From Pelosinus fermentans DSM 17108 (lineage in GTDB: Bacteria > Bacillota > Negativicutes > DSM-13327): DNA of 64,000 nucleotides. Shown here in pieces: positions 1 to 64,000 of the stretch; the stretch's first letter is position 1, and every line of letters begins with the position of its first letter. A program made the position numbers and the translations under genes. The notes under the pieces were generated by a model that was not told the DNA's origin, ran no database searches, and worked only from the letters and a program-made list of their open reading frames with translations. The DNA lies in the NCBI RefSeq assembly GCF_000271485.2, contig NZ_AKVN02000001.1:4117501-4181500 (forward strand). The letters are read 5' to 3'.

Positions 1-90
1 CTCCTCATCATAATCGTAAGAATAATAACAATAAATATTTAATTTATTCTACCCAATATTACGGAAAACCTTTAATATTTCCCTGATAAA

Positions 91-128
91 TAAAAAAATA
101 ATACCTCCGGGTGTCAGAGGTATTATTT
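91..128 (-). terminator. Intrinsic terminator after ilvE
   Basis: Arms AATAATACCTC (97-107) and GAGGTATTATT (117-127) pair perfectly. Read on the minus strand they are followed by a long T run (91-98). The hairpin lies 25 bases beyond the ilvE stop, so it is the likely end of that transcript. Confidence 0.85.
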
Positions 129-152
129 TGGACATTTTTTTACATTTTTAAT

Positions 153-1226
153 CTATATTTTTGTGACTTCGTCAACCCAGCCAAAGGTATCTTCCACTTT
201 ACCATATTGTATGTCTGTCACGGTATCAAATAACTTTTTGGCAAAGTCTCCTGTCTGATTCTGATTAATCGTAATCTTTTTACCTTTCCAGGACAATTCT
301 CCAACAGGAGAAATAACAGCTGCTGTTCCTGTACCAAAGACTTCTTCCAGCTGACCTTTCTCGTGGGCTGCAAAGACTTCTTCCACCGAAATACGGCGTT
401 CTGAAACTTTTACACCCCATGCCTTCGCCAATTCTAATACGGTTCTTCTTGTCATGCCGCCTAAAATGCTGCCGACTAAATCAGGAGTAATCAATTCTCC
501 GTTGATTTTGAAGAAGATATTCATGGTACCGACTTCTTCAATATATTTACGTTCTACAGCATCGAGCCACAATACTTGAGCAAATCCTTCTTTTTTAGCT
601 TCTTCCTGCGCTCTTAAGCTCATCGCATAATTGGCAGGAGTTTTTGCTTCTCCTAAACCACCTAAGGTAGCACGTACGTATTTGTCTTCCACTTTAATGC
701 TTACAGGATTAAACCCGGCAGCGTAGTATGCACCTACTGGTGATAATAAGATAAATAATTTATAGGTATCCGATACTTTTACCCCTACATACGGATCAGT
801 AGCAATAATAAAAGGTCTGATATACAAAGCTGTACCTACTTTTGTTGGTACCCATGCTTTGTCTACTTCAATTACCTTTTTTAAACCTTCTGTCACCACA
901 TCTATATCAATATTTGGAATACACAGAGCATCTGCAGAACGATTGAACCGTGCCAAATAATCTTTCGTGCGGAAAACAATAATCCGATCATCTTCCGTAC
1001 GAAACGCTTTCATTCCTTCAAAAATTGCCTGCCCATAATGAAAAACCATTGCCGCAGGTAAAACAGAATATTCATTATAAGGAATAACTGCCGGATTGTG
1101 CCACCCATTTTCAGGATCATAATCCATCGTAAACATATGATCGGTAAAATATTTGCCAAACCCTAGTTGTTCCTCTGGCGGCATTATCCCAAGTGTATTG
1201 CTTTTTGTAAATGCGATTTCAGTCAT
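153..1226 (-). CDS. ilvE: Branched-chain amino acid aminotransferase (class IV, type II)
   Basis: This is a PLP enzyme that interconverts leucine, isoleucine and valine with their 2-oxo acids, using glutamate/2-oxoglutarate. The 357 residues match the usual length of the type II (about 350 aa) bacterial and eukaryotic-like BCAT family. The expected PLP lysine lies in the GGLGEAKTPANYA segment near residue 195, and the family motif EVFGTGTAAVISPVG is present near residue 300. The ATG at 1226 has a strong ribosome site (GGAGGC, 1234-1241 region). It is preceded by argH on the same strand, but a 285-base leader containing an intrinsic terminator separates them, so it is probably regulated on its own by attenuation or by partial read-through. 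Confidence 0.95.
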   Translation of the reverse strand: MTEIAFTKSNTLGIMPPEEQLGFGKYFTDHMFTMDYDPENGWHNPAVIPYNEYSVLPAAMVFHYGQAIFEGMKAFRTEDDRIIVFRTKDYLARFNRSADALCIPNIDIDVVTEGLKKVIEVDKAWVPTKVGTALYIRPFIIATDPYVGVKVSDTYKLFILLSPVGAYYAAGFNPVSIKVEDKYVRATLGGLGEAKTPANYAMSLRAQEEAKKEGFAQVLWLDAVERKYIEEVGTMNIFFKINGELITPDLVGSILGGMTRRTVLELAKAWGVKVSERRISVEEVFAAHEKGQLEEVFGTGTAAVISPVGELSWKGKKITINQNQTGDFAKKLFDTVTDIQYGKVEDTFGWVDEVTKI

Positions 1227-1251
1227 AGTAGAGTGCCTCCTTATTATTTAA

Positions 1252-1301
1252 GAAAAACGCTGGCAGTCCTTTTCACCACAAAAGCGCATAGGACTGCCAG
1301 C
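1252..1301 (-). promoter_or_regulatory. Terminator hairpin in the ilvE leader (attenuator candidate)
   Basis: Perfect 12-bp arms GCTGGCAGTCCT (1259-1270) and AGGACTGCCAGC (1290-1301) are followed on the minus strand by GTTTTTC. The hairpin stands only about 25-30 bases before the ilvE start and just upstream of its ribosome site. A terminator in this position is typical of leader attenuation. No T-box signature (GGGTGG..ACCGCG) is visible. A weak 27-codon ORF (1356 to 1273, minus) runs into the loop and begins Met-Ile-Ser-Val-Leu-Leu, but it has no good ribosome site. Confidence 0.6.
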
Positions 1302-1401
1302 ATACTCTGCGCCTTTGCAGTTTCATTATTCTTCGGTGCAATAAAACACTAATCATACTTTATTGCGCAAAGAAGAAAGACCTCACAAACATCAACTTCT
1401 T

Positions 1402-1494
1402 AATGCAACAGGCAGACCCTTAGCCGTCTTAATGGAATGTAAGAAAGCAGCTGCTTTCTTACTCCAAAAAACGCTTTACAGGGTCTGCTGCATT
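1402..1494 (-). repeat. Large nested hairpin between argH and ilvE
   Basis: Outer arms 1402-1420 and 1480-1494 pair over CAGACCCT/AGGGTCTG and the flanking TGCA/TGCA bases. The inner part (1439-1462) is a perfect 24-base palindrome centred on CAGCTG. It follows the argH stop directly and could be the argH terminator region, a processing site or part of the ilvE leader. No other copy was seen in the window. Confidence 0.6.
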
Positions 1495-1511
1495 GCTCTA
1501 ATTTATGGTTA

Positions 1512-2927
1512 TTATATATTGCCTTTTGTATACATGTCAAGTACACTTTGCTGCTTCGTCAAGATATCCTGAGCTACCGTAAATTGTTGTTTTACTCCAG
1601 TGGACGAAGTTCCGCCATAAGAATTCCGGGCATCTACACAAGTTTCCACTTTTATGGCTTCAAGAATATCAGTTTCAAACAGAGGGGAAAATTCTTTAAA
1701 CTCAGCTAAGGATAAATCCATCAGCCACTTATTAGCACCCAGGCAATAGGCTACAGACTTTCCTACGACTTCATGAGCCTGACGGAAAGGCAAGCCTTTT
1801 TTCACCAGATAATCGGCCATATCCGTAGCATTGGAAAAATCGTTGCGTACTGCGGAGCCCATAACTTCTTCATTTACTCTCATTGCTCTTAGCATCGAGG
1901 CGTAAACACTTAAGCTAAATTTTAAGGTATCAATGGTGTCAAACATACCTTCTTTGTCTTCCTGCAAGTCCTTATTATAGGCCAATGGCAGCCCTTTGGC
2001 TGTGGTCAATAAGGCCATCAAATGACCAAAAACCCGCCCGGTTTTCCCACGGACCAATTCTGCCACATCAGGATTCTTCTTCTGCGGCATAATGCTAGAG
2101 CCAGTACAATGGCTGTCATCTAATTCAATAAAGGAAAACTCTGTCGAAGACCATAAAATAATCTCTTCACTGATTCGGCTAAGGTGCATCATGAGAATGG
2201 AGGCAAAAGACAAGAATTCTAAGATATAGTCTCGATCACTCACAGCATCCATGCTATTTTCATATACCTGGCTAAAGTTAAGCTGCTCTGCCACAAAGTG
2301 TCTATCAATGGGGAAAGTAGTACCAGCCAAGGCTCCTGCTCCCAATGGCAGAATGTCTGTTCCTTCCCATACACCTTTTAGTCGTCTAAAGTCACGGGTT
2401 AACATGGAAAAGTATGCCATCATATGATGAGAGAATAAAATAGGCTGTGCCCTTTGCAGGTGAGTATAGCCAGGCATAACCACACCTTGGTATTTTTGCG
2501 CCACTTCCACAACGGCCTGCTGCAAATCCTGCAGCAAGGTACCGATCGCTGCAATTTCATGTTTCAAATACATATGAGTATCTAAGGCAACCTGGTCATT
2601 ACGACTGCGAGCGGTATGAAGTTTCCCCCCCACTGCTCCGATGCGTTCCGTTAAGCGCTTCTCTATATTCATATGTATGTCTTCCAAGGATATTTCAAAA
2701 CTAAAATTACCAGCTTCAATATCAGTTAATATGGTTTTAAGTCCTTCAATAATCGTATCTGCTTCTTCCTTGGCAATAATGCCGCACTTGGCCAGCATCG
2801 CAGCATGAGCAATGCTCCCTGCAATATCTTCTGCATACATGCGCTTATCAAAAGAAATGGAGGAGGTAAATTCCTCCACCATTACATCTGTATTTTTGGC
2901 AAATCTACCGCCCCATAACTTACTCAT
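1512..2927 (-). CDS. argH: Argininosuccinate lyase
   Basis: This enzyme catalyses the last step of arginine synthesis, cleaving argininosuccinate to arginine and fumarate. At 471 residues it has normal family length. The fumarase/aspartase superfamily signature [11 protein letters not shown] is present near residue 280, and the N-terminal MSKLWGGRF is typical of ArgH. Its start overlaps the argG stop by four bases (ATGA type), which suggests translational coupling. It is the last gene of the arg operon. Confidence 0.97.
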
Positions 2928-4138
2928 TTCTTTTCCGCCTCTTTCAGCATTAGTGCTCTGACTTTTAATGGCAAGCCGAAAAGGTTAATAAAACCTTCTG
3001 CATCTTTTTGGTTGTACACTTCATCACGACCAAAGGTTACGAATCCTTCATGGTATAAAGAGTATGGAGATTTAGATCCAGCACTCATAATATTACCTTT
3101 GTATAATTTCAAACGAACCGTACCGGTTACCGTCTGCTGTGTGGAATCAACAAATGCGTCCAAGGCTTCTTTTAACGGAGAAAACCACATGCCATCATAT
3201 ACAAGTTCTGCATAGCGGATCGCGACTTGTTCTTTATAATGCATCGTTGCCCGATCCAAGGTCAAATATTCTAATTCCCGGTGTGCATAGTACAAAATAG
3301 ATCCGCCTGGATTTTCATATACGCCGCGAGATTTCATGCCTACCAAACGATTCTCTACGATATCCGTAATACCAATGCCATGCTCAGCACCAAGGATATT
3401 TAATTTTTCTAATAGTGCTACGGCACCTAGTTTTTCACCATCAACGGCTACTGGAATACCTTTCTCAAAGCAGATGTCTACATAAACGGCTTTATCCGGT
3501 GCATTCTCAGGAGATTTTGATACTAGATATACATCATCCATTGGTTCATTTGCTGGATTTTCTAAATCTGCACCTTCATGACTTAAATGCCAGATATTAC
3601 GGTCCATGCTGTAAGGACGGCTTTTTGCTACGGGAATAGGAATGTTATGTTTTTCAGCATAATCAAAAGCATCTTCACGGGAACGAATATCCCACAGTCT
3701 CCAAGGAGCAATAATTTTCAAATGAGGTGCTAATGCTTTTACGGTAAGTTCAAAACGTACTTGGTCGTTACCTTTACCTGTCGCACCATGGGCGATGGCA
3801 TCTGCCCCTTCTTTTTCCGCAATGGCGACTAAGGCTTTCGCAATAATCGGTCTCGCAAAAGAAGTTCCTAACAAATATTTTCCTTCATATACAGCACCAG
3901 CCTTCAAAGTAGGCCAAACATAACTTTCCACAAATTCTTGTTTTAAATCTTCGATATATACCTTACTGGCTCCAGATTTAAGGGCCTTATCGTGTACAGG
4001 TGCTAATTCATCCCCTTGACCGACATCGGCGCACATAGCTATTACTTCGCAGTTATAGTTTTCTTTCAGCCACGGAATAATAACGGAAGTATCCAATCCT
4101 CCAGAATAGGCCAATACTACTTTTTTAATTTCACTCAT
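2924..4138 (-). CDS. argG: Argininosuccinate synthase
   Basis: This enzyme joins citrulline and aspartate at the cost of ATP to give argininosuccinate. The 404 residues fit the family. The ATP pyrophosphatase-type P-loop AYSGGLDTS is at residues 10-18, and SFARPIIAK and the [10 protein letters not shown] segment are also present. The gene is separated from argF by a 131-base gap that holds a hairpin repeat, and it overlaps argH downstream. Confidence 0.97.
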
Positions 4139-4199
4139 GTTGTAGTCCCCTTTGTTTTAAATTGTCGTTTCTATATTAAGCAGTTTGTAAAATTAAAAT

Positions 4200-4271
4200 G
4201 ATGTTAGCATTACGATGCTAAGGTCGCGTAGCTTACATAAATCTTTTAACAAAGATTTGGTGCGCTGCTTC
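4200..4271. repeat. Hairpin repeat, family Q copy 1 (argF/argG gap)
   Basis: The sequence has two hairpins: TTAGCAT-TACG-ATGCTAA (4204-4221) and AAATCTTT-TAAC-AAAGATTT. The flanks are shared with a second copy at 61586-61666 (GATGTTAGCA at one end, GCTGCTT at the other). The right end coincides with the argF stop codon. Confidence 0.7.
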
Positions 4272-5217
4272 ATTTTCCCATTAATAATACCATAATTGCT
4301 TTTTGTACATGCAAACGATTTTCTGCCTGATCGAAAACAACAGATTGCTTGCTTTCCAGAACTTCCTCTGTAATTTCTTCTCCTCTATGGGCTGGCAGGC
4401 AGTGTAAAACGATAGCATCTTTTTTGGCAGCATCCATTACGCTTTGGTTGATCTGGTAATTGACAAACACTTCCCGTCTGTCTTCTTGCTCGATCTCCTT
4501 GCCCATACTGGCCCATACATCAGTGTAGAGTACATCTGCATCTTTAGCAGCTTCAAGAGGATCTTCACACAATACAATCTTACTGCCAGTCACAGCTGCA
4601 GCGGTTAATGCCTCGGCTACAACAGCAGCATCTGGTTCATAGCCTTTTGGTGTAGCAATGGAAATATCCATCCCCACTTTTGCACAAGCCTGCAATAAGG
4701 AATTTACCATGTTATTGCCGTCACCTATATAAACCATCTTTAACCCTTGCAGCCTACCTTTATGTTCTAAGACCGTAAATATATCTGTCAATGCTTGGCA
4801 AGGATGCATCAAATCTGTGAGAGCATTAATGACTGGTATCGTAGCAAACTGCGCCAGTTCGATCACTTCATCATGGGAAAAAGTACGAATCATGATACCA
4901 TCTACATACCGCGACAATACGCGGGCAGTATCTTTGACAGGTTCCCCTCGGCCAATTTGCATATCATTGGCATTTAAAAATAACGCTGCGCCGCCTAGCT
5001 GCCACATGCCTACTTCAAAAGAGACTCTGGTACGGGTCGATGCTTTTTGAAAGATCATCCCCAGCGTTTTTCCTTTTAGCAAATGATGCTGTTCACCGTT
5101 TTTCAACTGCGTTTTCAGCGTCTTAGCCAAGTCCAATATGTCATTGATCTCATTTGATGACAAATCATGAATAGATAGTAAATCCTTCACCTCTATACCC
5201 ACAACAATAACCCCCAT
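4270..5217 (-). CDS. argF: Ornithine carbamoyltransferase
   Basis: This enzyme converts ornithine and carbamoyl phosphate to citrulline. The carbamoyl-phosphate motif STRTR is near residue 60, HPCQ near residue 136, and the ornithine-side motif HCLPAHRGEE is near residue 275, all intact. The 315-residue length is normal. The start is uncertain: the ATG at 5217 is poorly spaced from its AAGGA, and a GTG at codon 6 sits 8 bases after a G-rich stretch. The TGA stop is the first triplet of a dispersed hairpin repeat. In the operon it lies between argD and argG. Confidence 0.96.
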   Translation of the reverse strand: MGVIVVGIEVKDLLSIHDLSSNEINDILDLAKTLKTQLKNGEQHHLLKGKTLGMIFQKASTRTRVSFEVGMWQLGGAALFLNANDMQIGRGEPVKDTARVLSRYVDGIMIRTFSHDEVIELAQFATIPVINALTDLMHPCQALTDIFTVLEHKGRLQGLKMVYIGDGNNMVNSLLQACAKVGMDISIATPKGYEPDAAVVAEALTAAAVTGSKIVLCEDPLEAAKDADVLYTDVWASMGKEIEQEDRREVFVNYQINQSVMDAAKKDAIVLHCLPAHRGEEITEEVLESKQSVVFDQAENRLHVQKAIMVLLMGK

Positions 5218-5260
5218 ACATAGTTATATCATCCTTGCAATATAACTTTCTTTTTTATTC

Positions 5261-6451
5261 TTATAGCTGCCCCAGCACTGCATCCAGCACTGCCAGCACT
5301 TCATCCACATGAGCCCGCCCAATGGTAAGGGGTGGCACAAACCGCAATACATCACCTGCGGTGCAGTTGATAATCACGCCTTTTGCCAAGCAAGCATTCA
5401 CAATATCTCTGCCGGGAAGAGTTAACTGCGCCCCGAGCATCAGACCTTTGCCCCGCACCTGGGTAATCAGCTTAGGATACTTAGCTTGTAAGACTAGCAA
5501 GCCTTTTGCAAAGTAGTTTCCTAATTCTTTGGCATTTGCCAGCAATCCTTCTTCCTTAATCGCCAATAGTACAGCATTAGCAGCCGCACAAGCCAGTGGA
5601 TTACCGCCAAAGGTGGAACCATGGTCACCGCTTGCAAAAACAGAAGCTACTTTATCACTGGCAATAAACGCACCAATAGGCACGCCGCCTCCTAACCCTT
5701 TTGCTAATGTGACGATATCAGGGACAATGCCATATTGCTCATAAGCAAACATCGTACCAGTACGTCCCATACCTGTTTGGATTTCATCGAGTATAAGCAG
5801 TATTTCCTTTTCATCACACAACTGGCGTACTTGCTGTAAATACGTTTCATCCGGCATGTTGATGCCGCCTTCCCCTTGAATGGGTTCAAGAAGAATCGCA
5901 CAAGTTTTTTCTGTTACAGCAGCTTTAAGAGCCTCTATATCATTAAAAGGCACATAGCTAAAGCCGCCAGGCAAAGGTTCGTACCCTTTCTGGTATTTAG
6001 GCTGGGCAGTGGCAGTAAGAGTCGCTAAGGTTCGTCCATGAAAACAATGCTGAGCACTAATAATCTCGATTTTATCTGCATTTATTTTTTTTGCATACTT
6101 GCGAGCTAGTTTTATGGCACCTTCATTGGCCTCGGCACCGCTGTTTGCCATAAATACTTTCCCCAGACCACTGACTTTCGATAAACTTTCCACCAATTTT
6201 GCCTGTACTTCTGTGTAGTATAAATTGGAGCAATGAATCAATTTTCCAGCCTGCTGGCTAATCGCTGCCACTAAGGCAGGATGCCCATGGCCCAAGACAT
6301 TTACTGCAATACCAGCAAGAAAATCCAAGTACTTCTTACCGTCATTATCATACACATACGGACCCTCACCATGTGATAATGCAATGCTATAACGGGCAAA
6401 TACCGGCATGTAATTATCATCAACGGTTTGAATAATCTCTTGTGTTTTCAT
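5261..6451 (-). CDS. argD: Acetylornithine aminotransferase
   Basis: This class III PLP aminotransferase transfers an amino group from glutamate to N-acetylglutamate semialdehyde. The PLP-lysine region TLAKGLGGGVPIGA is near residue 240, and LDEIQTGMGRTG just before it is the family signature. The open frame extends 13 codons further up (to 6490), but the ATG at 6451 (MKTQEII) has GGAGGG at the right distance, so that start is chosen (396 aa). It lies 43 bases after argB and 43 before argF. Confidence 0.96.
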   Translation of the reverse strand: MKTQEIIQTVDDNYMPVFARYSIALSHGEGPYVYDNDGKKYLDFLAGIAVNVLGHGHPALVAAISQQAGKLIHCSNLYYTEVQAKLVESLSKVSGLGKVFMANSGAEANEGAIKLARKYAKKINADKIEIISAQHCFHGRTLATLTATAQPKYQKGYEPLPGGFSYVPFNDIEALKAAVTEKTCAILLEPIQGEGGINMPDETYLQQVRQLCDEKEILLILDEIQTGMGRTGTMFAYEQYGIVPDIVTLAKGLGGGVPIGAFIASDKVASVFASGDHGSTFGGNPLACAAANAVLLAIKEEGLLANAKELGNYFAKGLLVLQAKYPKLITQVRGKGLMLGAQLTLPGRDIVNACLAKGVIINCTAGDVLRFVPPLTIGRAHVDEVLAVLDAVLGQL

Positions 6452-6494
6452 ATTGTTACGCCCTCCTTCATATAAAAATTTTTCAAACACCCTT

Positions 6495-7379
6495 TTATTT
6501 TACAACCTGTGTACCGATACCCTGAGAAGTGAATATTTCAAGTAATATGGAATGAGGCTGTCTTCCGTCAATAATATGTGTTTTTCCAGTGCCGCCCTGC
6601 AGCGCTTTGATGCATGTTTCTACCTTAGGAATCATGCCGCCTCCGATACTTCCTTGTGCGATCATCTGCTGGGCTTCCTCAAGAGATAAAGAGGAGATAA
6701 AGGAGGTCTTATCTTGATAATCGCGATAAATCCCTTCTACATCCGTTAACATGATTAGTTTTTCGGCCCCCAGAGCACCTGCGACTTCGCCCGCTACATA
6801 ATCGGCATTAATGTTGTAGCTTTCACCGTTTTTTCCTACTCCAATGGGCGCAATGACAGGAATGTAACCGCTGTCGATCAAGGTATTGAGTATGTTGGTA
6901 TTGATTGATTCTACTTCTCCCACAAACCCAATGTCTACCATGCTGACTCTGCCATTTTCATGTACTTCAGCAAAATGTTTTTTGGCGAGTATCAAGTTGG
7001 CATCTTTCCCGCTTAAGCCTACTGCTTTGGATCCATGGCGATTTAATAAGTTCACAATTTCTGTATTAATTTTACCAACAAGCACCATTTCTGCAATAGA
7101 TACCGTTTCTTCGTCCGTTACCCTAAGACCACTGATAAACTCTGTCTTTTTACCGAATTTATTTAAAACACTGGTAATTTCCGGACCGCCGCCATGAACA
7201 ACGATAGGTCTCATTCCTACATATTTTAATAATGTAATATCTTGAATTACACTATTTTTCAATTCACTATTAATCATGGCATTGCCGCCATATTTAATTA
7301 CCACTGTTTTGCCATAAAAATCCTGCATATATGGCAAGGTTTCAATTAATACGGCAGCAGTTTCCAAGGAATTTTTCAC
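6495..7379 (-). CDS. argB: N-acetylglutamate kinase
   Basis: This enzyme phosphorylates N-acetylglutamate and is usually the arginine-feedback-controlled step in organisms that recycle acetyl groups through ArgJ, as here. The amino acid kinase fold is shown by VVIKYGGNAM at residues 25-34, VHGGGPEI near residue 62 and the C-terminal GGTGKTHIIDGR. The 294-residue length and extended N-terminus resemble the arginine-sensitive type; that is an inference. A good ribosome site (GGAGG) precedes ATG 7379. Confidence 0.96.
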   Translation of the reverse strand: MKNSLETAAVLIETLPYMQDFYGKTVVIKYGGNAMINSELKNSVIQDITLLKYVGMRPIVVHGGGPEITSVLNKFGKKTEFISGLRVTDEETVSIAEMVLVGKINTEIVNLLNRHGSKAVGLSGKDANLILAKKHFAEVHENGRVSMVDIGFVGEVESINTNILNTLIDSGYIPVIAPIGVGKNGESYNINADYVAGEVAGALGAEKLIMLTDVEGIYRDYQDKTSFISSLSLEEAQQMIAQGSIGGGMIPKVETCIKALQGGTGKTHIIDGRQPHSILLEIFTSQGIGTQVVK

Positions 7380-7391
7380 ATTTCTACCTCC

Positions 7392-8597
7392 TTATGTATG
7401 GTATTCTCCGTTAATTTTTACATATTCATACGAAAAATCACAAGTCCACATCGTAGCTTCTGCTTGACCTAAGCCTAAATCCACAACGACTCTAATATCG
7501 TGTTCAGCCATAATTTTTTTCAATTCAAGTTCGTCAATTGGAGCGCCTAGACCTTGTTTTACAATGGTCAAATCACCAATAGACAAGGATATCTTAGTAG
7601 GATCTGCCGCTGCTTCTGAATAACCTACAGCACATAAAATCCGTCCCCAATTGGCATCTTCACCAAAGAATGCGGTTTTAACCAAGGGTGATTTCGCAAT
7701 CGCCATGGCAGTCTTTTTCGCATCAGCAAAACTGGCAGCACCTGTTACATTCAGTTCCAGGAACTTGGTTGCACCTTCACCGTCAACAACAATTTGTTTT
7801 GCTAAATAAATGCATACTTCTGTTAGTATTTTTGTAAAGGCAGCGTAATCCTCATTCTTAGTCTCAATCTTTTTATTGCCTGCCAAGCCATTTGCCAGTA
7901 CGGTTGCCATATCATTCGTACTAGTATCTCCATCTACAGAAATCATATTAAAGGATACATTCACAGCATCTGTCAGCGCTTGTTTCAGCAAAGCCGGAGC
8001 AATGGCAGCATCCGTTGTAATAAATGCCAGCATCGTAGCCATATTCGGATGAATCATTCCGGATCCTTTGGCAATACCAGCAATGCGTACAGGCACGCCA
8101 CCTAGCTCAAATTCATAAGCACAATGCTTTTGGAACGTATCCGTAGTCATAATCGCCAGGGTAGAATAATCTTGTTCATCTGGACCTAACTGGGCAACAG
8201 CCGCTTTAATGCCTGCTGTTACTTTCTCCATTGGCAGTGTCACTCCAATGATGCCTGTAGACGCTACTAGAACATCTTCCTTTGGTATGCTCAGAAGATC
8301 GGCTGTGATTTGAGCCATCGCATTGGCGTCAGAAAGCCCCTGTTCACCCGTACAAGCATTAGCACATCCTGAATTGACAACAATCGCAGAAGCAATACCG
8401 CTTTCAAAAGCTAAGCGAGATACCGCCACTGGAGCTGCTGCCATGGTATTGGTCGTACATACTCCTGCCACACTGGCAGGTACTGTACTGTAGATAACTG
8501 CTACATCATGTTTACCGCTCTTTTTTATCCCTGCCTGCACTCCAGCAGCCTTAAATCCTTTAGGTGCTGTAATACCGCCTTTAATTTCTGTATACAT
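7392..8597 (-). CDS. argJ: Bifunctional glutamate N-acetyltransferase / amino-acid acetyltransferase
   Basis: ArgJ moves the acetyl group from N-acetylornithine back to glutamate. Some family members also use acetyl-CoA. The precursor self-cleaves before the nucleophilic threonine in the motif MATMLAFITTDA, seen here intact near residue 185 of the chosen product. The frame stays open to 8645, but the ATG at 8597 (MYTEIKGG) has AAGGAGG correctly placed and matches the family N-terminus (401 aa). It lies between argC and argB. The argJ-type cycle explains why no argE is needed in the operon. Confidence 0.96.
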   Translation of the reverse strand: MYTEIKGGITAPKGFKAAGVQAGIKKSGKHDVAVIYSTVPASVAGVCTTNTMAAAPVAVSRLAFESGIASAIVVNSGCANACTGEQGLSDANAMAQITADLLSIPKEDVLVASTGIIGVTLPMEKVTAGIKAAVAQLGPDEQDYSTLAIMTTDTFQKHCAYEFELGGVPVRIAGIAKGSGMIHPNMATMLAFITTDAAIAPALLKQALTDAVNVSFNMISVDGDTSTNDMATVLANGLAGNKKIETKNEDYAAFTKILTEVCIYLAKQIVVDGEGATKFLELNVTGAASFADAKKTAMAIAKSPLVKTAFFGEDANWGRILCAVGYSEAAADPTKISLSIGDLTIVKQGLGAPIDELELKKIMAEHDIRVVVDLGLGQAEATMWTCDFSYEYVKINGEYHT

Positions 8598-8628
8598 GTA
8601 AGAAACCTCCTTATAATTCCAAGCTACT

Positions 8629-9660
8629 TCAAGGGTATAAAGCAACTTGCTTTAAACCGCTGTCTTCTTTAAAACCAAACATTACATTAAAGTTCTGTAC
8701 AGCCTGCCCTGCTGCACCTTTTACTAAGTTATCAATCGCCGATACCACGATTACCCGATTGGTACGAGAATCAATGTGCCAGCCTAAATCACAGAAGTTA
8801 GACCCTCGCGTATGCTTTACAGCAGGATACCCGCCCGGTCCTAATAGCCTGATAAAGAATTCTTGACCATACATCTCATGAAATGCCTGATCAATATCTT
8901 CCGGCTTTACTCCTTCTTGCAAAGTGGCATAGCAAGTACTCAAGATTCCCCGTGACATAGGAATCAAATGGGGTGTAAAGCTGATCAGCGAATCCTGACC
9001 GGAAATCTCCTGCAATGCCTGTTCAATTTCAGGTGTATGACGATGCCCTGCAATGCTGTAAGCTTTCAGATTTTCTGACATCTCTGCCATATGAACGTTC
9101 TGACTAAGTCCGCGTCCCGCACCGGAAACACCTGATTTAGCATCTACCACAATATTTTTAGTATCAATTAAATGGGATTTGGCTAAAGGAGCCAAGGCTA
9201 AAATGCTCGCCGTAGTATAACAACCTGCATTACCAACAATGCTGGCTGACCTGATTTGCTGACGGTATAATTCGGTCAGCCCATATACTGCACCGGAATT
9301 ACGGTGCGTATGCTCTACCTTATACCAAGCTTCATATATGGATTCATCACGAAAACGATAATCAGCTCCTAAGTCAATCACTTTTATGCCTTGCTCTGCC
9401 AATGGCCTGCCAATTGCCATGGCATGACCATGAGGCAAGCCAATAAATACTGCCTGACTATCAGCAAATTGGTCAAGATCCTTCATGCTCGTTAACTTTT
9501 TATCATAAAATCCCGCCAGATGAGGATATATTTCTGTAATGCCCGTCCCCGTGTGACTTTCTGAGGTAATCGCAGCAACCTCTACTTCCGGATGATTGCT
9601 TAAAATACGTAATAATTCCGCTCCAGCATACCCTGTTGCACCGATAACGCTTACTTTCAT
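8629..9660 (-). CDS. argC: N-acetyl-gamma-glutamyl-phosphate reductase
   Basis: This NADPH enzyme reduces N-acetylglutamyl phosphate to the semialdehyde. The N-terminal Rossmann motif is VIGATGYAGAEL, the catalytic cysteine lies in GNAGCYTT near residue 148, and the C-terminal histidine region is SIAGHRHTPEI. The length of 343 aa is normal. It is the first gene of the arginine operon, about 30 bases ahead of the promoter/ARG-box region. The ribosome site is an unusual G-rich run (GGGGGGACGG). Confidence 0.96.
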   Translation of the reverse strand: MKVSVIGATGYAGAELLRILSNHPEVEVAAITSESHTGTGITEIYPHLAGFYDKKLTSMKDLDQFADSQAVFIGLPHGHAMAIGRPLAEQGIKVIDLGADYRFRDESIYEAWYKVEHTHRNSGAVYGLTELYRQQIRSASIVGNAGCYTTASILALAPLAKSHLIDTKNIVVDAKSGVSGAGRGLSQNVHMAEMSENLKAYSIAGHRHTPEIEQALQEISGQDSLISFTPHLIPMSRGILSTCYATLQEGVKPEDIDQAFHEMYGQEFFIRLLGPGGYPAVKHTRGSNFCDLGWHIDSRTNRVIVVSAIDNLVKGAAGQAVQNFNVMFGFKEDSGLKQVALYP

Positions 9661-9686
9661 TACCGTCCCCCCCTTATAATGTTATA

Positions 9687-9717
9687 ATTATACATTATAC
9701 ATGCATAATGATGCAAT
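9687..9717 (-). promoter_or_regulatory. arg operon promoter overlapping an ArgR-type operator
   Basis: On the minus strand a -35 TTGCAT (9711-9716) and a -10 TATAAT (9687-9692) are separated by 18 bases; a second TATAAT lies at 9694-9699. Core positions 9702-9715 read TGCATCATTATGCA, which fits the ARG-box half-sites TGNAT/ATNCA with four bases between. The operator would cover the -35 and spacer, consistent with arginine repression. ArgR itself is not encoded in the window, so the regulator is inferred. Confidence 0.65.
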
Positions 9718-9815
9718 AACTTTTTTACGACACTTACTCATATTTCTTGAATGATTTAGGTTGATCCTGTTGTCCGCCTTATTATTCTCTTTCATTATAA
9801 AACAATGATTCGATT

Positions 9816-12119
9816 CTATTTTTTTTCATCGCAAGCTCCCATGATCTCACAGAACTTTTCAATAAGCACAGGATCAAATTGTGTTCCTGCACAGCGTTTT
9901 AGCTCCTCAATTGCTTTGTCATGAGGCATAGCTTTGCGATAGGGACGATCATTTGTCATCGCATCATAAGCATCGGCAATTGCAAGTATACGGCACTCAA
10001 TGGGAATATCTTCACCTGCAATACCTAATGGATAGCCAGTGCCATCCCACCATTCCTGATGCTTTAAAATCCAATCGGCAATCGAAGTAAGATCCGGTGC
10101 GGATAAGGCAATACGCTGGCCGATTTCACAATGCCTTCGCATTTCCATCGCTTCCTCAGGAGTGAGCGGCTCTTCCTTCATTAAAATTTTCTCTGATATA
10201 CCTACTTTCCCAATGTCATGAAATTGTGCTAAAAGACGCATATCACTTATTTTTCTTTCCGATAGACCAATTGCCCTGGCAAGGCTTGATACCATATCCT
10301 GGAGGCGATCTCCGTGACCATCGGTAATAAAGTCCCGAGCTGCCAGCAGATTGACAACTTTTTGTACAATTGCACTCCGTGCTTTTTGTCCGCGGTGCAG
10401 CTTTTCCCGATACATATTATTATCCGCTTCTTTAAATAACTCTCTCATTGTCATAGAAGGTCCGCTGCTGATAGCAAATCCGATGGATAAACTAACAGGT
10501 ACATCCTTATTTGATTCATTATTGATTCGGATTCCATTTTTTAATCGCTGGCAAGCTTCTTCCATGTGCTCTCTTGTAATATTCTCCATAATTACAACAA
10601 ATTCATCACCACCGACTCTTGATACCACATCACCATCACGAAAGCTATTCTTAAAAATATTGGCAGCATTAATGAGCATTTGGTCGCCGCTTTCATGACC
10701 TAATGTATCATTTACTAATTTTAAGCCATCCAAATCACATACCATTAAGCCGACTGCCCCGCTGCGGCGCATATCTAAGCGTCGTATTTCCTCTTCAAAA
10801 TAGGATCTGGCATATAGCCCTGTAAGTGAATCATGGAAGGTCACATAGCGCAATCGTTCTTCTGTTTTCTTGCGCTCTGATATGTCATGCGCAATAATAA
10901 AGAAAAATTGTTTTGTTCGTAAGCCAATGAGAGTCATGCGAACTTCCACATCTCGAATTTCCCCATTGGCTAGTCGATGCTTAAACTCCCACTGTCCGCT
11001 TTTTTCCTGAAATGCTTTTGTAAGCACCTCTCGGATTTCAGTTGTGGAAAGAAGATTTAGATGAGTGATCTTCATTTGCTTAAAGGTTTCCAGTGAGTAG
11101 CCATAGAATTTTTGAGCAGCTTCATTGGCATTTAGAATGTCGCAGGTCTCTGGGTCCACAAGATACATGATAACCTCTTGTTTGGTAAACATTTGCCGAA
11201 ACTGCTCTTCGCTTTCTATTAAACTTTCTTCACTGCAATGCAGGGATGTTTGAACTTCTCGAGAATAAATTAAAAACCATACTAAAGCAGCGGAGCAAAT
11301 TGCCAGGAAACCCCCAATTAGCCAAATCCAGATAAAGGCTGGGCTATATCGTTCCCAGCCTTGAGTCGGTACAGCAGCTAACTGCCAAAGTCCATTAGCA
11401 ACTTTTACATTTACAATCACTGGATTTTCTAAGAAGATTCCTTCCTCACCCCAAAATACTCCGCCATCTTTACCAAGTCCATCACGACCGCGTACCGCAA
11501 ACTTCAGCATAGACGACTGATCATATAGTCCGGCTTCTGCAAACAACCGCTCTTGAGACAAGGCCAAGCTAACCTGCCCCCAATAAACCGCTTCGGTTTT
11601 ACCTTGGGGAGTCCAATAAATGGGCGTACGACTAACAAGTCCTACTCCACCTTCAATCAGCTGAATGGGACCTGCAATGATCATACTTCTACTCTCTATC
11701 ACCTGCTGCAACGCTCTATTTTGATCTGACAGTAAAGACAAATCAATTCCTATCATCTTTTCGTTACCTTCCAAAGGATAGATATGAGTAATTTTATTGT
11801 TCTGAATTAAGGTAAAATTATTTATTCCAGAAAGTTGAGGCATAAATTCCGCACCAAACCGATTCACCTCTTCTTGGGTAATCTTGTGCTGAGGATCCAT
11901 CTCAAGGTGAGTCAATATAAAAGCAATGAGTCCCTTTTCAAGAAACAGCCTTGCATGCAATCCACCTTCTAATCTAGCCTGGCTAGCTCTCAACTGACCT
12001 AACACTTCTGCCCGGACCTTTTCTTGATATTGCTGTTGTTCACTCTTTGTAAAAACATACACGCCAAAAAGAATGGTAGCCATAGTTAGGAAAGCTAAAA
12101 AAGAAGCTTTTAGTTTCAT
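9816..12119 (-). CDS. CHASE-like/PAS/GGDEF/HD-GYP cyclic-di-GMP signalling protein
   Basis: This is a membrane sensor with both cyclic-di-GMP synthesis and hydrolysis domains. Order, by residue: TM about 5-25, extracytoplasmic CHASE-like domain about 30-260, TM about 266-290, PAS about 305-420, diguanylate cyclase about 425-580 with an intact GGDEF (near 504), and an HD-GYP phosphodiesterase domain from about 590 with FHDIGK near 633 and DGTGYP near 693. Both catalytic signatures look complete, so the net activity cannot be read from sequence. A GTG four codons upstream is possible, but the ATG at 12119 is well spaced from GGAGG. It appears monocistronic, with a promoter about 300 bases upstream. 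Confidence 0.92.
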   Translation of the reverse strand: MKLKASFLAFLTMATILFGVYVFTKSEQQQYQEKVRAEVLGQLRASQARLEGGLHARLFLEKGLIAFILTHLEMDPQHKITQEEVNRFGAEFMPQLSGINNFTLIQNNKITHIYPLEGNEKMIGIDLSLLSDQNRALQQVIESRSMIIAGPIQLIEGGVGLVSRTPIYWTPQGKTEAVYWGQVSLALSQERLFAEAGLYDQSSMLKFAVRGRDGLGKDGGVFWGEEGIFLENPVIVNVKVANGLWQLAAVPTQGWERYSPAFIWIWLIGGFLAICSAALVWFLIYSREVQTSLHCSEESLIESEEQFRQMFTKQEVIMYLVDPETCDILNANEAAQKFYGYSLETFKQMKITHLNLLSTTEIREVLTKAFQEKSGQWEFKHRLANGEIRDVEVRMTLIGLRTKQFFFIIAHDISERKKTEERLRYVTFHDSLTGLYARSYFEEEIRRLDMRRSGAVGLMVCDLDGLKLVNDTLGHESGDQMLINAANIFKNSFRDGDVVSRVGGDEFVVIMENITREHMEEACQRLKNGIRINNESNKDVPVSLSIGFAISSGPSMTMRELFKEADNNMYREKLHRGQKARSAIVQKVVNLLAARDFITDGHGDRLQDMVSSLARAIGLSERKISDMRLLAQFHDIGKVGISEKILMKEEPLTPEEAMEMRRHCEIGQRIALSAPDLTSIADWILKHQEWWDGTGYPLGIAGEDIPIECRILAIADAYDAMTNDRPYRKAMPHDKAIEELKRCAGTQFDPVLIEKFCEIMGACDEKK

Positions 12120-12309
12120 CTTCGCCTCCACAACAATTTATAGTCTCTGCTGTCATTTAAATCGAAAGAATAAGGTCACGACATTTAGTAAAATATTGAT
12201 AGAATGAATAACTGTCACATATATGCTCTATTTTCGACAATTTTCCCTAAAACCCTGCGTTTTTTCAAGCAAAAAAATAGTATGCCATTGGTTTTATTCT
12301 CATGAAAAT

Positions 12310-12344
12310 GAAGGAACCACTCTACATGAAGAGTAGTTCCTAAA
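12310..12344. repeat. Inverted repeat in the long gap upstream of the c-di-GMP gene
   Basis: Arms AGGAACCACTCT and AGAGTAGTTCCT pair with one wobble position. There is no T run on either side, so it is more likely a leader hairpin than a terminator. The remaining 12120-12469 gap holds a promoter (12422-12451) and no convincing gene. Confidence 0.45.
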
Positions 12345-12421
12345 TTGAAATTTATCATATGTGTGTCATACAATAAACTAAAGAATCCTTGCTTCATACT
12401 TTATATCAACTACTAGCCATT

Positions 12422-12451
12422 ATTATACAATATCTTCCTAGGCAATGACAA
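12422..12451 (-). promoter_or_regulatory. Candidate sigma-A promoter, c-di-GMP gene
   Basis: Minus-strand TTGTCA (12446-12451) and TATAAT (12422-12427) are 18 bases apart. It lies about 300 bases before the c-di-GMP gene and just after the ybaK-like gene, and would give a long leader that includes the inverted repeat at 12310-12344. Confidence 0.5.
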
Positions 12452-12469
12452 ATAAGTGCATAAATCGAT

Positions 12470-12928
12470 TTAACAACAAACGTCGATAATTTTGGCTCCT
12501 GTAATCTCACATAAACGATCTGGACTTACAGGCAGGGCAGAATTAGCAGTCCCTGCAGCTGCATACACCGTATCAAAATCCCATAAACTTTGATCGAGAT
12601 ACAAGGAAATATCGCTTATTAACCCGATGGGTGATACACCACCTGGTAAAAAACCAGTAGCATCTTCCACCGTCTTCGCATCTGCAAAACGAATCTTTTT
12701 AACCTCTAATTCTTTGGCTAACTTTTTTGTATTGATCTTCTTATCTCCGCAGGTTACTACTAATACAGGTTGTCCATCTGCAAGAAATACCAAGGTTTTA
12801 GCAATTTGTGCTGGCGCAACTCCTAATGCCTGAGCAGCTAAATCCGCTGTATGCGTACTTGTATCAAATAAAACTATTTTTAAGTCAGGATAGTGACTTA
12901 CGAATTCTTTAACACGTTCTAATGGCAT
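12470..12928 (-). CDS. YbaK/EbsC family aminoacyl-tRNA editing protein
   Basis: This is a small stand-alone relative of the editing domain of prolyl-tRNA synthetase. Family members hydrolyse mischarged tRNA (for example Cys- or Ala-tRNA-Pro). At 152 aa it has the normal length. The conserved core AQIAKTLVF (residues about 41-49), the basic motif KKINTKKLAK and the GGVSPIG loop near residue 97 support the family. The exact substrate is not predictable from what I can see. It stands alone between two unrelated genes. Confidence 0.85.
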   Translation of the reverse strand: MPLERVKEFVSHYPDLKIVLFDTSTHTADLAAQALGVAPAQIAKTLVFLADGQPVLVVTCGDKKINTKKLAKELEVKKIRFADAKTVEDATGFLPGGVSPIGLISDISLYLDQSLWDFDTVYAAAGTANSALPVSPDRLCEITGAKIIDVCC

Positions 12929-13050
12929 CGCTTCTTCTCTCCTTTTATAAGCAGCAACATGAGCAGGCGTCTAAATCATTTTTTAATGATTATAAAAAAA
13001 GTTAAATTCCTGCTTTATATTGTATCATATACTTTTATTTTCATTATAGC

Positions 13051-13085
13051 AAATACTCTATAATCTAAAAGATTATAGAGTATTT
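13051..13085 (-). terminator. Terminator after the MEMO-like gene
   Basis: Perfect 16-bp arms start at 13051 and end at 13085 (AAATACTCTATAATCT and its complement) around a 3-base AAA loop. It lies 32 bases beyond the stop of the gene at 13117. It is AT-rich and lacks a long T run, but is the only strong hairpin there. Confidence 0.6.
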
Positions 13086-13116
13086 GACCGCCATTTCCAT
13101 ATTTTCTTTTCTATTC

Positions 13117-13974
13117 TCAATGTTTTGCACCGGGTGTCTCTTTTGACTTGTGTTGAAGGGTGATTAAAGATACCCCATAGCCAATGCCAAGAGGTGCCTC
13201 ATAGGATAGGGTTTCTCCAGTAGCATTAAGACCACCCACCACTCCCATTAGAAAAAAGATCGACCGCATGCTGCATTCTTTTGCAGCGGCTACTACCTCT
13301 CGGTCCATTTGTAATAGTGCTTTTATATTTAGCTTTTCAACTGCCTCCATAACCTTGTGATCAAACTCACGCCCCTTAGCATGATCACTTAATGCATTAT
13401 CGGCTGGTACGCAATGAGACAAGTTGCCAGAGGCAATGACTGCAACCCGTTTATCGACAGAACCAATCGCAGCTTGCACAGCTTTGCCAAAGGTATACAC
13501 TTCTTCATAGGATAACATCCCCACTGAAATATGTACTAATTGCCCTTTAAACCCGGCTTTCGTCAAGTAGTAGAGAGGTACGAGTGCTCCATGATCTAAT
13601 TCTAAACGGATTCCATGATTCTTGGCTTCATCATCTGTCAATTCGACGATATTCACACCTAAGCGATCGGCTTTTTTTAGTATATGCCGCACAAGTAATC
13701 CATCTGTTTCAAACCCAAGAACAACATCAGGAGCACCAAAAGCGGCAAAGCTCCCTTTAAGCCTGGGATGGACACTGATACTTACCGCATCTTCAAACGC
13801 AGGGCCATGGGGTGTAATTAAAATAACCGTTTGAGGATTGCATTCCTTAATCTTTTTTGCGGCTTCCGCAGCAGCAGCAACTGTATTTTTTATTTTATCC
13901 AGCTCACCATTCCCCACTTCAGGAATCATACTAGAAGGATGAGGCATAAGAGCACAAATTTCTAAATTTTTCAT
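13117..13974 (-). CDS. MEMO1 / class III extradiol dioxygenase-like protein (AmmeMemoRadiSam protein B type)
   Basis: The 285 residues form one LigB/MEMO-like domain. Conserved histidines appear in MPHPS (about residue 12), TPHGP (about 54), LDHGALVPLYYL (about 127) and SGNLSH (about 187), as in MEMO and the extradiol dioxygenase fold. Relatives in Firmicutes are often fused to, or next to, an AMMECR1 domain and a radical SAM gene. Here neither is adjacent and the product ends after the MEMO part. The reaction is unknown. AAGGAG precedes ATG 13974. Confidence 0.8.
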   Translation of the reverse strand: MKNLEICALMPHPSSMIPEVGNGELDKIKNTVAAAAEAAKKIKECNPQTVILITPHGPAFEDAVSISVHPRLKGSFAAFGAPDVVLGFETDGLLVRHILKKADRLGVNIVELTDDEAKNHGIRLELDHGALVPLYYLTKAGFKGQLVHISVGMLSYEEVYTFGKAVQAAIGSVDKRVAVIASGNLSHCVPADNALSDHAKGREFDHKVMEAVEKLNIKALLQMDREVVAAAKECSMRSIFFLMGVVGGLNATGETLSYEAPLGIGYGVSLITLQHKSKETPGAKH

Positions 13975-14107
13975 ATAAACGGCTCCTTTTTCGTCTTTAG
14001 AAAATACTAATCATCGCGTGAATCTTCCATGCATTTTAACTATCACGTCCAAAGGATACGTGCAGCCGCAACACTGCTAAAATGGATCTCCCCTGCATTA
14101 CTCTTCT

Positions 14108-14824
14108 TTATCTTGCCGCATTTTTATAGAAATGATACGCCAATGCCTTTGCAATATTCTCCACCATCTTCTGTTGGTAATGATCATCTGCTAATAAAGA
14201 TGCTTCTTCCTTATTGGTTAAATATCCTGCTTCAACTAACACACCCGGTATATTGATTTCATTCAATAATAAAATGTGCAAATCCTCTTTTACCTGACGT
14301 TTATTTCCTGGGGGAAACTCTTTTAATACATGCTGCAGCCGTGTTGCCAATGCCTTATTCATCTCAAATTTAGGATTATAAAATACTTGTGCACCTGATA
14401 AACTAGCTCCTCGATACGCATTGCAATGAATGCTTACATACAGCTCTGCACCTGAATGATTAATGATCTTAGCACGTTCTAATAAATCATTGCGTTTACC
14501 GCCCTTGCCTTTCGTATAATAATCCACATCGGCTTCTCTTGTGAGTATAACCTTTGCTCCATATTGCTGCAGAAGACTCGCTAATTTCGTCGAAATGGTT
14601 AAGGTAATCTCTTTCTCGTCTACATTATTCGCATTTGCCCCACTATCAATGCCACCGTGCCCAGGATCAATCGCAATCGTATGCCCAGCCAATACTGACA
14701 TGTCCACATTTTCAAAATCATCACCTATTATATACTGCATTGCTAAAAAATGAAGTACAACCATAGTAACACTTAGCATGATGACTCTCTTCACACTGGC
14801 TTTTCGAACCAAAATGAGTCTCAT
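14108..14824 (-). CDS. cwlD: N-acetylmuramoyl-L-alanine amidase, CwlD-like
   Basis: This zinc amidase cleaves the amide bond between muramic acid and the stem peptide. CwlD family members make muramic lactam in spore cortex. An N-terminal TM/signal anchor (about residues 12-34) leads into an Amidase_3 domain with the Zn ligands in DPGHGG, the conserved glutamate region DEKEITL, SIHCNA and the catalytic-site VEAGYLTN. The open frame reaches 14836 through TTG and GTG codons; ATG 14824 is chosen, but GTG 14830 is better spaced from GGGAG. It indicates a sporulating organism. Confidence 0.85.
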   Translation of the reverse strand: MRLILVRKASVKRVIMLSVTMVVLHFLAMQYIIGDDFENVDMSVLAGHTIAIDPGHGGIDSGANANNVDEKEITLTISTKLASLLQQYGAKVILTREADVDYYTKGKGGKRNDLLERAKIINHSGAELYVSIHCNAYRGASLSGAQVFYNPKFEMNKALATRLQHVLKEFPPGNKRQVKEDLHILLLNEINIPGVLVEAGYLTNKEEASLLADDHYQQKMVENIAKALAYHFYKNAAR

Positions 14825-14893
14825 ATACACGAACAACTCCCTGCTTTCAAAAACTCCTTTACCCCATGACTAGGCCGCTCTAATTGCGACTAA

Positions 14894-14927
14894 GATTGGT
14901 AATGAAGCATTAACTCCATTACCAGTC
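14894..14927. repeat. Inverted repeat upstream of cwlD
   Basis: GATTGGTAATG (14894-14904) pairs with CATTACCAGTC (14917-14927) with one wobble. It would form in the cwlD leader. Its function is unknown. Confidence 0.4.
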
Positions 14928-14963
14928 AAATCTTCTTTATATCCTTATGCTTCCCTTTTTAGA

Positions 14964-14991
14964 ATTATACAAGGAAAGCACATATAGCCAA
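14964..14991 (-). promoter_or_regulatory. Candidate cwlD promoter
   Basis: Minus-strand TTGGCT (14986-14991) and TATAAT (14964-14969) are 16 bases apart. It would transcribe the inverted repeat and then cwlD. The -35 is a weak match. Confidence 0.4.
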
Positions 14992-15042
14992 ACACCATAT
15001 AGTGAGGTAAAATAACACTAATGAATCATAAGGAGGCTACCA

Positions 15043-15807
15043 ATGAGGTTTCGTAGATTGCTATTACTCTCGATACTATTATTTGCTCTATCCTTTGGAT
15101 GGGCTGGCGGCACCGATTACATAAAAGGACTTCTTCCTGCGATCCCCTCATCCCAAAGAATCACTACTCATTTAGCAAGTTCGTGGGAGCGCACCTATCG
15201 CATGATTGCTCTGAAAAGTGCTGTCAATGAAAAACTCAATAAGACAAATTATATCACCATACAATATATTCCTCTGGCTATGCAGCAAAGTATTATTGCA
15301 GTAGAAGACAACCGATTTTACCGCCATTACGGATTTGATATTGAAGGTATCCTAAGAGCCATGCTAGTCAACATGCAAGCAGGCGGCTTTTCTGAAGGCG
15401 GGAGTACGATCACACAGCAGCTGATTAAAAACTTATTTCTTACCCAAGAAAAAACCTATGGCCGCAAGGCCGAAGAATTTCTTCTCGCCATGAATATGGA
15501 ACTGCGGTATTCAAAGGAAGAAATCTTAGAAATGTATTTGAATACGATTTACTTTGGATCTGGTGCTTATGGCATAGGAGATGCAGCAAAGATATACTTT
15601 GACAAGGCTCCTGTTAATCTTACGTTAGCAGAATGTTCTCTACTCGCAGGTCTCCCCAACGCTCCTTCCCTTAATTCTCCATATGTAGATTTTAATGCAG
15701 CAAAACAAAGACAAGCCATTGTGCTGTCTGCCATGGCTCGCCAAGGATATATCGGCTCCCAAACAGCAGAGGAAACAAGACTTACCCCAATTAAACTGGC
15801 GAAGTAA
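15043..15807 (+). CDS. Monofunctional peptidoglycan glycosyltransferase (GT51)
   Basis: This enzyme polymerises lipid II into glycan strands at the outer face of the membrane. A single N-terminal TM (about residues 5-22) is followed by a GT51 domain. The catalytic glutamate is in VEDNRFYRHYG (about residue 88), with GGSTITQQLIKNLFL (about 120) and the second-glutamate motif KEEILEMYLNTIYFG (about 158). It ends at 254 aa with no transpeptidase domain, so it is MtgA-like rather than a class A PBP. AAGGAGG lies just before ATG. It is divergent from cwlD and one of the few plus-strand genes. Confidence 0.92.
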   Translation: MRFRRLLLLSILLFALSFGWAGGTDYIKGLLPAIPSSQRITTHLASSWERTYRMIALKSAVNEKLNKTNYITIQYIPLAMQQSIIAVEDNRFYRHYGFDIEGILRAMLVNMQAGGFSEGGSTITQQLIKNLFLTQEKTYGRKAEEFLLAMNMELRYSKEEILEMYLNTIYFGSGAYGIGDAAKIYFDKAPVNLTLAECSLLAGLPNAPSLNSPYVDFNAAKQRQAIVLSAMARQGYIGSQTAEETRLTPIKLAK

Positions 15808-15810
15808 CGT

Positions 15811-15836
15811 AAAAAAGAGGCCAATGGCCTCTTTTT
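15811..15836. terminator. Bidirectional terminator
   Basis: The hairpin is AAAAAGAGGCC-AAT-GGCCTCTTTTT. It serves the glycosyltransferase gene on the plus strand and the convergent gene at 15835 on the minus strand, whose stop overlaps the hairpin. Confidence 0.9.
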
Positions 15837-16491
15837 AATTAAAATAATTTTTGATAGGTTTCCAGTCTGGGTTGCCTGCATCCATTTTGTCATGTACTGT
15901 CGTGCGGGAAGCACGTTCAATAATAAATTCCCTAATATATGTATCTTCATCAATATTCTCAATATCTTTAATCAGACGACCTTCATCTTGGATGTTGAAG
16001 GCAATCAGCGTATAATATTTACCGCCTGACAATTCTCTAATGAGTATACCCATACCTACAGGGGACTCCCCTTCTTGGAAGTTTCGGCTTATTGAACTGT
16101 GAGTTGCAAAGAAATTCGCTTTTGGTGCTTTTGTTAAAGCATATACTTCGGGGAAGTATAATTTAAACTCTTTTATTGTAATTGGCATATCTGGGGTAAA
16201 CCGCTGGGCTGCCACTACTGCATCAGGCTTATTATTTGCATACATGACTTCCATCTGTACGCCTATTCCATGGCGACTAAAGGAATAACGATACGATGCA
16301 GCTTTTGCTTTTTTATAACCTTTCGCTTCCCAATCGGCTCTTGTCCACAACTGATTGTCAGAATCAATCACCAAGCGATAGTCTCCATATTGTTGCTGAA
16401 TCGACTCCCTGTTGTCATCCAAGCTAGCAAAGGCTACACTAGAAAGCATCAACAACATTGAAAAAACTAACATTACTATGATTTTTCTCAT
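15835..16491 (-). CDS. Secreted protein of unknown function
   Basis: I do not recognise this gene. The 218-residue product starts with a clear signal peptide (MRKIIVMLVFSMLLMLSSVAFA, cut probably after residue 22) followed by a soluble domain rich in aromatic and charged residues with no TM. There is one short basic motif, KGYKKAKAASYRYS, but no enzyme signature visible to me. AAGGGG precedes ATG. The stop falls inside the bidirectional terminator. Position next to two cell-wall genes might suggest an envelope role, but this is only context. Confidence 0.75.
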   Translation of the reverse strand: MRKIIVMLVFSMLLMLSSVAFASLDDNRESIQQQYGDYRLVIDSDNQLWTRADWEAKGYKKAKAASYRYSFSRHGIGVQMEVMYANNKPDAVVAAQRFTPDMPITIKEFKLYFPEVYALTKAPKANFFATHSSISRNFQEGESPVGMGILIRELSGGKYYTLIAFNIQDEGRLIKDIENIDEDTYIREFIIERASRTTVHDKMDAGNPDWKPIKNYFN

Positions 16492-16634
16492 AAACTAACC
16501 CCTTCCATTCTTATATCATTACTCTTTATTATTATACCTTACCTGTCATATTTCCTGCTACACAGAAGAAAAACACTCCTGCATCCCATTGTTACCAAAG
16601 ATTAATGAGTTATCACTAATAGGTCAAAAAGAAC

Positions 16635-16662
16635 CGCCTTACTTCATTTTAAAAGTAAGGCG
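16635..16662 (-). terminator. Terminator after the 32-codon membrane ORF
   Basis: CGCCTTACTT (16635-16644) pairs with AAGTAAGGCG (16653-16662). On the minus strand it is followed by GTTCTTTTTG. It lies 30 bases beyond the stop of the small ORF at 16692, which supports that ORF being a transcribed unit. Confidence 0.75.
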
Positions 16663-16691
16663 AATTTTACGAATAAGAGCGAATACTGTCT

Positions 16692-16790
16692 TTAAACGCG
16701 ATCCGAATGAGTTAGCCAATAGATACACAAAGCAGCAGCGACAATGATAATACATCCTACTTCAAGCGCATCAGGCACATCCAGCCACAT
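16692..16790 (-). CDS. Small membrane protein, 32 aa
   Basis: The product begins MWLDVPDALEVGC and continues with one hydrophobic segment (about residues 10-26, rich in Ile, Val, Ala) and ends LTHSDRV. Its ATG has an excellent ribosome site, GGAGGGG, 7 bases upstream, and a terminator follows. No function is recognisable. One-TM peptides of this size are often regulatory or stress proteins, but that is a guess. It is too short for most gene finders. Confidence 0.6.
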   Translation of the reverse strand: MWLDVPDALEVGCIIIVAAALCIYWLTHSDRV

Positions 16791-17045
16791 TATCTCCCCT
16801 CCGTCATTTTGAATACACTTTTTATATACATACTTTATTTATCATTTTTTTATAACATAATTTTCAAATATAAAAGTACCGCCTCACCCAAAAGATAAGA
16901 CGGAGGTTATATAAATTAAAGAGCCACCTTCGTTAAAAAGGCGATTTTTCACCGATCATTATGGAATATAACGAATCGGTACAAAATCAATCCTCCTGAA
17001 TATATTAGAAGTGTTAACACGGAAAGATTAGGAGGGGAAAAAACC

Positions 17046-17303
17046 ATGAATTGCAATATAGCCCCTAATGGCATTGCATTTGGAATTCCAAATCTTGAGG
17101 AATTAGAAAAAAAGGCTTGTAAAACGATTGAACTTCCTGCATTAGCTACAATTAATGGTAATGCGATTGCATTTTTCACAATGCTCGTGTTAAAAGAAAT
17201 CCTTAAACAACAGTCTGCTAATCCTATCAACAATTTGACTAATATCATTGCACTCTCCAATAGCATCGCTGGTTTAAACAGCAGTATAAAGATCATTCAA
17301 TAG
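17046..17303 (+). CDS. Hypothetical protein, 85 aa
   Basis: I do not recognise this gene. Its strong ribosome site AGGAGGGG before ATG 17046 and a terminator 50 bases after the stop favour a real gene. The product is mildly hydrophobic in its second half (repeated Asn, Ile, Ala), with a Cys at positions 3 and 25 and no TM that I would call. A 115-codon frame overlaps on the other strand but lacks a ribosome site and is rejected. Confidence 0.6.
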   Translation: MNCNIAPNGIAFGIPNLEELEKKACKTIELPALATINGNAIAFFTMLVLKEILKQQSANPINNLTNIIALSNSIAGLNSSIKIIQ

Positions 17304-17350
17304 AAAAGCAACGCACACGAAAATATTATTACTATCGTATCGCCTCAGAC

Positions 17351-17380
17351 AAACTCCCTCTGCAAAAGGGAGTTTTCCTT
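17351..17380 (+). terminator. Terminator after the 85-aa gene
   Basis: AAACTCCCT (17351-17359) pairs with AGGGAGTTT (17367-17375), followed by TCCTTTT on the plus strand. Confidence 0.8.
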
Positions 17381-17460
17381 TTACCGGAGGACACCCCTAA
17401 ATCTACCAACAGTGATCATGTTGAATGAAGAATAAAAACCGTTGAGATTCTTATCCTCTA

Positions 17461-17489
17461 AAAAACAAAAACGCCCTACAGGACGCTTA
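17461..17489 (-). terminator. Terminator after the start-less ORF
   Basis: On the minus strand GCGTCC-TGTA-GGGCGT (with G-U pairs) is followed by TTTTGTTTTTT. It lies 10 bases past the stop of the ORF at 17497. Confidence 0.65.
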
Positions 17490-17496
17490 GTTTACA

Positions 17497-17691
17497 CTAT
17501 AATTCTGGAAAATCATCAATCTTATCCATATCTTTTAAATGTTGTATTGCTTCAGCTCGTGTTGTTCCAATAATTTTACCTTGCTTTGTTTTTAAATTTA
17601 AGAAAAAGAATCCACTATCAGATACAATAATTGCTGCAGTTTTGTCTCTACTAAACATTGGGGTAGCAAGACCATTACGATCATGACTTAT
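17497..17691 (-). CDS. Hypothetical 64-codon ORF with no canonical start codon
   Basis: This frame reads a plausible small protein (contains NGLATPMFSRDKTAAIIVSD, then a hydrophobic FFFLNL patch, ending DKIDDFPEL). A perfect AAGGAGG (17700-17706) lies just upstream, but the in-frame codons after it are ATT, ATC and ATA (17697, 17694, 17691), not ATG, GTG or TTG. The nearest ATG (17684) is in another frame and stops after 28 codons. Spacing favours ATA (8 bases) or ATC (5 bases). Either it starts at a rare codon or its start has been lost by one base change. Coordinates assume ATA. Function unknown. Confidence 0.5.
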   Translation of the reverse strand: MSHDRNGLATPMFSRDKTAAIIVSDSGFFFLNLKTKQGKIIGTTRAEAIQHLKDMDKIDDFPEL

Positions 17692-17883
17692 GATAATTAC
17701 CTCCTTTATAATTTCTGATAATTCGGAATATACCTTCTATATTATTCAATAAAAGATGATAATATCCTTCAATATATATTTTTTTTTACAAATTAGTAAG
17801 TAATTTGTAAAGATACCAAACATTGTGACTGTAGATTTTTATTTTTGCAACTCATCAAAATGAGGCCACTCTGAAAAGGGTAT

Positions 17884-18528
17884 TTAAAACTTAAGTCCTG
17901 CACCAACATAAGCAGCTGATTGGCTGCCTGCCAATTGATAAGCACCAACTTTTCCAATACTGCCAGTGTAACCGATACCCGGCTCTATCTTACCTCTTGT
18001 GAACATGGCACCAACTGTAATTACATTATGGCGAGTTAGATCAATTGTAGGAATCTCAGCTTCAATTGTTATTGTGCTGGTTTGTTTTAAATCGATCATA
18101 TTCTTTTCGAATACAAACTTTTCCTCTTCCGTTTTATCAAACTTGCCTACTCTGCCATTTACCATATAAATAAAACTTTGTTTACCAAGATCAAATTTAC
18201 CATCTAATTTTACAGGAGTTGCACCAGGTGTCTCTTTATCAACCGGCATTACTAATACTTCCTTCACTTCTCCCGGTAAATAAACGGTTTCTCCTGGAAT
18301 ATACTGAAACTTCGTATCTGTAATCGTTTTAATCGTTTCCTTAATGATCGGAGGCTTATTTTTTTCTACTGCCAATGCTTGTCTATCACCTTCTCCCAAG
18401 ACATACCCTAACGTTAATCCTGCAGCACTGCCAGTGACCAACGAAATAACGGCAACAATTATGAGCATCTTAAGGTTATATTTACCTTCATCAAGGTTAG
18501 AATTTTCTAATTTTTCTTCTTCGTTCAT
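17884..18528 (-). CDS. Single-pass membrane protein of unknown function, 214 aa
   Basis: I do not recognise this gene. A charged N-terminus (about 18 residues) precedes one TM segment (about residues 20-46, with GxxxG-like small residues). An extended hydrophilic region with PGETVYLPGEV follows, and then a C-terminal part rich in Gly and alternating hydrophobics that ends in Phe (YVGAGLKF). The alternating pattern with a terminal Phe recalls a beta-strand segment, but it is too short for a barrel by itself. GGGAGGGG precedes ATG. Confidence 0.7.
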   Translation of the reverse strand: MNEEEKLENSNLDEGKYNLKMLIIVAVISLVTGSAAGLTLGYVLGEGDRQALAVEKNKPPIIKETIKTITDTKFQYIPGETVYLPGEVKEVLVMPVDKETPGATPVKLDGKFDLGKQSFIYMVNGRVGKFDKTEEEKFVFEKNMIDLKQTSTITIEAEIPTIDLTRHNVITVGAMFTRGKIEPGIGYTGSIGKVGAYQLAGSQSAAYVGAGLKF

Positions 18529-18785
18529 TCTATACCCCTCCCAGCTACTGAGACCAAATTCCCTTACCTTATTATATGATCGTTATCAGCTTTAGCTACT
18601 CTAGGGATAAAGCATATCTGCCAACGTTTCCCTGAAATGGGGGTTGCACATCATCATCTAAAAAAATCGATTCGGCTTTTTTACATAATAACAGTACCAA
18701 TCTTTTTTTAGCATACATACACTATAATATGGAGTCTACGTAATTTGCACTTCATCAGTATTTCACCTCGAAGGGAGGCGATTGT

Positions 18786-18929
18786 ATGATTATTGACTTC
18801 GACGAACGAAAATTTAGAAATGAAATTAAAAGTATCGCTAAAAAGTATGGAGCAAAGTCTAGCGATGCTGAAATGGTAGCAACGATGGCTTTGTCAATTG
18901 TAATGAAATCAAGCAAACCTGTGAAATAA
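18786..18929 (+). CDS. Hypothetical small protein, 47 aa
   Basis: The product starts MIIDFDERKFRNEIKSIAKK and continues as a charged, probably helical peptide ending in VMKSSKPVK. GGGAGG is 7 bases before the ATG and an intrinsic terminator follows 11 bases after the stop, so this is very likely an expressed gene. No function is recognised; no TM and no cysteines. It is transcribed divergently from the membrane protein at 17884. Confidence 0.65.
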   Translation: MIIDFDERKFRNEIKSIAKKYGAKSSDAEMVATMALSIVMKSSKPVK

Positions 18930-18940
18930 TACGGTTGTTT

Positions 18941-18974
18941 CAGCGAGCAGAATATTTTTGCTTGCTGTTTTTTT
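18941..18974 (+). terminator. Terminator after the 47-aa gene
   Basis: CAGCGAGC (18941-18948) pairs with GCTTGCTG (18960-18967) with one wobble, followed by seven T. Confidence 0.85.
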
Positions 18975-19004
18975 ATATATTAAAGTCTTACCTTCCTTTA
19001 ATGC

Positions 19005-19043
19005 AGAAAAAAACCCCTGCAAATTCAATATTTGCAGGGGTTT
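19005..19043 (-). terminator. Terminator after rpsI
   Basis: CCCCTGCAAAT pairs with ATTTGCAGGGG. On the minus strand a run of T follows (19007-19013 read as A on plus). It ends the rplM-rpsI transcript. Confidence 0.9.
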
Positions 19044-19057
19044 CATTTTTGCTAGTT

Positions 19058-19450
19058 TTAACGTTTGGAGAACTGAGACGCTTTACGCGCTTTCTTCAAA
19101 CCATATTTACGACGCTCTTTTTCACGTGGATCACGAGTAAGGAATCCAGCTTTTTTCAAAGATGGACGGTACTCAGCATCAACTTTAAGTAATGCACGAG
19201 AAATACCGTGACGAACTGCGCCAGCTTGTCCTGAAGGACCGCCGCCCTCCACTTTAATTAACACATTGTATTTGCCAAGAGTTTCTGTCAAATTAAGGGG
19301 TTGTTTTACAATAAGTTCTAATGTTTTGCGACCAAAATATTCTGCAATAGTACGGTCGTTAACTAGAATATTGCCTTCACCCGGAACCAGACGAACTCTG
19401 GCAACCGAGGTTTTTCTGCGACCTGTGCCGTAGTAAGTAACCAATGCCAT
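19058..19450 (-). CDS. rpsI: 30S ribosomal protein S9
   Basis: S9 binds the head of the small subunit, and its C-terminal tail reaches the P-site tRNA. The 130 aa length is normal. The family motifs [12 protein letters not shown] (N-term) and the basic tail ending KASQFSKR (invariant C-terminal Lys-Arg) are present. It follows rplM by 21 bases in the usual two-gene operon. Confidence 0.98.
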
Positions 19451-19471
19451 AATATGTTCCTCCTTTCCGGA

Positions 19472-19909
19472 TTATCTTATGTTAAATTCTAATACTTCTG
19501 GTAATTGCGCAGCATGCGGATGCTCAGCACCACGATATACTTGCAATTTACGATACATCTGGCGGCCAAGACGGTTCTTAGGTAACATACCCCTAATAGC
19601 CAGCTCAAGCACTCTTTCTGGTTTGTCTGCAAGCATTTTACCAGCAGTAACGAATGTAGTTCCACCTACATAACCAGAATGACGGAAATATGTTTTTTGT
19701 ACTAACTTTTTACCAGTTAATGCTACTTTATCAGCGTTGATGACGATAACATGGTCACCGGTATCAACATGCGGAGTAAATGTCGGTTTATGTTTGCCGC
19801 GAAGAACTTTTGCTACTTCGGCAGCTAATCTACCTAAAGTTTTACCTTCTGCATCTACAACATACCACTTACGTTCTATGGTGGCAGCATTTGCCATAAA
19901 TGTTTTCAT
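19472..19909 (-). CDS. rplM: 50S ribosomal protein L13
   Basis: L13 is an early-assembly protein of the large subunit. At 145 aa it has the family length, with [19 protein letters not shown] near the start and [16 protein letters not shown] near residue 110. It is the first gene of rplM-rpsI, with a consensus promoter and a leader of about 90 bases in which a ribosomal leader element could form. Confidence 0.98.
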
Positions 19910-20006
19910 GCGATATACCTCCTTGTCACAACATTACAAAAAAAATTGATTTTGTTTCCTTGAGCTCCGGGGCTAACGGAAGTCATGGCATAAATCTCAT
20001 AAAAAC

Positions 20007-20035
20007 ATTGTATTAAATTACCTGGACAATGTCAA
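20007..20035 (-). promoter_or_regulatory. Promoter of rplM-rpsI
   Basis: Minus-strand TTGACA (20030-20035), 17-base spacer, TACAAT (20007-20012). The predicted start near 20000 gives a leader of about 90 bases (19910-20000) containing CCGTTAGCCCCGGAGC. This is where Firmicutes often carry an L13 leader, but I cannot confirm that motif by eye. Confidence 0.8.
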
Positions 20036-20089
20036 GGAATATCGGTATGTAAATTCACTTTTTTTTGAGTTATCCACAGTTTGTTAGAT

Positions 20090-20824
20090 TTAATACCGAA
20101 CTTCTTTTAAATATAGTCCATGAGCAGGTGCTGTAGCGCCTGCCTTCTTTCGATCCCGTCCCTCAAAGATGGTCTTAAACTTCTCTAAAGAAGTCTTTCC
20201 TAGCCCCACATTCACTAATGTACCAGTTATATTCCTCACCATATGATATAAGAAACCATTTCCCCAAAAAGAAAGTTCCAATATCCGATCCTGAAGTTGG
20301 CATTCAACTGCCATAATTGTGCGAATCGGACTAACGCTTGCTCCTCCCGAGGCTCGAAAAGCTGAAAAATCATGGGTTCCGATGATTATTTGTGCTGCTT
20401 CTTCCATTGCTGAAACATCTAATGTTTGTGGAATCGTCCATACCAAATTCCGAAGAAAGGGATTTGGTACAGTATGCTGATAAATCTTATACACATATAT
20501 TTTACTTTGGGCGCTGTATTGAGCATCAAAGCTATCAGGAACCTCCTCTGCATCCAGAACTACAATATCGTAAGGCAGTAAACTCCTAGAGGCTATTGCA
20601 ATACGATCTACAGGAATAGTGCTGGTCGTTTTAAAATTGACGACTTGTCCATAAGCATGAACCCCAGAATCAGTTCTGCCAGCCATATGAATCCTGAATG
20701 TATGACCGACAATCTTTGCCAATTTGTCTTCTAGTACTTGTTGTATTCCGATCGCGTTAATCTGGCGCTGAAACCCATGATACGCCGTGCCGTCATAAGC
20801 CAATGTTAATTTAATATTACGCAT
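20090..20824 (-). CDS. truA: tRNA pseudouridine(38-40) synthase
   Basis: TruA makes pseudouridine at positions 38-40 of the anticodon arm. The catalytic aspartate is in AGRTDSGVHAYGQ (about residue 52), and the N-terminus NIKLTLAYDGTAYHGFQRQ is typical. The frame runs to 20842, but ATG 20824 has GAGGTG at the right distance (244 aa). In many Firmicutes truA follows ecfT directly; here a HelD-like gene and a hairpin repeat lie between them. Confidence 0.96.
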   Translation of the reverse strand: MRNIKLTLAYDGTAYHGFQRQINAIGIQQVLEDKLAKIVGHTFRIHMAGRTDSGVHAYGQVVNFKTTSTIPVDRIAIASRSLLPYDIVVLDAEEVPDSFDAQYSAQSKIYVYKIYQHTVPNPFLRNLVWTIPQTLDVSAMEEAAQIIIGTHDFSAFRASGGASVSPIRTIMAVECQLQDRILELSFWGNGFLYHMVRNITGTLVNVGLGKTSLEKFKTIFEGRDRKKAGATAPAHGLYLKEVRY

Positions 20825-20885
20825 GTTTATACACCTCGTCACTTACTATCTAAAAAAATATGACACATTTAACGAACTAACATAT

Positions 20886-20963
20886 TGAACCACAAAGGCA
20901 CAAAGGACACTATAGAACCGTCCTTTGTGTGCCACGATCGTGGCATTGTGTCTTTGTGGTTCA
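20886..20963. repeat. Hairpin repeat, CACAAAG family, copy A1
   Basis: The imperfect palindrome begins TGAACCACAAAGGCACAAAGG and ends TGTCTTTGTGGTTCA. An internal side hairpin GCCACGATCGTGGC lies in the right arm. The right end provides the TGA stop of the helicase gene at 20961. Confidence 0.85.
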
Positions 20964-23180
20964 TTTACTTTTTCCCTTTAACAAGGGTGTAAGATTACCT
21001 TGATATAGTATGTGTAAATAATATAAGGGACGAGATAAGGCTACATAGAGCAGTTTGGCATCGAAGCTATTGTTCTTGAATTCTTTATCCGAAGCATTCC
21101 ATATAATCACACCATCAAATTCCAAACCTTTTGCCAAGCCCACTGGAAGGATGGAAATACCGCCCTGGTAAGAAAGAGTATCACTGGTAATCACATGCAG
21201 CTCCAAATTATCGCCTTCTTGCTGCAGAGCATGATATAAAGAAACACTGTCTCTTTCCATTTTGGTAATAATTCCAATGGATTTGCAATCTTGCTCTTTA
21301 AACTTTTGAATCGCATCTCGTATCGCCAATACTGCTTCGTTTTCTGTGCTGATCTGCTGATATACGGGATCTTGACCAATTTCATATACGGGAATGGCAG
21401 CAGAGTGTCCTCTAGGCATTACCTTGTTAAAACATTCGATAATTTCCCGTGCTGAACGATAGCTGTAATTGACTTCACGATAGATGGATTTTACATCAGA
21501 AAATACTTCTTTCATCACGACCTGCCAGCTATCGATACTGCGATAAGCGGTAATTCCTTGGGATAGATCACCCATAATGGTAAAGGAGCTATTCTTTGAC
21601 AACATTTTAAGAATCATAAACTCTAAAGTATTTAAGTCCTGGGCTTCATCCACTACAATATGTTCAAATTTCACAATATGATTCCAGCCATTTACGAGAT
21701 AAGAAAGATAGCAAATGGGTGCCAAGTCTTCTCTCTCTACATTTCCCTCTTGTAATATGCTGCTGGAGTATTCTGCGATAAACGCAATGTCCAATTTTTT
21801 ATTCTTTAAAATTTTAAATATACTTTTATTGCTAAAGACTTCCTTGTAACAAGTCCTAATATCATCGCAAGACCATTTTGAAAAATGACCTGCCAGAAAT
21901 TGTGTCCCTTGCTGTGAATATTGCTCATAGGTTTTATCTGTACTGCCAATTTTGCGCCTCTGCTCCATTTCTAACACTTCCAAGAAATTTCGCACCCTAA
22001 ACTTAATATAACCGCTTAACGTTTTTACACGCTCATTATAGGGAGTATTGAGCATACCGCCTTGCATAAAGTTTTCAATTTGCTGTTCTTTTGTAATCAA
22101 TAATTTCTGATCAAACAGCAGGATGTCTTTTAACTTTAGGCAGAATTTTTCAATTTTCTTATCCATCCAAGCATCTAATATTTTCACAAATTCCAAAGAT
22201 CCCTTTAATCGGGCAACTGCCTCTAATTGATCACGACGGCTATCTTTTATCTTATTTTCTAAAAACAGATGGGCTTTCTCATCTTGGTGCAAGGAGAATG
22301 TCGTCTGCGTTATTTCATGTACTACATCAATAAACGTCTGCTGCCTCACATCATCTGCATCGATCTCTGGAAGCAGTTCACAAATATAATCTAAGAATAA
22401 TTTGTTGGGTGCAATGACCATCATTTTCTGTGGATCTAATTTTTCATTATAAAGCAAATAAGATAATCGATGCAGACCAATGGTACTTTTTCCTGAGCCC
22501 GCAACGCCTTGGATAATAATCACTTGATGTAAGGTTTCCCGAATAATTTTGTTTTGTTCTCCTCGAATGGAAGTTACAATATCTTTTAGCTTATTACTGG
22601 TACCTTGCAGCAGCCTTTCCGTTAAAAAGGGGTCAGCAAGTAAGGCTTCCTTTTTAGGATCTGCCAATTGATCAAAAATATAATCGTCGGATATTTTTTG
22701 CAAAACGCCTTCGACTATTTTGTATTGTCTCTTTAAGTTCACGTCACCGCTATAATGGTATTTTCCCAAAACATCGTAACTGACACGTCCATCTTGGCAT
22801 TCATAGAAAATAGTTGCTACAGGGTCGCGCCAGTCAAATACTAAAATATCTTTTACGGTAAGAATGTCCAAACGGCTGATTTTAATTCGTCCTATATAAA
22901 AGCTCTCATAGTCCACCGCATCATCATCTTTAAAATCCACACGACCAAAATAAGGACTCCCTAGAGCCTCTTTCATATCATAAATCTTTTCAGCATGATC
23001 ATGTTTCATCATGGAATGAACATAGGTACTAATTTGATCTTTATGCTCCAATGACACACGCATTTGCGCAGTACGCTTATCAATATCGTCTTCCAAAGAT
23101 GTAATGATTTGATTCATCTCTTTTAGCGTATAATCCAAGTGCTGTTTTTCTAAAGCATAATCCGGATGATCCTTAACCAT
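20961..23180 (-). CDS. helD: HelD-like superfamily 1 helicase
   Basis: HelD-type ATPases bind RNA polymerase and recycle stalled complexes. The 739-aa product has an N-terminal coiled-coil-like region (about residues 10-60), Walker A GVAGSGKST at 225-233, an insertion with long helices (about 290-440), Walker B VVDEAQDLNTLE near residue 508 and a UvrD-like C-terminus with SYRSAREI. This arrangement fits HelD rather than UvrD or PcrA; RecD-like enzymes are an alternative. GGAGG precedes ATG 23180. It interrupts the common ecfT-truA neighbourhood and is flanked by two hairpin repeats. Confidence 0.82.
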   Translation of the reverse strand: MVKDHPDYALEKQHLDYTLKEMNQIITSLEDDIDKRTAQMRVSLEHKDQISTYVHSMMKHDHAEKIYDMKEALGSPYFGRVDFKDDDAVDYESFYIGRIKISRLDILTVKDILVFDWRDPVATIFYECQDGRVSYDVLGKYHYSGDVNLKRQYKIVEGVLQKISDDYIFDQLADPKKEALLADPFLTERLLQGTSNKLKDIVTSIRGEQNKIIRETLHQVIIIQGVAGSGKSTIGLHRLSYLLYNEKLDPQKMMVIAPNKLFLDYICELLPEIDADDVRQQTFIDVVHEITQTTFSLHQDEKAHLFLENKIKDSRRDQLEAVARLKGSLEFVKILDAWMDKKIEKFCLKLKDILLFDQKLLITKEQQIENFMQGGMLNTPYNERVKTLSGYIKFRVRNFLEVLEMEQRRKIGSTDKTYEQYSQQGTQFLAGHFSKWSCDDIRTCYKEVFSNKSIFKILKNKKLDIAFIAEYSSSILQEGNVEREDLAPICYLSYLVNGWNHIVKFEHIVVDEAQDLNTLEFMILKMLSKNSSFTIMGDLSQGITAYRSIDSWQVVMKEVFSDVKSIYREVNYSYRSAREIIECFNKVMPRGHSAAIPVYEIGQDPVYQQISTENEAVLAIRDAIQKFKEQDCKSIGIITKMERDSVSLYHALQQEGDNLELHVITSDTLSYQGGISILPVGLAKGLEFDGVIIWNASDKEFKNNSFDAKLLYVALSRPLYYLHILYQGNLTPLLKGKSK

Positions 23181-23246
23181 ATAGCCTCCTATCTTTACTT
23201 TACGTATAGTATCATCGTTTAAAAGTCAATTACTAACAAAAGACTT

Positions 23247-23343
23247 TCAACGCGAAGGCGCGAACCGCTACGCGGTACACGAAGTATCACGAAGGGATTA
23301 ATTGTATTTCTACTTCGCACCCTTCGCGCCTTCGTGTTTCAAA
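23247..23343. repeat. Hairpin repeat, CGAAG variant, copy B1 (inverted orientation)
   Basis: Arms built from GCGAAGGCGCGAA and TTCGCGCCTTCGTG pair across the unit. The side hairpin ACCGCTACGCGGT lies in the left arm, the opposite of the A copies. The unit therefore sits in reverse orientation between ecfT and the helicase gene. Confidence 0.8.
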
Positions 23344-23361
23344 CTGCTTTTCTTCTTTCTG

Positions 23362-24165
23362 CTACTTACTATATATCCTCACTGCAACTAGCACTCCAAT
23401 GATAATGCCTAATACTCCATATGCCAGCCAATCTCTCTTTGTAATGTGGAGTTCTTTCATGCGGGTTCTTTGATGCCCGCCTCGGTAGCATCTGGCCTCC
23501 ATAGCTGTAGCCAGTTCATCCGCACGACGAAATGCACTAATAAACAGCGGGACGAGTAAAGGAATCATGTTACGTGCACGGCGCAATATATTCCCTGATG
23601 TAAAATCCGCTCCTCTTGCCATTTGCGCTTTCATGATTTTATCTGTTTCTTCCAGCAACGTTGGAATAAAACGAAGGGCAATTGTCATCATCATCGCCAA
23701 CTCATGTGCAGGCAGACCTATTTTCTTAAAAGGGTTAAGTAAGCGCTCAATCCCATCGGTCAATGCGATGGGGGAAGTGGTAAATGTCAATAAAGAAGAT
23801 ACAACAATTAAAAAAACAAGTCTGATTGTCATAAAAAGTCCTTGCCGGACACCTTCCTGGGTCGCCGCCAATGGACCAATCTTATAGATAATGCTCCCCG
23901 GTGTAGTAAAAATATGAATAAGTAAGGTCAATACAATAATGATCCACAATGGCTTTAAGGAGCGTAAAATCATAGTAGGAGGTATTGCCGCTAAGGCAAT
24001 GATGAATACAATAAAAGCAGCTAGTATGATATACGCCTGATAGGTATCTGCTAGAAAAATGCTGCTGATAAATAATATCGTACTAATAATCTTCGTACGC
24101 GGATCTAGTAAATGAAGTAAGGAATTACCAGGAAAATATTGTCCCAGCATAATATCTGTTAGCAA
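23362..24165 (-). CDS. ecfT: ECF transporter T component
   Basis: This is the membrane scaffold that couples EcfA1/EcfA2 ATP hydrolysis to exchangeable vitamin-binding S components. The 267 aa contain about five TM segments, and the coupling motif MARGADFTSG (about residue 180) and EARCYRGG (about 220) correspond to the two Ala-Arg-Gly type motifs. The start is a TTG at 24165 with GGAGG 8 bases upstream, overlapping the ecfA2 end region. No S component is encoded here, as expected for a shared group II module. Confidence 0.93.
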   Translation of the reverse strand: MLTDIMLGQYFPGNSLLHLLDPRTKIISTILFISSIFLADTYQAYIILAAFIVFIIALAAIPPTMILRSLKPLWIIIVLTLLIHIFTTPGSIIYKIGPLAATQEGVRQGLFMTIRLVFLIVVSSLLTFTTSPIALTDGIERLLNPFKKIGLPAHELAMMMTIALRFIPTLLEETDKIMKAQMARGADFTSGNILRRARNMIPLLVPLFISAFRRADELATAMEARCYRGGHQRTRMKELHITKRDWLAYGVLGIIIGVLVAVRIYSK

Positions 24166-24167
24166 AG

Positions 24168-25025
24168 TTAACCCCTCCTTACGGCTTTATATACGTTTTG
24201 CGCAGCAGTTGCAATATCGATTACTGCACTATCAATTTCTAAACCCCGTTGTTTAAATTGATTCATCAATAAAGTAAGGGGTGGTACATCCACACCTGCT
24301 TCTTTTAACTGGGCCTGATGATTACAGAAAATATCCTTTGGTTTACCATCTAAGAGAATTTCACCTTTATTCATAACAATCAATCGATTCGCCATACGTG
24401 CAACATCTTCCATATTGTGAGAAACCAGGACTACGGTAATCCCTGTAGCCTTATGTAAATTGATGATTTGCCCAAAGATTTCATCCCGTCCTCGCGGGTC
24501 AAGTCCAGCAGAAGGCTCATCCAGGACTAAATATTTTGGATCTAAGGCTACCACACCTGCAATGGCAACTCGCCTCATTTGCCCTCCACTGAGCTGAAAT
24601 GGCGTACGTTTTGCAAATTTTTCAAAATCAAGACCAACAAAATCCAGTGCCTTTTTTACTCTGGTCTCAATTTCCTCTTCCTTTACTCCCAGGTTGCGTG
24701 GACCAAAGGCAATATCTTCATATACACTTTCTTCAAATAGTTGATGTTCTGGATATTGAAACACCATACCTACACTTCGTTTGGCATTCCTTGCAGTTTC
24801 TCCCTTTTCATGTATATTCTGCCCATCTATGTGAACCATACCTGATGAAGGTTTTAATAGACCATTTAAATGCTGCACTAATGTTGATTTGCCTGAGCCA
24901 GTATGTCCAATAATTCCAACAAATTCACCTTGTTTTATCTCAAGATCAATCTTTTTTATTGCCGCCTTTTCATATGGGGTTTTAGACATGTAAATGTAAG
25001 TAACATCTTGTAATCTTATGGACAT
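24168..25025 (-). CDS. ecfA2: ECF transporter ATPase EcfA2
   Basis: This is an ABC ATPase subunit of the energy-coupling module. Walker A is GHTGSGKST (about 37-45), the ABC signature LSGGQMRRVAIAG is near residue 145, and Walker B YLVLDEPSAGLDP is near 165. The 285 aa length fits. Its start overlaps the ecfA1 end by 10 bases, suggesting coupled translation of the heterodimer. It was assigned A2 by its position (second) in the usual order. Confidence 0.93.
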   Translation of the reverse strand: MSIRLQDVTYIYMSKTPYEKAAIKKIDLEIKQGEFVGIIGHTGSGKSTLVQHLNGLLKPSSGMVHIDGQNIHEKGETARNAKRSVGMVFQYPEHQLFEESVYEDIAFGPRNLGVKEEEIETRVKKALDFVGLDFEKFAKRTPFQLSGGQMRRVAIAGVVALDPKYLVLDEPSAGLDPRGRDEIFGQIINLHKATGITVVLVSHNMEDVARMANRLIVMNKGEILLDGKPKDIFCNHQAQLKEAGVDVPPLTLLMNQFKQRGLEIDSAVIDIATAAQNVYKAVRRG

Positions 25026-25849
25026 ACAGCCACCACCAATTCCGCATCTGTAATAATGTCTTCTGGTATTTTCATAGTAAGCTGCCGTAAACGATATGCA
25101 AATTCTGCCGCTACAGGAACGTCAAGGCCTAATTCTTTTAAACGATTTACTTGACTAAAGATCGTCTTAGGCACGCCTTCCATAACAACCTTGCCTTGCT
25201 CCATAACAATGACACGATCCGCAGCAACCGCTTCTTCCATAAAATGTGTAATATATACGACTGTTATATTCTGTTCACGATGCAGTCTGAGTACTGTCGA
25301 TAAGACTTCTTGCCTCCCCTGAGGGTCAAGCATTGCTGTCGGTTCATCTAACACTAAGCAGTTAGAACGCATGGCTAATACCCCGGCAATTGCCACTCGC
25401 TGTTTTTGTCCACCTGATAATAAGTGAGGCCCATGCTGCCGATAGTCTTCCATGCCTACATCCTTCAATGCTTCCGTTACTCGATTTCGAATTTCGTCTG
25501 GCGGCACCCCTAAGTTTTCCGGACCAAAAGCAACATCTTCTTCTACCAGGGTGGCAACAATTTGATTATCCGGGTTTTGAAACACCATACCAACAGTCTG
25601 TCTAATTTCCCAAAGATTCTCTTGCTCTTTCGTATCCATCCCATTGATGAGACACTGGCCGCTTGAAGGGGTCAGTAGTGCATTCAGATGCTTTGCCAAT
25701 GTAGATTTGCCTGATCCATTGGTGCCAATAATAGCGACAAATTCGCCTTTTCCTATGGCTATATTTATATGATCAAGTGCCTGTACCTCTTCGCCCTCAT
25801 GAGCAAGATACGTATGGCACATATCTTTCACTGTTATAAATTCTCCCAT
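25016..25849 (-). CDS. ecfA1: ECF transporter ATPase EcfA1
   Basis: This is the partner ATPase of EcfA2. Walker A is GTNGSGKST (about 42-50), the signature LSGGQKQRVAIAG is near residue 145, and Walker B CLVLDEPTAMLDP is near 166. It is the first gene of the ecf set, downstream of rplQ as in many Firmicutes. A terminator and a hairpin repeat lie between rplQ and it, so expression depends on read-through or on an unseen promoter. Confidence 0.93.
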   Translation of the reverse strand: MGEFITVKDMCHTYLAHEGEEVQALDHINIAIGKGEFVAIIGTNGSGKSTLAKHLNALLTPSSGQCLINGMDTKEQENLWEIRQTVGMVFQNPDNQIVATLVEEDVAFGPENLGVPPDEIRNRVTEALKDVGMEDYRQHGPHLLSGGQKQRVAIAGVLAMRSNCLVLDEPTAMLDPQGRQEVLSTVLRLHREQNITVVYITHFMEEAVAADRVIVMEQGKVVMEGVPKTIFSQVNRLKELGLDVPVAAEFAYRLRQLTMKIPEDIITDAELVVAVCP

Positions 25850-25880
25850 ATCGTTACCCCTTTATGTATAATTTTAAAAA

Positions 25881-25988
25881 TTGAACCACAAAAACACAAA
25901 GGACACAAAGAATTTCCAAAGGGGTTGTTCTCTAATTCTGTGCTCCCTTTGTGTACCGCGATAGCGGTATTGTGCTTTTGTGGTTCAA
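25881..25988. repeat. Hairpin repeat, CACAAAG family, copy A2
   Basis: Ends TTGAACCACAAAAACACAAA and GCTTTTGTGGTTCAA pair. The right arm carries the side hairpin ACCGCGATAGCGGT. It lies between rplQ and ecfA1. Confidence 0.85.
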
Positions 25989-26016
25989 TTTTTTTATAAA
26001 TCATTTCAATCATATA

Positions 26017-26045
26017 GAAATAAAGACGGCCTAAAAGGCCGCCTT
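26017..26045 (-). terminator. Terminator after rplQ
   Basis: AAGACGGCCT and AGGCCGCCTT pair around AAA, followed on the minus strand by TTTATTTC. A second hairpin (CCAGGCGAC with GTCACCTGG) precedes it at 26064-26100. It ends the large ribosomal transcript. Confidence 0.75.
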
Positions 26046-26115
26046 CCTTATAAACCACAATAACCAGGCGACGAGGCCAAGTATATGCCTTTGTCACCTG
26101 GCCCAATTGCAAACG

Positions 26116-26454
26116 TTAGACCAATTCCAATATTACCATTGGTGCAGCATCGCCACGACGCGGTCCCAATTTCATAATACGGGTATAACCGCCTTGACGA
26201 GTAGCATATTTAGGGGCAATCACGTCAAACAATTTTGTAACTACTTCTTCATCCATGAGGCTTGATAACACTTGACGGCGAGCATGTAAGTCACCGCGCT
26301 TAGCCAAAGTAATCATCTTTTCAGCAAGACCATTGATTTCTTTCGCTTTAGCTTCTGTTGTTTCAATACGCTCGTATGCAAAGAAGGAAGTCAAGATGCT
26401 GCGAAACAGCGCTTTACGTGCGCTAGAGTCTCGTCCTAACTTTCTATAGCCCAT
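26116..26454 (-). CDS. rplQ: 50S ribosomal protein L17
   Basis: L17 lies near the exit tunnel. The 112 aa length is normal, beginning [19 protein letters not shown], the family signature. It is the last gene of the alpha operon, 14 bases after rpoA. Confidence 0.98.
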
Positions 26455-26468
26455 TTTCTTCCCTCCCT

Positions 26469-27428
26469 TTATTCTTCCTCTTCACTAAGTCCAAGACCTA
26501 GTTCGATTAATTTTTTCTTCACTTCTTCCATTGATTTACGACCAAGGTTACGCACCTTCATCATATCATCTTCGGATTTTTGTACCAAGTCCGCCACTGT
26601 ATTAATTCCTGCCCGCTTCAAGCAGTTATAAGAACGTACAGACAGATCCAGATCTTCAATCGTCATATCCATGATTTTTGAATTTCCTTCTTCTACCACT
26701 TCGGTAAAAGTACCATCGATACTATCTTCTTCAGGAATTATGCCTGCTAAATTCTGGAATAGCTTCAAATGAGCGACCATAATACTAGCAGATTTACTTA
26801 CAGCTTCTTCTGGTCTGATACTTCCATCCGTCCATACTTCCAGAGTTAATTTATCGTAATCAGTAACGTTCCCGACACGAGTATCAGTGATCTGATAGTT
26901 AACTCTCTGAATGGGTGAAAAAATGGAGTCAATCGGAATAATACCGATCACATGATCAGGTTTTTTGTTCTTGTCTCCAGGAACATAACCCCGACCACGT
27001 TCTACGGTGATTTCCATTTTTAGCGATCCACTAGCATCAACTGTCGCCAAATGTAATTCGGGATTCAAAACCTCAATATCCGGGTCAACAAGAATATCTC
27101 CTGCTGTAACTTCCCCTTCAGTCAATCGTTCAATTCTCAAAGTCTTTGGTTCATCATTGTGCATTTTTAGACGCAATGTTTTTAAATTCAGGATAATGTC
27201 GGTAACGTCTTCCCGAACACCTGGAATGGTAGAAAACTCATGAAGAACGCCTTCAATTTTAACCGCTGTAATTGCGGCCCCCTGCAGGGAGGACAGCAAT
27301 ATACGGCGTAAACTGTTGCCAAGGGTAGTACCATAACCACGTTCTAGTGGCTCACATACAAACTTGCCATAACGATTGTCTTCACTCAGTTCTACAATTT
27401 CAATCTTCGGTTTTTCGATTTCGATCAT
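26469..27428 (-). CDS. rpoA: RNA polymerase alpha subunit
   Basis: This 319-aa subunit nucleates RNA polymerase assembly. The N-terminal dimerisation domain has the [20 protein letters not shown]-type motif near residue 30. The C-terminal domain (about 250-312) with [13 protein letters not shown] contacts UP elements and regulators. It lies between rpsD and rplQ as in nearly all Firmicutes. Confidence 0.99.
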
Positions 27429-27516
27429 CTGGAAAAACCCTCCTCTTTGCGTACGATTAAGTTACGCCATACCCACGGTTGAGGGCAAATGCGGATTATC
27501 TTCAAAAACATTTTGA

Positions 27517-28152
27517 TTATCTGGAGTATAATTCGACAATCAGATGTTCTTGAACTGGTGTATCAATTTCCTCACGAGTGGGGTAACGCAATACTGTACC
27601 ATTCATTACCTCTTGAGTTGGTCTTTCCAACCAAGGTGCCACTGTTTTGTGAGCAAGAGATTCTGTAATTTCTTTAATTAATGGTGATTCTTTACTGGAT
27701 TCATGAACCGCAATAACATCACCAGGTTTAATTAAATAAGATGGAATGTCTACTCTTTTTCCATTAACAGTGAAATGTCTGTGGGTAACCAATTGTCTAG
27801 CTTGTGTACGGCTTGCCGCAAAACCAAGACGGTATACCACATTATCCAGACGTCTTTCCAGCAATACCAGCAAGTTTTCACCAGTAATGCCTTTTTGACG
27901 ATCTGCTTTGTCAAAATAGGAACGGAATTGAGTTTCCAAAATTCCATAAACGCGACGTGCTTTTTGTTTTTCTCGTAGTTGAACACCATACTCGGAAACT
28001 TTCTTACGAGTTTGGCCTTGGCCATGCTGACCAGGTGCATACGCACGTTTACCTACTGAACATTTGTCCGTATAGCATCTTTCGCCTTTAAGATATAATT
28101 TTGTGCCTTCACGACGGCATTGTCTACAAACAGGTCCTGTATATCTAGCCAT
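27517..28152 (-). CDS. rpsD: 30S ribosomal protein S4
   Basis: S4 is a primary 16S-binding protein. The 211 aa contain an S4 RNA-binding domain near residues 95-160 ([12 protein letters not shown]). Four N-terminal cysteines (C9, C12, C26, C31) form the zinc-type version. In contrast to B. subtilis, rpsD is kept inside the alpha operon here. The 88-base gap to rpoA has no clear signal. Confidence 0.98.
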
Positions 28153-28178
28153 GTATATTTAACACCTCCCGAAACTTC

Positions 28179-28571
28179 TTATACTCTTCTACGCTTAGGT
28201 GGACGGCATCCATTATGAGGTACAGGCGTACAATCTTTAATGGAACTTACTTCCAAGCCAGATGCCTGTAGTGATCTAATGGCTGCTTCCCGACCTGAGC
28301 CAGGTCCTTTTACAAAAACTTCAACCTGTTTTAATCCATGTTCCATTGCCGCTTTAGCAGCTGTTTCTGCTGCCATTTGCGCAGCAAATGGAGTACTCTT
28401 GCGGGAACCTCTAAATCCAAGTCCACCCGCACTAGCCCAAGACAAAACATTACCCTTTGTATCGGAAATAGTCACAATCGTATTATTAAAAGTAGAACGA
28501 ATATGTGCTTGACCATGCTCAATATTCTTACGTTCTTTTCTTTTTGGTCTAATAGCTTTCTTAGCAACCAA
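28179..28571 (-). CDS. rpsK: 30S ribosomal protein S11
   Basis: S11 is a platform protein of the small subunit. The 130 aa hold [14 protein letters not shown] near residue 25 and the C-terminal [18 protein letters not shown] signature. It lies between rpsM and rpsD. Confidence 0.98.
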
Positions 28572-28588
28572 TCTTTATCCCTCCTCTA

Positions 28589-28960
28589 CTACTTTTTCTT
28601 TTTCGCTCCAACAGTCCGTTTTGGACCTTTACGGGTGCGGGCATTCGTCTTAGTACGTTGACCACGTACAGGAAGACCCATACGGTGACGTTTACCACGA
28701 TAACATCCAATTTCAATAAGACGTTTAATATTGAGTGCTTGTTCACGGCGTAAGTCGCCTTCTACTCTATGATTCTTATCAATCGCTTCACGCAATTTCA
28801 CAACTTCTTCTTCTGTTAAATCGCGTGTACGTGTATCAGGATTAATCCCAGTAGCTGCCAAGATTTCCTTGGAAGTTGTAAGACCAATACCAAAAATGTA
28901 TGTTAAAGAGATCTCAATTCTTTTATCACGCGGTAAATCTATTCCGGCAATACGTGCCAT
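28589..28960 (-). CDS. rpsM: 30S ribosomal protein S13
   Basis: S13 is a head protein that bridges to the large subunit. The 123 aa begin [16 protein letters not shown], contain the helix-hairpin-helix [14 protein letters not shown] and the signature [20 protein letters not shown]. Its ribosome site overlaps the rpmJ stop. Confidence 0.98.
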
Positions 28961-28974
28961 CTATAGTACACCTC

Positions 28975-29112
<138 letters not shown>

Positions 29113-29166
29113 TCACGAACTCGCGCTCTTCGATTGCTACCGAAAGCATCTTACCTTACGAATCCG

Positions 29167-29385
29167 CTATTTGAAACGGTAGGTAATACGGCCACGCTTT
29201 AAGTCATAAGGCGTAAGCTCTACAGTTACTCTATCCCCAGGTAAAATCCGGATAAAGTTCATGCGGATTTTACCTGAGACATGCGCCAATACGACATGCT
29301 CATTCTCCAGTTTAACCTGGAACATAGCATTAGGCAAGGCTTCGACAACCGTACCTTCAACCTCAATTACATCTTGCTTGGACAC
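29167..29385 (-). CDS. infA: Translation initiation factor IF-1
   Basis: IF-1 occupies the A site during initiation. It is 72 aa, a single OB (S1-like) domain with the core [20 protein letters not shown]. It lies between the KOW-type gene and rpmJ. Confidence 0.98.
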
Positions 29386-29409
29386 GAGATATCCCTCCTA
29401 GTCCGCTTA

Positions 29410-29694
29410 TCACAGATTCTCTGGCTTGTATAAAACCTGAATGGCGTGGCGAACTTCCTCATCCGTAACTTTTATACCAGATTGAATCTTTTCCGCCACA
29501 CTTTTGGCAATAGAATTAAGAACATTAACATGCCGGATATTTTTGCGTTTAGGGTTCACTAATTTTCGATCTCTGCCGTTGACAAGCAGGAGATTTTTAT
29601 TACCTTGAATCCCAATCACAAGATACATCTGCATCTCATCTCTTCCGGCAATACTAGTAACAAGTTGCCCCATTGATATATTCACGACTGACAC
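29410..29694 (-). CDS. KOW-like RNA-binding protein (L14e/L6e/L27e-like)
   Basis: The 94-aa basic protein starts with a KOW-like stretch (SMGQLVTSIAGRDEMQMYLV, residues 7-26). Such small proteins occur between map and infA in many Clostridia and Negativicutes and are annotated as RNA-binding or L14e-like. A ribosome link is inferred from family and context; the precise role is unknown. Confidence 0.8.
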   Translation of the reverse strand: MSVVNISMGQLVTSIAGRDEMQMYLVIGIQGNKNLLLVNGRDRKLVNPKRKNIRHVNVLNSIAKSVAEKIQSGIKVTDEEVRHAIQVLYKPENL

Positions 29695-29706
29695 CAGAGC
29701 TGCCTC

Positions 29707-30453
29707 CTATAACTTAGTTAGAATCTCCGGCTTACCGTCAGTGATGGCAATCGAATGTTCAAAATGCGCTGAGCGCTTGCCGTCAAGAGTTACAACCGTC
29801 CAACCATCGTCAAGTGTCTTTACTTCATACGTGCCCAGATTGACCATTGGCTCAATGGCCAACGTCATACCAGCTTTTAATCGTGGCCCACGGCCAGGAT
29901 CGCCATAATTGGGAACCTGTGGATCTTCATGCATACTCCGGCCAATCCCATGCCCAACATAATCACGCACCACACCAAAACCATGTTGTTCTGCGTGAAC
30001 CTGGACGGCATGAGAAATATCACTTAGACGATTACCTAAAATTGCTTGCTCAATGCCTTTATACAAAGACTCTTCGGTAACATCCAAAAGTTTTTGTACT
30101 TCGGCATCAACTTCACCAACAGCTACTGTAATCGCGGCATCGCCATTGTATCCATTTATTACCGCTCCAATATCAATACTAACATTATCTCCAGATTTTA
30201 ACTTTCTTAATCCTGGAATGCCATGTACGACTTCTTCATTTATTGAAGAACAAATGTTTCCTGTAAAGCCATGGTATCCCTTAAACGCAGGAATCGCACC
30301 ACGACCCTTAATATATTCTTCGGCTATTCTGTCCAGATCTAGCGTAGTGACCCCGGGTTTAGCGGCTTTTTTAACCTCAACCAACGTTTCTGCCACTATT
30401 TTACCTGCATCACGCAAGTAACTGATTTCTCGCTCTGATTTAAGGATGATCAT
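29707..30453 (-). CDS. map: Methionine aminopeptidase, type I
   Basis: This metalloenzyme removes initiator methionine from new proteins. The ligand regions are visible: [16 protein letters not shown] (two Asp), [12 protein letters not shown] (His), AIEPMVNLG (Glu) and the late FEHSIAI (Glu). The length is 248 aa. It follows adk by two bases. Confidence 0.97.
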
Positions 30454-30455
30454 AC

Positions 30456-31118
<663 letters not shown>

Positions 31119-32375
31119 CTACTTCATAAAGCCTTGATAGTGACGCATTAAAACAATCGCCTCTATTTGCTTCATAGTGTCAAGTGCCACGCCTACCACA
31201 ATTAAAAGGGCGGTACCGCCAAAATTTAACCCTGGAATATTTGTCACAGCTGCAATAAAGTTCGGCAGTATGGCAATACCTGCAAGAAAAATGGAACCTG
31301 CAAGGGTGATTCTGGTCATAACTCGATCCAAATAATCAGCAGTCGGTTTACCCGGGCGCAGTCCTGGAATAAAACCACCGTATTTTTTCATGTTCTCTGC
31401 CATATCCGATATGTTCAAAGTAACCGCAGTGTAGAAATACGTGAAGAAAATAATGAGCAGCGCATACAAAAATGTTTGCAGCGGTGTTCCCCACGCAAAC
31501 CATCCTGCCACAGTTTTTACCCAGGCAATATCAACAAACTGGGCAATAGTTACTGGAAACATCAGCACGGATGACGCAAAGATTATTGGTATAACTCCCG
31601 CCTGATTTACTTTCAGTGGGATATGAGTAGAGTGACCACCGTAAGTTTTACGGCCAACTACTCGTTTTGCATATTGCACCGGAATTCTTCTTTGACCTTG
31701 TGTAATGGCAATTACCAAAACAATCATGGCCAAGGCAATAATTGCGAATAACAATACATTGAAGATATTAATGGTACCTGCGGTAAGATATTCATACAAC
31801 ATATACAAACCATCAGGTAATCTCGATACAATCCCGGCAAAGATAATCAGCGAAATGCCGTTACCAATACCTTTTTCAGTAATTTGCTCTCCAAGCCACA
31901 TTAGGAAAGTAGTTCCTGCCGTAAGTGTCAATGCAATCAATAACGTAGAAGCAATACCTGGATTAATAATTGCTGCTTTTAGTCCAATCGCCATACCAAT
32001 TGCTTGAATAAATCCGAGAAGAACAGTGCCGTAGCGAGTAATTTGCGTTAACTTTTTACGACCTTCTTCGCCTTCTTTAGACCATTGTTCAAAAGTTGGA
32101 ACAACAATAGTAATCAGCTGCATAATAATCGAAGCATTAATGTAGGGTGTGATACTCATTGCAAAGATAGAAAACTTACTCAATGCTCCACCAGAAAACA
32201 AATCTAACAAGCCAAATAAGTTACCGCTGGTAAACATTTGTTCAATAACAGAAACATCGACTCCAGGAACTGGAATATGTGTACCAGCTCTGAATACTAA
32301 AAACATGGCTAGGGTAAAAACTACCTTTTGTCTAAGCTCAGTGATCTTTAGTATGTTGGACAGAGCAGAAAGCAC
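31119..32375 (-). CDS. secY: Protein translocase subunit SecY
   Basis: This is the channel of the Sec translocon, with about ten TM segments over 418 aa. The FRAGTHIPVPGV (residues about 28-39) and GKPTADYLDRVMTRIT motifs are typical. It begins with GTG immediately after the rplO stop (TAAGTG), so translation is probably coupled. Its partner secE is far away, at 58294. Confidence 0.98.
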   Translation of the reverse strand: MLSALSNILKITELRQKVVFTLAMFLVFRAGTHIPVPGVDVSVIEQMFTSGNLFGLLDLFSGGALSKFSIFAMSITPYINASIIMQLITIVVPTFEQWSKEGEEGRKKLTQITRYGTVLLGFIQAIGMAIGLKAAIINPGIASTLLIALTLTAGTTFLMWLGEQITEKGIGNGISLIIFAGIVSRLPDGLYMLYEYLTAGTINIFNVLLFAIIALAMIVLVIAITQGQRRIPVQYAKRVVGRKTYGGHSTHIPLKVNQAGVIPIIFASSVLMFPVTIAQFVDIAWVKTVAGWFAWGTPLQTFLYALLIIFFTYFYTAVTLNISDMAENMKKYGGFIPGLRPGKPTADYLDRVMTRITLAGSIFLAGIAILPNFIAAVTNIPGLNFGGTALLIVVGVALDTMKQIEAIVLMRHYQGFMK

Positions 32376-32816
32376 TTAGACCACCTCGACTTTTCCGCCA
32401 GCTGTTTGAATTTTTGCTTCAGCTGACTTGGTAAAGCCATTAGCAATCACAGTAAGTGATTTAGTCAGTTCGCCATTGCCCAAAATACGTACGCCGTCAC
32501 GAACATTTTTCAAAATACCACTTTCGATTAAAGCTACAGGGTCAACCACTGCACCGTCTTCAAAACGATTCAAGTCAGAAATATTTACTTCTGCATAGTC
32601 TTTTCCAAATTTATTGTAAAAGCCACGTTTTGGCAATCTACGGTAAAGAGGCATTTGACCACCTTCAAAACCAGCGCGAACACCGCCGCCAGCACGAGAA
32701 TTTTGACCTTTATGACCCCTACCTGCTGTTTTACCAAGACCTGAACCCAAGCCGCGACCCACACGAGTGCGGACTTTCTTTGAACCAGGCGCAGGAGCTA
32801 ATTCATGTAATTTCAT
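32376..32816 (-). CDS. rplO: 50S ribosomal protein L15
   Basis: L15 is a late-assembly large-subunit protein. The 146 aa begin [20 protein letters not shown] and have the glycine-rich [20 protein letters not shown] stretch. It directly abuts secY. Confidence 0.98.
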
Positions 32817-32835
32817 TATTAGCGCCTCCTCTCAA

Positions 32836-33021
32836 TTAGTCTTGTATTTCTTCAACTGTTACAAGGTGCTCCACTTTACGAACCATGCCGCGAATAACTG
32901 GAGTATCATCTTGCGTTACAAAAGTATTTGTTTTCTTAAGCCCCAGAGCCTTTACAGTAGCTCGTTGATCTTCTGGTCTGCCGATCAGGCTTCTGGTAAG
33001 AGTGATTTTGAGTTTTGACAT
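32836..33021 (-). CDS. rpmD: 50S ribosomal protein L30
   Basis: A 61-aa product with the L30 signature [20 protein letters not shown]. It lies between rpsE and rplO. Confidence 0.97.
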
Positions 33022-33034
33022 TGTAAATTCCTCC

Positions 33035-33535
33035 TTAACCCAAAAGTTCCTGAACGGTTTTACCGCGAAGTGCGGCTACTTCTTCAGCACGTTTCAATTG
33101 CTTCAAACCTGTTAAAGTAGCACGTACCATGTTATTAGCATTAGAAGAACCAAGGGATTTCGTTAAGATATCATGAATCCCGGCAAGCTCAAGTACCGCA
33201 CGTGCTGGACCACCAGCAATAACACCAGTACCTTCTGATGCAGGCTTCATAAATACTTTACCAGCGCCAAATACGCCGAGAATTTGATGAGGAATGGTAG
33301 TGCCTACCAAAGGAACATTAATTAAGTTCTTTTTAGCATCTTCCACACCTTTTCTGATTGCTTCCGGTACTTCGCCAGCTTTACCCAAACCAGCACCAAC
33401 GTGACCATTTTCGTCACCAACAACAACTAGCGCACTAAAGGAAAAACGGCGACCGCCTTTTACTACTTTAGCAACCCTGTTTATGAATACAACTTTCTCT
33501 TTCAGATCGAGAGTTGTGTAATCAATTCTGGACAT
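33035..33535 (-). CDS. rpsE: 30S ribosomal protein S5
   Basis: S5 is involved in decoding fidelity and mRNA entry. The 166 aa contain a dsRBD-like N-terminal part ([20 protein letters not shown]) and the C-terminal fold with [16 protein letters not shown]. Confidence 0.98.
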
Positions 33536-33553
33536 TCATTTACCTCCTTTTGC

Positions 33554-33916
33554 TTAAAATTCCAGCCCTGCTTCACGCGCTGCCTGGGCCAAAGCTGCTA
33601 CTCTACCATGATAAATATAGCCACCACGGTCAAATACCACTTTGTTAATTCCTTTTGCCAAAGCACGTGCTGCAACTGCTGCACCAACAGCTTTAGCTGC
33701 TTCTATATTACCGCCATAGGTTACGCCAAGATCTTTATCCATAGTGCTAGCGGCAACTAATGTAGTACCAGTAACATCATCAATAACTTGAGCATACATA
33801 TGACTTAGGCTACGAAATACGTTTAAACGTGGTCTTGCTGCAGTACCTGAAACAAGCTTACGTACACGTAAATGACGTTTTTGCCTAGCTTTATTTTTAA
33901 TCCCTTTACGAAGCAA
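33554..33916 (-). CDS. rplR: 50S ribosomal protein L18
   Basis: L18 binds 5S rRNA. The frame is open to 33934, but the upstream GTG codons lie in the ribosome site itself. A TTG at 33916 sits 8 bases after AAAGGAG and gives a 120-aa protein of family length, starting [20 protein letters not shown] therefore choose the TTG start. The C-terminus [17 protein letters not shown] is typical. Confidence 0.95.
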
Positions 33917-33942
33917 AGTGGTCACTCCTTTCACTTAAAATC

Positions 33943-34494
33943 TTACTTCTTACCTTTACCGCCTGCTTTACCTACTTTACGGCGAACAACTTCACCTTCA
34001 TAACGAACGCCTTTACCTTTATAAGGTTCAGGTTCTCTATATTTACGGATCTTAGCTGCTAATGCGCCAACTTCTTCTTTGTTGATGCCAGAAACAACAA
34101 TTTTATTGGGAGCCGGAACATCAAGGGTCATTCCTTCAGGAGCCGCAACTTCTAAGGGATGAGAAAAACCTAATGTTAAAGCTACATTTTTACCAGCTTT
34201 AGCTGCTCTGTAACCAACACCGACAATTTCAAGAGTTTTGGTGAAACCTTGGGTAACACCAATTACCATATTTGACAGCAATGTACGAGTCAAGCCATGT
34301 AATGATCTATGCTCTTTTTCATCTGAAGGCCGTTTTACAACAAGGGTATTGTCTTCTTGTTCCAATATCATATCTTTATGAATGGCACGAGTCAATTCGC
34401 CTTTAGGGCCTTTTACCGATACCTGATTACCATCGCCAATCGTAATGGTTACGCCGGCAGGGATAGCAATCGGCATTCTACCGATTCTTGACAT
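33943..34494 (-). CDS. rplF: 50S ribosomal protein L6
   Basis: L6 lies near the factor-binding site. The 183 aa begin [15 protein letters not shown], with the second-domain signature [14 protein letters not shown] near residue 155. Confidence 0.98.
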
Positions 34495-34519
34495 ATGTGC
34501 ACCTCCTTAACTACAAAAA

Positions 34520-34918
34520 TTACCAGACGAAAGCTAATACTTCGCCGCCAAGTCCTTCGCGACGAGCTTGTTTATCAGTCATAATCCCCTTGGAAGTTGA
34601 AATAATTGCAACACCAAGGCCGCCCAACACGCGGGGCATTTGATCTTTTCTTGCATAAACACGTAATCCTGGTTTAGAAATACGCTTAATGCCAGTAATT
34701 ACCTTTTCACGATTAGGTCCATATTTTAAACTTGCTCTTAATACACCTTGTTTATCATCTTTAACAATTTCGAAATCTTTAATAAATCCTTCTGCTTTCA
34801 AAAGCTGCGCAATTGCTTGCTTAATTTTTGAGGCAGGAATTTCTACTTTGTCATGATAAACCGAGTTTGCATTACGAATACGAGTAAGCATATCTGCAAT
34901 TGGATCGGTCATTACCAT
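34520..34918 (-). CDS. rpsH: 30S ribosomal protein S8
   Basis: S8 is a central 16S-binding protein. The 132 aa have [14 protein letters not shown] at the start and the C-terminal [11 protein letters not shown]. Two in-frame ATG codons (1 and 3) exist; the first is better spaced from GGAGG. Confidence 0.97.
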
Positions 34919-34943
34919 TTAAACATTACCTCCTTCCTGTAAT

Positions 34944-35129
34944 CTACCAGCTAGCCTTAGTTATCCCAGGAATGACACCTTTATAGCTCAATTCCCTAAA
35001 ACAAATACGGCACATTTCAAATTTACGTAAATAACCATGTGGACGACCGCAAACTTTACATCTGTTGTACTTACGTACGCTAAACTTAGGTTCAAGTTTC
35101 CATTTTTCAATTAACGCTTTCTTGGCCAC
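34944..35129 (-). CDS. rpsZ: 30S ribosomal protein S14, zinc type
   Basis: This is the short (61 aa) zinc-binding form, with CKVC (residues about 24-27) and CRIC (about 40-43). Other names are rpsN or rpsN1. The gene lies between rplE and rpsH. Confidence 0.97.
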
Positions 35130-35143
35130 GAGTGTCCCTCCTT

Positions 35144-35683
35144 TTACGCACTGAACGGCATGCCCATAAGCTTTAACAGTTCGCGTGCCTCTTCATCCGT
35201 TTTCGCAGTGGTTACGATAATAATATCCATACCACGAACTTTATCAACTTTTTCATACTCAATTTCAGGGAAAATCAATTGTTCTTTAATACCCATGGTA
35301 TAGTTGCCGCGACCATCAAAGGATTTTGGGCTAACACCGCGGAAATCGCGAACACGTGGTAATGCAATGTTTAGTAATTTATCTAAAAACTCATACATAC
35401 GTTGTCCACGCAGGGTAACTTTAGCGCCAATCGGCATACCTTCACGGATTTTAAATGCTGCAATTGATTTTTTTGCACGGGTTACTACTGGTTTTTGACC
35501 GGCAATAATCGTCATATCATTAATGGCAACATCAAGGACTTTAGGATTGCTTACTGCTTCCCCTACGCCCATGTTTAGAACCACTTTTTCAATTTTAGGG
35601 ATTTCCATAATGTTTTTATAGCCAAATTTCTCCATCAAACCTTTAGCTACTTCATCACTATATTTTTCTTTCATTCTGGACAA
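35144..35683 (-). CDS. rplE: 50S ribosomal protein L5
   Basis: L5 binds 5S rRNA and contacts P-site tRNA. The 179 aa include [11 protein letters not shown] near residue 33 and [12 protein letters not shown] near 125. Confidence 0.98.
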
Positions 35684-35708
35684 GTGTCGTTACCTCCTTT
35701 CTGCGTGA

Positions 35709-36041
35709 TTATTTATCGATTATTTCGCCACATTTTTTACAAGTACGAACTGATGCTCCGCTTGCAAGAGATGTTTTCTTAATACGTGTTGCTTGATCGC
35801 AAGCTGGGCACACCAGCATTACTTTTGCTGAATGCAGCGGAGCTTCTTTTACAATAATACCACCTTGAGGTAAGTTTTGCGAAGGTTTAGTATGACGTTT
35901 TACTGTATTTAGTCCTTCAACTACAACTTTGCTCTTCTTAGGTAGTGCTTGAATGATTTTGCCGGTTTTACCTTTATCTTTACCAGACAAAACTACGATC
36001 TTATCGCCTTTTTTGACGTGTAGTTTTTTCGCTTCTGACAT
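35709..36041 (-). CDS. rplX: 50S ribosomal protein L24 with C-terminal zinc-ribbon-like cysteines
   Basis: L24 starts large-subunit assembly. A KOW motif ([19 protein letters not shown], residues about 9-27) is followed by two CxxC pairs, CPAC near 79 and CKKC near 102, which probably bind zinc. Length 110 aa. Confidence 0.97.
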
Positions 36042-36058
36042 CCCGGATACCTCCTAAC

Positions 36059-36427
36059 TTAGATTACTTCCGGCGCCAGCGAGATAATCTTCATAAAGTC
36101 TTTCTCACGCAGTTCTCTCGCTACTGGCCCAAATATACGAGTTCCTCTAGGGCTTTTATCTTCCTTAATTATAACTGCGGCATTCTCATCGAAGCGGATA
36201 TAAGATCCATCAGGGCGACGTAAGCCTTTTTTCGAACGTACTACTACGGCTTTCACTACGTCACCTTTTTTAACCATACCGCCAGGAGAAGCAGATTTTA
36301 CTGCCGCAACAATAACATCACCAATGTTTGCATATCTACGGTAAGAACCGCCTAATGCTCTGATGCACATGATTTGTTTCGCACCGCTGTTATCGCCAAC
36401 ATTAAGAATCGTTTGTTGTTGAATCAT
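36059..36427 (-). CDS. rplN: 50S ribosomal protein L14
   Basis: L14 is at the subunit interface. The 122 aa begin [20 protein letters not shown], the family start, and end with [13 protein letters not shown] 68-base spacer with a small GAGGTT/AACCTC inverted repeat separates it from rpsQ. Confidence 0.98.
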
Positions 36428-36495
36428 CCTGTTCCCTCCTTTTGAAGGTTAGAGGTCGAGGTTCAATTTTACGAACTGCGAACTCCAAACCTCAC

Positions 36496-36759
36496 TTATT
36501 TAGCTCTTTCAATAATTTTTGTAACTCTCCAGCGCTTATCCTTAGACAGCGGACGAGTTTCCATAACTTCGACAATATCGCCAATATGGCTTTCATTGTT
36601 TTCATCATGGGCTTTAAATTTCACAGTCTTTTTAATGGATTTCTTGTAAAGAGGATGTTGCACTAAACGTTCTATTGCTACAACAATGGTTTTATCCATT
36701 TTATCACTTATTACTTTACCAAATTTAACTTTACGATCATTTCTTTCACTCACGTCCAA
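36496..36759 (-). CDS. rpsQ: 30S ribosomal protein S17
   Basis: The 87 aa contain [18 protein letters not shown] (residues about 14-31) and the C-terminal [18 protein letters not shown] of the family. Confidence 0.98.
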
Positions 36760-36824
36760 TTAGCCTCCTTCCGTTCTAACTTACACTTAACGGCACTATT
36801 ACTTTAAGAACGTTTATCAGAACG

Positions 36825-37022
36825 CTACGCTTGCTTAATTTCTTGCTCACGTTGAATGGTCTTAACTCTGGCAATACTCTTTTTAACTTCTTTAATCCGC
36901 ATAGGATTTTCCAATTGACCAGTAGCAAGTTGGAATCTGAGGTTAAATAATTCTTCTTTGAGTACAGCTATTTTTTGGTTAAGTTCAGTTGCGTTCATTT
37001 CACGGAAGTCTTTAACCTTCAT
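36825..37022 (-). CDS. rpmC: 50S ribosomal protein L29
   Basis: L29 borders the tunnel exit. The frame runs to 37058, but ATG 37022 ([14 protein letters not shown], 65 aa) matches the family and lies inside the end of rplP, overlapping it by 11 bases. Translation is probably coupled. [17 protein letters not shown] is the L29 signature. Confidence 0.97.
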
Positions 37023-37467
37023 GTACTTCACCACCCACTTCTTCTTGCGGTTCAGCAACAGCTTCCCGTTTCACAAACTTTGTTTTGATAGGAAGTTTAT
37101 GAGCAGCCAAGCGCATAGCTTCTTTAGCCACTTCTTCACTAACGCCATCCATTTCAAACATTACACGACCTGGTTTTACTACTGCTACCCAGTATTCGGT
37201 TGAACCTTTACCGCTACCCATACGAGTTTCAGCAGGTTTTGCAGTAATTGGTTTATCTGGGAATATTTTAATCCAGACTTTACCACCACGTTTAATGTAA
37301 CGAGTCATCGCAATACGAGCTGCTTCGATTTGACGGTTAGTAATCCATGCTGGTTCTAACGCTGCCAATCCGAACTCGCCATGACTTACGGTATTGCCTC
37401 TAGTTGCTTTACCTTTCATACGACCACGGAATTGTTTACGATGTTTCACTCTTTTTGGCAGTAGCAT
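37012..37467 (-). CDS. rplP: 50S ribosomal protein L16
   Basis: L16 helps shape the A site. The core motifs [19 protein letters not shown] and [17 protein letters not shown] are intact. At 151 aa it has an acidic C-terminal tail ([12 protein letters not shown]) a few residues longer than the usual 137-144. Its start overlaps the rpsC stop by one base (TAATG). Confidence 0.98.
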
Positions 37468-38135
37468 TATTTTTCGCTCCCTTCAACAGCGGCAGCGGCT
37501 TTTTTAGCTTCTGGCAAAATTTCACCTTTATAGATCCATACTTTTACGCCAATTAAGCCGTAAGTAGTATGTGCTTCAGCTGTACCATAGTCAATATCAG
37601 CTCTAAGAGTGTGAAGAGGAATACTACCTTCACGGGCAGCTTCACTTCGAGCAATCTCAGCGCCGCCTAAACGACCGCCACACATTACTTTAATACCTTT
37701 TGCGCCCATACGCATAGTGCGTTGGATGGATTGCTTCATAGCACGACGGAAAGCGATACGTCTTTCTAATTGAGCCGCAATATTTTCCGCAACCAATTGA
37801 GCATCAACGTCAGGCTGTCTAATTTCAGCAATGTTTATATCAACTTGCTTACCAGTAAGCGTTTTTAAATTCTTTTTCATTTCTTCAATACCAGCGCCAC
37901 CACGACCAATGATCATACCAGGTTTTGCTGTATGAATTACAACTTTAACACGGTTAGCTGCTCTTTCAATCACAACTTTGGATACACCCGCAGTGAAAGC
38001 CTTTGTTTTAATAAATTTACGAATTTTTAAATCTTCGTGTAAATTCGCTGCAAAGTCTTTACCAGCATACCACTTAGCATCCCAAGTCTTAATAATTCCA
38101 AGGCGTAAACCATGAGGATGAATTTTCTGACCCAC
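37467..38135 (-). CDS. rpsC: 30S ribosomal protein S3
   Basis: S3 forms the mRNA entry channel. An N-terminal KH domain ([14 protein letters not shown] near residue 75) and the C-terminal domain with [12 protein letters not shown] near 155 are present. Length 222 aa. Confidence 0.98.
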
Positions 38136-38157
38136 TTTGTTTTCCCTCCTTCACTCG

Positions 38158-38490
38158 TTATCTTTCATTTACGACAACTGTCACATGACTGCTGCGTTTT
38201 AAAATTTTAAAAGCTTGCCCACGTGACCGCGGATGAATACGTTTCAAGGTAGGTCCTTGGTCAACATAAGCTGCGGAAACATAGAGTTTATCTGAATTTA
38301 AATCGTTATTGTGCTCTGCGTTTGCAATGGCCGATTGGAGTACTTTTAACAGCACTTCGGATCCAACTTTCGGCGTATTTTTCAAAATTGCATATGCTTC
38401 ACCAACGTTTTTACCACGAATCAAGTCGATAACAACACGAATTTTACGTGGCGCAATGCGAATGTGTCTAGCAATTGCTTTAGCTTCCAT
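38158..38490 (-). CDS. rplV: 50S ribosomal protein L22
   Basis: L22 lines the exit tunnel. The 110 aa begin [20 protein letters not shown] and contain the loop [18 protein letters not shown]. Confidence 0.98.
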
Positions 38491-38522
38491 ACACTAACCC
38501 CCTTCCAGTAACTATCACGAAA

Positions 38523-38804
38523 TTACCGTAATGATGTAGATCTTTCTGAACCAGAATGACCTTTATATGTCCGAGTAGGTGCAAACTCACCTAGTTTGTG
38601 ACCTACCATATCTTCAGTAATGTAGACAGGTACGTGTTTACGTCCATCATGTACCGCAACAGTATGTCCAACGAAATTAGGAAGAATGGTAGAACTACGC
38701 GACCAAGTCTTAATTACTTTTTTGTCGCCAGCTGCGTTCATTGCGTCAATTTTTTTCATCACGCTAGGATGAACATAAGGTCCCTTTTTAATTGATCTGG
38801 ACAC
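38523..38804 (-). CDS. rpsS: 30S ribosomal protein S19
   Basis: The 93 aa begin [19 protein letters not shown] and contain [20 protein letters not shown], the S19 signature. Confidence 0.98.
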
Positions 38805-38848
38805 TTGATTAGCCTCCCTTCTCTATCCAGTTAGCCCTTAGGCTTTAA

Positions 38849-39676
38849 CTACTTCGTACGTCTTTTTACAATCATCTTGTTAGATGTTTTATTACGACGA
38901 GTCTTAACACCATAAGCATGTTTGCCCCAAGGTGTAACAGGATGTTTACGACCTACAGGTGAATGACCTTCACCACCACCATGTGGATGATCAATAGGAT
39001 TCATCGCAACACCACGGTTAGCAGGACGAATACCAAGCCAACGAGAACGGCCAGCTTTACCAATTGTAATGTTTTCATGTTCCAAGTTACCCACTTGGCC
39101 AATGGTAGCTTTACAATTAATGTGCACTTTACGTTGTTCGCCAGAAGGCAATCTTAAAAGCGCATGCTCGCCTTCTTTTGCCATAAGTTGTGCAGATGCA
39201 CCAGCAGAACGAACCATTTGTCCGCCTTTGCCGATTTTAAGTTCAATGTTATGAAGTTGGGTACCTACAGGGATATTTTTAATTGGCAACGCATTACCTA
39301 CTTTAATATCTGCCTCAGGACCACTCATAATTTTATCATCAACTTTTAGGCCATTAGGAGCTAAAATATAACGTTTTTCTCCGTCTGCATAGTGTAATAG
39401 TGCAATACGAGCTGAACGATTAGGATCATACTCAATTGTAGCTACTTTTGCTATGATTCCGTCTTTATTACGTTTGAAGTCAATGATTCTATACTGACGT
39501 TTATGACCACCGCCTTGATGTCTAACAGTCATGCGACCTTGGTTGTTACGGCCAGCACGTTGTTGAAGAGTTTCAACTAGTGAACGTTCTGGTTTATTCG
39601 TAGTAATTTCTTCAAAATTAGACCCAGTCATAAATCTTCGACTTGGTGTATAAGGTTTAAAGCTTTTTACTGCCAT
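38849..39676 (-). CDS. rplB: 50S ribosomal protein L2
   Basis: L2 is close to the peptidyl transferase centre. Its conserved C-terminal segment [16 protein letters not shown] near residue 222 is intact. Length 275 aa. Confidence 0.99.
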
Positions 39677-39706
39677 TATTGCCCCTCCTTTTCAATAAAT
39701 TTCAGG

Positions 39707-39994
39707 CTATACGCCTTCAAAGAATTCTATATTCTGACCAGGAGCCAGTTTTACAATTGCTTTTTTGTAATCCGGACGCTTACCTTCTGTTTTACCCATA
39801 CGTTTAGTTTTACCCATAACGCGGATGGTGTGCACAGCTAGTACTTTTACTTTGAAAATTTGCTCTACAGCTTGACGAATTTCTACTTTGTTAACTTTCA
39901 AAGGTACAACAAATGTATACTTATTTTCTTCCATCATAGCAGCAGTTTTCTCCGTAACAAGCGGACGAATCAGTACATCGCGCAAATTTTGCAT
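39707..39994 (-). CDS. rplW: 50S ribosomal protein L23
   Basis: L23 is the docking site for trigger factor and SRP at the tunnel exit. The 95 aa contain RPLVTEKTAAMMEENKYTF. Its start overlaps the rplD stop by one base (TAATG). Confidence 0.97.
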   Translation of the reverse strand: MQNLRDVLIRPLVTEKTAAMMEENKYTFVVPLKVNKVEIRQAVEQIFKVKVLAVHTIRVMGKTKRMGKTEGKRPDYKKAIVKLAPGQNIEFFEGV

Positions 39995-40623
39995 TAGGCC
40001 AGCACCTCCTCAATACGGGTGATTGCTTCTTTTGTCACAAACACTTTGTCATGATACAAAAGATCGTATACATTTAAACTGCTGGAAGCTGGAATTGCCT
40101 TAACGCCAGGAATGTTACGAGCTGACTTTTCGACATTTTCTATAACTTCACCAGTAATAATTAAACTCTTTTTGTTTGCTGCATCAAAACCACTCAACAT
40201 ATTGATTACATTTTTAGTTTTTGGTGCATCAAATGCAATGCTATCTACTACTACCAATTCTCCATCTTGAAGTTTTGCAGTCAAAGCAGATTTAATTGCT
40301 AAACGACGTTGTTTCCGTGGCATTCTGAATGCATAAGAACGTGGTTGCGGACCAAATGTAGTACCACCACCTACCCAAATTGGGGAACGGGTACTACCAG
40401 CGCGCGCACGACCTGTGCCCTTTTGTTTCCAAGGCTTTCTACCGCCACCACGTACTAGACCTCTTGTTTTAGTTGAAGCTGTTCCTAAGCGTTGACTAGC
40501 AAGCTGCATTACTACAGCTTGATGCAGTACCGCTTCATTTACTTCCACACCAAAAACGCTATCATTTAATTCTAACTCACCGGTTTTTGCTCCAGTGATA
40601 TCATATACTGCTACTTTCGGCAT
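39994..40623 (-). CDS. rplD: 50S ribosomal protein L4
   Basis: L4 reaches into the exit tunnel; in some bacteria it also autoregulates the S10 operon. The frame extends to 40656, but ATG 40623 (MPKVAVYD, 209 aa) follows GGAGG at 9 bases. The tunnel loop GGGRKPWKQKGTGRARAGS is intact. Confidence 0.97.
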   Translation of the reverse strand: MPKVAVYDITGAKTGELELNDSVFGVEVNEAVLHQAVVMQLASQRLGTASTKTRGLVRGGGRKPWKQKGTGRARAGSTRSPIWVGGGTTFGPQPRSYAFRMPRKQRRLAIKSALTAKLQDGELVVVDSIAFDAPKTKNVINMLSGFDAANKKSLIITGEVIENVEKSARNIPGVKAIPASSSLNVYDLLYHDKVFVTKEAITRIEEVLA

Positions 40624-40701
40624 ATAGCACATCCTCCTTTCGTGGTCGAGGTTCAAGATTTGAAGTAAGTTACACTAACACCAAACCTAGAACCAACGAG
40701 A

Positions 40702-41343
40702 TTATTTCTTAGGCTTTACTGTATTCTTAATCATCATAAAGCTTCCTTTAGGACCAGGAATACCGCCTTTTATTAAAATTAAATTCCGTTCAGCATCGAC
40801 TCTTACAACCGTCAGGCGCTGCACAGTAACTTTTTGATTACCCATACGGCCAGGTAATTTTTTGCCTTTGAATACTTTACCGCCGCCGCCGCTCATCCGA
40901 GGTCCCATGGAACCTGGCTCACGATGGGATTTAGAACCATGGGCCATTGGTCCACGTCTAAAGTTCCAGCGTTTGATAACACCAGCAAAACCTTTACCTT
41001 TTGCAGTACCAGTAACATCAACGATTTCACCTTCAGTGAATATATCCACGCCAATTTCTTGACCAATTGTATATTCAGATGCTTCAGTTAATCGAATTTC
41101 TTTGATCAGTTTAACAGGTTTTACACCCGCTTTGGCAAAATGACCTTTCATTGGGCTAGTAACTTTTTTATCTTTAACAGTGCCAAAACCCAATTGCACC
41201 GCATTGTAGCCATCATTTTCAACTGTTTTATTTTGCAGTACAACACTATTACCTGCTTCAATTACAGTAACAGGAACCAATTTACCATCTTGCGTAAAAA
41301 TTTGTGTCATACCAAGTTTTTTACCTAAAATTCCTTTAGCCAT
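40702..41343 (-). CDS. rplC: 50S ribosomal protein L3
   Basis: L3 reaches the peptidyl transferase centre. [16 protein letters not shown] at the start and the tip loop [20 protein letters not shown] are typical. Length 213 aa. Confidence 0.98.
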
Positions 41344-41357
41344 TATTACACCTCCTC

Positions 41358-41669
41358 CTACAGCTTGATTTCAATGTCGACACCAGCCGGAAGATCCAGA
41401 CGCATTAACGCATCAACGGTCTTGGAAGTCGGCTCAAGAATGTCAATCAGACGTTTGTGGGTACGCATTTCAAATTGTTCCCGGGAATCTTTATTGACAT
41501 GTGGTGAACGCAGGACAGTGAAAATATTTTTCTCCGTAGGAAGTGGAATTGGCCCGGAAACCATTGCACCTGTTCTTTTTGCAGTGTCCACTATTTTAAC
41601 CGCACTTTGATCCAGTGCTTTATGATCATATGCTTTAAGACGAATTCTGATTTTTTGTTGTTTAGCCAT
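41358..41669 (-). CDS. rpsJ: 30S ribosomal protein S10
   Basis: S10 is a head protein and also the NusE antitermination factor. The 103 aa contain [16 protein letters not shown] and [19 protein letters not shown]. First gene of the S10 operon; the 156-base gap from tuf holds a hairpin but no clear promoter. Confidence 0.98.
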
Positions 41670-41787
41670 TGTATTTCCTCCTTATCGCCCAGTTTCTAGA
41701 ACGGACATTCTCCGTGAAAATTCCCCCCGCACCTTGCAGGCAACCTTTCACGTCATCGCATGTTTGTAAAAAACTCTAAACCATTTT

Positions 41788-41819
41788 GATTGGGGCGACT
41801 ACTGTCAGCCGCCCCAATC
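41788..41819 (-). terminator. Strong hairpin after tuf (copy 1)
   Basis: GATTGGGGCG (41788-41797) pairs with CGCCCCAATC (41810-41819) perfectly. The minus-strand sequence after it is AAAATGG, a poor U tract, so it may be a weak terminator or a processing hairpin allowing read-through into the S10 operon. Confidence 0.6.
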
Positions 41820-41825
41820 ATTTTC

Positions 41826-43028
41826 TTACGCTTCAATCGCAGTAACTACGCCAGCGCCAACAGTACGGCCACCTTCGCGAATCGCGAAACGAAGCCCTTC
41901 TTCAAGTGCAATTGGAGTGATAAGCTCAATTGACATTTGAATGTTGTCACCAGGCATAACCATTTCTACACCTTCTGGCAGACTTACTACACCAGTAACG
42001 TCTGTTGTACGGAAGTAGAATTGTGGACGATAGTTGGTAAAGAACGGAGTATGACGACCGCCTTCTTCTTTAGACAGTACATATACTTCTGCTTTGTACT
42101 TCGTATGTTGGATGATAGAACCAGGCTTAGCCAATACTTGACCGCGCTCGATATCTTTACGTTCAACACCACGAAGAAGTGCACCAATGTTATCTCCTGC
42201 TACTGCAGAATCCAACAATTTACGGAACATTTCTACGCCAGTTACTACTACAGTTCTAGGTTTTTCAGTCATACCAACGATTTCAATGTTGTCACCAACT
42301 TTGATTTCACCACGTTCCACACGACCAGTCGCAACTGTACCACGACCAGTAATCGTGAACACGTCTTCAACAGGCATCAAGAAAGGTTTGTCTGTTGCAC
42401 GTACTGGAGTTGGAATGTACTCATCTACTTTATCCATCAGATCAAATATTTTTCCGCACCATTTGCATTCGCGACTTGCACAACCGCAGTTAAGCGCCTG
42501 TACAGCGGAACCACAAACTACAGGAATATCATCACCAGGGAATTCATAGCTGGACAGAAGTTCACGAACTTCCATTTCAACCAATTCGATTAATTCATCA
42601 TCATCAACCAAGTCTGCTTTGTTCAAGAACACTACCATGGAAGGTACGCCTACTTGACGGGACAATAGAATATGTTCACGAGTTTGCGGCATAGGGCCAT
42701 CAGCAGCACTTACTACTAGAATCGCTCCATCCATTTGAGCAGCACCAGTGATCATGTTTTTTACATAATCAGCATGGCCCGGGCAGTCAACGTGAGCATA
42801 GTGACGTTTTTCAGTTTCATACTCTACGTGAGCTGTATTAATCGTAATACCGCGTTCTCTTTCTTCTGGAGCTTTATCGATCATGTCATATGCCATGAAT
42901 TCTCCGCCACCATGTTTCGAAAGAGTCATGGTAATTGCAGCTGTTAAAGATGTCTTACCATGATCCACGTGACCAATTGTACCAATGTTAATATGTGGTT
43001 TATTTCTTTCAAACTTTTTCTTTGCCAT
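41826..43028 (-). CDS. tuf: Elongation factor Tu (copy 1)
   Basis: EF-Tu brings aminoacyl-tRNA to the ribosome with GTP. G1 GHVDHGKT (residues 19-26), G2 region [10 protein letters not shown]3 DCPGH (81-85) and G4 NKAD (136-139) are intact in 400 aa. An unusual insert after GSAVQAL reads [13 protein letters not shown] (180-192) with a C-x-C-x4-C-x2-C pattern that may bind metal. The protein is identical to the second copy at 59192. It follows fusA in the str operon. Confidence 0.99.
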
Positions 43029-43057
43029 TGTATTTTTGCCTCCTTATTTCTCCAGGA

Positions 43058-45136
43058 TTATACGCCTTTTACTTTGGCGATAATCGCTTCAGCAATACTT
43101 TTTGGTACTTCATCATAGTGAGCAAAGCTCATTGAGTAGTTACCGCGTCCTTGGGTTTTTGAACGTAGATCAGTTACATAACCGAACATTTCAGCCAGTG
43201 GTACAAACGCTTTAATGGATTGAGAGCCGTTAGCGGCATCCATACCTTCAATGCGTCCACGACGTGAGTTCAAATCGCCAATTACATCACCCATATATTC
43301 TTCTGGAACAATAACTTCCACTTTCATATATGGTTCTAAAATTACAGCGCCTGCTTTCGCACAACCAGCTTTAAAGCCCATTGAACCAGCAATTTTAAAC
43401 GCCATTTCCGAGGAGTCAACATCATGGTAAGAACCTTCAAGAACGGTTACTTTAATGTCTACCATAGGGTAGCCAGCTAAAACACCATTATCCATAGCTT
43501 CTTTACAACCAGCACCAATTGGAGCGATGTATTCTCTTGGAATGGAACCACCAACAACTTTACTTTCGAAAATAAAGCCTTGACCTGGCTCCAAAGGTTC
43601 AATTTCCAGCCAGCAATGACCGTATTGACCACGACCACCAGACTGACGAACAAATTTTCCTTCAGATTTCACTTTTTTGCGGATGGTTTCACGATAAGCA
43701 ACCTGAGGTTTACCTACGCTGCAATCCACTTTAAATTCTCTAAGCATCCGGTCAACGATAATTTCTAAATGCAATTCACCAACACCAGCAATAATGGTTT
43801 GACCGGTTTCCTGGTCTGTATTCACGCGGAATGTTGGATCTTCTTCTGCTAACCGTTGTAGTGCAATACCCATTTTTTCTTGGTCAGCCTTGGTTTTAGG
43901 TTCCACTGCTACAGAAATAACTGGCTCAGGGAAAACCATGGATTCAAGAATAATTTGGTTTTTATCGTCACACAGAGTATCCCCAGTAGTTGTATCTTTC
44001 AATCCAACTGCAGCAGCAATATCGCCTGTGTATACTCTTTCAATTTCTTCACGATGATTTGCATGCATTTGCAGGATACGTCCGATACGTTCTTTCTTAC
44101 CTTTAGTGGAATTATATACATAAGACCCGGAAGAAAGCTCCCCGGAGTATACCCGGAAAAATGCCAGTTTACCTACATAAGGATCAGCCATAATCTTGAA
44201 AGCTAAAGCTGAAAATGGCAAACTGTCATCTGCTGCGCGTTCATCTTCTGCTTCTGTATCAGGGTTGATTCCTTTAATAGCAGGGACATCAGTAGGCGCC
44301 GGCATGTATGCGATAACCGCATCCAATAATGGCTGCACGCCTTTATTTTTGTAAGAAGAACCACATAATACAGGAGTCATTTTGCAAGCAATCGTTGCTT
44401 TACGAATACCAGTATTGATTTCTTCTAATGTAAATTCTTCACCCTCAAGATATTTCATCATGAGTTCATCGTCGCTTTCTGCCACAGCATCTAAAAGACC
44501 CTGACGGTACTCAGCAACATGATCTTGCATATCTTCTGGAATCTCAGCAGCTTCACTGAATTTACCAAGGTCATCAGTGTAAACAACAGCTTTCATTTGC
44601 ACCAAGTCTACATATCCTTTGAAACCATGTTCCAAACCGATAGGCAGTTGAACCGGCACAGCATTTGCACCTAAACGAGTTTTCATCATATCGACAACCC
44701 GGTAAAAATCAGCACCAAGAATATCCATTTTATTTACGTATGCCATACGAGGCACACCATATTTATCAGCTTGACGCCAAACAGTTTCTGATTGCGGTTC
44801 TACGCCACCTTTAGCGCAAAATACAGCTACAGCTCCGTCTAACACTCTGAGCGAGCGTTCTACCTCTACGGTAAAGTCCACGTGTCCTGGTGTGTCAATG
44901 ATATTAATACGATGTCCAGACCATTCACAAGTTGTAGCTGCAGAAGTAATTGTAATACCCCGCTCTTGTTCTTGTACCATCCAGTCCATTGTCGCAGCGC
45001 CTTCATGCACTTCCCCAATTTTGTGTACTTTGCCAGTATAAAACAGTATACGTTCAGTCGTAGTGGTTTTGCCAGCGTCAATATGTGCCATAATACCGAT
45101 ATTTCTAGTATTATTAAGCGAGAATTTTCTGGCCAC
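43058..45136 (-). CDS. fusA: Elongation factor G
   Basis: EF-G drives translocation. GTPase motifs [19 protein letters not shown] and NKMD are present, followed by the domain II-V arrangement ending [13 protein letters not shown]. The frame reaches 45145, but the first codons lie in the ribosome site; the GTG at 45136 ([14 protein letters not shown], 692 aa) has AAGGAG 8 bases before and matches the family start. Confidence 0.97.
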
Positions 45137-45173
45137 TATCATCACTCCTTACTGTTTAAGAAACCTTAAAATC

Positions 45174-45674
<501 letters not shown>

Positions 45675-45681
45675 TTAATTT

Positions 45682-46056
45682 TTACTTTTTCGCACGTTTG
45701 GTACCATATTTCGATCTTCCTTGGCTACGTTTTTGCACGCCAGCAGTGTCTAATGCACCACGAACAATGTGATAACGTACGCCCGGTAAATCCTTGATTC
45801 TACCACCTCTGATAAGCACAACACTATGTTCTTGCAAGTTATGACCGATACCAGGGATATAGGCAGTAACTTCAATACCATTTGTTAAACGTACCCTCGC
45901 TACTTTACGAAGTGCAGAGTTTGGTTTTTTAGGAGTAGTTGTATATACTCTTGTACATACACCACGCTTTTGCGGAGATTCCTTCAAAGCAGGCGCAGTA
46001 GATTTTTCTATAAGCGACTCTCTACCTTTACGTACTAATTGATTAATTGTTGGCAT
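45682..46056 (-). CDS. rpsL: 30S ribosomal protein S12
   Basis: S12 is at the decoding centre. The streptomycin-determining loops [13 protein letters not shown] and [19 protein letters not shown] are wild-type in appearance. Length 124 aa. Confidence 0.98.
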
Positions 46057-46151
46057 TCAATACACCCCCTTCCAAATTATCTTAGAATGATTATATAAAA
46101 ATTTCACCTCAAATTTATGAGTTTAAGGCAAAACATTTAACATGGTTGCGT

Positions 46152-46397
46152 TTATTTCAAAACCGCTACTGCTGCCGCACCAACTTCAATGCCACAGGCA
46201 CTTCCTAATTCAGCCATAGTAAGTGTCACTTCTACTGCCACATTTTTGTGTTCACACAATGTTCGCAGAGTTTCTACAAATCGTTGTTCAGCATCTTGTG
46301 CAATATATACAACTTGCACCAGCTCTTTTTCAACCGCTTTGGTGACTTGTTTAACACCGACTATTTTTTTAGCAATCTTCAGCTTCTCGAGCGACAT
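46152..46397 (-). CDS. L7Ae/L30e-family RNA-binding protein (YbxF-like)
   Basis: This small kink-turn-binding protein lies directly before rpsL in Firmicutes and was once called L7Ae-like. The frame extends to 46430, but ATG 46397 (MSLEKLKIAKKIVGVKQVTK, 81 aa) follows GGGAG by 8 bases. Its role may be k-turn RNA binding; it is not an essential ribosomal protein in B. subtilis. Confidence 0.9.
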   Translation of the reverse strand: MSLEKLKIAKKIVGVKQVTKAVEKELVQVVYIAQDAEQRFVETLRTLCEHKNVAVEVTLTMAELGSACGIEVGAAAVAVLK

Positions 46398-46449
46398 ACT
46401 GTTCACTCCCTTACTTAGCAAACCAGTCATTTCTCACTGGCCCTCTAAT

Positions 46450-46478
46450 ATATTATCATTACCCAAAGGCAATGTCAA
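46450..46478 (-). promoter_or_regulatory. str operon promoter P2
   Basis: Minus-strand TTGACA (46473-46478), 17-base spacer, TAATAT (46450-46455), starting about 45 bases before the L7Ae-like gene. With P1 upstream it forms a tandem pair for the str operon. Confidence 0.75.
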
Positions 46479-46614
46479 CAAACATATCTCAATAAATTCA
46501 TATTTTCTCTATATTTGCAGGCTTTTTTTATGACCACGCTGCCAGGCGTATCATTTTTTCCGTATTCTGTAATTTTTTAAAGAAAAATATTAATTTTATT
46601 GCTAGCCGAAGGTA

Positions 46615-46642
46615 ATTATATCACTTTCCAAACTTTTGTCAA
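46615..46642 (-). promoter_or_regulatory. str operon promoter P1
   Basis: Minus-strand TTGACA (46637-46642), 16-base spacer, TATAAT (46615-46620): consensus hexamers. It lies between the hairpin repeat at 46673 and P2. Confidence 0.8.
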
Positions 46643-46672
46643 AGAAATTTCATAGACTAAAATAATACTTTT

Positions 46673-46750
46673 AAACACGAAGATGCGAAGAATTAGAAAA
46701 TAAACATATCCCTTCGTGTTCTTTGCATTTCTTCGTATCTTCGCGTTTCA
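46673..46750. repeat. Hairpin repeat, CGAAG variant, copy B2
   Basis: AAACACGAAGATGCGAAGAA at the left pairs with TTCTTCGTATCTTCGCGTTT at the right. It lies between the rpoC terminator and promoter P1 of the str operon. Confidence 0.8.
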
Positions 46751-46785
46751 GTGTTTTTACACTCTAAAATATATATTTTCTCCAT

Positions 46786-46825
46786 AAAAAAGAGGAACTT
46801 GATTAAGTACCAAGTTCCTCTTTTC
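46786..46825 (-). terminator. Terminator after rpoC
   Basis: AGAGGAACTTG (46791-46801) pairs with CAAGTTCCTCT (46811-46821). On the minus strand a run of T follows (46785-46790 as A). Confidence 0.9.
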
Positions 46826-46831
46826 ATTACA

Positions 46832-49800
46832 TTACTCTACTTTTACACTTTTTGTATAAGTCAGCTTAATGTTTCGATAACGACTCATGCCAGTACCTGC
46901 TGGTATGAGCTTACCGATAATAACATTTTCTTTAAGACCAAGCAACGGATCAATTTTACCTTTGATCGCAGCCTCGGTAAGTACACGAGTTGTTTCCTGG
47001 AAGGATGCTGCTGATAAGAAGGAGTCTGTCGCCAATGATGCTTTTGTAATACCAAGCAGGATAGGACGTGCCACAGATGGCTCACCGCCTGCTTCAATTG
47101 CCTTGGCATTTTCTTCTTCGAAGGTATTGGTATCAATATATTCACCCGGTAAAAGCTCAGTATCACCAGATTCCTCCGTTTTCACTTTATGGAGCATCTG
47201 CCTTACAATTACTTCGATGTGTTTATCATTAATTTCAACACCCTGAGATTTGTATACTTTTTGCACTTCATATACTAAATATCGTTGCGTAGCTTGAATA
47301 CCGCATACACGTAAAATATCATGTGGATTTACGGAACCTTCTGTTAGACGGTCACCTGCAATAATTTGCTGTCCATCACGAACAATAATACGTGCACCAT
47401 AAGGAATAGGATATACACGTTCCTCACCTGCGGCAGGTACGACTGTAATCTTACGCATACCTTTTACTTCTTTTGTATCAACAGTAGCTACACCATCGAT
47501 TTCTGTAATAATGGCTTGACGTTTTGGTTTACGAGCTTCAAACAGCTCTTCAACCCTTGGCAGACCTTGTGTAATATCATCGCCGGCAACACCGCCTGTA
47601 TGGAAAGTACGCATAGTAAGCTGTGTCCCAGGTTCTCCGATGGATTGAGCTGCAATGATACCTACAGCTTCCCCTACATCTACAGCATGACCTGTTGCTA
47701 GATTACGGCCATAACATTTAATACATACACCATATTGTGATTTACAAGTAAGTACAGAACGAATTGATACTTTCTCACGTACGGCAACAATACGGTCACC
47801 TAATGCTTCATCGATAGTATCATTTGTTTTAATAATGAGCTCACCAGTTTTAGGGTCAACAATATCTTCCGCTATAAAACGTCCAACGATACGATCTTTC
47901 AGGGTTTCAATAACACCTGTACCTTCGGTAATCGCTTCCACTTCAATGCCTTTAATATTATTGTTACGCACTTTAACTTCCCGGACATCACTCACCAATA
48001 CAGCCTCAATAGCTTCTTCCGTAAGCGGTGTTTCTGCAGCCACAATTTCCTGACCATGGCTATCTGTAATAGCGTTGGTAGTGTTTTTTCCTAACATTTC
48101 GCGAATCATTGCATTTTTAAGCAATTCGCGCATTTTTTCTTCTGGTGCACCTAAAACAATAGCTTCATTGGAAGCTGCAGCATTAATATCTTCTTCCGTT
48201 GTTGTTGATAAACCGCGTAAGATAATTTCTGGCACGCCATGTTCACCAATAACACGTAAGTTTTCATCGTCCAGCACAGTAGTACGAGAAATGAGTATAT
48301 CTGCTGTCTTGGGATCCAAAACATCTTCTGCAAGAACTCTGCCTAATAGAGTATCCCGCAATACTTCAATAGCACCGGCACTGGATTTTGCCAATCGGGC
48401 TCTTTCACGAATCAAATTAATCCCCACGACATCGCAGTCTTCTTCGCGAACAATAACGTCTTGGGAGACGTCAACCAAACGACGTGTCAAATATCCAGAA
48501 TCGGCAGTTCTAAGTGCAGTATCGGCCAAACCTTTACGAGCACCGTGAGTAGAAATAAAATACTCAAGAACCGTCAAACCTTCACGGAAGTTTGCTTTAA
48601 TCGGACGGTCAATAATCCGGCCTGATGGATCAGCCATGAGCCCACGCATACCTGCCAACTGACGAATCTGTTGGATGTTACCACGAGCACCAGAGTTAGC
48701 CATCATATAAATCGGGTTAAAGCGATCCAGATTATTCATCATGGCCAAAGTAACATCATCTGTTGCTTTTGTCCATAATTCAATGGTTTTCTTATATCGT
48801 TCATCTTCCGTAATCAAACCACGGCGATATTGTTTGTCAACAGTATCAACTCGACCCTCAGTAGTCGCTAAGATTTCCTTCTTTTCAGGCGGTATATTGA
48901 TATCAGCAATGGCTACAGTCATACCTGCACGACAAGCAAAGGAATAACCTAGCTTTTTAACGCTGTCAATTACCAACGCTGTTTTCGAATTACCAAATTG
49001 ACGATAGGTTTCAGCAACTAATTTACCAAGCTCTTTTTTATCCATCATAATACCTAAATGCCACTCACCATTTTTCTGATGAAAATAACGAATTTCTTCA
49101 GGTAAAATTTCATTGAAAATCATACGACCTAATGTTGTCGTGACTAGGCCATAACCGCCAAGGCGTACTTTAATTACTGCATGCAATGACAATTCTTTGT
49201 GATGATAAGCTAATAGAGCTTCGTTAATATCGCACATCAGTTTACCTTCACCAATAACTCCTGGTCTTTCCATGGTTAAGTAGTAGGCCCCCAGAACCAT
49301 ATCTTGTGTAGGAGTTACTACAGGTTTACCATCCTTGGTGGACAATATGTTATGCGCAGACAGCATTAACATACGTGCTTCTGATTGAGCTTCCGCTGAT
49401 AACGGCACATGAACAGCCATTTGGTCACCATCAAAATCTGCGTTATAAGCAGTACACACCAATGGATGAATTTTAATAGCGCGACCTTCAGACAGCACTG
49501 GTTCAAAAGCCTGAATACCTAATCTATGTAAGGTAGGAGCACGATTTAAAAGCACTGGATGCTCTTTAATAACTTCTTCCAATACATCCCAAACTTCCGG
49601 GCGGACTCGCTCAACCATACGTTTAGCACTCTTAATGTTATGGGCATGACCAGCATTCACTAGTTTTTTCATAACAAAAGGTTTAAACAATTCTAATGCC
49701 ATTTCTTTTGGTAAACCGCATTGATGCAGTTTCAGTTCAGGTCCAACAACGATAACTGAACGACCAGAGTAATCGACACGCTTACCTAAGAGATTCTGAC

Positions 49801-50782
49801 GGAAACGACCTTGTTTACCTTTGAGCATATCACTTAATGATTTAAGAGGGCGGTTACCAGGACCAGTTACCGGACGTCCACGACGGCCATTGTCAATCAG
49901 AGCATCTACAGCTTCTTGCAGCATACGTTTTTCATTACGCACAATAATATCGGGAGCACCAAGATCTAATAAACGCTTCAAACGATTATTACGGTTAATG
50001 ACTCTGCGATACAAATCATTTAAATCAGAAGTAGCAAAACGACCACCATCAAGTTGTACCATTGGTCTGAGTTCAGGCGGAATCACTGGTACAACATCCA
50101 TAATCATCCAGTCAGGACGATTACCTGATTTACGGAAAGCTTCTGTTACTTCTAAGCGGCGAATCGCCCTAATTTTGCGCTGACCGCTGACTTCCTTAAG
50201 TTCTTGTTTTAGTTCTTTAGATATTTTTTCTAAATCAAGCTCTTCCAAAAGTTTTTTAACAGCTTCTGCACCCATGCCGACTTTAAAGGAACTGCCATAT
50301 TTATCACGATAATCCCGATACTCATTCTCCGTCAGCAATTGACGTTTCATCAGCGGTGTTTCACCAGGATCCAGTACGATATAGGAAGCAAAGTACAATA
50401 CTTTTTCCAAGGAACGAGGCGATATATCTAATATCAGCCCCATACGGCTTGGAATACCTTTGAAATACCAAATATGAGATACAGGTGCGGCTAATTGTAT
50501 ATGCCCCATTCGATCTCGACGTACCTTCGAGCGGGTTACTTCCACGCCACAACGATCACAAACAATCCCTTTATAACGAATTCGTTTGTATTTACCGCAA
50601 TGACACTCCCAGTCACGAGTTGGTCCAAATATTTTTTCACAAAATAGACCATCACGTTCAGGCTTTAGAGTACGATAATTGATTGTCTCCGGTTTTTTTA
50701 CTTCACCAAATGACCATTTGCGGATTTGCTCCGGAGAAGCCAATCCAATCCTCATAGAATCAAAATTGTTTACATCTAACAA
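46832..50782 (-). CDS. rpoC: RNA polymerase beta' subunit
   Basis: This is the large catalytic subunit of RNA polymerase, 1316 aa. The N-terminal zinc site uses C60, C62, C75 and C78. The active-site motif [12 protein letters not shown] is near residue 450. A second zinc group [13 protein letters not shown] is in the C-terminal half, and the trigger-loop region [20 protein letters not shown] follows. It lies 23 bases after rpoB. Confidence 0.99.
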
Positions 50783-50805
50783 AGGGTTATCACTCCCTTA
50801 CCCCA

Positions 50806-53800
50806 TTACTCAATTTCCTCGTCGTCTAACTCTTCCAAGAAGTCACGCTGTGTTGGTTTCTTATCTTTACTTTTTACCTTCTTGACGGATTTCCGTCCAG
50901 GTATTTCGATTTCATCTGCTATATCGTCATCCATCTCGCCGATTTCCGCTATAATATCTAATTCTTCTTCTAATGGTTCTATTTCATCAGGATTATCAAA
51001 ATCATCCACCAGCTCTGGCTCAATCTCACTAGCAGTGCGAGTATGAGTTTCAGGTGCAGTATTCACTGGAACACCGATATTAAGTTCAAGTTCTTTAGCC
51101 ACTTGATTAATATCTTCATCCGTGTCATCAATCATAATTTCTTGCGCATCTTCATTTAAAATTTTAACATCAAGCCCAATACTTTGCAGCTCTTTAATTA
51201 AAACCTTAAAGGATTCAGGCACTCCAGGTTCAGGGATGTTTTCCCCCTTAACAATCGCTTCATAGGTTTTTACACGCCCTACTACATCATCGGATTTTAC
51301 CGTTAAGAGTTCCTGTAAGGTATAAGCGGCACCATATGCCTCTAATGCCCAAACTTCCATTTCCCCAAAACGCTGACCGCCAAATTGCGCTTTACCACCC
51401 AATGGCTGTTGTGTAACCAAAGAGTAAGGACCAGTAGATCGTGCATGAATTTTGTCATCAACCAAATGGGCCAATTTCAACATGTATACCCAACCTACGG
51501 TAACGCGGTTATCAAAAGCTTCCCCTGTACGTCCATCATATAAGACAGTTTTACCATCTTCCGGCAATCCAGCTGCTTTTAATGTTTTAAAGACCTCTTC
51601 TTCATGAGCCCCATCAAATACTGGAGTTGCTAAGTTAATCCCAGCAATCCCCGGTTTGGGAAGACCATGTTTATCAGAATCATAGCCAACTTCTTTCAAA
51701 CGTTCGGCAACACCAGGAGCATTGGTTCTGATTTGCATACCAAAAGCAGCAGCGGCCATTCCTAAATGGGTTTCCAGTACCTGTCCGATATTCATACGTG
51801 ATGGTACACCCAATGGATTTAACACAATCTGTACTGGCGTGCCATCAGGCAAGAACGGCATATCTTCCTCACGCATAATGCGAGAAACAACACCCTTATT
51901 ACCATGACGCCCTGCCATTTTATCCCCTTCGGAAATTTTCCGTTTCTGGGCAATATATACACGTACTAAGAAATTCACACCTGGCGGTAATTCATCACCA
52001 TTTTCCCGGCTGAATACCTTTACATCAACAATTTTACCAGCTTCACCATGTGGCACTCTCAATGATGTATCACGAACCTCACGGGCTTTCTCACCAAAAA
52101 TGGCACGAAGCAGGCGTTCTTCTGCTGTTAATTCAGTCTCGCCTTTTGGAGTTACTTTACCCACTAGAATATCCCCTGGTCGTACTTCAGCGCCAATGCG
52201 TATAATACCGCGATCATCAAGATCCTTTAGCACTTCTTCAGCCACATTCGGGATATCACGAGTAATTTCTTCCGGTCCTAACTTCGTATCTCTGGCATCG
52301 CATTCATATTCTTCAATATGTATGGAAGTGTAGATATCATCTTTTACAATTTTTTCACTTAGTAAAATAGCATCTTCATAATTGTAACCTTCCCATGGCA
52401 TGAAGGCTACAAGTACATTAAAGCCTAATGCTAATTCACCTTGATCAGTAGCAGGTCCATCAACCAATACCTGCCCTTTTTCTACTTGTTCGCCTTTATA
52501 AACAATCGGCTTTTGATTAATGCACGTTCCTTGATTAGAACGCAAATATTTCAGCAGCTTATAGTTATCTAACGTACCACGTTCCGTGCGTACTTTAATT
52601 TCAGTAGCTGTAACCTTTTCAACTACACCGGCATTTCTAGCTAGAATCAAAACACCAGAATCTCTGGCAGCTTTATATTCCATTCCAGTTCCAATGAGCG
52701 GAGCCTGTGTTCTAAGTAAAGGCACGGCTTGACGTTGCATATTCGCGCCCATCAAGGCACGATTTGCATCATCGTTTTCCAAGAATGGAATCATAGCCGT
52801 AGCAATTGAAACAACCTGCTTTGGCGATACATCCATATAGTCAACTTTTTCAGCAGGAATAACTAAAATTTCATGTCTATGACGTACGGTAACTCGAGGC
52901 TCAACAAACCAGCTATTTTCATTTAACGGTTCATTCGCTTGCGCACAAACGACTTCATCCTCTTCATCAGCTGTCAAATATCGTACATCTTCTGTTACAA
53001 TACGATTTTCCTTATCAATTTTACGGTAAGGGGTTTCAATAAAACCAAACTCATTAATACGTCCAAAGGTTGACAATGAACCAATAAGACCGATATTTGG
53101 ACCTTCTGGTGTCTCAATTGGACACATACGACCATAGTGAGAGTGATGTACGTCACGCACTTCAAAACCAGCGCGTTCACGACTTAGTCCACCAGGCCCC
53201 AAGGCACTTAAACGGCGTTTATGCGTAAGTTCTGCCAAAGGATTCGTCTGATCCATAAACTGCGACAGCTGGCTGGAGCCAAAGAATTCTTTGATAGCAG
53301 CCACAACAGGTCGGATGTTAATCAATGCTTGGGGAGTAATGACATCAACATCTTGAATGGTCATACGTTCTTTTACTACCCGTTCCATACGAGACAAACC
53401 AATACGGAATTGGTTTTGCAGCAATTCACCGACTGAACGAAGGCGGCGATTACCTAAATGGTCAATATCATCCACATTACCAAACCCATCCATCAAATTG
53501 AGAAGATAGTTAACAGAAGCTAAAATGTCTTCTCTGGTAATTGTCCGGTGATTGTAAGGCAATTCAGGATTACATAGCATTTTAACTGGTGATCCATCTT
53601 TCAGTTTGACTTTTACTTCAATCAAAGCTGCTGTTGCAAAAACACCACTTTGATCAATCTGATCAAGAACTTTTTCGTCCACAATTGTATCTGCAGGAAC
53701 AATAATTTCTCCTGTTTCTGCATTTGCAATTGCCTGATAAAGAGTCTTGCCCATCAAACGACGGCGCCAGCCTAGTTTTTTGGTTAATTTATAACGCCCT

Positions 53801-54603
53801 ACAGTTGCTAAATCATAACGCTTAGAGTCAAAAAATAGTGATTCCAATAACTGAGTAGCATTATCTACGGTAGGAGGTTCACCCGGACGTAATCTTTTAT
53901 AAATTTCGACTAGAGCTTCTTCTCTGGAATTGGTATTATCCCGTTCCAAAGTAGCGCGAACCCGCACATCATCATGAAACAATTCTGCAATAGCAGCATT
54001 TGACGCGTAGCCTAAAGCACGAATCAATACGGTCGCTGGTAATTTTCGTGTGCGATCCACCCGAACAGACATTACATCATTGGCATCCGTTTCGAGTTCC
54101 AGCCATGCACCACGATTTGGAATGACTGTAGAGTTATACAGTTTTTTACCTGTTGCATCAATTGTTTCATTGTAATACGCACCTGGAGAGCGTACCAACT
54201 GACTGACAATAACCCGCTCTGCACCATTAATGATAAAAGTACCATTTTCTGTCATGAGTGGGAAATCGCCCATAAATACTTCTTGTTCTTTAATTTCGCC
54301 AGTCTCACGATTAATCAATCGAACATTGACGCGTAAAGGAGCTGAATACGTAACATCGCGTTCTTTACATTCTTCAACGTGATACTTGGCTTCGCCTAAT
54401 GTAAATTTTTCAAATGTCAGAACCAAATTGCCTGTAAAGTCCTGAATAGGCGAAATGTCATGGAAAATTTCTTGCAGCCCTTCCTTTAGAAACCAGTTAT
54501 AGGAATTCTTCTGAATTTCAATCAGATTGGGCATGTCCAGTACTTCTTTGATCTTGGCATAACTATATCTGATCTTTTTGCCAACCGGAACAGGATTAAA
54601 CAT
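50806..54603 (-). CDS. rpoB: RNA polymerase beta subunit
   Basis: The catalytic partner of beta'. The rifampicin-pocket region [20 protein letters not shown] is intact and of sensitive type by eye ([14 protein letters not shown] follows). The conserved [12 protein letters not shown] near 920 and the C-terminal clamp [18 protein letters not shown] are present. The frame extends to 54615; ATG 54603 ([10 protein letters not shown], 1265 aa) is preferred. Beyond the usual end there is a C-terminal tail of about 80 residues, very rich in Glu and Asp, ending in a short Lys-rich patch. Confidence 0.98.
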
Positions 54604-54670
54604 TAAATCCTTCACCCCTTAGCCCAAATTAAACTTTATACCTTGGCAGCACATTTTCATTAGCGATATG

Positions 54671-54723
54671 TATACCGATATTGCAAGTCGCTTCGCAACT
54701 CACAATATTTTGCCGCAGGTATA
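54671..54723. promoter_or_regulatory. Nested hairpin in the rpoB leader
   Basis: Outer arms TATACC (54671-54676) and GGTATA (54718-54723) enclose a long stem formed by GATATTGCAAGTCGC and GCAACTCACAATATT with G-U pairs and a TTC apex. No T run follows, so it is not a plain terminator. It stands 68-120 bases before rpoB. Confidence 0.55.
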
Positions 54724-54862
54724 AAACCTTTTACATAATACAATATTGTGCAGTACATAATATAATATCATCCATTAGCACTAAATATGAAATATATAAT
54801 AAAAGACAAATTACAGTGGTACTTTAGCACCTAGCAAATGAAGGGTTAGGCACTACAATACA

Positions 54863-54902
54863 AAAAAAGCAAGGTTTTTCCAGTCAAGTAACAGACCTTG
54901 CA
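54863..54902 (-). terminator. Second terminator between rplL and rpoB
   Basis: GCAAGGT and ACCTTGC pair across a 20-base loop; the minus strand continues TTTTTTTG. It may attenuate transcription from rplL into rpoB. Confidence 0.65.
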
Positions 54903-55073
54903 TTTGTCTTCATGATGAAATATGATTCCATCCTCCATATATTACTATTTCCTGCCAATCTAGATTTTATACATTGCACAATAAAAAAACATTACCCTAA
55001 AATAAACATTCTTTGCATTGAACAATAATATCACAATAAGACCCGTTAGTCAATACCCCAATAATTTAATTCA

Positions 55074-55118
55074 GGAAAAAATATAAAGAGCACCACATGG
55101 GTACTCTTTATATTTTTC
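55074..55118. terminator. Terminator after rplL
   Basis: ATATAAAGAG (55081-55090) pairs with CTCTTTATAT (55104-55113), extended by A/T runs on both sides, so it could act in both directions. Confidence 0.75.
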
Positions 55119-55151
55119 ATTCTATAATTTAGAAAGAATAGAGAGTTATAA

Positions 55152-55520
55152 TTACTTAACTTCTACAGCTGCGCCAGCTTCTTCAAGTTTAGCTTTGATT
55201 GCGTCAGCATCAGCTTTAGCAATTTTTTCTTTAACTGCTTTAGGAGCACCATCAACTACTTCTTTAGCTTCTTTCAAGCCAAGACCAGTGATTTCGCGAA
55301 CAACTTTGATAACGTTGATTTTACTAGCGCCAGCGCTAGTAAGAATAACATCAAATTCAGTTTTTTCTTCAGCGGCAGCAGCAGCAGCTGGAGCGGCAGC
55401 AGCAGCTGCTACAGGAGCAGCTGCAGAAACACCAAATTTTTCTTCTAGAGCTTTCACCAATTCAGATAATTCAAGAACACTCATGTTCTCAATTGCTTGC
55501 ATAATTTCTTGTTGAGTCAT
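55152..55520 (-). CDS. rplL: 50S ribosomal protein L7/L12
   Basis: This is the stalk protein that recruits translation GTPases. The 122 aa consist of an N-terminal dimer part, an Ala-rich hinge (about residues 36-52) and the C-terminal domain [20 protein letters not shown]. Confidence 0.98.
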
Positions 55521-55549
55521 TTTAAAAAACCTCCATTAATTTTAATTTT

Positions 55550-56080
55550 TTATGCTGATTCTTTTTGTTTGCGCACAGCATCAAGCGCATATACGAATTT
55601 GCGGATAGAACCTTGAAGTACATTGACAAATCCAACAATTGGAGTTTGCATACCAGCCAAAACTTGAGCAATAAGCACTTCGCGAGTTGGTAGGCTTGCC
55701 AAAGCTTTTACACCTTCTGCATCAATAACCTTACCATCTAACAAACCAGCTTTTACTTCCAATGTTTTTAATTTATGCTCTTTTACAAAGTCAGAAATTA
55801 CACGTGCTGGAGCAACGGGGTCTGTTTCAGAAATCGCAATTGCAGTTGGACCTTCAAGATAAACGTCCAACCCTTCAATTCCGATTTCCTTAGCAGCAAT
55901 CCGTGTCATCGTATTTTTTACTACACGGTATTCCACGCCAGCTTCACGTAATTTACGACGAAGTTGAGTGTCTTGTGCCACAGTAAGACCACGGTAGTTT
56001 GTCAATACCGCACCTTTTGTTACAGAAAGTTTACCTTTCAGTTCGGAAACGACTGATATTTTTTCTGATGTTACAGCCAC
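55550..56080 (-). CDS. rplJ: 50S ribosomal protein L10
   Basis: L10 is the stalk base that binds L7/L12 dimers, and it typically represses its own operon through the leader RNA. The 176 aa contain NYRGLTVAQDTQLRRKLREA (residues about 28-47). The L10 leader and attenuator lie upstream. Confidence 0.98.
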   Translation of the reverse strand: MAVTSEKISVVSELKGKLSVTKGAVLTNYRGLTVAQDTQLRRKLREAGVEYRVVKNTMTRIAAKEIGIEGLDVYLEGPTAIAISETDPVAPARVISDFVKEHKLKTLEVKAGLLDGKVIDAEGVKALASLPTREVLIAQVLAGMQTPIVGFVNVLQGSIRKFVYALDAVRKQKESA

Positions 56081-56107
56081 TAAAATCCACCTCCTTTACA
56101 AGATTAC

Positions 56108-56250
56108 AAAACAAAACGACCTCTCGGCATAATAAGCCGGAGGTCGCTAATAGCAAAAGCTATAGTATAATCCCCGACCTCGGCAGGCGAACATGAGAAA
56201 GATTCACATCTCACTTAGTTCATTACGGATACCTGCTGTCTACAGCCAAA
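56108..56250 (-). promoter_or_regulatory. L10 leader with attenuator terminator
   Basis: The minus-strand RNA carries GTAGACAGCAGGT (about 56232-56244) and CCTGCCGAGGT (about 56175-56187), the typical paired elements of the L10 leader. They are followed by a terminator: CGACCTC (56117-56123) pairs with GGAGGTCG (56139-56146) and the RNA continues UUUUGUUUU. L10 or L10(L12)4 binding is expected to control rplJ-rplL. Confidence 0.9.
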
Positions 56251-56308
56251 TTTATTATTCAGTTGCATTAGATCAAAGATTATACTGTCACTTCTTACTT
56301 ACAATTAA

Positions 56309-57010
56309 TTATTTCTTGCCAGAAACTTTAAGTGGATTTACTTTTACACCAGGACCCATTGTAGTACTTATAGTAACACTACGCATGTATTGTCCTTTAG
56401 CAGCAGCTGGTTTTACCTTATTCAAGATGTCAACCAACGCTTGAAAATTTTCGATAATTTTTTCATTGTCAAATGATATTTTACCGATTGGTGCATGAAT
56501 ATTACCAGCTTTATCAGTACGATACTCGATTTTACCTGCTTTTATTTCACTAATCGCACGAGCAACATCTAAAGTAACTGTACCAACTTTAGGATTCGGC
56601 ATTAAACCTTTAGGGCCTAATACTTTACCTAAACGACCAACAGTACCCATCATATCAGGAGTAGCAACTGCTACATCAAACTCAGTCCATCCACCCTGAA
56701 TTTTTGCTACGATATCTTCAGCGCCAACAAAGTCAGCACCAGCAGCTTCTGCTTCTTTTGCTTTCTCACCTTTAGCAAAAACCAAAACAGTTTTGGTTTT
56801 ACCAGTACCGTGAGGCAATACTACCGCTCCACGTACTTGCTGATCAGCATGTTTAGGGTCAACCCCTAATTTAATCGCAACTTCGATTGTTTCATCAAAT
56901 TTAGCGCTAGCTGTTTTTTTAGCAAGTTCTATGGCTTCTTCAGTTTCATATAACTTATTTGCTTCAATCAGTTTCGCAGCTTCTTCGTATTTCTTACCAT
57001 GTTTTGGCAT
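56309..57010 (-). CDS. rplA: 50S ribosomal protein L1
   Basis: L1 forms the mobile L1 stalk at the E site. The 233 aa contain [15 protein letters not shown] (about residue 68) and the signature [19 protein letters not shown]. It is separated from rplK by an unusually long 200-base gap containing a hairpin repeat. Confidence 0.98.
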
Positions 57011-57083
57011 ATTAAAAAACTCCTTTACGATTGTGGTTTAACGGAAAATCCTCCCACACTAACATCCGACTGTCTTAAACCTA

Positions 57084-57168
57084 CCATCTGCGTCGTTGCT
57101 CCTGTGGGCGTTCCCTACGACGTACGTCAGTACGTCGTAGGTCACGTCCTCGTCGTGCCTAGCATCTG
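57084..57168. repeat. Hairpin repeat, family P copy 1 (rplK/rplA gap)
   Basis: Perfect 12-bp arms CCTACGACGTAC (57114-57125) and GTACGTCGTAGG (57130-57141) with a GTCA loop. The flanks CCATCT..CGTTGCTCCT and CTCGTCGTGCCTAGCATCTG are shared with the copy at 61903. Confidence 0.8.
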
Positions 57169-57181
57169 GCAGCTTTAAACC

Positions 57182-57212
57182 AGTCTTTGGCAATTTAGAA
57201 AAGCCAAAGACT
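57182..57212 (-). repeat. Hairpin at the rplK stop
   Basis: AGTCTTTGGC (57182-57191) and GCCAAAGACT (57203-57212) pair perfectly. It overlaps the rplK stop and has no T run, so termination is unlikely; it may protect or punctuate the rplK-rplA transcript. Confidence 0.5.
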
Positions 57213-57636
57213 AATCAATGATGTCAATACCCATGCTACGGGCAGTACCTTCGATCATACGCATAGCAGCTTCTACAGAAGCAGCGTTAAGATCTTTCAT
57301 TTTTGCTTCAGCAATTTCGCGAACTTTGTCACGAGATACTTTAGCAACTTTTTTCTTGTTTGGTTCGCCTGATGCAGTCTCAATACCAGCAGCTTTCTTA
57401 AGAAGAATAGGAGCTGGAGGAGTTTTGGTAATGAAAGTAAAGGATCTATCTTCGAACACGGTAATTTCTACCGGAATAATCAAACCAGCTTGCGCAGCGG
57501 TTCTTTCGTTAAAGTCCTTAACAAACGCCATAATATTCACGCCAGCTTGACCGAGCGCAGGGCCGACTGGAGGCGCCGGAGTTGCTTTACCAGCAGGAAC
57601 TTGCAACTTTACAAGTTTTATAACTTTCTTAGCCAT
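57211..57636 (-). CDS. rplK: 50S ribosomal protein L11
   Basis: L11 is in the GTPase-associated centre and needed for RelA activation. The 141 aa contain [20 protein letters not shown] and the C-terminal [10 protein letters not shown] signature. Confidence 0.98.
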
Positions 57637-57725
57637 TTTACTTACACCTCCTTATATGCATAATGTGGTTTTGCGGGTATAGTACCCTCCCACTTAAGTT
57701 CATAAAGTTTCAAATTAAACTTTAT

Positions 57726-58256
57726 TTAAACTTTCTCAACTTGAGAAAAATCTAATTCCACCGGTGTCTCCCGTCCAAACATATCAACAAGCACTTTCAG
57801 TTTGCTACGGTCTTGGTAAATTTCAAGCACCTTGGCTGTCCAATTCTCGAAGGCTCCAGAAGTAATACGAATTACTTGAGCAACTTCAATATTTAACTTC
57901 GGCTTAAGCTCTTCAATGCCCATGGATTTTAAAATGTTTTTCACTTCGGCATCAGTAAGCGGGATAGGTTTAGTACCAGAGCCAACAAAACCTGTAACAC
58001 CTGGCGTGTTGCGCACAACATACCATGATTTGTCATTGACAATCATTTCTACCAGAACATATCCAGGGAAAACTTTTTTCTTGGTAATTTTTTTCTTGCC
58101 ATCTTTCATTTCAACTTCATCTTCCATCGGTACTACAATTCGAAAGATTTCATCTTCCATACCCATAGAATGGACTTTGCGTTCCAGATTAGCCTTTACT
58201 TTGTTTTCATAGCCAGAATATGTATGGATTACATACCAATTTTTTTCAGATTCCAT
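57726..58256 (-). CDS. nusG: Transcription termination/antitermination factor NusG
   Basis: NusG binds elongating RNA polymerase. The NGN domain begins NWYVIHTYSGYENKVKANLE, and the C-terminal KOW domain is near residues 125-170 (RITSGAFENWTAKVLEI). Length 176 aa. It follows secE by 37 bases. Confidence 0.98.
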   Translation of the reverse strand: MESEKNWYVIHTYSGYENKVKANLERKVHSMGMEDEIFRIVVPMEDEVEMKDGKKKITKKKVFPGYVLVEMIVNDKSWYVVRNTPGVTGFVGSGTKPIPLTDAEVKNILKSMGIEELKPKLNIEVAQVIRITSGAFENWTAKVLEIYQDRSKLKVLVDMFGRETPVELDFSQVEKV

Positions 58257-58293
58257 TGCTTCAGGGACGCCTATACGCCCCCACCCCCTTAGC

Positions 58294-58509
58294 CTACTTG
58301 ATAATCAAATGTAATATTTGAGCAAACACAGCATCAATTGCCCATATCAAACCCGCAATCACTAATACAGCAACAAATACCACTCCTGTATTAGAGATAA
58401 GCTCTTGTTTGGTAGGCCAAGATACTTTTTTTAATTCAGCTTTCACTTCACGAAAAAACTTTTTCCAACGAGAAGGACTCGTTTGAACTGTTGTTTCTTG
58501 GGCAACCAT
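58294..58509 (-). CDS. secE: Protein translocase subunit SecE
   Basis: The 71-aa clamp subunit of SecYEG with a cytoplasmic amphipathic helix (FFREVKAELKKVSWPTKQEL) and one TM (about 44-64). Small single-TM form as usual in Firmicutes. Confidence 0.96.
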   Translation of the reverse strand: MVAQETTVQTSPSRWKKFFREVKAELKKVSWPTKQELISNTGVVFVAVLVIAGLIWAIDAVFAQILHLIIK

Positions 58510-58558
58510 TTTTTCACATCCCTGTCTTGTACTGCTAATTCAAGCATTAAAGACCAAC

Positions 58559-58634
58559 TGGCAGGGGCGGCAGGAATCGAACCCGCAACCAACGGTTTTG
58601 GAGACCGCTACTCTACCAATTGAGCTACACCCCT
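58559..58634 (-). tRNA. tRNA-Trp (CCA)
   Basis: The 76-base cloverleaf includes an encoded 3' CCA. Acceptor AGGGGTG pairs with CGCCCCT, and the anticodon loop TCTCCAAAA contains CCA. It lies between rpmG and secE, as in many Firmicutes. Confidence 0.96.
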
Positions 58635-58650
58635 ACTTACGAAATTACAA

Positions 58651-58800
58651 TTATTTCGTTTCTTTGTGTAAAGTATGTTTTTTGCAAAACTTGCAATACT
58701 TATTGAATTCTAATCTATCTGGGTCATTTTTCTTGTTTTTATTGGTTTGATAATTACGTTGCTTGCAATCAGTACAAGCTAACGTTACCGCATTGCGCAT
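58651..58800 (-). CDS. rpmG: 50S ribosomal protein L33 (zinc form)
   Basis: The frame runs to 58836, but ATG 58800 follows GAGAGG and yields the 49-aa family form beginning [17 protein letters not shown]. The CTDC and CKFC pairs bind zinc. First gene of the rpmG-trnW-secE-nusG-rplKA unit. Confidence 0.96.
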
Positions 58801-58855
58801 CCTGTACACCTCTCTTACCTGTAAATATGACATCATCTCGTAATGCCACTAATAT

Positions 58856-58884
58856 AATCTAGCACACTTACATCAGCCTGTCAA
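58856..58884 (-). promoter_or_regulatory. Promoter of rpmG-secE-nusG-rplKA
   Basis: Minus-strand TTGACA (58879-58884), 17-base spacer ending in TGC, then TAGATT (58856-58861), an extended -10. Predicted start about 50 bases before rpmG. Confidence 0.75.
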
Positions 58885-58934
58885 TACCAGATACTTACCA
58901 TACTCATGGAAAATATTATGATATCAAGACAATA

Positions 58935-58960
58935 AAATAAAACAGGGAAAGCCCCTGTCT
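58935..58960 (-). terminator. Terminator downstream of tuf copy 2
   Basis: ACAGGG and CCCTGT pair; the minus strand continues TTTTATTTTATTG. A hairpin repeat lies between this and the gene. Confidence 0.75.
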
Positions 58961-59052
58961 TATAGCTATATCCATTTATAGAAATTTTATACGTTTATTT
59001 GTAATCTGTCAAGGTAAAGAATTTTTCATCTTTCAATCGCTAAGAAAAATAT

Positions 59053-59154
59053 TTGAACCACAAAGACGCAAAGGACACAAAGGAATTTATTTATAATTTC
59101 TTTTGTGTGTTCTCCTTTGTGTGCCGCACGGCGGCATTGCGCCTTTGTGGTTCA
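59053..59154. repeat. Hairpin repeat, CACAAAG family, copy A3
   Basis: TTGAACCACAAAGACGCAAA at the left pairs with GCGCCTTTGTGGTTCA at the right. The side hairpin GCCGCACGGCGGC is in the right arm. It lies just after the tuf copy 2 stop. Confidence 0.85.
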
Positions 59155-59191
59155 TAAAATTTTATATTTTCTCACCTAAAAAAATTTGCAA

Positions 59192-60394
59192 TTATGCTTC
59201 AATCGCAGTTACTACGCCAGCGCCAACAGTACGGCCACCTTCGCGAATCGCGAAACGAAGTCCTTCTTCAAGTGCAATTGGAGTGATAAGCTCAATTGAC
59301 ATTTGAATGTTGTCACCAGGCATAACCATTTCTACACCTTCTGGCAGACTTACTACACCAGTAACGTCTGTTGTACGGAAGTAGAATTGTGGACGATAGT
59401 TGGTAAAGAACGGAGTATGACGACCGCCTTCTTCTTTAGACAGTACATATACTTCTGCTTTGTACTTCGTATGTTGAATGATAGAACCTGGTTTAGCCAA
59501 TACTTGACCGCGTTCGATATCTTTACGTTCAACACCACGAAGAAGTGCACCAATGTTATCTCCTGCTACTGCAGAATCTAAGAGTTTACGGAACATTTCT
59601 ACCCCAGTTACTACTACAGTTCTAGGTTTTTCAGTCATACCAACGATTTCAATGTTGTCACCAACTTTGATTTCACCACGTTCCACACGACCAGTCGCAA
59701 CTGTACCACGACCAGTAATCGTGAACACGTCTTCAACAGGCATCAAGAAAGGTTTGTCTGTTGCACGTACTGGAGTTGGAATGTACTCATCTACTTTATC
59801 CATCAGATCAAATATTTTTCCGCACCATTTGCATTCGCGACTTGCACAACCGCAGTTAAGCGCCTGTACAGCGGAACCACAAACTACAGGAATATCATCA
59901 CCAGGGAATTCATAGCTGGACAGAAGTTCACGAACTTCCATTTCAACCAATTCGATTAATTCATCATCATCAACCAAGTCTGCTTTGTTCAAGAACACTA
60001 CCATGGAAGGTACGCCTACTTGACGAGACAATAGAATATGTTCACGAGTTTGCGGCATAGGGCCATCAGCAGCACTTACTACTAGAATCGCTCCATCCAT
60101 TTGAGCAGCACCAGTGATCATGTTTTTTACATAATCAGCATGGCCCGGGCAGTCAACGTGAGCATAGTGACGTTTTTCAGTTTCATACTCTACGTGAGCT
60201 GTATTAATCGTAATACCGCGTTCTCTTTCTTCTGGAGCTTTATCAATCATGTCATATGCCATGAATTCTCCGCCACCATGTTTCGAAAGAGTCATGGTAA
60301 TTGCAGCTGTTAAGGAAGTCTTACCATGATCCACGTGACCAATTGTTCCAATGTTAATATGTGGTTTATTTCTTTCAAACTTTTTCTTTGCCAT
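59192..60394 (-). CDS. tuf: Elongation factor Tu (copy 2)
   Basis: The protein is identical over 400 aa to copy 1 at 41826, including the C-x-C-x4-C-x2-C insert. By eye the DNA differs at only about 15 silent positions, and there is a run of about 420 identical bases, while flanking DNA is unrelated. Gene conversion between copies is likely. It stands alone with its own leader of about 150 bases, a sigma-H-like promoter and its own terminator, so it can be expressed separately from the str operon. Confidence 0.98.
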
Positions 60395-60551
60395 TATAAT
60401 TCCCCCTTAAATTATTACAGAGCTATGAAATAGGGCCTGTCTTAATTCTAAACCCAAACCACTAGTCTTTTGTCTGCGTCTTTTATGTAGTGCAAACAAA
60501 ATCTCTTGTTTAAGAAACCTTACTGCATCATTTATTTTACCAAGCTACAAT

Positions 60552-60578
60552 ATTCTATTATTTTATCAAAATTCCTGC
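60552..60578 (-). promoter_or_regulatory. Sigma-H-like promoter upstream of tuf copy 2
   Basis: On the minus strand GCAGGAATT (60570-60578), an 11-base spacer and ATAGAAT (60552-60558) match the sigma-H consensus RNAGGAWWW-N11/12-RNNGAAT at every defined position. A sigma-A pair of comparable quality is not seen. It starts just after the tRNA terminator. Confidence 0.55.
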
Positions 60579-60586
60579 TAAATAAC

Positions 60587-60617
60587 AAAAAAACTTCGCA
60601 CTAAAGCGAAGTTTTAT
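60587..60617 (-). terminator. Terminator of the tRNA array
   Basis: AAACTTCGC (60591-60599) pairs with GCGAAGTTT (60606-60614); seven A on the plus strand become the U tract. Confidence 0.9.
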
Positions 60618-60627
60618 ATTCTTTGTT

Positions 60628-60704
60628 TGGTGGCGGCGCAGGGATTTGAACCCCGGACCCTGCGGGTATGAACCGCATGCTCTAGCCAGCTGAGCTACAC
60701 CGCC
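60628..60704 (-). tRNA. tRNA-Met (CAT), elongator, array 1
   Basis: Acceptor GGCGGTG/CGCCGCC, anticodon loop TTCATAC, CCA encoded. The paired first base and the lack of the C1-A72 mismatch mark the elongator type. Identical in sequence to the copy at 61263. Confidence 0.95.
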
Positions 60705-60761
60705 ATATTTTTTTAGCCACTTTTCCATTTTGCATATCTACTATTAGACCAGCACTATAAA

Positions 60762-60837
60762 TGGAGCTAGTGACCGGGATTGAACCGGTGGCCTTATCCT
60801 TACCAAGGATACGCTCTACCGACTGAGCTACACCAGC
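60762..60837 (-). tRNA. tRNA-Thr (GGT), array 1
   Basis: Acceptor GCTGGTG/CACTAGC, anticodon loop TTGGTAA, CCA encoded. Identical to the copy at 61368. Confidence 0.95.
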
Positions 60838-60881
60838 ATATAAACGCTTTACATCTTTCAATCTAAAGCAGTAATAAACAT

Positions 60882-60957
<76 letters not shown>

Positions 60958-61003
60958 ATATTCAGTAATATACATTATTTAATAATCTTGTATTTAATTT
61001 AAA

Positions 61004-61088
61004 TGGTGGATGGGGCTGGATTCGAACCAGCGAAGGCGGAGCCGGCAGATTTACAGTCTGCTCCCTTTAGCCACTCGGGAACCCATCC
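61004..61088 (-). tRNA. tRNA-Tyr (GTA), array 1
   Basis: A class II tRNA with a long variable arm, 85 bases. Acceptor GGATGGG/CCCATCC, anticodon loop CTGTAAA, CCA encoded. Confidence 0.95.
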
Positions 61089-61109
61089 ATTTTGATGAAA
61101 GAAATAAAA

Positions 61110-61185
61110 TGGAGCTGGAAACAGGACTTGAACCCGCAACATCCTCATTACAAGTGAGGTGCTCTACCAGTTGAGCTATTCCAGC
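61110..61185 (-). tRNA. tRNA-Thr (TGT), array 1
   Basis: Acceptor GCTGGAA/TTCCAGC, anticodon loop CTTGTAA, CCA encoded. First gene of array 1, 40 bases after a consensus promoter. Confidence 0.95.
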
Positions 61186-61224
61186 ATCTTTCATGTCACA
61201 CAGTTTCCCTTAGCGACATTTATA

Positions 61225-61253
61225 ATTATACAACAATCAAATTGTTATGTCAA
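61225..61253 (-). promoter_or_regulatory. Consensus promoter between the two tRNA arrays
   Basis: Minus-strand TTGACA (61248-61253), 17-base spacer, TATAAT (61225-61230). The spacer contains a perfect inverted repeat AACAAT-TTG-ATTGTT. It drives array 1 separately from array 2. Confidence 0.85.
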
Positions 61254-61262
61254 TAACTTTTT

Positions 61263-61339
61263 TGGTGGCGGCGCAGGGATTTGAACCCCGGACCCTGCGG
61301 GTATGAACCGCATGCTCTAGCCAGCTGAGCTACACCGCC
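61263..61339 (-). tRNA. tRNA-Met (CAT), elongator, array 2
   Basis: Same sequence as the gene at 60628. Last gene of array 2; it ends 10 bases before the -35 of the array 1 promoter, with no terminator hairpin seen between. Confidence 0.95.
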
Positions 61340-61367
61340 ATGTTAAAAATACTGCACTTCGAGCAAA

Positions 61368-61443
61368 TGGAGCTAGTGACCGGGATTGAACCGGTGGCCT
61401 TATCCTTACCAAGGATACGCTCTACCGACTGAGCTACACCAGC
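61368..61443 (-). tRNA. tRNA-Thr (GGT), array 2
   Basis: Anticodon loop TTGGTAA, acceptor GCTGGTG/CACTAGC, CCA encoded. Duplicate of 60762. Confidence 0.95.
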
Positions 61444-61489
61444 ATATAAATCTGCTTTACATCTTTCGATTTAAAGCAGTAATAAACAT

Positions 61490-61565
<76 letters not shown>

Positions 61566-61585
61566 ATATAAAAACAAAGATTTTT

Positions 61586-61666
61586 GATGTTAGCACTGCG
61601 GTGCTAACTAAGCGACTCACACAAAGTTTTCACTCACTCTGCTCATGAACCTTTGGTTCGCTGCTT
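61586..61666. repeat. Hairpin repeat, family Q copy 2 (between two fMet genes)
   Basis: TTAGCAC-TGCG-GTGCTAA (61590-61607) and GAACC-TTT-GGTTC form two hairpins, and the flanks match copy 1 at 4200. The base pairs differ from copy 1 in a compensating way (T/A pair there, C/G pair here). Confidence 0.7.
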
Positions 61667-61670
61667 AAAT

Positions 61671-61746
<76 letters not shown>

Positions 61747-61787
61747 ATATTCAATACAACGACTGTCACTAAACATTAATGATAAAT

Positions 61788-61872
61788 TGGTGGATGGAGC
61801 TGGATTCGAACCAGCGAAGGCGGAGCCGGCAGATTTACAGTCTGCTCCCTTTAGCCACTCGGGAACCCATCC
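61788..61872 (-). tRNA. tRNA-Tyr (GTA), array 2
   Basis: Same as 61004 apart from one acceptor base that turns the last G-C pair into G-T. Anticodon loop CTGTAAA, CCA encoded. Confidence 0.94.
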
Positions 61873-61902
61873 ATTTTTAAGGTATCGGTTGTCGCTAAAC
61901 GC

Positions 61903-61987
61903 CCATCTACTTCGTTGCTCCTCTGTTCACTCGTTCAACGTACTTCAGTACGCCTTCACTCGTGCCCCTCGTCGCGCCTTGCATCTG
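61903..61987. repeat. Hairpin repeat, family P copy 2 (between tRNA-Thr and tRNA-Tyr)
   Basis: CCATCT..CGTTGCTCCT at the left, central ACGTAC-TTCA-GTACGC, and CTCGTCGCGCCTTGCATCTG at the right match the copy at 57084. It is absent from the equivalent position in array 1. Confidence 0.8.
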
Positions 61988-62028
61988 AACATCTATCAAC
62001 ACCCTATCTTAAATGAAGTTAAATAAAA

Positions 62029-62104
62029 TGGAGCTGGAAACAGGACTTGAACCCGCAACATCCTCATTACAAGTGAGGTGCTCTACCAGTTGAGCTATTC
62101 CAGC
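62029..62104 (-). tRNA. tRNA-Thr (TGT), array 2
   Basis: Duplicate of 61110; anticodon loop CTTGTAA, CCA encoded. First gene of array 2. Confidence 0.95.
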
Positions 62105-62124
62105 ATTTCCTTTGACAAGATTAA

Positions 62125-62153
62125 ATTATATCACACTTTTTCTCTTTTGTAAA
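62125..62153 (-). promoter_or_regulatory. Promoter of tRNA array 2
   Basis: Minus-strand TTTACA (62148-62153), 17-base spacer, TATAAT (62125-62130), 20 bases before the first tRNA. Confidence 0.8.
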
Positions 62154-62273
62154 TAGTGTTTTTCTTTGTTATTTCCACCTGTCAACTACTGCTTAAATAA
62201 TATATTACATTTCTACTCTCTTGTCAATGTTTTTCCTTATAAGAAAGGCAATCCAATTCTCACCATTGCCACT

Positions 62274-63071
62274 TTACAAGAAAAAATAATAATAGGATAT
62301 GGCAGCTACCACAAAGCGATAGTAAGCAAAAGAAGCCAAGGTAGACTTATTTAGAAATTTAATAAACCAAACAATTGATATGTAGGCTACAACAAAAGCA
62401 ACTGCAAATCCAATGGAAAACATTTGTATATCAGCTATGTTCAACGTATCCCAAACTTTTAATAAATCATATATACAGGCTACCGCCATTAGAGGGACAG
62501 CGATAATAAAGGAAAATTCAGCAGCAGCACCACGGCTTAGCCCCAGAAGAAGTCCTCCAGAAATAGTAGAACCCGAACGAGAAAAACCAGGCCATAACGC
62601 CAGCACTTGAAACAGCCCTACAAAGAAAGCTTGCTGCATTGTTATTTTATCAACATCCGTAGTTACAGGGCGCTTTGCGACTTTCTCAGCAAATAACATA
62701 AAGATGCCTCCTACAACTAAGCCAATAATAACTGTATAAGGAGAAAATAAATATTCTTTAATTGGCTTGTGCAATAAATATGCAATGCCCATAACTGGAA
62801 CAACGCCAGCCAAAACATGTTTAATGGACAATCCATTGCCATAAACGTTTAACTGCTGCGGTTTTAACATACGAGAAAATTTCTCTTGATATAAGAAAAG
62901 CACCGATAAAATAGCACCTAGCTGAATAAATACTTCAAAAACACTAGCCTTTTCTCCCTCAAACCCCAACATACTTCCTGCTAAAATCATATGTCCAGTA
63001 GAAGAAACGGGCAGATACTCTGTCACACCTTCCACAATACCAATTATCACAGCAATTAAATTTTCATTCAT
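62274..63071 (-). CDS. uppP: Undecaprenyl-diphosphate phosphatase
   Basis: This membrane enzyme regenerates undecaprenyl phosphate for cell-wall synthesis and gives bacitracin tolerance (BacA family). It is 265 aa with about seven or eight TM segments. The active-site motifs EGVTEYLPVSSTGHMIL (residues about 14-30) and LWPGFSRSGSTI (about 157-168) are intact. Confidence 0.96.
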   Translation of the reverse strand: MNENLIAVIIGIVEGVTEYLPVSSTGHMILAGSMLGFEGEKASVFEVFIQLGAILSVLFLYQEKFSRMLKPQQLNVYGNGLSIKHVLAGVVPVMGIAYLLHKPIKEYLFSPYTVIIGLVVGGIFMLFAEKVAKRPVTTDVDKITMQQAFFVGLFQVLALWPGFSRSGSTISGGLLLGLSRGAAAEFSFIIAVPLMAVACIYDLLKVWDTLNIADIQMFSIGFAVAFVVAYISIVWFIKFLNKSTLASFAYYRFVVAAISYYYFFL

Positions 63072-63206
63072 TCCACCACATCCTCATTTATTAAAATAAC
63101 CATAAATTTTATTATATCGCATAATTAATGCAAAACACACCCTTTTTGTTAAAAAAGGTTTCTAAAAGCACAAGAAATACTTCATATCCTTTAAAAATAA
63201 GACCTT

Positions 63207-63290
63207 TTGAACCGCGAAGACGCGAAGAATAGGAAGAACACGAAGTAAACATATTCTCTCGACCTATTATCTTCGCGCCTTCGCGGTTCC
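63207..63290. repeat. Hairpin repeat, CGAAG variant, copy B3
   Basis: TTGAACCGCGAAGACGCGAA at the left pairs with TTCGCGCCTTCGCGGTTCC at the right. It lies between uppP and the phosphofructokinase-like gene; the rest of the 308-base gap holds only a terminator and an AT-rich stretch before uppP. Confidence 0.85.
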
Positions 63291-63325
63291 GGGCTTTTGC
63301 TCCAAAAAACTTATTCTGATACTAC

Positions 63326-63356
63326 AAAAAAAGAAAGGGATCTACAAATCCCTTCC
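63326..63356 (-). terminator. Terminator after the phosphofructokinase-like gene
   Basis: AAGGGAT (63335-63341) pairs with ATCCCTT (63348-63354); the minus strand continues TCTTTTTTTG. Confidence 0.85.
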
Positions 63357-63379
63357 CTATTTATCCTCATTCTTTACAA

Positions 63380-64000
63380 TTAATCTAACAAATATGCAAA
63401 TCGCTTCACAAAATCATCAGGATCTACATTAATTGTTAATGCCATTTTTTTCAAGTCTGCTTGAGAATATAAGTCATCCTTTTCCAAGCGAATCATATAT
63501 TCTCGAGCAATTCGATATTGAACAGATTGTACATTTACCATACGAACCTGCGTTTTCTTTGTTCTCATATCCAGTATTCCCTCAAAAGGAATCGGTACAA
63601 TTTCATTATTTTGAATGGTAATCAGAGCGTCTGTCCCATTATTCTTTAAGAATTCAAAGGCAGCAAATCCTAAATCACGCGTATATTCGATATCAAATGC
63701 ATTAGGAGAAGCACAACGCAATTCATATCCGATTTCTTTACCAACAATAGTCATTTTCAACCCTAAATCGGCAAGATTTTTCACGACTGCCTGCTTTAGC
63801 AGTTCAGGAAAATTCAACTCCGTATAGCGAATATGTCCATGATCATCAAAACATGTACAATCCAGCTCCTTTAGATCTTCCACTGCTATTTTCTCCACCA
63901 ATCCTTCAGCAATAACAGCCACACCATAATTGCGTTTCCCTGCTAGTCGTTTAATAATGGAGCCAACTAAAATATCAACCAGCATCTGTAATCGAATGGT
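63380..64000 (-). CDS. 6-phosphofructokinase-like protein, C-terminal part (cut by the window edge)
   Basis: This partial gene resembles the C-terminal half of phosphofructokinases of the pyrophosphate-dependent or Pfp-like group. The segment AVIAEGLVEKI corresponds to the family ISEG-type motif, and GYELRCASPNAFDIEYTRDLGFAA to the GY-x-R-x2-x2-P-x-x-D-x5-LG substrate-binding stretch. The frame stays open to the window end (position 64000), so the ATG at 63985 is internal and the N-terminal nucleotide-binding half is missing from view. ATP or pyrophosphate use cannot be decided here. Confidence 0.72.
   Translation of the reverse strand, partial: TIRLQMLVDILVGSIIKRLAGKRNYGVAVIAEGLVEKIAVEDLKELDCTCFDDHGHIRYTELNFPELLKQAVVKNLADLGLKMTIVGKEIGYELRCASPNAFDIEYTRDLGFAAFEFLKNNGTDALITIQNNEIVPIPFEGILDMRTKKTQVRMVNVQSVQYRIAREYMIRLEKDDLYSQADLKKMALTINVDPDDFVKRFAYLLD

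Follow-up and report, generated by a model that had tools for sequence, protein, structure and literature searches.

The locus described here raises the question of how, and from which codon, an apparent gene is translated when a strong Shine–Dalgarno (SD) sequence is followed by none of the canonical start codons ATG, GTG, and TTG. It lies on the minus strand of the window, that is, the whole 64,000-nucleotide stretch of Pelosinus fermentans DSM 17108 DNA that was analysed, and direct reading confirmed the arrangement given in a preliminary description: the ribosome site AAGGAGG (17700–17706; pairing with the anti-SD tail computed at −12.4 kcal/mol), the dinucleotide TA, the codons ATT (17697–17695), ATC (17694–17692), and ATA (17691–17689), and a coding-like frame closing at TAG (17499–17497). 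The frame opens at 17736 just past a stop and holds no ATG, GTG, or TTG ahead of ATA, in agreement with the earlier statement that no canonical start precedes it in frame. An in-frame ATG that the description had missed (17658–17656) leaves 53 codons. The terminator, of the intrinsic type, was also present, with a stem at 17488–17469 followed by TTGTTTTTT; its hairpin has a computed energy of −10.9 kcal/mol (z, −1.96), equalled by 10 of 200 shuffled sequences, and a like hairpin folds behind another copy of the gene (L005, group A below). Our answer, to which we assign a probability of about 0.83, is that a genuine gene occupies the locus, equipped with a promoter-like block and a terminator of its own, and that translation would begin at AUA (17691–17689), giving a coding sequence of 64 codons plus TAG (17497–17691) for which relatives, dN/dS ratios, and a predicted fold speak.

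When 60 genomes, among them the own one, were searched in translation, nine gave matches, and 12 copies were recognized in eight Pelosinus genomes. They fall into three sequence groups: A (L001, which is the window copy, L003, L004, L005, and L009), B (L002, L006, L011, L012, and L013), and C (L007 and L008). L009, the sole copy of genome G002, breaks off at the end of its contig, short of the start, and was excluded, so that the counts below refer to the 11 copies in which the start region is intact, from seven of the eight genomes; L023–L029 and L045–L048 repeat the same copies and were counted once, and eight further Pelosinus loci, seemingly from the same species as the examined genomes, were kept out. 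The own genome contains one A copy and one B copy together with two ATG-started members of the family, L052 and L076. The layout of SD sequence, near-cognate codons, and open frame is common to all 11 copies, hence to all three groups and seven genomes. When the ORF lists around one copy of each group (L079, L077, and L078 for A, B, and C, respectively) were compared by eye, the neighbouring genes differed, and no operon partner was seen around any of the three. The convergent neighbour in the window (17046–17303, plus strand) encodes a protein of 85 residues and is followed by a terminator-like hairpin; this protein has no Pfam match above the cut-off and no PHROG or NCBIfam match, and an 81-residue relative of it adjoins the L079 copy.

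Among the three near-cognate codons, only ATA is found in all 11 copies, where it always closes the SD spacer. The preliminary description had allowed a rare start, correctly spaced, at either ATA or ATC; this proposal is supported, and of the two codons the relatives favour ATA. It is unlikely that the start is instead ATC or ATT, with ATA an internal isoleucine codon. Such a start would be in keeping with the natural occurrence of AUU starts, as in Escherichia coli infC and, reportedly, to judge from the title of a paper, in pcnB; moreover, ATC is kept in two of the four A copies and all five B copies, with the SD sequence in reach by our scoring. Nevertheless, the ATC position reads GTC in L003 and L005, GTA in L007, and GTG in L008, and the ATT position varies between ATT and GTT, the latter being found in group B and L008. 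The spacing points the same way: in 20 of the 24 ORFs of at least 150 codons in the window with a GGAGG in reach, which served as the reference, 7–10 nt separate GGAGG from the start; in the window copy ATA lies at 8 nt, whereas ATC and ATT lie at 5 and 2 nt, distances seen in one and none of the 24, respectively. The duplex energies of the SD sequence before ATA range from −8.6 to −14.1 kcal/mol across all 11 copies. Counted from ATA, the protein of group B is one residue and that of group C five residues shorter than that of group A, so that ATA tracks the ribosome site and not the protein alignment. A canonical start at the ribosome site is absent from ten of the copies; the exception is L008, in which GTG directly precedes ATA (SD, −11.5 kcal/mol). 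The codon-invariance of ATA, taken alone, is a weak argument for ATA as the start, because invariance of this kind is not rare in the alignment (8 of the 25 amino-acid-invariant degenerate columns keep a single codon, and at 21 of 59 third positions the copies all agree).

About 50–80 nt ahead of ATA sits a block, AGGATA..TTTTATTGAATAA, that contains a candidate promoter, GAAGGATATTATCATCTTTTATTGAAT (17744–17770, minus strand), recognized by pattern match and composed of an AGGA-type −35 and a GAAT-type −10 element, which we take to fit the sigma-H consensus. The strict sigma-H-like pattern occurs in four of four A copies, both C copies, none of the five B copies, and 11 of the 38 loci of the wider family described below; all five B copies have GGAT in place of GAAT. 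A slightly stricter pattern, ending in GAAT, matched four times across the two strands of the entire window, the present site included. The own genome encodes the corresponding sigma factor (sigH; TIGR02859, 375.9 bits against a cut-off of 294.8), and a sigma-H-like promoter would account for the conserved upstream block. A similar promoter-like block (AGGAATT..CGAA) is seen in the wider members L030, L031, L036, L050, and L076, and hence the sigma-H regulon may extend to further members of the family. No leader structure over the start beyond that of shuffled sequences was found in three copies (z, +1.04, +0.39, and +1.61), and Rfam gave no match up to an E-value of 1 in window positions 16000–19000.

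The promoter-like block also bears on a start further upstream, at TTG in TTATTGAAT or at ATG or GTG in group C, which would extend the protein at its N-terminus and which we consider highly unlikely. In L003, L004, L007, and L008, the frame does run open from upstream canonical codons to the gene: all four have a TTG 19–20 codons ahead of ATA with a weak SD sequence (−4.5 to −5.6 kcal/mol), and L004, L007, and L008 have additional in-frame TTG, ATG, or GTG codons upstream (SD, −0.9 to −3.5 kcal/mol). The other seven copies (L001, L005, and the whole of group B), however, have no upstream in-frame ATG, GTG, or TTG, and the SD sequence of ATA is strong in every copy; furthermore, the TTG is probably not transcribed, because it lies within the presumed GAAT-type −10 element. 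In group B, the stretch from the in-frame stop to the body of the gene consists of AGG GAG AGG GTT ATC ATA and nothing else, and the first in-frame canonical codon after ATA comes 53 codons on in three copies; in the remaining two it lies 47 and 10 codons on. As for translational coupling through an ATAA overlap, in which ATA would share bases with an out-of-frame TAA, inspection by eye found no upstream ORF that is conserved and would start within the presumed transcript. A start at the downstream ATG (17658–17656), yielding a shorter protein, is scarcely plausible; an ATG exists at this position in the window copy, L003, and L006, but its SD sequence is weak (−2.7, −2.7, and −0.7 kcal/mol, respectively), the position reads ATA in the other 8 of the 11 copies, and it falls within the first strand (residues 10–13) of the predicted fold.

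Computed with the start codon omitted, dN/dS was 0.042–0.136 in group B (ten pairs) and 0.092 in group C (one pair), mixed in group A (0.080, 0.778, 0.255, 0.594, 0.245, and 0.415 for six pairs, the two highest values resting on dS of only 0.05 and 0.08), and 0.227–0.672 between groups. These ratios indicate that the frame is under purifying selection, most clearly in group B. That the locus is a pseudogene, has recently lost its ATG by one base change, or contains a sequencing error is hardly credible: ATA does differ from ATG by a single base, and the two high ratios in group A (0.778 and 0.594, from few changes) would suit such a decay, but 11 copies from seven genomes keep the layout with open frames under the low ratios of groups B and C, the ATA copies form one clade, and seven assemblies would have to share the same error. 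The loss and the error, the former raised in the preliminary description and the latter among its checks, are thus both contradicted.

The wider family was outlined by a search of the class, in which 23 of 380 genomes, the own one included, have members, some in genera other than Pelosinus; in a sample of the phylum, the own genome was the only one of 398 with a member. An orthologue with ATG at the position in question, which the preliminary description proposed to look for, is absent from the close copies but is represented by the distant homologue L010, reading GGGGAGGTTATT ATG GAG at its start. More generally, an ATG or GTG giving 50–72 residues with an SD sequence of −4 kcal/mol or better is present in 37 of the 38 wider loci; this rule leaves starts giving more than 72 residues unscored, and by it L008 is the only ATA copy with a canonical start. 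The single exception among the wider loci, L039, begins with a GTG giving 73 residues and misses the rule because of a C-terminal extension. In a midpoint-rooted tree built from 64 alignment columns, the nine ATA copies included (of 11; L003 and L013 were left out) group as one clade with support of 99/98, beside which the tree program flagged a long branch (S315_L051). As the ATA copies form one clade, a single switch to ATA in a Pelosinus ancestor, kept thereafter through duplication, appears to be the simplest history.

The structure predicted for the window protein consists of four β-strands and one helix (mean pLDDT, 85; residues 1–5 below 50). The protein has no profile match in Pfam, NCBIfam, or PHROG at E-values up to 1, and among 36 family members searched against Pfam the best match (DUF5678; E-value, 0.0024) occurs in three. 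A profile search of the PDB gave as its best match a 13-residue stretch of designed proteins (E-value, 0.0046) and a Foldseek search of the model reached an E-value of 0.14 at best, neither indicating a function; the first Foldseek matches include what we take to be β-propeller-type proteins. We would guess that the 64-residue protein acts in the transition to stationary phase as a small regulator or adaptor.

To judge how unusual the arrangement is, a scan of the 64-kb window for an SD sequence, a near-cognate codon, and at least 50 codons returned 17 hits, several of them from the same place, and among these only the present locus has no canonical codon close behind the SD sequence or upstream in frame. 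The scan of the genome covered 2.34 Mb of the 5.03 Mb (47%, window included) and sought an SD sequence, ATA, ATC, or ATT, and at least 45 codons, again with no canonical codon close behind the SD sequence or upstream in frame. With two of its SD patterns, one of which is that of group B, added after the copies were known, it identified 11 ORFs, namely both ATA copies, infC, a gene that we presume to be HD-GYP-like, and seven others, of which at least three have a canonical codon 2–6 codons further on. At a length of at least 60 codons, the 2.34 Mb contained four, four, and two matches for ATA, ATC, and ATT (the window ORF being counted under both ATA and ATC), against one for AAT, none for TTA, one for ACA, two for CAT, two for TAT, and none for AAC as control codons. 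The signature at this locus exceeds chance. The recovery of infC shows that the scan finds a true case; its ATT stands at the same place behind an SD sequence in all 11 genomes of the class that were compared (L072 and L152–L161), with the frame staying open further upstream in L153 and L158, and the lineage thus uses near-cognate starts. The HD-GYP-like gene (G000:C1:2624951, minus strand; named from a motif) may be a second candidate for a conserved AUU start. It has GGAGG, 8 nt, and ATT in L137–L141, and L142 likewise has ATT there; three codons after ATT, an ATG is replaced by AAG in L141 and by GTC in L142, the TTG after that ATG is kept in all six loci (L137–L142), and other in-frame canonical codons occur upstream in L141 and L142. 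At G000:C1:2659953 (minus strand, in L119), a 121-codon ORF has AAAGGAGG followed by ATC ACG TCT and a canonical codon.

Because conserved AUA starts have been described before, the present gene is a new example of an already known kind, that of conserved AUA or AUU starts, to which infC, reportedly pcnB, and ccpN and cvfC1 of Staphylococcus aureus belong. Among the literature matches listed, we found neither a non-canonical start in Pelosinus nor any mention of the present family. Common gene finders consider only ATG, GTG, and TTG, so that genes started by AUA, a codon that is rare as a natural start, are missed or shortened, and such programs would overlook most group B copies altogether. 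According to a study in S. aureus (PMC13009471), infC, ccpN, and citZ start at AUA and cvfC1 at AUU, all behind extended SD sequences; in poor medium, reporters of ccpN, citZ, and cvfC1 gave about 10% of what AUG gave, in rich medium that of ccpN gave up to 30%, and the ccpN start is reported to be conserved between S. aureus and Bacillus subtilis. The Pelosinus gene likewise has AUA behind a strong SD sequence; the S. aureus cases concern other genes and rest on start-site profiling and on reporters in which AUA lowers expression, whereas the Pelosinus case is built on comparison. With infC, both of E. coli and of the 11 genomes of the class, it shares a near-cognate start behind a strong SD sequence; infC differs in using AUU and, in E. 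coli, in its self-regulation by IF3, as stated in the same source (PMC13009471). The S. aureus cvfC1 product (61 residues) is similarly a small protein with a conserved near-cognate start and a strong SD sequence, but in that account its start is AUU, it is the first gene of an operon, and it possibly contains a zinc finger.

AUA is an unusually weak start signal, yet the copies have retained it in several species and through gene duplications, so that it looks maintained rather than mistaken. In the mechanism that we propose, sigma-H RNA polymerase would make a short-leader transcript at the end of growth or the onset of sporulation, and the strong SD sequence would hold the 30S subunit so that the initiator tRNA could pair with AUA despite the third-position mismatch. 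IF3, which favours strong third-position pairs (PMC10158994), would discriminate against this pairing, and the protein level would thus be low and would depend on IF3 as well as on the state of initiation. A single origin of the AUA codon, from an ancestor in the Pelosinus line that started at AUG or GUG, is probable, as is its retention through the duplications, perhaps because a low or conditional dose was wanted. A tentative and rather doubtful extension is that AUG has been selected against in this sigma-H-controlled family of small proteins, with output tied to IF3 and the initiation state as cells leave growth, and that, together with infC (AUU) and the HD-GYP-like gene (ATT), its members may form in Pelosinus a small set co-regulated by start-codon discrimination. 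A family that seemingly switched once to AUA and retained it when duplicated would offer a natural test of whether selection maintains weak starts, in which its AUG- and GUG-started relatives may serve as controls.
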